14,638 nucleotides of DNA, taken from NCBI GenBank assembly GCA_900540005.1, contig UQEM01000052.1, positions 1-14,638 of the forward strand, in the 5' to 3' direction. Source of the stretch: an uncultured Ruminococcus sp. (GTDB taxonomy: Bacteria > Bacillota > Clostridia > Oscillospirales > Ruminococcaceae). The notes under the pieces are model-generated. The model did no database searches. It saw nothing but the letters and a program-made list of their open reading frames with translations, and was not told the origin of the DNA. This document shows, piece by piece, positions 1 to 14,638 of the stretch (position 1 is the stretch's first letter; each line of letters begins with the position of its first letter). The position numbers and the translations under genes were made by a program.

Positions 1-50
1 GATCTACACAAGGCTATTCGTCGGCAGCGTCAGATGTGTATAAGAGACAG
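1..50 (+). other. Illumina P5/i5/Nextera Read 1 adapter (contamination)
   Basis: This is not genomic DNA. Bases 1-9 (GATCTACAC) are the end of the Illumina P5 primer, 10-17 (AAGGCTAT) sit at the i5 index position and match the Nextera XT index I know as S520, 18-31 (TCGTCGGCAGCGTC) are the Read 1 overhang, and 32-50 (AGATGTGTATAAGAGACAG) are the 19-bp Tn5 mosaic end. Read in frame it gives the well-known contaminant peptide MCIRDR at the N-terminus of the first open frame. Confidence 0.98.
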
Positions 51-56
51 GGAGGA
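51..56 (+). promoter_or_regulatory. Ribosome binding site of the GH26 mannanase gene
   Basis: GGAGGA begins on the first genomic base after the adapter, seven bases before ATG 64. It fixes the start at 64 and shows the coding sequence is complete although its promoter lies outside the contig. Confidence 0.85.
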
Positions 57-63
57 TATTAAA

Positions 64-2343
64 ATGAAATCAAAATTCTTAAAGAAAGCGGGTGCAGCGC
101 TTCTTTCAGCTACTATGCTGACTAACACAGCGGCTTTCAGTACATTTATTTCAGACGCAGCCGACTCAACCGAAACAAGGTATGAGTTTGAAGACGCTGA
201 GATCACCGGCACAGGCAGCATCAAGACTGACGATGCAGAAGCTTCCGGCGGCGCTTACTACTTCCTTGAGGGCAACTCTGATACAGCAACTCTTAAAGTT
301 ACGGTCGAGACCACAGGAATGTATGAGCTTTCTATCCGCTATGCAGCAGCTTACGGCGAAAAGATCCAGAACCTCTATGTAAACGGAGTAGATCAGGGTC
401 AGATCTCTTTCACATCCAAGACATGGGCAGACGCTAACTGCGGCAGCGTAAAGCTCAACGCAGGTGAAAACGAGATCATGATAAAGGGAAACTGGGGTTG
501 GACAAACTTTGACTATCTCACAGTAAAGCCTGCAACTCTCCCCGATATCAAAGTAACTCAGCCCTACACCTGCGATACAAAGGCTACTATTGAAACACAG
601 AACCTCATGTCATACCTTTCTGAGGTTTACGGAAATAACATTATCTCAGGTCAGCAGGAAATCTATATGTACGGTCCTCACGACTTTGAGTACGAATTTG
701 AATACCTCAAGGACACAACAGGTCACTACCCCGCTATCCGCGGATTTGACTACCTCAATGAGGCAAATATCCTCGGCTACGGCACTGAGGACGGCACTAC
801 CGACAGAATCATTGACTGGGTAAAGAACAGAAACGGTATTGCTACAGCTTCATGGCACCTCACAGTTCCCGTTGACTTTACAAATTATAATGTAGGCGAC
901 AGTGTTACTTATGAGAATGCAACCTACTCCTGCAAATGGGATACAGACAAGACCAAGGGCAACACAGCAACCAACTTCAATACAGCAAATGTTGTAAAGG
1001 AAGGCACAAAGGAAAACGAGTATTATCTGGCAGCTCTTGAGGAACTTTCCACATACCTCCTCAAGCTTCAGGACGCTAATGTTCCGCTTATCTTCCGTCC
1101 TCTCCACGAGGCTGAAGGCTCGGGCGGCGAAACAGGCTCATGGTTCTGGTGGGGCGCAGCAGGTTCAGAAGTATATAAGGAGATCTGGAAGCTCACCTAC
1201 AAGACACTCACAGAAGATTACGGCATTCACAACATCATCTGGGAGTGGAACAGTTATAACTACGAGAATTCCGCTAACTGGTATCCGGGCGATGACTATG
1301 TAGACATCATCGGCTACGATAAGTACAACTGCACAGTTTACCTTGAAGAAAACAACTGGCAGCCTTCACTTGTTCACAATGATTCCGCTATCAGCTCTAC
1401 TTTCTACGGAATCATGCAGAAATACGGCAGCGCAAAAATGGTATCAATGGCTGAGAACGACTCATTCTCAACAGTTGACAACCTCATGTCAGAAAAAGCA
1501 GGCTGGCTCTACTTCTGTACATGGTACGACGGCGATCAGGAAAGCAATCACTTCCTTACAAACCCGCTCTTCAACACAAAGGAAGACACAATCGCTATGT
1601 ACCAGAGCGATTACTGCATCACTCTTGACGAGCTTCCCGCTGACCTCTACACAAAGAACGGCGAAGTAACAAGAACTACTGCCGCAACAACTACCACTAC
1701 AACTACAACGGCTGATCCCAGCGTAACAACTACGACGACAACTACCGGCTTCACATTTGAGCAGAAGTCTTACAAGATCGACCTCCCCGAGGACAGAACA
1801 GACACAGATCTCGTATTTGAGATTGAAGGCGCTCCCACAGCTTCTATCGGTGGCGGAGTAGGCTACGGCACAAACGCTAAGGACTGGACTAACCTTGAAT
1901 GGAGCGGAAATGCTGACGCTGACGGCAAGCTCACAATAAAGGTCGACATCTCCGAGATCCCGAGCACAATAACGACCGCAGAGATCCAGATCTGGTGGTC
2001 AAATGTTTGGGACAGCACAAAGGAAGCTGCTGACGATGCTGACTGCGATCTCGTAAAGTCATCATTTGTAAAGCGCAGCAGCGGCACAGTTCTCTACGGT
2101 GACGCAAACTGTGATGACAAGGTTGACCTTTCAGATGCTGTTATGCTCCTTCAGGCTATCGCAAACGAAGATAAGTACGGTGTTAACGGCACAAGCGAGG
2201 ATCACATCACAGCTCAGGGTCTTATTAATGGTGACTGTGCTGATCCCGGCAGCGGAGTTACTGCGCTGGACGCACTCTCCATTCAGAAATATATTGCTGA
2301 AATATGCACACTTCCTGTATATACAGATAATTCTACTAAATAG
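64..2343 (+). CDS. Cellulosomal GH26 beta-mannanase with CBM35 and dockerin
   Basis: Secreted, probably cellulosome-bound endo-1,4-beta-mannanase of 759 residues. Order: signal peptide (about 1-33, KFLKK then a hydrophobic core); CBM35-like module (about 39-156, starting YEFEDAE and ending in a Trp/Tyr-rich strand); GH26 catalytic domain (about 180-525); Thr-rich linker (537-562); a second beta-sandwich module (about 563-670); and a type I dockerin (about 676-752) with calcium loops starting GDANCDDKVD and GDCADPGSGV. GH26 landmarks are FRPLHEAEG with the expected acid/base Glu349, the WFWWG stretch after it, and VSMAENDS with the expected nucleophile Glu464. The start at 64 has a good ribosome site; the upstream in-frame ATG at 34 is adapter. 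Mannan or glucomannan hydrolysis is inferred from family. The second module resembles carbohydrate-binding domains of R. flavefaciens cellulosomal proteins, but I cannot place it in a numbered CBM family. Confidence 0.93.
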   Translation: MKSKFLKKAGAALLSATMLTNTAAFSTFISDAADSTETRYEFEDAEITGTGSIKTDDAEASGGAYYFLEGNSDTATLKVTVETTGMYELSIRYAAAYGEKIQNLYVNGVDQGQISFTSKTWADANCGSVKLNAGENEIMIKGNWGWTNFDYLTVKPATLPDIKVTQPYTCDTKATIETQNLMSYLSEVYGNNIISGQQEIYMYGPHDFEYEFEYLKDTTGHYPAIRGFDYLNEANILGYGTEDGTTDRIIDWVKNRNGIATASWHLTVPVDFTNYNVGDSVTYENATYSCKWDTDKTKGNTATNFNTANVVKEGTKENEYYLAALEELSTYLLKLQDANVPLIFRPLHEAEGSGGETGSWFWWGAAGSEVYKEIWKLTYKTLTEDYGIHNIIWEWNSYNYENSANWYPGDDYVDIIGYDKYNCTVYLEENNWQPSLVHNDSAISSTFYGIMQKYGSAKMVSMAENDSFSTVDNLMSEKAGWLYFCTWYDGDQESNHFLTNPLFNTKEDTIAMYQSDYCITLDELPADLYTKNGEVTRTTAATTTTTTTTADPSVTTTTTTTGFTFEQKSYKIDLPEDRTDTDLVFEIEGAPTASIGGGVGYGTNAKDWTNLEWSGNADADGKLTIKVDISEIPSTITTAEIQIWWSNVWDSTKEAADDADCDLVKSSFVKRSSGTVLYGDANCDDKVDLSDAVMLLQAIANEDKYGVNGTSEDHITAQGLINGDCADPGSGVTALDALSIQKYIAEICTLPVYTDNSTK
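1672..1749 (+). repeat. ACN-codon repeat encoding the Thr-rich linker
   Basis: A low-complexity run of ACA/ACT/ACC/ACG codons inside the mannanase gene, broken once by the residues ADPSV. It encodes two Thr runs, the flexible and probably glycosylated linker between the catalytic domain and the C-terminal modules. Codon variety suggests selection for Thr rather than simple slippage. Confidence 0.8.
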
Positions 2344-2360
2344 ATAACAACTCGCACACT

Positions 2361-2396
2361 AAAGGCTCACTCAACAATTGTTGAGCGAGCCTTTTT
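2361..2396 (+). terminator. Rho-independent terminator of the mannanase gene
   Basis: Arms 2361-2377 and 2378-2394 form a 17-bp near-perfect palindrome (one A-C mismatch), so the physical loop is the central CAATTG. A run of five T (2392-2396) follows. It lies 17 bases after the stop codon and insulates the next gene, which has its own promoter. Confidence 0.9.
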
Positions 2397-2453
2397 ATAT
2401 TGATCGGCTGTTTCACAATTGTATATATCTGCCGCCGGAAGTCTATACTGCGC

Positions 2454-2482
2454 TTGACATAATGTTAAACCTATGTTAAAAT
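2454..2482 (+). promoter_or_regulatory. Sigma-A promoter of the lipid kinase gene with 11-bp direct repeats
   Basis: TTGACA (2454-2459), 17-bp spacer, TAAAAT (2477-2482) preceded by TGT, so an extended -10. Two copies of ATGTTAAA (2462-2469 and 2473-2480) lie between and into the core elements with an 11-bp period. Read on the other strand this contains TTAACA twice, five bases apart, which resembles the half-sites of a Firmicute Pho box. Confidence 0.8.
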
Positions 2483-2528
2483 TATAGCAATAACACATGA
2501 CAATTTACGCGAAAAGGAGCAGATGCCA

Positions 2529-3452
2529 ATGAAGAAAATGTATTTTATTGTAAACCTTGTCGCGGGCAAGGCAAGGATCAGTAAAAAACTCGGTGCAATA
2601 GTGGACGAATTCACAAAAGCCGGATACTATATAACAATACACACAACCCAGAGCGGCGATGATGCCGCAGAATGGGCGAAATATGCCTGCCATCACGGTT
2701 ACGACCTGCTCGTCTGCGCAGGCGGAGACGGTACACTCAGCCAATGCCTTCAGGGAATCATGGAGTGCGAAGATCGTATCCCGATAGGATACATTCCCGC
2801 AGGTTCTACCAACGATTTTGCAAAAAATCTCGGGATCCCCACCGATACCATAGAAGCCGTCCGCTACATCATTAACGGCAAGCCCTGCCTTTGCGATATC
2901 GGCAGTCTCAACAGTCAGAGTTTCTCCTACGTTGCGGCCTTCGGAGCATTTACCAATATAACCTACGACACCTCTCAGAGGGTAAAGAACCTGTTTGGTC
3001 ACGCTGCCTATATGGTCAACGGAGCAGCTCAGCTCAACAATATCAAGGCAAAAAAAATGCGCATTGAATGCGACGGCGAAGTCATCGAGGACGAGTTCAT
3101 TTACGGTATGGTCACTAATACCGCCTCGATCGCAGGAATTCTCAAAATGGACAACTTCCTGCTTGATGACGGTATATTCGAGGTAACTCTTGTACGCAAG
3201 CCCGACAATATTTTCGACCTTGACAGAACTGCCCTTTCGCTGCTCAAAAACGACACCGAGCACAAGAATATTCTTTATTTCCGCACGAGTAAACTGGTTA
3301 TAACCAACCTTGACGATGAGCCGTTCTCGTGGACTCGTGACGGAGAATACGGAGGAAGCAACATTGTGAATACGATCGTAAACAACAGGCGCGCGGTCGA
3401 ATTTCTTGTAGCTGAACCTGAAAAACTCCCCTTTTCCAACTTGACGAGCTGA
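2529..3452 (+). CDS. Diacylglycerol kinase family lipid kinase (DagK/YegS type)
   Basis: A 307-residue soluble enzyme of the DAGK_cat (YegS/DgkB/BmrU) family, which phosphorylates diacylglycerol or related lipids with ATP at the membrane inner face; in Gram-positives one such enzyme recycles diacylglycerol from lipoteichoic acid synthesis. Visible motifs: N-terminal FIVNLVAGK, the nucleotide-binding GGDGT at 65-69, and GSTNDFA starting at residue 92. Length matches single-domain family members. The start is taken at ATG 2529 because AAGGAG (2514-2519) is nine bases away; ATG 2523 would leave only three. The gene stands alone between a terminator and a convergent operon. The exact lipid substrate cannot be read from sequence, and BmrU-like or LCB5-like roles remain possible. 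Confidence 0.9.
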   Translation: MKKMYFIVNLVAGKARISKKLGAIVDEFTKAGYYITIHTTQSGDDAAEWAKYACHHGYDLLVCAGGDGTLSQCLQGIMECEDRIPIGYIPAGSTNDFAKNLGIPTDTIEAVRYIINGKPCLCDIGSLNSQSFSYVAAFGAFTNITYDTSQRVKNLFGHAAYMVNGAAQLNNIKAKKMRIECDGEVIEDEFIYGMVTNTASIAGILKMDNFLLDDGIFEVTLVRKPDNIFDLDRTALSLLKNDTEHKNILYFRTSKLVITNLDDEPFSWTRDGEYGGSNIVNTIVNNRRAVEFLVAEPEKLPFSNLTS

Positions 3453-3546
3453 GCCAGCTCGACCGCAGCCACGTTTCCGCTCGTAAACTCGCTCACTCTT
3501 ATCATGCTTTCAGTCGCACATCGCTTACGGCACTTCAAAAGCAAAA

Positions 3547-3584
3547 AAGCCATGAAATTTCCACACTCAGAAATTTCATGGCTT
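3547..3584 (-). terminator. Terminator of the TSCPD-ohrR operon, shared with the lipid kinase gene
   Basis: A perfect 14-bp stem (3547-3560 with 3571-3584) and a 10-base loop. On the minus strand it starts four bases beyond the ohrR stop codon and runs into six T (A 3543-3548 on the plus strand). On the plus strand the following GATTTTAT is weaker, so it may also stop lipid kinase transcripts. Confidence 0.88.
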
Positions 3585-3588
3585 GATT

Positions 3589-4038
3589 TTATATGCACGA
3601 ACCAAGCACCTTGTACAGCAGTCTGTACAATTCCACAGCCTCGCTGTCCTCAAGAGGTATGCAACAGCCTATTTTTTCAGGAATTTCAACTGCTTTACCT
3701 CGCAAAGCCTCACCCTCCTCGGTGATCTCCACAAATAGCACTCTTTCGTCCTCCGAACTTCGTTTGCGGCTGACGAGCCCCTTTCCCTCAAGGCTTTTCA
3801 GCACAGGAGTAAGAGTCCCCGAATCGAGAAAGAGCTTTTCGCCAAGCTGTTTTACGCTGATTTTCTTGTCCTCCCACAGAACCATCATTGCGATGTACTG
3901 GGTGTAAGTGAGGTCGAGTTCCGCCAAAAACGGGCGGTATTTCTTTATTATCTCGCGCGAACAGGCATAAAGCGGAAAACAAAGCTGGTTCTCAAGACGC
4001 AGACAGCCGTATTCTCCCGATCCGGAGCGCTCAGGCAT
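3589..4038 (-). CDS. ohrR: OhrR-type MarR family organic peroxide sensor/repressor
   Basis: A 149-residue winged-helix regulator. The N-terminal LENQLCFPLYACSREIIKKY carries the Cys that in B. subtilis OhrR is oxidised by organic hydroperoxides, releasing DNA. The DNA-binding part follows (VKQLGEKLFLDSGTLTPVLK, then GLVSRKRSSEDERV, the wing). Similarity to B. subtilis OhrR as I remember it is high along the whole length. The ATG at 4038 is preferred over the upstream 4080 because AAGGAG lies seven bases before it. This start overlaps the TGA of the TSCPD gene by eight bases, so translation is probably coupled. No ohr peroxidase gene is in view, so the target may be autoregulation plus distant genes. 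An OhrR-box-like site overlaps the operon promoter. Confidence 0.9.
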   Translation of the reverse strand: MPERSGSGEYGCLRLENQLCFPLYACSREIIKKYRPFLAELDLTYTQYIAMMVLWEDKKISVKQLGEKLFLDSGTLTPVLKSLEGKGLVSRKRSSEDERVLFVEITEEGEALRGKAVEIPEKIGCCIPLEDSEAVELYRLLYKVLGSCI

Positions 4039-4294
4039 TTTCCTGCTCCTTCTCGTAAGCCTCACGGACAGCAATAGCAAGCTGATCCGCGCAGGAAGTC
4101 GGTCTCTTGCCGCAGAGGTTGCCCTTCAGTTTTTCCTCGATCTGCTCTACGGTCATGCCGTCAACAAGTTTCGAGATAGCCTTGAGGTTACCGTTGCAGC
4201 CGCCGATAAACGAAACGTTTGTGATCACATTGCCCTCAATGTGAAAATTTATCTGCTGTGAACAGACCATTTTTGTGTTGTATGAGTAATCCAT
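4031..4294 (-). CDS. TSCPD domain-containing protein (TIGR03905 family)
   Basis: A small 87-residue protein matching the stand-alone TSCPD family, related to the Cys-rich C-terminal domain of adenosylcobalamin-dependent ribonucleotide reductase (NrdJ). Visible: four Cys (C11, C33, C62, C68), the IGGCNGNLKAIS core, and CGKRPTSCADQLA, which aligns with the motif that names the domain. The biochemical role of the stand-alone form is unknown; a thiol redox or metal-binding role is a guess from the cysteines. Start ATG 4294 has AGGAGGT six bases upstream. It is first gene of a two-gene operon with ohrR, overlapping it by eight bases, and the promoter carries an OhrR-box-like site, so it is a candidate peroxide-responsive gene. 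Confidence 0.88.
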   Translation of the reverse strand: MDYSYNTKMVCSQQINFHIEGNVITNVSFIGGCNGNLKAISKLVDGMTVEQIEEKLKGNLCGKRPTSCADQLAIAVREAYEKEQENA

Positions 4295-4335
4295 AATAAT
4301 ACCTCCTATAAATCAGAACTCTGTTTTAGATTGAG

Positions 4336-4350
4336 TTCAATTAAATTTTA
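4336..4350 (-). promoter_or_regulatory. OhrR-box-like operator
   Basis: TTCAATTAAATTTTA matches 13 of 15 positions of the palindromic OhrR box TACAATTAAATTGTA known from B. subtilis and relatives. It contains the -10 element of the operon promoter, the place expected for a repressor. Confidence 0.6.
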
Positions 4351-4373
4351 CACTATAGTTATGCCTTTGTCAA
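4345..4373 (-). promoter_or_regulatory. Sigma-A promoter of the TSCPD-ohrR operon
   Basis: On the minus strand TTGACA (4373-4368), a 17-bp spacer, and TAAAAT (4350-4345). The start of transcription would lie near 4338, leaving a leader of about 44 bases before the TSCPD ATG. Confidence 0.82.
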
Positions 4374-4426
4374 GGGGTCAGATCAAATTTATTTTGAACC
4401 GCTATGTAAATATTGAATAAAATTAA

Positions 4427-4466
4427 AGATTATTTTAAGATTATTTTAAGACTCATAGACTATACT
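4427..4466 (+). promoter_or_regulatory. Putative promoter with tandem 11-bp repeats, beta-helix dockerin gene
   Basis: A -10 candidate TATACT (4461-4466) has no recognisable -35 at 16-18 bp. That place is taken by an exact 11-bp tandem repeat AGATTATTTTA (4427-4437 and 4438-4448). This is the layout of promoters activated by OmpR/PhoB-family regulators. The regulator is unknown. Confidence 0.5.
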
Positions 4467-4522
4467 CTAATCATAGAAAAACGGATCATTCCAAAAAATC
4501 TATTTTAAGGAGTTTGATTACT

Positions 4523-7500
4523 ATGAAAAAAGCAAGTTTACAAAAAATGCTTGCAGGCTTTACGGCAATATGCTCAGTTGCCTCTGCTATGCCTGTTTCA
4601 AATGTTACAACAGCAGCCGCTGCCTCAACAAATGTTGTTTACGGCGACGCAAACTGTGACAGTAATGTTGATATCTCTGATGCTGTGCTCATACTTCAAT
4701 CCATATCAAAGCCGAGCGTTTATGGTCTTGAAGGTACAGACGAAAGCAGGATCACGGCTGAAGGTCTGGATAATGCCGATGTATACGAAAGAGGCAGCGG
4801 AATAACCGCAAAGGACGCGCTTTCTATTCAAAAATATCTCGTTGGACTCTGTTCTCTCCCCGAATCTTATCAAGACGGCTCTGTCGACCCCGAAACCGAC
4901 TCTGTTTATATCCACCTTAACAATATATCTATTTCTGTTGAGGGAGACAGCAACGGCTATGCAGAGGTAACCGGCTCGACCGTGACCATTAACCACTCAG
5001 GCATATACTACGTTGACGGTACTCTTGATGACGGACAGATAAACGTAAATATTGCAGACGAGACGGCTGATCCTGATACCGTTAAGATCTTCCTCAACGG
5101 CACAAGTATCACAGGCAAGTCTGATTCTCCATTTGTTGTAACAAATGCGGAGAAAACTTCCATAAATCTCGTTGACGGCACAACAAACACTATCTCCGAC
5201 GGCGATACGGCTTACACAAGCGGCAATGCTGTAATCGAAGCCAAGGACGATCTCACCATAAAGGGCGGCGACAACGGAACAGGCAAGCTTATCGTTACCG
5301 CTAACACTCAGGACGGTATCGTCTGCAACAACGACCTCAAGATCAACAATGCAGATGTTTCCGTAACTACGCTCAATTCCACATCAGGAAGCAAAACAAA
5401 CGGCATAAACGGTAAGACATCAGTTGATATCAAGGGAACTTCTGTAGTAACTGTTGACGCTACAAGTGACGGTATCAAGTCCACAAACGGCAATGTTCTT
5501 ATTGAGAGCGGCAGCGTTACTGTCAAGGCCGGTGCAGACGCTGTACAGTCCGGCACAACGATCGATATTTCGGGCGGAAGTCTTGTTGCAGGCGGCGACA
5601 GAGGTCTCACGGCAGCGTCAGGTGTAAACATCACAGGCGGTACTGTGATTGCAACAGCTACAGACAATCAGGCTGAGGGCGTTTCTTCAGAAAATCAGGC
5701 AACTCTGCTCCTTAACTGCATAGACTCCTCTGAGAGCGACGCTTGCTGGAAGAAGGCAAACAGCATTTCAGTCGGCGATGTAAGTGCAAGCTTTTCAAAG
5801 AAGTATAAATACGTTCTTATTTCTGACGCTTCTATCAAGACAGGAAGCTCGTACAGCCTCACAAATGCCTCAACAGGCGCAATTGTTACACATTCAAATG
5901 ATACTGCAACTGATTTCAGCGTTACAGACTCGGTAACAACATTTGAAACAGTTAATCCCGCCGGAAAGAGCGGTTCTTCCACTACTGATCCTACAACTGA
6001 AGGCTATACAATAACTCTTTCGGGTACTTCAATACAGACCAATGCTCCTGCTGATGTTGCAACTGTAAGCGGCGGAGTCATCACTATCATCAAAGAGGGC
6101 GTATTCACCGTAACAGGTACGGCTTCAGAGGGACAGATCGTTGTTGACGTTGATAAAACAGCTTATCCTTCGGCAGTCGTTGAGCTTGATCTTGCAGGAA
6201 TGAGTCTTACAAACACCTCAACTTCTCCTATTTATGTTGCATCGATCGGTGATGAGGTTCAGATCGTTTCCAAAAATGGCACAGAGAACACTATCTCTGA
6301 CGGCACAAACTACACAAATGCTGATGACGATCAGGGCGCGATATACTCCAAGGACGACATAAAGTTCAAGGGTAAGGGAACTCTCACGGTAAACGGCAAT
6401 GCTGCTGACGCGATCGTTTCCAAGGACGACCTGAGAATTTACAACGGCACACTCATCGTAAACGCTGTTGATGACGGAATCCGCGGCAAGGACAGCGTAA
6501 GGATCGGAAATCCCGATGATTTAGCAGTTGAGGGCGCATACTATAACCTCAGCGTAACTGTCAAGACAAACAACGGCTCTACGGGCGGTGACGGGATCAA
6601 GTCCACAAACAGCACCGACAGCGGCAAGGGATACGTTGAAATAAACGGCGGTACGGTAAATATCAACTCCTACTCTGACGGTATTCAGGGCGAACAGTCC
6701 GTTACGATAAACGGCGGCGATATCACAATTTACACATACCAAGGCGGCGACTACACCGGCAGCGGCTCATCTTCAGGCGGCAGCTGGGGAGGTATGGGAG
6801 GTATGCAGGACGGCAACTCCAACAAGACCGACATCTCAGCAAAGGGTATCAAGGCTGTAGGAATCTATGACACAGACGGAACAACATGGCAGAGCGTAGG
6901 CGATATCACAATAAACGGCGGTACGTTCAACATCGACTCCTCTGACGACTCCGTTCACTGCGGCGGCGATATGAACATTTACGGCGGTATCTTCACAGTT
7001 GCTACGGCTGATGACGGATTCCATGCAGACCACAACCTCACGATCGGCAAAACTGCTGCAAATACATTTGACGACGTTCAGATCTTCATTTCAAAGTGCT
7101 ATGAAGGCGTAGAAGCTCCTATAATCAACCAGAACAGCGGAACTGTTTATGTTATCTCCACTGATGACGGCTACAACGCAAGTGACGGATCAGACAGCTC
7201 AAGCAATCCCGGCGGAGGCCCCGGACAGGGCTGGGGTCAGGGTTCGACTTCTTCAAGCTCAGACATCGCAATGAACATCAACGGCGGCTTTGTTTGTGTA
7301 AACTCCGCTAACGGCGACCACGATGCATTCGACTCAAACGGCAACATCGACCTCAACGGCGGCTATATCTGCGCAAACGGTCAGGAACCCCTTGACTGCG
7401 GCGACAACGGCAGTACTATCAACTACAACGGCACAAGCGTTATCACCATGACCGCAGGCAACACAAACCTCAGTTCGCGCTACAGCTTCGTTGACAACTC

Positions 7501-7720
7501 GGGCAATGTTATTGTTTCGTTCCTCTCTGCAAGCGGCTCTCCCGGTCAGAACTGCACCAACTGCACGGCTCAGTCTGGCGGAACAGTTTCGGGCAGCTCA
7601 ACAGTACTCTCGCAGTCAGGCGATTACGCTGTAACGATAGGCGGAACACTTTCAGGCGCTACCCAGATAACATCATCAAGCTCAGGCGGCGGCAGCGGAC
7701 GTCCCGGACAAAACTGGTGA
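4523..7720 (+). CDS. Cellulosomal beta-helix protein, N-terminal dockerin, two Cthe_2159-like domains
   Basis: A secreted 1065-residue protein with no catalytic domain that I recognise. Order: signal peptide (about 1-35); type I dockerin right after it (about 38-112, loops GDANCDSNVD and a second ending ITAKDALSIQKYL); first repeat-rich beta domain (about 127-473); short Ser/Thr linker (about 478-493); second, longer beta domain (about 495-1045). Both halves fit the Cthe_2159 carbohydrate-binding family (PF14262, DUF4353), right-handed beta-helix proteins whose Clostridium thermocellum founder binds cellulose and polygalacturonate. Visible family signs are the repeated INGG strands and turns such as DDGIRG, SDGIQG, DDGFHAD and DDGYNAS. 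Gly-rich loops (GGSWGGMGGM; GGGPGQGWGQG) interrupt the second domain, and the tail ends GRPGQNW. The ATG at 4523 is used because AAGGAG (4507-4512) is ten bases upstream; a TTG at 4514 is too close. Likely role: cellulosome-bound polysaccharide binding. Confidence 0.87.
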   Translation: MKKASLQKMLAGFTAICSVASAMPVSNVTTAAAASTNVVYGDANCDSNVDISDAVLILQSISKPSVYGLEGTDESRITAEGLDNADVYERGSGITAKDALSIQKYLVGLCSLPESYQDGSVDPETDSVYIHLNNISISVEGDSNGYAEVTGSTVTINHSGIYYVDGTLDDGQINVNIADETADPDTVKIFLNGTSITGKSDSPFVVTNAEKTSINLVDGTTNTISDGDTAYTSGNAVIEAKDDLTIKGGDNGTGKLIVTANTQDGIVCNNDLKINNADVSVTTLNSTSGSKTNGINGKTSVDIKGTSVVTVDATSDGIKSTNGNVLIESGSVTVKAGADAVQSGTTIDISGGSLVAGGDRGLTAASGVNITGGTVIATATDNQAEGVSSENQATLLLNCIDSSESDACWKKANSISVGDVSASFSKKYKYVLISDASIKTGSSYSLTNASTGAIVTHSNDTATDFSVTDSVTTFETVNPAGKSGSSTTDPTTEGYTITLSGTSIQTNAPADVATVSGGVITIIKEGVFTVTGTASEGQIVVDVDKTAYPSAVVELDLAGMSLTNTSTSPIYVASIGDEVQIVSKNGTENTISDGTNYTNADDDQGAIYSKDDIKFKGKGTLTVNGNAADAIVSKDDLRIYNGTLIVNAVDDGIRGKDSVRIGNPDDLAVEGAYYNLSVTVKTNNGSTGGDGIKSTNSTDSGKGYVEINGGTVNINSYSDGIQGEQSVTINGGDITIYTYQGGDYTGSGSSSGGSWGGMGGMQDGNSNKTDISAKGIKAVGIYDTDGTTWQSVGDITINGGTFNIDSSDDSVHCGGDMNIYGGIFTVATADDGFHADHNLTIGKTAANTFDDVQIFISKCYEGVEAPIINQNSGTVYVISTDDGYNASDGSDSSSNPGGGPGQGWGQGSTSSSSDIAMNINGGFVCVNSANGDHDAFDSNGNIDLNGGYICANGQEPLDCGDNGSTINYNGTSVITMTAGNTNLSSRYSFVDNSGNVIVSFLSASGSPGQNCTNCTAQSGGTVSGSSTVLSQSGDYAVTIGGTLSGATQITSSSSGGGSGRPGQNW

Positions 7721-7747
7721 TCCAGTCTCTCATAATATAAATATCTG

Positions 7748-7777
7748 AAAATGAGTCCGAATCTCGGGCTCATTTTT
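7748..7777 (+). terminator. Terminator of the beta-helix dockerin gene
   Basis: Stem AAAATGAGTCCGA (7748-7760) with TCGGGCTCATTTT (7764-7776), 13 bp with one T-G pair, three-base loop, ending in five T (7773-7777). Confidence 0.9.
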
Positions 7778-7830
7778 GTTATTCGCAAGAAATGCGCGTG
7801 TAAATGCCTGTAGAGACAGTTTCGGCAGTA

Positions 7831-7859
7831 TTGACTATTGCGGCGATATATGATAATAT
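7831..7859 (+). promoter_or_regulatory. Promoter of the GH25 muramidase gene
   Basis: TTGACT (7831-7836), 17-bp spacer, TAATAT (7854-7859) preceded by TGA, an extended -10. The leader of about 70 bases contains a 7-bp hairpin, GCTGCAC (7891-7897) with GTGCAGC (7904-7910), loop TTATCT, some 17 bases before the ribosome site GGAGG (7928-7932). No T run follows, so it is not an obvious attenuator. Confidence 0.65.
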
Positions 7860-7937
7860 GTATATATAAAGACTCATATTCACAGGATAGGCTGCACTTA
7901 TCTGTGCAGCGGAAAAAGACAAAAATCGGAGGACAAA

Positions 7938-8930
7938 ATGTCAGATAAAATAAAACCAAAAAGAAAAGCCAGCCGCGCCGGACTTAAATTCATCGCGATC
8001 GCTGAGCTTATCGTGATAGTTATCCTCGGAGGAACACTCATTTGGCAGGGACTTCTGAAGGACAAGCTCACGGGCGGCGATGCCGTTGAAACTCTTGCGC
8101 AGAGCGGTGAACCGCAGGTTCGCACCCGTGCGGTAATAGAAAAGGAGGAAAGTTTTTACCAGCTTGACGGCAGGAAGATACTCTTTAACGACAGCACTTA
8201 CGGAGAAATTTTCATGCCTGTTTTTGCTGACGTACCAGCTTCTGAGCTTAATACCGATTCAATAGTTACCCGAAACGGCTACTCATTCTACAAGGAAAAT
8301 GATACTATCACCTCGTTCGCAGGCGTTGATGTTTCGCAGTATCAGGGAGATATCGACTGGGAACAGGTAAAGGCGGCAGGCATTGACTTTGCAATGATAC
8401 GCGTCGGCTACCGTTCATACGGCGGCGGTGAGATACACTTTGACGAAAGTTTTGCCAAAAACTTGCAGGGCGCAAATGATGCGGGTATAAAGACGGGCGT
8501 TTACTTCTTCTCGCAGGCAGTCACCACCGACGAGGCTATCGAGGAGGCTGACGCTGTAATTGACGCTATCGCACCGTATAATATTACATATCCCGTAGTT
8601 TACGACTGGGAGCTTATCTATGAGGACTCGGCGCGTACTGATTCAATATCGGTCGAAATGCTCGCGGACTGCTGTATATCGTTCTGTGAAAGAGTCAAGT
8701 CCGCAGGCTACACTCCTATGATCTATCAAAACAAAAACACCTCGATGTACAAGCTCGACCTCCCACGCCTCACGGCATACGATTTCTGGCTCGCGGAATA
8801 CGACGAGAAGCCGTCCTACTACTATCGTTTCCAGATGTGGCAGTATGCAAGTGACGGAACGATTCCCGGCATAAGCGGCGAGGTAGACATGAACCTCTCA
8901 TTCAAAGATTACAGTCAGCAAACACAATAA
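7938..8930 (+). CDS. Membrane-anchored GH25 muramidase (lysozyme)
   Basis: A 330-residue protein predicted to cut the N-acetylmuramic acid to N-acetylglucosamine bond of peptidoglycan outside the membrane. A Lys/Arg-rich cytoplasmic start is followed by one membrane segment (about 17-38, with no clear cleavage site, so probably an anchor), a spacer of about 90 residues, and a GH25 domain (about 128-325). Motifs: GVDVSQYQGDIDW with Asp131 near the first strand, KTGVYFFSQA, and YPVVYDWE with Asp223 and Glu225 as the expected catalytic acids, then FWLAEYD, and QMWQYAS with VDMNL at the end. All key residues appear intact. It is transcribed alone between two strong terminators. The family includes phage endolysins, but the anchor, its own promoter and absence of phage genes favour a cellular wall-remodelling enzyme. 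Confidence 0.92.
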   Translation: MSDKIKPKRKASRAGLKFIAIAELIVIVILGGTLIWQGLLKDKLTGGDAVETLAQSGEPQVRTRAVIEKEESFYQLDGRKILFNDSTYGEIFMPVFADVPASELNTDSIVTRNGYSFYKENDTITSFAGVDVSQYQGDIDWEQVKAAGIDFAMIRVGYRSYGGGEIHFDESFAKNLQGANDAGIKTGVYFFSQAVTTDEAIEEADAVIDAIAPYNITYPVVYDWELIYEDSARTDSISVEMLADCCISFCERVKSAGYTPMIYQNKNTSMYKLDLPRLTAYDFWLAEYDEKPSYYYRFQMWQYASDGTIPGISGEVDMNLSFKDYSQQTQ

Positions 8931-8935
8931 ATACA

Positions 8936-8968
8936 AAAATGGTCACTCTTTTTCAGAGTGACCATTTT
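8936..8968. terminator. Bidirectional terminator between the GH25 and ireB genes
   Basis: A perfect 14-bp stem (8936-8949 with 8955-8968) and a five-base loop, with T runs at the end on both strands. It sits five bases after the GH25 stop and serves both convergent genes. Confidence 0.92.
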
Positions 8969-8994
8969 GCGTATAGATATGAATTTTATCTGCC

Positions 8995-9240
8995 TCAGGA
9001 ATTAAGGTAAGACCTCACAAGAACCTGCAAAAGCTCATCACGGTCGATATGACGGATAAGGCTTCGTGCATTGTTGTATGTTGTTATGTAGGTCGGGTCC
9101 TCGGAAAGGATATAACCTACAATCTGATTTATCGGATTATAGCCCTTCTGCATAAGAGCGTCATAGATGATGGTGAGGTTCTTCTTGAGCTCTGCTTCCT
9201 TATCTTCGTTGACAGAAAATGTCATTGTCTTATCAAACAT
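8995..9240 (-). CDS. ireB: IreB family regulatory phosphoprotein (UPF0297)
   Basis: An 81-residue protein matching the IreB/YrzL (UPF0297) family over its whole length: TMTFSV at the start, IYDALMQKGYNPINQIVGYI in the centre, DPTYITTYNNARSLIRHIDR, and the closing LVRSYL. In Enterococcus faecalis IreB is phosphorylated on N-terminal threonines by the PASTA kinase IreK and lowers cephalosporin resistance; here Thr5 and Thr7 occupy the comparable place (inference). GGAGG (CCTCC at 9250-9254) lies nine bases before the ATG. In many Firmicutes it is next to ruvX and alaS; here it is a single-gene unit between convergent neighbours. Confidence 0.95.
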   Translation of the reverse strand: MFDKTMTFSVNEDKEAELKKNLTIIYDALMQKGYNPINQIVGYILSEDPTYITTYNNARSLIRHIDRDELLQVLVRSYLNS

Positions 9241-9281
9241 AGTATTAAACCTCCATTCAAATAATATTACATCATAGGTAT

Positions 9282-9310
9282 ATTATAACTCAAACAGAAT
9301 AATAATGCAA
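9282..9310 (-). promoter_or_regulatory. Promoter of ireB
   Basis: On the minus strand TTGCAT (9310-9305), 17-bp spacer, and a perfect TATAAT (9287-9282). The leader would be about 35 bases. Confidence 0.6.
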
Positions 9311-9334
9311 GGGTAAAGAGGAAATTTTCTCTAT

Positions 9335-9364
9335 TTGACTGTATTTTGCTGTTTAATTTATATA
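9335..9364 (+). promoter_or_regulatory. Possible plus-strand promoter with no clear gene
   Basis: TTGACT (9335-9340), 18-bp spacer, TATATA (9359-9364). It points towards the minus-strand DUF1540 gene. Downstream there is only a 45-codon frame from ATG 9391 with a weak ribosome site and no recognisable product. It could be chance in AT-rich DNA. Confidence 0.3.
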
Positions 9365-9445
9365 TTATTCACAATCCTGACGAAGAGGGTATGTATATGC
9401 CGAGAATGCAGAATAAAATTCGCGCCGCCTTTGCCCTTTTCAGGG

Positions 9446-9470
9446 TGCAGGGGGGTCAATTCCCCCTGCA
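9446..9470. repeat. GC-rich inverted repeat in the ireB-DUF1540 interval
   Basis: TGCAGGGGG (9446-9454) and CCCCCTGCA (9462-9470) form a perfect 9-bp stem with a seven-base loop. No T run follows closely on either strand, so it is not a standard terminator. The surrounding segment (about 9417-9480) is clearly more GC-rich than the AT-rich DNA before it and may be a remnant of a dispersed repeat. The rest of the 9255-9498 interval holds only the promoter signals listed. Confidence 0.55.
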
Positions 9471-9479
9471 TAAGGTACG

Positions 9480-9501
9480 AAAAAAAGACGAGCGTGTCTT
9501 A
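9480..9501 (-). terminator. Short terminator overlapping the DUF1540 stop codon
   Basis: On the minus strand AAGAC (9500-9496) pairs with GTCTT (9489-9485), extended by one G-T pair around a four-base loop, followed by a run of T (A 9480-9486 on the plus strand). The TAA stop lies inside the first arm. The stem is short, so strength is uncertain. Confidence 0.55.
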
Positions 9502-9678
9502 GCAGCAACCTGTTCTCTTCTCAAATGAGTTGCAGTCGGTACACTGAGGGTCAGTCGGGTTAGCCTCGTGTGTGCCAACTGAAATGCAGTTGAGGCAGCA
9601 GTAATCCTCAGTAACGAGGTTGTGCTGACATTGCTTTACTGTACATCTGATGTTGTCGTTCTTCTTTAAATTTTCCAT
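9499..9678 (-). CDS. DUF1540 family cysteine-rich small protein
   Basis: A 59-residue protein read directly from the minus strand. It starts MENLKKNDNIRCTVKQCQHN, continues EDYCCLNCISVGTHEA, and ends QCTDCNSFEKRTGCC. The pattern I-x-C-T-V-x-x-C, a central Cys followed by I-S-V, and a final T-x-C-x-S-F is that of DUF1540, common in Clostridia and of unknown function; bound metal is a frequent guess. Nine Cys are present (12, 17, 27, 28, 31, 46, 49, 58, 59), with a CC pair at the end. AAGGAG (CTCCTT at 9688-9693) is nine bases from the ATG. It is a single-gene unit followed at once by a short terminator; I did not find a convincing promoter. Confidence 0.88.
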   Translation of the reverse strand: MENLKKNDNIRCTVKQCQHNLVTEDYCCLNCISVGTHEANPTDPQCTDCNSFEKRTGCC

Positions 9679-9816
9679 TTTGATAGTCTCCTTTTCATTT
9701 TAACCGAGGTATCGGCGTATAGGGCAGAGTGAACAACTACCCTGCTAATATTATGCCTTAAAACATACGGATTATTCAAAAAGCATTACAGCATTATCAC
9801 AAATATATCGGCTTTA

Positions 9817-9845
9817 TTGACTTTTTGTAAAAAAAGTGGTATTAT
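9817..9845 (+). promoter_or_regulatory. Promoter of the acidic membrane protein gene
   Basis: TTGACT (9817-9822), 17-bp spacer, TATTAT (9840-9845) preceded by TGG, an extended -10. The leader of about 70 bases ends in the strong ribosome site AGGAGGGG (9909-9916) before ATG 9923. Confidence 0.78.
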
Positions 9846-9922
9846 TTTCTTGTAATGTCGCAAAATCTGCGCGCATACACTCAATTCATACGTTCGTTAA
9901 ACATTTATAGGAGGGGATTTAT

Positions 9923-12304
9923 ATGTCTGATAATTTCCAGAACGGTCAGGACAACGGCTTTGAGCCGCAGAACCCTGACAACAGCAATTTCGCGCCCAAC
10001 AACGGCGCGCCTTCACAGGATACAAACTATAACAACGGCTATCAGAATTTCAGCGGAAACGACTTCGACAGCGTTTCGGGAGTTGAAAACGTAACAAAGG
10101 CTCACAAGGGCAAAAAGGCTGCTATAATCGCCGGTATTGCCGCAGTTGTTGTAGTCGGCGGCTCAGTTACGGCTTATGCTTGCTCCGATTATGTAAAGAA
10201 CAAGGTAAAGCTCACGACCATGAAGCCCGAAAACTACTACGCATGGGTCTGCGAGGAAAACGCTGATGATTTTGCAAAGTCTATCAGCGAAATGTACAAA
10301 AAAGGTCTTGACAATTACGACAAGGGCAGCAGCGGCTCTGTCTATGTAAACTACGACATCACTTCTGACGCAAAGGACGCTTTCCTCACAGAGATCTTCG
10401 GTGAGGAAAATTACACTGACGCTGATGACGATGAGTCAAAGGCTGTAATTGACGTTGTCAATAACATCGAATCCATCAAAGTCGGAGCTGACTTCAGTCA
10501 GGATAAGACTCTCGCAAGCTACAGCGCTTACGCTCAGCTCAACGGAGACAACATTATCTCTGCCGAAGCTGTTCAGGATCTGGACGCTTTCTACTTCTTC
10601 CTGCGTTCGCCTGAACTTACAGAAAAGTGGCTCGGAATCGATAGGGGCGGCGCTGTTGATGATAGCGCTATGACCGACTATCTCGAGATCTACCGCGAAG
10701 TGCTCGCTGATCCTTCAAAGTATCTCTCACCCGAGGACTTTGAGACGGAGATCAACCGCTATGTAGGCGTATGGGGCGAGACAATAAAGGACGTTGAGCT
10801 TGAAAAGAGCGAAGAAGTGGACATCTGCGATATCTCAGTAAAGTACACTATCGCAGAAATCGAGATCGACGATAAGTTTACCGACAAGCTTGCAGTAAAT
10901 ATGCTCCGCGAACTCAAAAATGACGATATCGCCAAGAAGCTTGTCACAGATAAGTTAGGTCTCATGGAAAAGAGCGACTACAAAGACTCTATCCAGAACA
11001 TGATTGACTCTCTCAAGGACAAACTCAGTGATAATGACTACTATGATGATTCTGACGCTGTCACATTAAAGACATACATTGATGCAACAGGCAAGATCAG
11101 AGGTTTCTCTGCTGAGGACGATGAGAACGAAGTTTTTGCTGTTTTCGGAAAAGACAGCGATGATATACGCGGTGAACTCTACTCCAAGACAGGCGACGAT
11201 AAGGATTTTTCCGTTGAACTCACAGCCAAGGAAGAAGGCAATAGCAAGTACAGCGGTCAGATCGACATGGAGATTCCTCACGAAGAATATGACGATGATA
11301 CATGGGAGACCACAACTACCATGCAGTCATACACACTCACATTCAAGGACTTCGAGATCGTAAACGAAGATAAGGGATACTTCAACGCAGATGTTTCCAT
11401 TATCGTTCCCGACATGGATCCTATCGATATTGACTTCAAATCCTCCGGCAAGGAGCAGGAAGTTTCTTACAATATAAGCTTTGAGGGCAAGGACTTTGGT
11501 ACTGTAACTCTCGGATTCTCATCTGAGGACGGCGCTAAGGTTGAAAAGCCTGACGAGAGTAATGCCTACATCATCAATGCTGATGAAATTGATTCGTTCG
11601 ACATCAACGACTATATCACCAGAGACAACGTTGAAAGCTGGGCTAAGAATGTACTTACAAAGATCGGTTTCAGCGATGATCTTGCAGATGATGCAGCAAA
11701 GTCGTTCACAGACGATCTTTACTCCGAACTTGACGGTGAGGACGACTACTATGACGATTGGTACTATGATGATGACGACTTGGATTACGATGACGATGAT
11801 GACTTGGATTATGATGACAGCGATTACAAGTCATCAAGCGACTATGACGGCGTAACTCCCGAGGACGGAGAGGCTTACCTCTACATTTCCGATGCGGAAT
11901 TCGACTCGTACTACACAGGTTATTATGATGATTATCTTGCAGGAAATGCAAAGGTTGCAAAGATCACAGGAAACGGCGAGTACACTGTCGGCGTAACCAC
12001 TGATTCAGAGCTTTTCAGAGAATACTGGCAGGCTTCCACACCCAAGGGATTCCACAACATTGAGATCAAGGCTTCCGGAATCGAGGGCGCAGAAGATTCA
12101 GTTCTTACAGTAAAATCTATAAAGATAAACGGTAAGGAACAGGAGATCAAGCAGCAGCCTGTAAGCATATACAACTACGAGGACAGCATTGACGTTGAGC
12201 TCTTCTACGAAGGATACGAAGAGGACGCTGTACTGGACGTTTCTTCAATTGACGAGTGGACTGATTTTGAAGTAACATTTGAGTTAAGCGGTCTCCCCGA
12301 ATAA
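9923..12304 (+). CDS. Single-pass membrane protein with acidic segment, function unknown
   Basis: I do not recognise a named family for this 793-residue protein. It starts with an Asn/Gln/Asp-rich, Lys-poor cytoplasmic segment (1-58), then KAHKGKK and a membrane segment (about 66-86), so the large remainder should be outside. Residues about 90-600 are acidic, mixed alpha/beta sequence with many Tyr and Asp. Residues 605-643 form an extreme Asp/Tyr run with a tandem DDDDLDY unit. The last part (about 647-793), starting GEAYLYISDAEF and including KVAKITGNGEYTVGV and SIKINGK, resembles a beta-sandwich module recurrent in Ruminococcus extracellular enzymes (inference from memory of the pattern). 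The Asp run may bind calcium or act as a spacer in the wall. It has its own promoter and terminator. TAYAC at 83-87 looks like a lipobox but is too far from the N-terminus. Confidence 0.85.
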   Translation: MSDNFQNGQDNGFEPQNPDNSNFAPNNGAPSQDTNYNNGYQNFSGNDFDSVSGVENVTKAHKGKKAAIIAGIAAVVVVGGSVTAYACSDYVKNKVKLTTMKPENYYAWVCEENADDFAKSISEMYKKGLDNYDKGSSGSVYVNYDITSDAKDAFLTEIFGEENYTDADDDESKAVIDVVNNIESIKVGADFSQDKTLASYSAYAQLNGDNIISAEAVQDLDAFYFFLRSPELTEKWLGIDRGGAVDDSAMTDYLEIYREVLADPSKYLSPEDFETEINRYVGVWGETIKDVELEKSEEVDICDISVKYTIAEIEIDDKFTDKLAVNMLRELKNDDIAKKLVTDKLGLMEKSDYKDSIQNMIDSLKDKLSDNDYYDDSDAVTLKTYIDATGKIRGFSAEDDENEVFAVFGKDSDDIRGELYSKTGDDKDFSVELTAKEEGNSKYSGQIDMEIPHEEYDDDTWETTTTMQSYTLTFKDFEIVNEDKGYFNADVSIIVPDMDPIDIDFKSSGKEQEVSYNISFEGKDFGTVTLGFSSEDGAKVEKPDESNAYIINADEIDSFDINDYITRDNVESWAKNVLTKIGFSDDLADDAAKSFTDDLYSELDGEDDYYDDWYYDDDDLDYDDDDDLDYDDSDYKSSSDYDGVTPEDGEAYLYISDAEFDSYYTGYYDDYLAGNAKVAKITGNGEYTVGVTTDSELFREYWQASTPKGFHNIEIKASGIEGAEDSVLTVKSIKINGKEQEIKQQPVSIYNYEDSIDVELFYEGYEEDAVLDVSSIDEWTDFEVTFELSGLPE
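11768..11812 (+). repeat. Imperfect tandem repeat encoding Asp-rich units
   Basis: A 21-base unit (11768-11788, DDDDLDY) is followed by a 24-base unit (11789-11812, DDDDDLDY) that differs by one extra Asp codon and a few third-position changes. It looks like a recent in-frame duplication inside the acidic segment of the membrane protein. Confidence 0.7.
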
Positions 12305-12329
12305 GATCTGTATAAAATCACAAAAATTA

Positions 12330-12362
12330 TCCCCCGTACTTTTCATGTACGGGGGAATTTTT
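12330..12362. terminator. Bidirectional terminator between the membrane protein and histidine kinase genes
   Basis: A 10-bp stem TCCCCCGTAC (12330-12339) with GTACGGGGGA (12347-12356) and seven-base loop, followed by T 12358-12362 on the plus strand and by five T on the minus strand (A 12322-12326). The T run overlaps the kinase stop codon (12361-12363). Confidence 0.9.
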
Positions 12363-14043
12363 ATGCGTTTACATTTTGCGGAGTTATCGGGAGTTCAACT
12401 GTAAAGGTCGTTCCCTCTCCCTGAGTGCTGTCGGCGCGAACTGTTCCGCCGTGGTAGAGCACGCCGTGCTTTACTATTGAAAGTCCGAGGCCCGTTCCCT
12501 TTATCCTGCGTGAACGGCTTTTATCAACCCGATAGAACCGCTCGAAAATGCGTCCCAGATGCTCCGAAGGTATGCCGATTCCCGTATCGGAAACCGTTAT
12601 CATGGCAATTTTCGGAATATGCGAGACCTTTACCATAACACTTCCGCCCTCTTTGTTGTATTTGACAGCATTGTCGCACAGATTGTAAATAACCTCGCCG
12701 AGAACGGTACGGCTGCCGTTTATATGAACGTGTTCGCCAGTGAGCGTACAGGTAACATTCTTCTGTGCAGCCCCGACTTTCAGCCTGTCAAGCGTTTCCT
12801 GCGCAAGTTCATAGATATCTATATCCTCTTCCTCGTGCGGCGAACTGTCACTCTCGTCAAGCTTGGAGAGCGAGATGATATCGCTTATCAGCGTGATCAT
12901 TCTGTCCGCCTCGGTCTTGATATCCGCCCCGAATCGTGGAACGTCCGCGGGATCGACCATTCCGCCTGCGAGCATATCCGAAATGCCGTAAATCGTTGTG
13001 AGCGGCGTTTTCAGCTCGTGAGAGACATTCGAGGTGAACTCGCGGCGCATGGTCTCAAGCTGCTGACGTTCGGTAACGTCCATGACGAACACCACTATTC
13101 CGCACAAAGCTCCTGTTCCTGACGCAGGACTGGCTATTACTTCCCTCTCGCCGCCGTCTGCTTTGAGTATGCACTCCGAGCGGACTCCGCCGAGAGCATT
13201 CATGATACAGCGGCGGAAAGTTTCAGAATTATTCAGCGCATAAACGCTCTGACCCTCCTTGAAATTCGGATTCCCGAGCAGTCTTATCGCCGCACTGTTG
13301 CAGGAAAGAACCGTGCTTTTACGCCCAATTATCATGAGTCCCTCACTCATATTTTCTGTGATGAGACTGAGCTGCTCGCGGCTGCTGTTCAACTGTTCAA
13401 GCTGGTGCGCAACGCGAATATTCTGTACTCTGAGCTTATTGACCAACGGCGCAAGCTCCTTGTAGCTTTTCTCAATAACAGGTCTGTCGAGGTCAATGTC
13501 GTTAATGGGCTTGATAATGCTCCTGATCACCAACATTGCCGCAAGCGCCGAAATGACCGCGGTTATCGCGAGTATCAGCAGGAGCGGCTTTAATATGCTC
13601 ATTATCTGCGCCAGAAATGAATTGTGAACGCTCGAAACGCGTATGACCGTGCCGTCAGAAAGCTTTACCGCGTGATTGAGCGTGGTTTTCATTATCGTAT
13701 GTGAGTAACGGTCGGAAGTTCCCTCCCCTTTTTCTACAGCGTCGTGGACTTCCTTTCGGTCTGAATGGTCGTCGAGTTCCTTAGGATTTTCCTCCGAATC
13801 GAAAATAACCCTGCCATCGCTGCTTATCCACGTCACGCGTATATCGCTCGAAAAACTTGTCTCGTTCAGAAACCTGCCGCCGTTTATTTCGACAGCTTCC
13901 GCTATTATTTCGGCATCGGTAGCAATTTCCGTTTCGAGCTTTTCCGTTGAGTAATTGTGCAAAAGAGCAGTCGCGAGCAGAACCGCAATTATAACCGAAA
14001 GTACCGAGATCGTCAGAATACTGGCAAGTATACGCTTTGTCAT
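12361..14043 (-). CDS. PhoR-type sensor histidine kinase
   Basis: A complete 560-residue membrane kinase. Membrane segments at about 7-29 and 150-172 enclose an extracytoplasmic sensor of about 120 residues, including WISSDGRVIFDSE. The HAMP-like stretch after the second segment (SIIKPINDIDLDRP) is short and atypical. A PAS domain (about 225-325) precedes the dimerisation domain with FTSNVSHELKTPL, phospho-acceptor His342. ATP-binding landmarks are the N box NLCDNAVKYN (452-461), DTGIGIP (486-492), FERFYRVDKSRSR (500-512) and GTGLGLSIV (517-525). Architecture and motifs match PhoR-like kinases. Its ATG overlaps the stop of the upstream response regulator gene as TAATG, with a purine-rich site GGTGAGGAG just before it, so the two are translationally coupled. 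The signal is unknown; phosphate limitation is only one possibility. Confidence 0.93.
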   Translation of the reverse strand: MTKRILASILTISVLSVIIAVLLATALLHNYSTEKLETEIATDAEIIAEAVEINGGRFLNETSFSSDIRVTWISSDGRVIFDSEENPKELDDHSDRKEVHDAVEKGEGTSDRYSHTIMKTTLNHAVKLSDGTVIRVSSVHNSFLAQIMSILKPLLLILAITAVISALAAMLVIRSIIKPINDIDLDRPVIEKSYKELAPLVNKLRVQNIRVAHQLEQLNSSREQLSLITENMSEGLMIIGRKSTVLSCNSAAIRLLGNPNFKEGQSVYALNNSETFRRCIMNALGGVRSECILKADGGEREVIASPASGTGALCGIVVFVMDVTERQQLETMRREFTSNVSHELKTPLTTIYGISDMLAGGMVDPADVPRFGADIKTEADRMITLISDIISLSKLDESDSSPHEEEDIDIYELAQETLDRLKVGAAQKNVTCTLTGEHVHINGSRTVLGEVIYNLCDNAVKYNKEGGSVMVKVSHIPKIAMITVSDTGIGIPSEHLGRIFERFYRVDKSRSRRIKGTGLGLSIVKHGVLYHGGTVRADSTQGEGTTFTVELPITPQNVNA

Positions 14044-14611
14044 TACTCCTCACCTGCCTTATATCCTACTCCGCGTATCGTGCGTATGATTCCGCCGCAG
14101 TCCCCGAGTTTGGCGCGGAGAGTTCGTATATGAACGTCAACCGTTCGGCTCTCGCCCGAGAAATCATATCCCCAGACCTCACGCAGGAGTGTGTCGCGCG
14201 AGAAAACTCTGTCCTTGTTCTTCATCAGAAGTTCGAGCAGCGCGTACTCTTTCAGCGTCAGACTGACGCGCTCGCCGTTCGCCGTGACCTCGTGCTTTTC
14301 GCGTGAAATGCAAAGGCCGCCGATACTTATGGTATCAGTTGGGAACGGCGGCATATCGTCCTCAGTTCGCCGCAAAAGAGCCTTCACGCGCGAAATAAGC
14401 TCCATTGTACCGAACGGCTTGGTGATATAATCGTCCGCACCGCTGTCGAGCCCCTCTACCTTGTCAACTTCCATGCCCTTTGCCGTGAGCATTATCACGG
14501 GCAGCTTTCGGGTGTCCTCCCTTGCGCGCAGCTTTCTCAGCACGGAAATGCCGTCCTCCTCGGGAAGCATTCTGTCCAGAAGCAGAAGCCGCGGAAGCTT
14601 CTCCTCCATTG
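14043..14611 (-). CDS. OmpR/PhoB-family response regulator, N-terminus missing at contig end
   Basis: The partner of the PhoR-type kinase, cut by the contig end. About 188 residues are visible, against roughly 230 in a whole protein, so some 40-45 residues of the receiver domain with its first acidic pocket are absent. The ATG at 14609 is an internal Met, not a start. Seen: LLLLDRMLPEEDG with the phospho-acceptor Asp (codon 14576-14574), VIMLTAKG with the switch Thr, and ITKPFG with the conserved Lys. A winged-helix Trans_reg_C domain follows (ISIGGLCISREKHEV to IRTIRGVGYKAGEE) with RTVDVHIRTLRAKLGD as recognition helix region. All visible key residues are intact. Its TAA overlaps the kinase ATG by one base. 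DNA targets are unknown. Confidence 0.93.
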
Positions 14612-14638
14612 CTGTCTCTTATACACATCTGACGCTGC
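14612..14638 (-). other. Nextera Read 1 adapter, reverse complement (contamination)
   Basis: CTGTCTCTTATACACATCT (14612-14630) is the Tn5 mosaic end and GACGCTGC (14631-14638) the start of the Read 1 overhang in reverse. It repeats bases 24-50 inverted. Both contig ends therefore carry the same Read 1 type of adapter rather than one Read 1 and one Read 2. Confidence 0.97.

Follow-up and report, generated by a model that had tools for sequence, protein, structure and literature searches.

A dockerin-borne pair of Cthe_2159-type beta-helices: probably a conserved polysaccharide-binding subunit of a Ruminococcus cellulosome

Introduction

What would a cellulosome do with a subunit that carries a dockerin, two long beta-helices and no recognisable enzyme? 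The question is raised by one gene in a 14,638-nucleotide stretch of DNA from an uncultured Ruminococcus sp. (contig UQEM01000052.1; this whole stretch is the window referred to below), whose product passes from a signal-peptide-like start straight into a dockerin and ends in two domains, D1 and D2 (Table 1). My preferred answer, to which I would give a probability of roughly 0.6 and which is argued by analogy with Cthe_2159 of Clostridium thermocellum, is that the protein is a cellulosome subunit that would bind polysaccharide (pectin/cellulose) in a Ca2+-dependent way and dock to ScaA/ScaB-type cohesins.

Table 1. Features of the tandem gene and of the upstream mannanase gene (window positions; aa, residues of the product).
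Feature	Position	Strand	Basis
Whole gene: signal peptide, dockerin, D1, D2; 1065 aa	4523..7720	+	ORF, Pfam, structure model
Shine-Dalgarno AAGGAG, 10 bases 5' of the ATG at 4523	4507..4512	+	sequence
Signal peptide, about aa 1-33 (KK...hydrophobic...AAAA)	4523..4621	+	read by eye; low pLDDT in model
N-terminal dockerin, aa 36-113, R. flavefaciens group-1b-like	4628..4861	+	PDB sequence/structure matches, key residues
D1, Cthe_2159-type beta-helix, aa 128-482	4904..5968	+	Pfam, model, PDB match, tree
D2 first half, aa 498-765	6014..6817	+	Pfam, PDB matches, structure comparison
Gly-rich disordered loop, aa 745-765	6755..6817	+	pLDDT < 50
D2 second half, aa 766-1050: continuation of the Cthe_2159-like helix, unannotated, and C-terminal cap	6818..7672	+	conservation, structure comparison
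Second Gly-rich disordered loop, aa 892-912	7196..7258	+	pLDDT < 50
GH26 mannanase, CBM35, Cbm74-like module, C-terminal group-1-like dockerin (DLSDAVMLLQ)	64..2343	+	Pfam, dockerin pattern

The modules and the expected partner

Both helices belong to the Cthe_2159 family: PF14262 matches two stretches of the product with 373.4 bits (Pfam cut-off 25.8), the structure model and the structure comparison concur on a beta-helix like that of 4peu and 4phb for D1 and for D2 (aa 498-1050 as a whole), and a phmmer search of the PDB finds 4peu at E 9.4e-28 for the protein, with the best stretch inside D2, and at E 4.1e-17 for D1 alone. Two claims of an earlier sequence-only reading are borne out, namely that two beta-helices of a polysaccharide-binding family are present and that a dockerin follows directly on the signal-peptide-like start. 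No polysaccharide lyase family is matched in Pfam or NCBIfam at E 0.01, and NCBIfam holds no model matching the product.

Dockerin_1 (PF00404) scores 20.5 bits at aa 40-106 when the whole protein is searched and 24.1 bits with the first 200 residues (cut-off 22.9), and since the R. flavefaciens Doc1b dockerin (5m2s_B) matches at E 7.7e-22 (phmmer against the PDB), the identity of aa 36-113 as a dockerin is, by sequence match, not in doubt; in fold and in sequence it agrees with Doc1a/Doc1b of group 1. The contacts given for group-1 dockerins in the relevant passages of PMC5429695 are Ile-39, Ser-40, Val-43, Gln-47, Gln-83/91 and Leu-87/95, where the leucine in helix 3 holds "with some exceptions", and the equivalents in the window dockerin are I51, S52, V55, Q59, Q103 and V107; the group-1 pattern is present, with a non-polar residue at position 11, V at position 15, both glutamines and no bulky Phe at the Ser-40 place. 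Across 70 aligned proteins, the window's included, both key glutamines are kept in all 70 and position 11 is I, M, L or V in all 70, position 15 (the Val-43 place) is V, I or L in 58 and otherwise T or A (12), the residue at the Ser-40 place varies among A (34), S (20), N (15) and G (one), and the Leu-87/95 place is L in 29 and A, I, S or V in 41. From the key residues I infer that this is a group-1 dockerin, which should bind cohesins of the ScaA/ScaB type, group-1 dockerins being described as binding ScaA1-2 and ScaB1-4 in the part of PMC5301203 that treats them; the variable contacts at the Ser-40, V43 and L95 places count against such docking.

The group-1b dockerin of R. flavefaciens FD-1 in 5m2s chain B lies at the C-terminus of a GH9 enzyme, whereas that of the window is N-terminal, on a protein without a recognised enzyme, and K54 and L95 of the former are both V in the latter. 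Dockerins had been said to be usually C-terminal; 19 N-terminal dockerins have been published for R. flavefaciens FD-1, and N-terminal dockerins are described in print as being as active as C-terminal ones. A likeness can also be drawn with CttA of R. flavefaciens (CBM-CBM-X-Doc; PMC5301203, Table 1), likewise two binding modules and a dockerin with no enzyme module listed; unlike CttA, whose dockerin is C-terminal with an X module, falls into group 4a and binds ScaE (PMC5301203), the window protein carries its dockerin at the N-terminus, with key residues of group 1 and predicted binding to ScaA/ScaB.

A layout already in print and common to many relatives

The suggestion of the sequence-only reading that the architecture is undescribed finds no support. 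Table 3 of PMC7480376 lists a protein 'Dockerin_I-Cthe_2159-Cthe_2159' with a signal peptide and 14 spectra, from Ruminococcus sp. ERACg_42, in the metaproteome of a bagasse-grown consortium published in 2020; the paper describes this organism as close to R. flavefaciens ATCC 19208. Compared by listing, it has the module order and signal peptide of the window protein; in the available text of that paper it appears by its table entry only, with no study of its function. Its label, 'putative scaffoldin', looks like a mislabel, as the listing holds no cohesin, and for the window protein scaffoldin identity is rejected, the product having no Pfam match to a cohesin family at E 0.01. Within the literature found to name Cthe_2159, so far as its texts were available, a pairing with a dockerin occurs only in PMC7480376, and no mention of a protein of the window type was found in the available texts on ruminococcal cellulosomes, including those on FD-1 and 007 and Table 1 of PMC5301203 up to its row 44.

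The protein database yields 1070 homologues out of 7991 scored candidates, and the 120 of them listed are 53-70% identical (98% for the closest) across 86-100% of the query; the dockerin is solely N-terminal in 120 of 121 proteins (the window's and the 120 matches listed), as judged with a profile built from those same proteins, and the exception is a partial record. Among 79 loci (genome contigs), 45 have a D1-D2 tandem frame and 42 of these a dockerin by profile, while for the three missed (L039, L040 and L044) Pfam gives dockerin scores of 32.6 bits in L040 and 19.8, below the cut-off, in L044. Searched at E 0.01, Dockerin_1 is found in 73 of 84 N-terminal pieces (the window's and those of 83 frames). 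Each of 11 R. flavefaciens isolate genomes, FD-1, ATCC 19208 and 007c among them, has one open frame, 1084-1142 aa long, in which PF14262 matches twice; these genomes were picked via homologous loci (ten of them already tandem genes) and are not an unbiased survey of the species. The tandem protein is thus ordinary for R. flavefaciens, with one per genome in the 11 isolates and the layout detected by mass spectrometry elsewhere, and the value of the present analysis is modest: a conserved, probably non-enzymatic cellulosome part is named and two leads are added, a deeply invariant set of D/E/H residues that no Pfam or NCBIfam model covers and a D1 helix shared with dockerin-borne CotH kinases.

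Two subfamilies in one protein

In a FastTree phylogeny of 159 PF14262 core segments, one clade (support 0.967) unites the 46 tandem D1 segments with eight single D1 and eight CotH-fused ones, and another (support 1.0) unites the 46 tandem D2 segments with 16 single D2; the midpoint split that separates the two has a support of 0.654. A recent duplication of one domain was considered as the origin of the tandem and rejected, D1 and D2 lying in separate clades, and the tandem is therefore best read, on this sequence tree, as a fusion of two subfamilies. Related loci hold other layouts as well: dockerin-D2 (about 700-800 aa), dockerin-D1 (about 500 aa) and dockerin-D1-CotH (frames of about 850-1030 aa), where dockerins missed by the profile were read by eye or, where scanned, by Pfam, together with dockerin-less paralogues in which a lipobox was recognised by eye (L013 and L027, both on the minus strand, L058, L060, L061 and L070). 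The CotH domain is found by Pfam in L042 (4767-7688, minus strand) and L072 and, by similarity to these, in six others (L073 and L075-L079); in the two confirmed proteins an N-terminal dockerin, also by Pfam, and a helix of the D1 subfamily are arranged as in the window protein, but a CotH kinase domain stands where the latter has D2. PMC12484212 calls the role of CotH kinases in cellulosomes not yet clear.

In L042, L013 and L007 a PF14262 gene adjoins the tandem gene: that of L042 is divergent to it, that of L013 (4413-7603, minus strand) encodes a lipoprotein without dockerin, and that of L007 (1-1573, minus strand) is cut by the contig end.

Binder, enzyme or matrix protein?

The preferred reading may be spelled out as follows. 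A Ruminococcus that, judging by the homologues, is related to R. flavefaciens would secrete the protein as a cellulosome subunit, its group-1 N-terminal dockerin would plug into ScaA/ScaB-type cohesins, and both helices would project from the scaffold, tethered at their N-terminal end, where the dockerin may stand in for the N-terminal lipid anchor of the dockerin-less lipoprotein relatives, so that the same end of the helix would be held. The helices would then attach to polysaccharides of the plant cell wall, of which pectin (polygalacturonate) and cellulose are the likeliest, by way of Ca2+ held in a row of Asp, Glu and His side chains, and no bond would be cut. Such binding seems most likely because 4peu is titled as a calcium-bound structure and Cthe_2159 is reported, in the portion of PMC6712302 that concerns it, to bind cellulose and polygalacturonic acid; the pectin/cellulose ligand is carried over from that protein, and it is by inference that the Ca2+ ladder, the partner cohesin and the absence of catalysis enter this picture.

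One real lead lies in the C-terminal half of D2, which is strikingly conserved. Cthe_2159 is a 313-residue chain with one helix (4peu, 4phb), and D2 continues beyond it: the PF14262 and 4peu/4phb matches extend to about aa 805-832, and the continuation spans about aa 806-1050. A sequence search of the PDB with the last 266 residues finds nothing at E 10, and a Foldseek structure search with this half is empty at E 0.001, a result that does not exclude beta-helix enzyme families outside those compared. Fourteen residues, D808, D809, H812, D830, D831, H834, E861, E864, D881, D882, D934, D937, N939 and D958, are invariant in 47 of 47 D2 sequences, and each recurs in at least 117 of 118 further proteins, with one gap at D958. 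Among 28 distant sequences (27-40% identity), conservation extends to 23 or more at 13 D/E/H positions, to 21 at D836 and to all 28 at N939, against at most 16 for 19 other D/E/H positions. Of the 25 polar residues that are invariant in D2, 18 fall in this half. That most invariant residues should lie in the half absent from the Cthe_2159 chain is left unexplained by plain homology-based binding and counts against it. The phasing of the invariant acids along the helix is weak, with 6 of 18 placed two residues before a strand as against 8 of 42 other acids, and this too counts against the preferred reading. A D-x-hydrophobic motif chosen post hoc is found 24 times, where shuffled sequences average 12.1 and the largest of 1000 shuffles also gave 24; no inference is drawn from it.

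From its sequence conservation, the invariant set could be either a ladder of metal ligands or an active site that has escaped recognition, and the claim that the protein has no catalytic domain is therefore not secure: it stands in so far as no recognised enzyme family is matched, and is weakened by this set. Were D2 an enzyme, a lyase, hydrolase or esterase site in its C-terminal half would be built from the fourteen residues, with the PF14262 half and D1 holding the substrate; the invariance just described speaks for this, and I consider it unlikely. A mainly structural role in the cellulosome, as a spacer or a reservoir of calcium with no specific ligand, for which the Gly-rich loops and the length and acidity of the helices (105 D+E against 41 K+R over aa 128-1050) might be cited, is very unlikely, the invariant set in D2 being too specific and the identity of the 120 listed matches extending over so much of the query.

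The protein might also serve a polysaccharide of the cell's own surface or matrix, as the dockerin-tagged member of a set made up of CotH, polyphosphate polymerase (VTC), DUF4956, DUF4832 and PF14262, a set similar to the accessory genes found at exopolysaccharide loci of other Firmicutes; the protein might also be a target or partner of a CotH kinase. In favour are the two Pfam-confirmed dockerin-PF14262-CotH fusions and the common clade of D1 and the CotH-fused segments, the sharing of one open frame by PF14262 and CotH in 10 of 11 R. flavefaciens genomes, the presence in 11 of 11 of VTC on the strand of a short PF14262 frame and 1.4-1.7 kb away from it, VTC confirmed beside the lipoprotein gene of L013 and DUF4956 beside the gene of L007, and the C-terminal dockerin present in each of the four DUF4832 proteins read, out of six found. 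A passage of PMC7112168 that does not name PF14262 moreover reports CotH, a polyphosphate polymerase, DUF4956 and DUF4832 as accessory genes that adjoin pel clusters of Gram-positive bacteria. The CotH fusion of the D1 subfamily and the proximity of VTC hint at a role away from the plant wall and so count against the binder. However, PelG is found in 0 of 11 genomes, and a link to Pel itself is therefore unsupported; DUF4832 occurs in just 6 of 11, no CotH, VTC or DUF4956 match is found among the ten window proteins scanned, and the protein of the same layout comes from a bagasse-grown secretome rich in cellulosome parts (PMC7480376, as its text describes it), so that I regard a matrix role as improbable. 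Also unlikely is a compound proposal in which the D2 subfamily would be an unrecognised beta-helix enzyme or metal-loaded receptor with its working site in the C-terminal half and the secreted members of the R. flavefaciens matrix set (PF14262, CotH kinases and DUF4832) would be equipped with dockerins; if it were true, the machinery for the cell's own surface polysaccharide and the fibre-degrading complex would share one scaffold.

The neighbourhood and other observations

A conserved gene cluster around the tandem gene was considered and rejected: when nine window neighbours were searched against the 79 loci (tblastn, E 1e-10), the matches were mostly dockerin-only hits to the GH26 query, and the remainder were GH26 over half its length in L033, GH25 in L009 and L072, and histidine kinase or response regulator in L023, L029 and L072, with a GH25-like frame also appearing in L005 by clustering. 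ERACg_42 likewise has a CBM35-GH26-dockerin enzyme, listed in Table 4 of PMC7480376. Four R. flavefaciens DUF4832 proteins end in a dockerin (L110-L113; three by profile and L110 by eye).

Elsewhere in the window, positions 9923-12304 of the plus strand encode a protein of 793 aa, in which one membrane segment at the N-terminus and stretches rich in Asp and Tyr can be read by eye; neither Pfam nor NCBIfam matches it at E 0.01. A 19-base motif occurs in exact copy at 32-50 (plus strand) and 14612-14630 (minus strand), where none is expected by chance. I take the motif to be the Nextera/Tn5 mosaic end, so that the contig has the look of library adapter at both of its ends; 'MCIRDR', with which the first open reading frame begins, is then an artefact, and the GH26 gene starts at the ATG at position 64.
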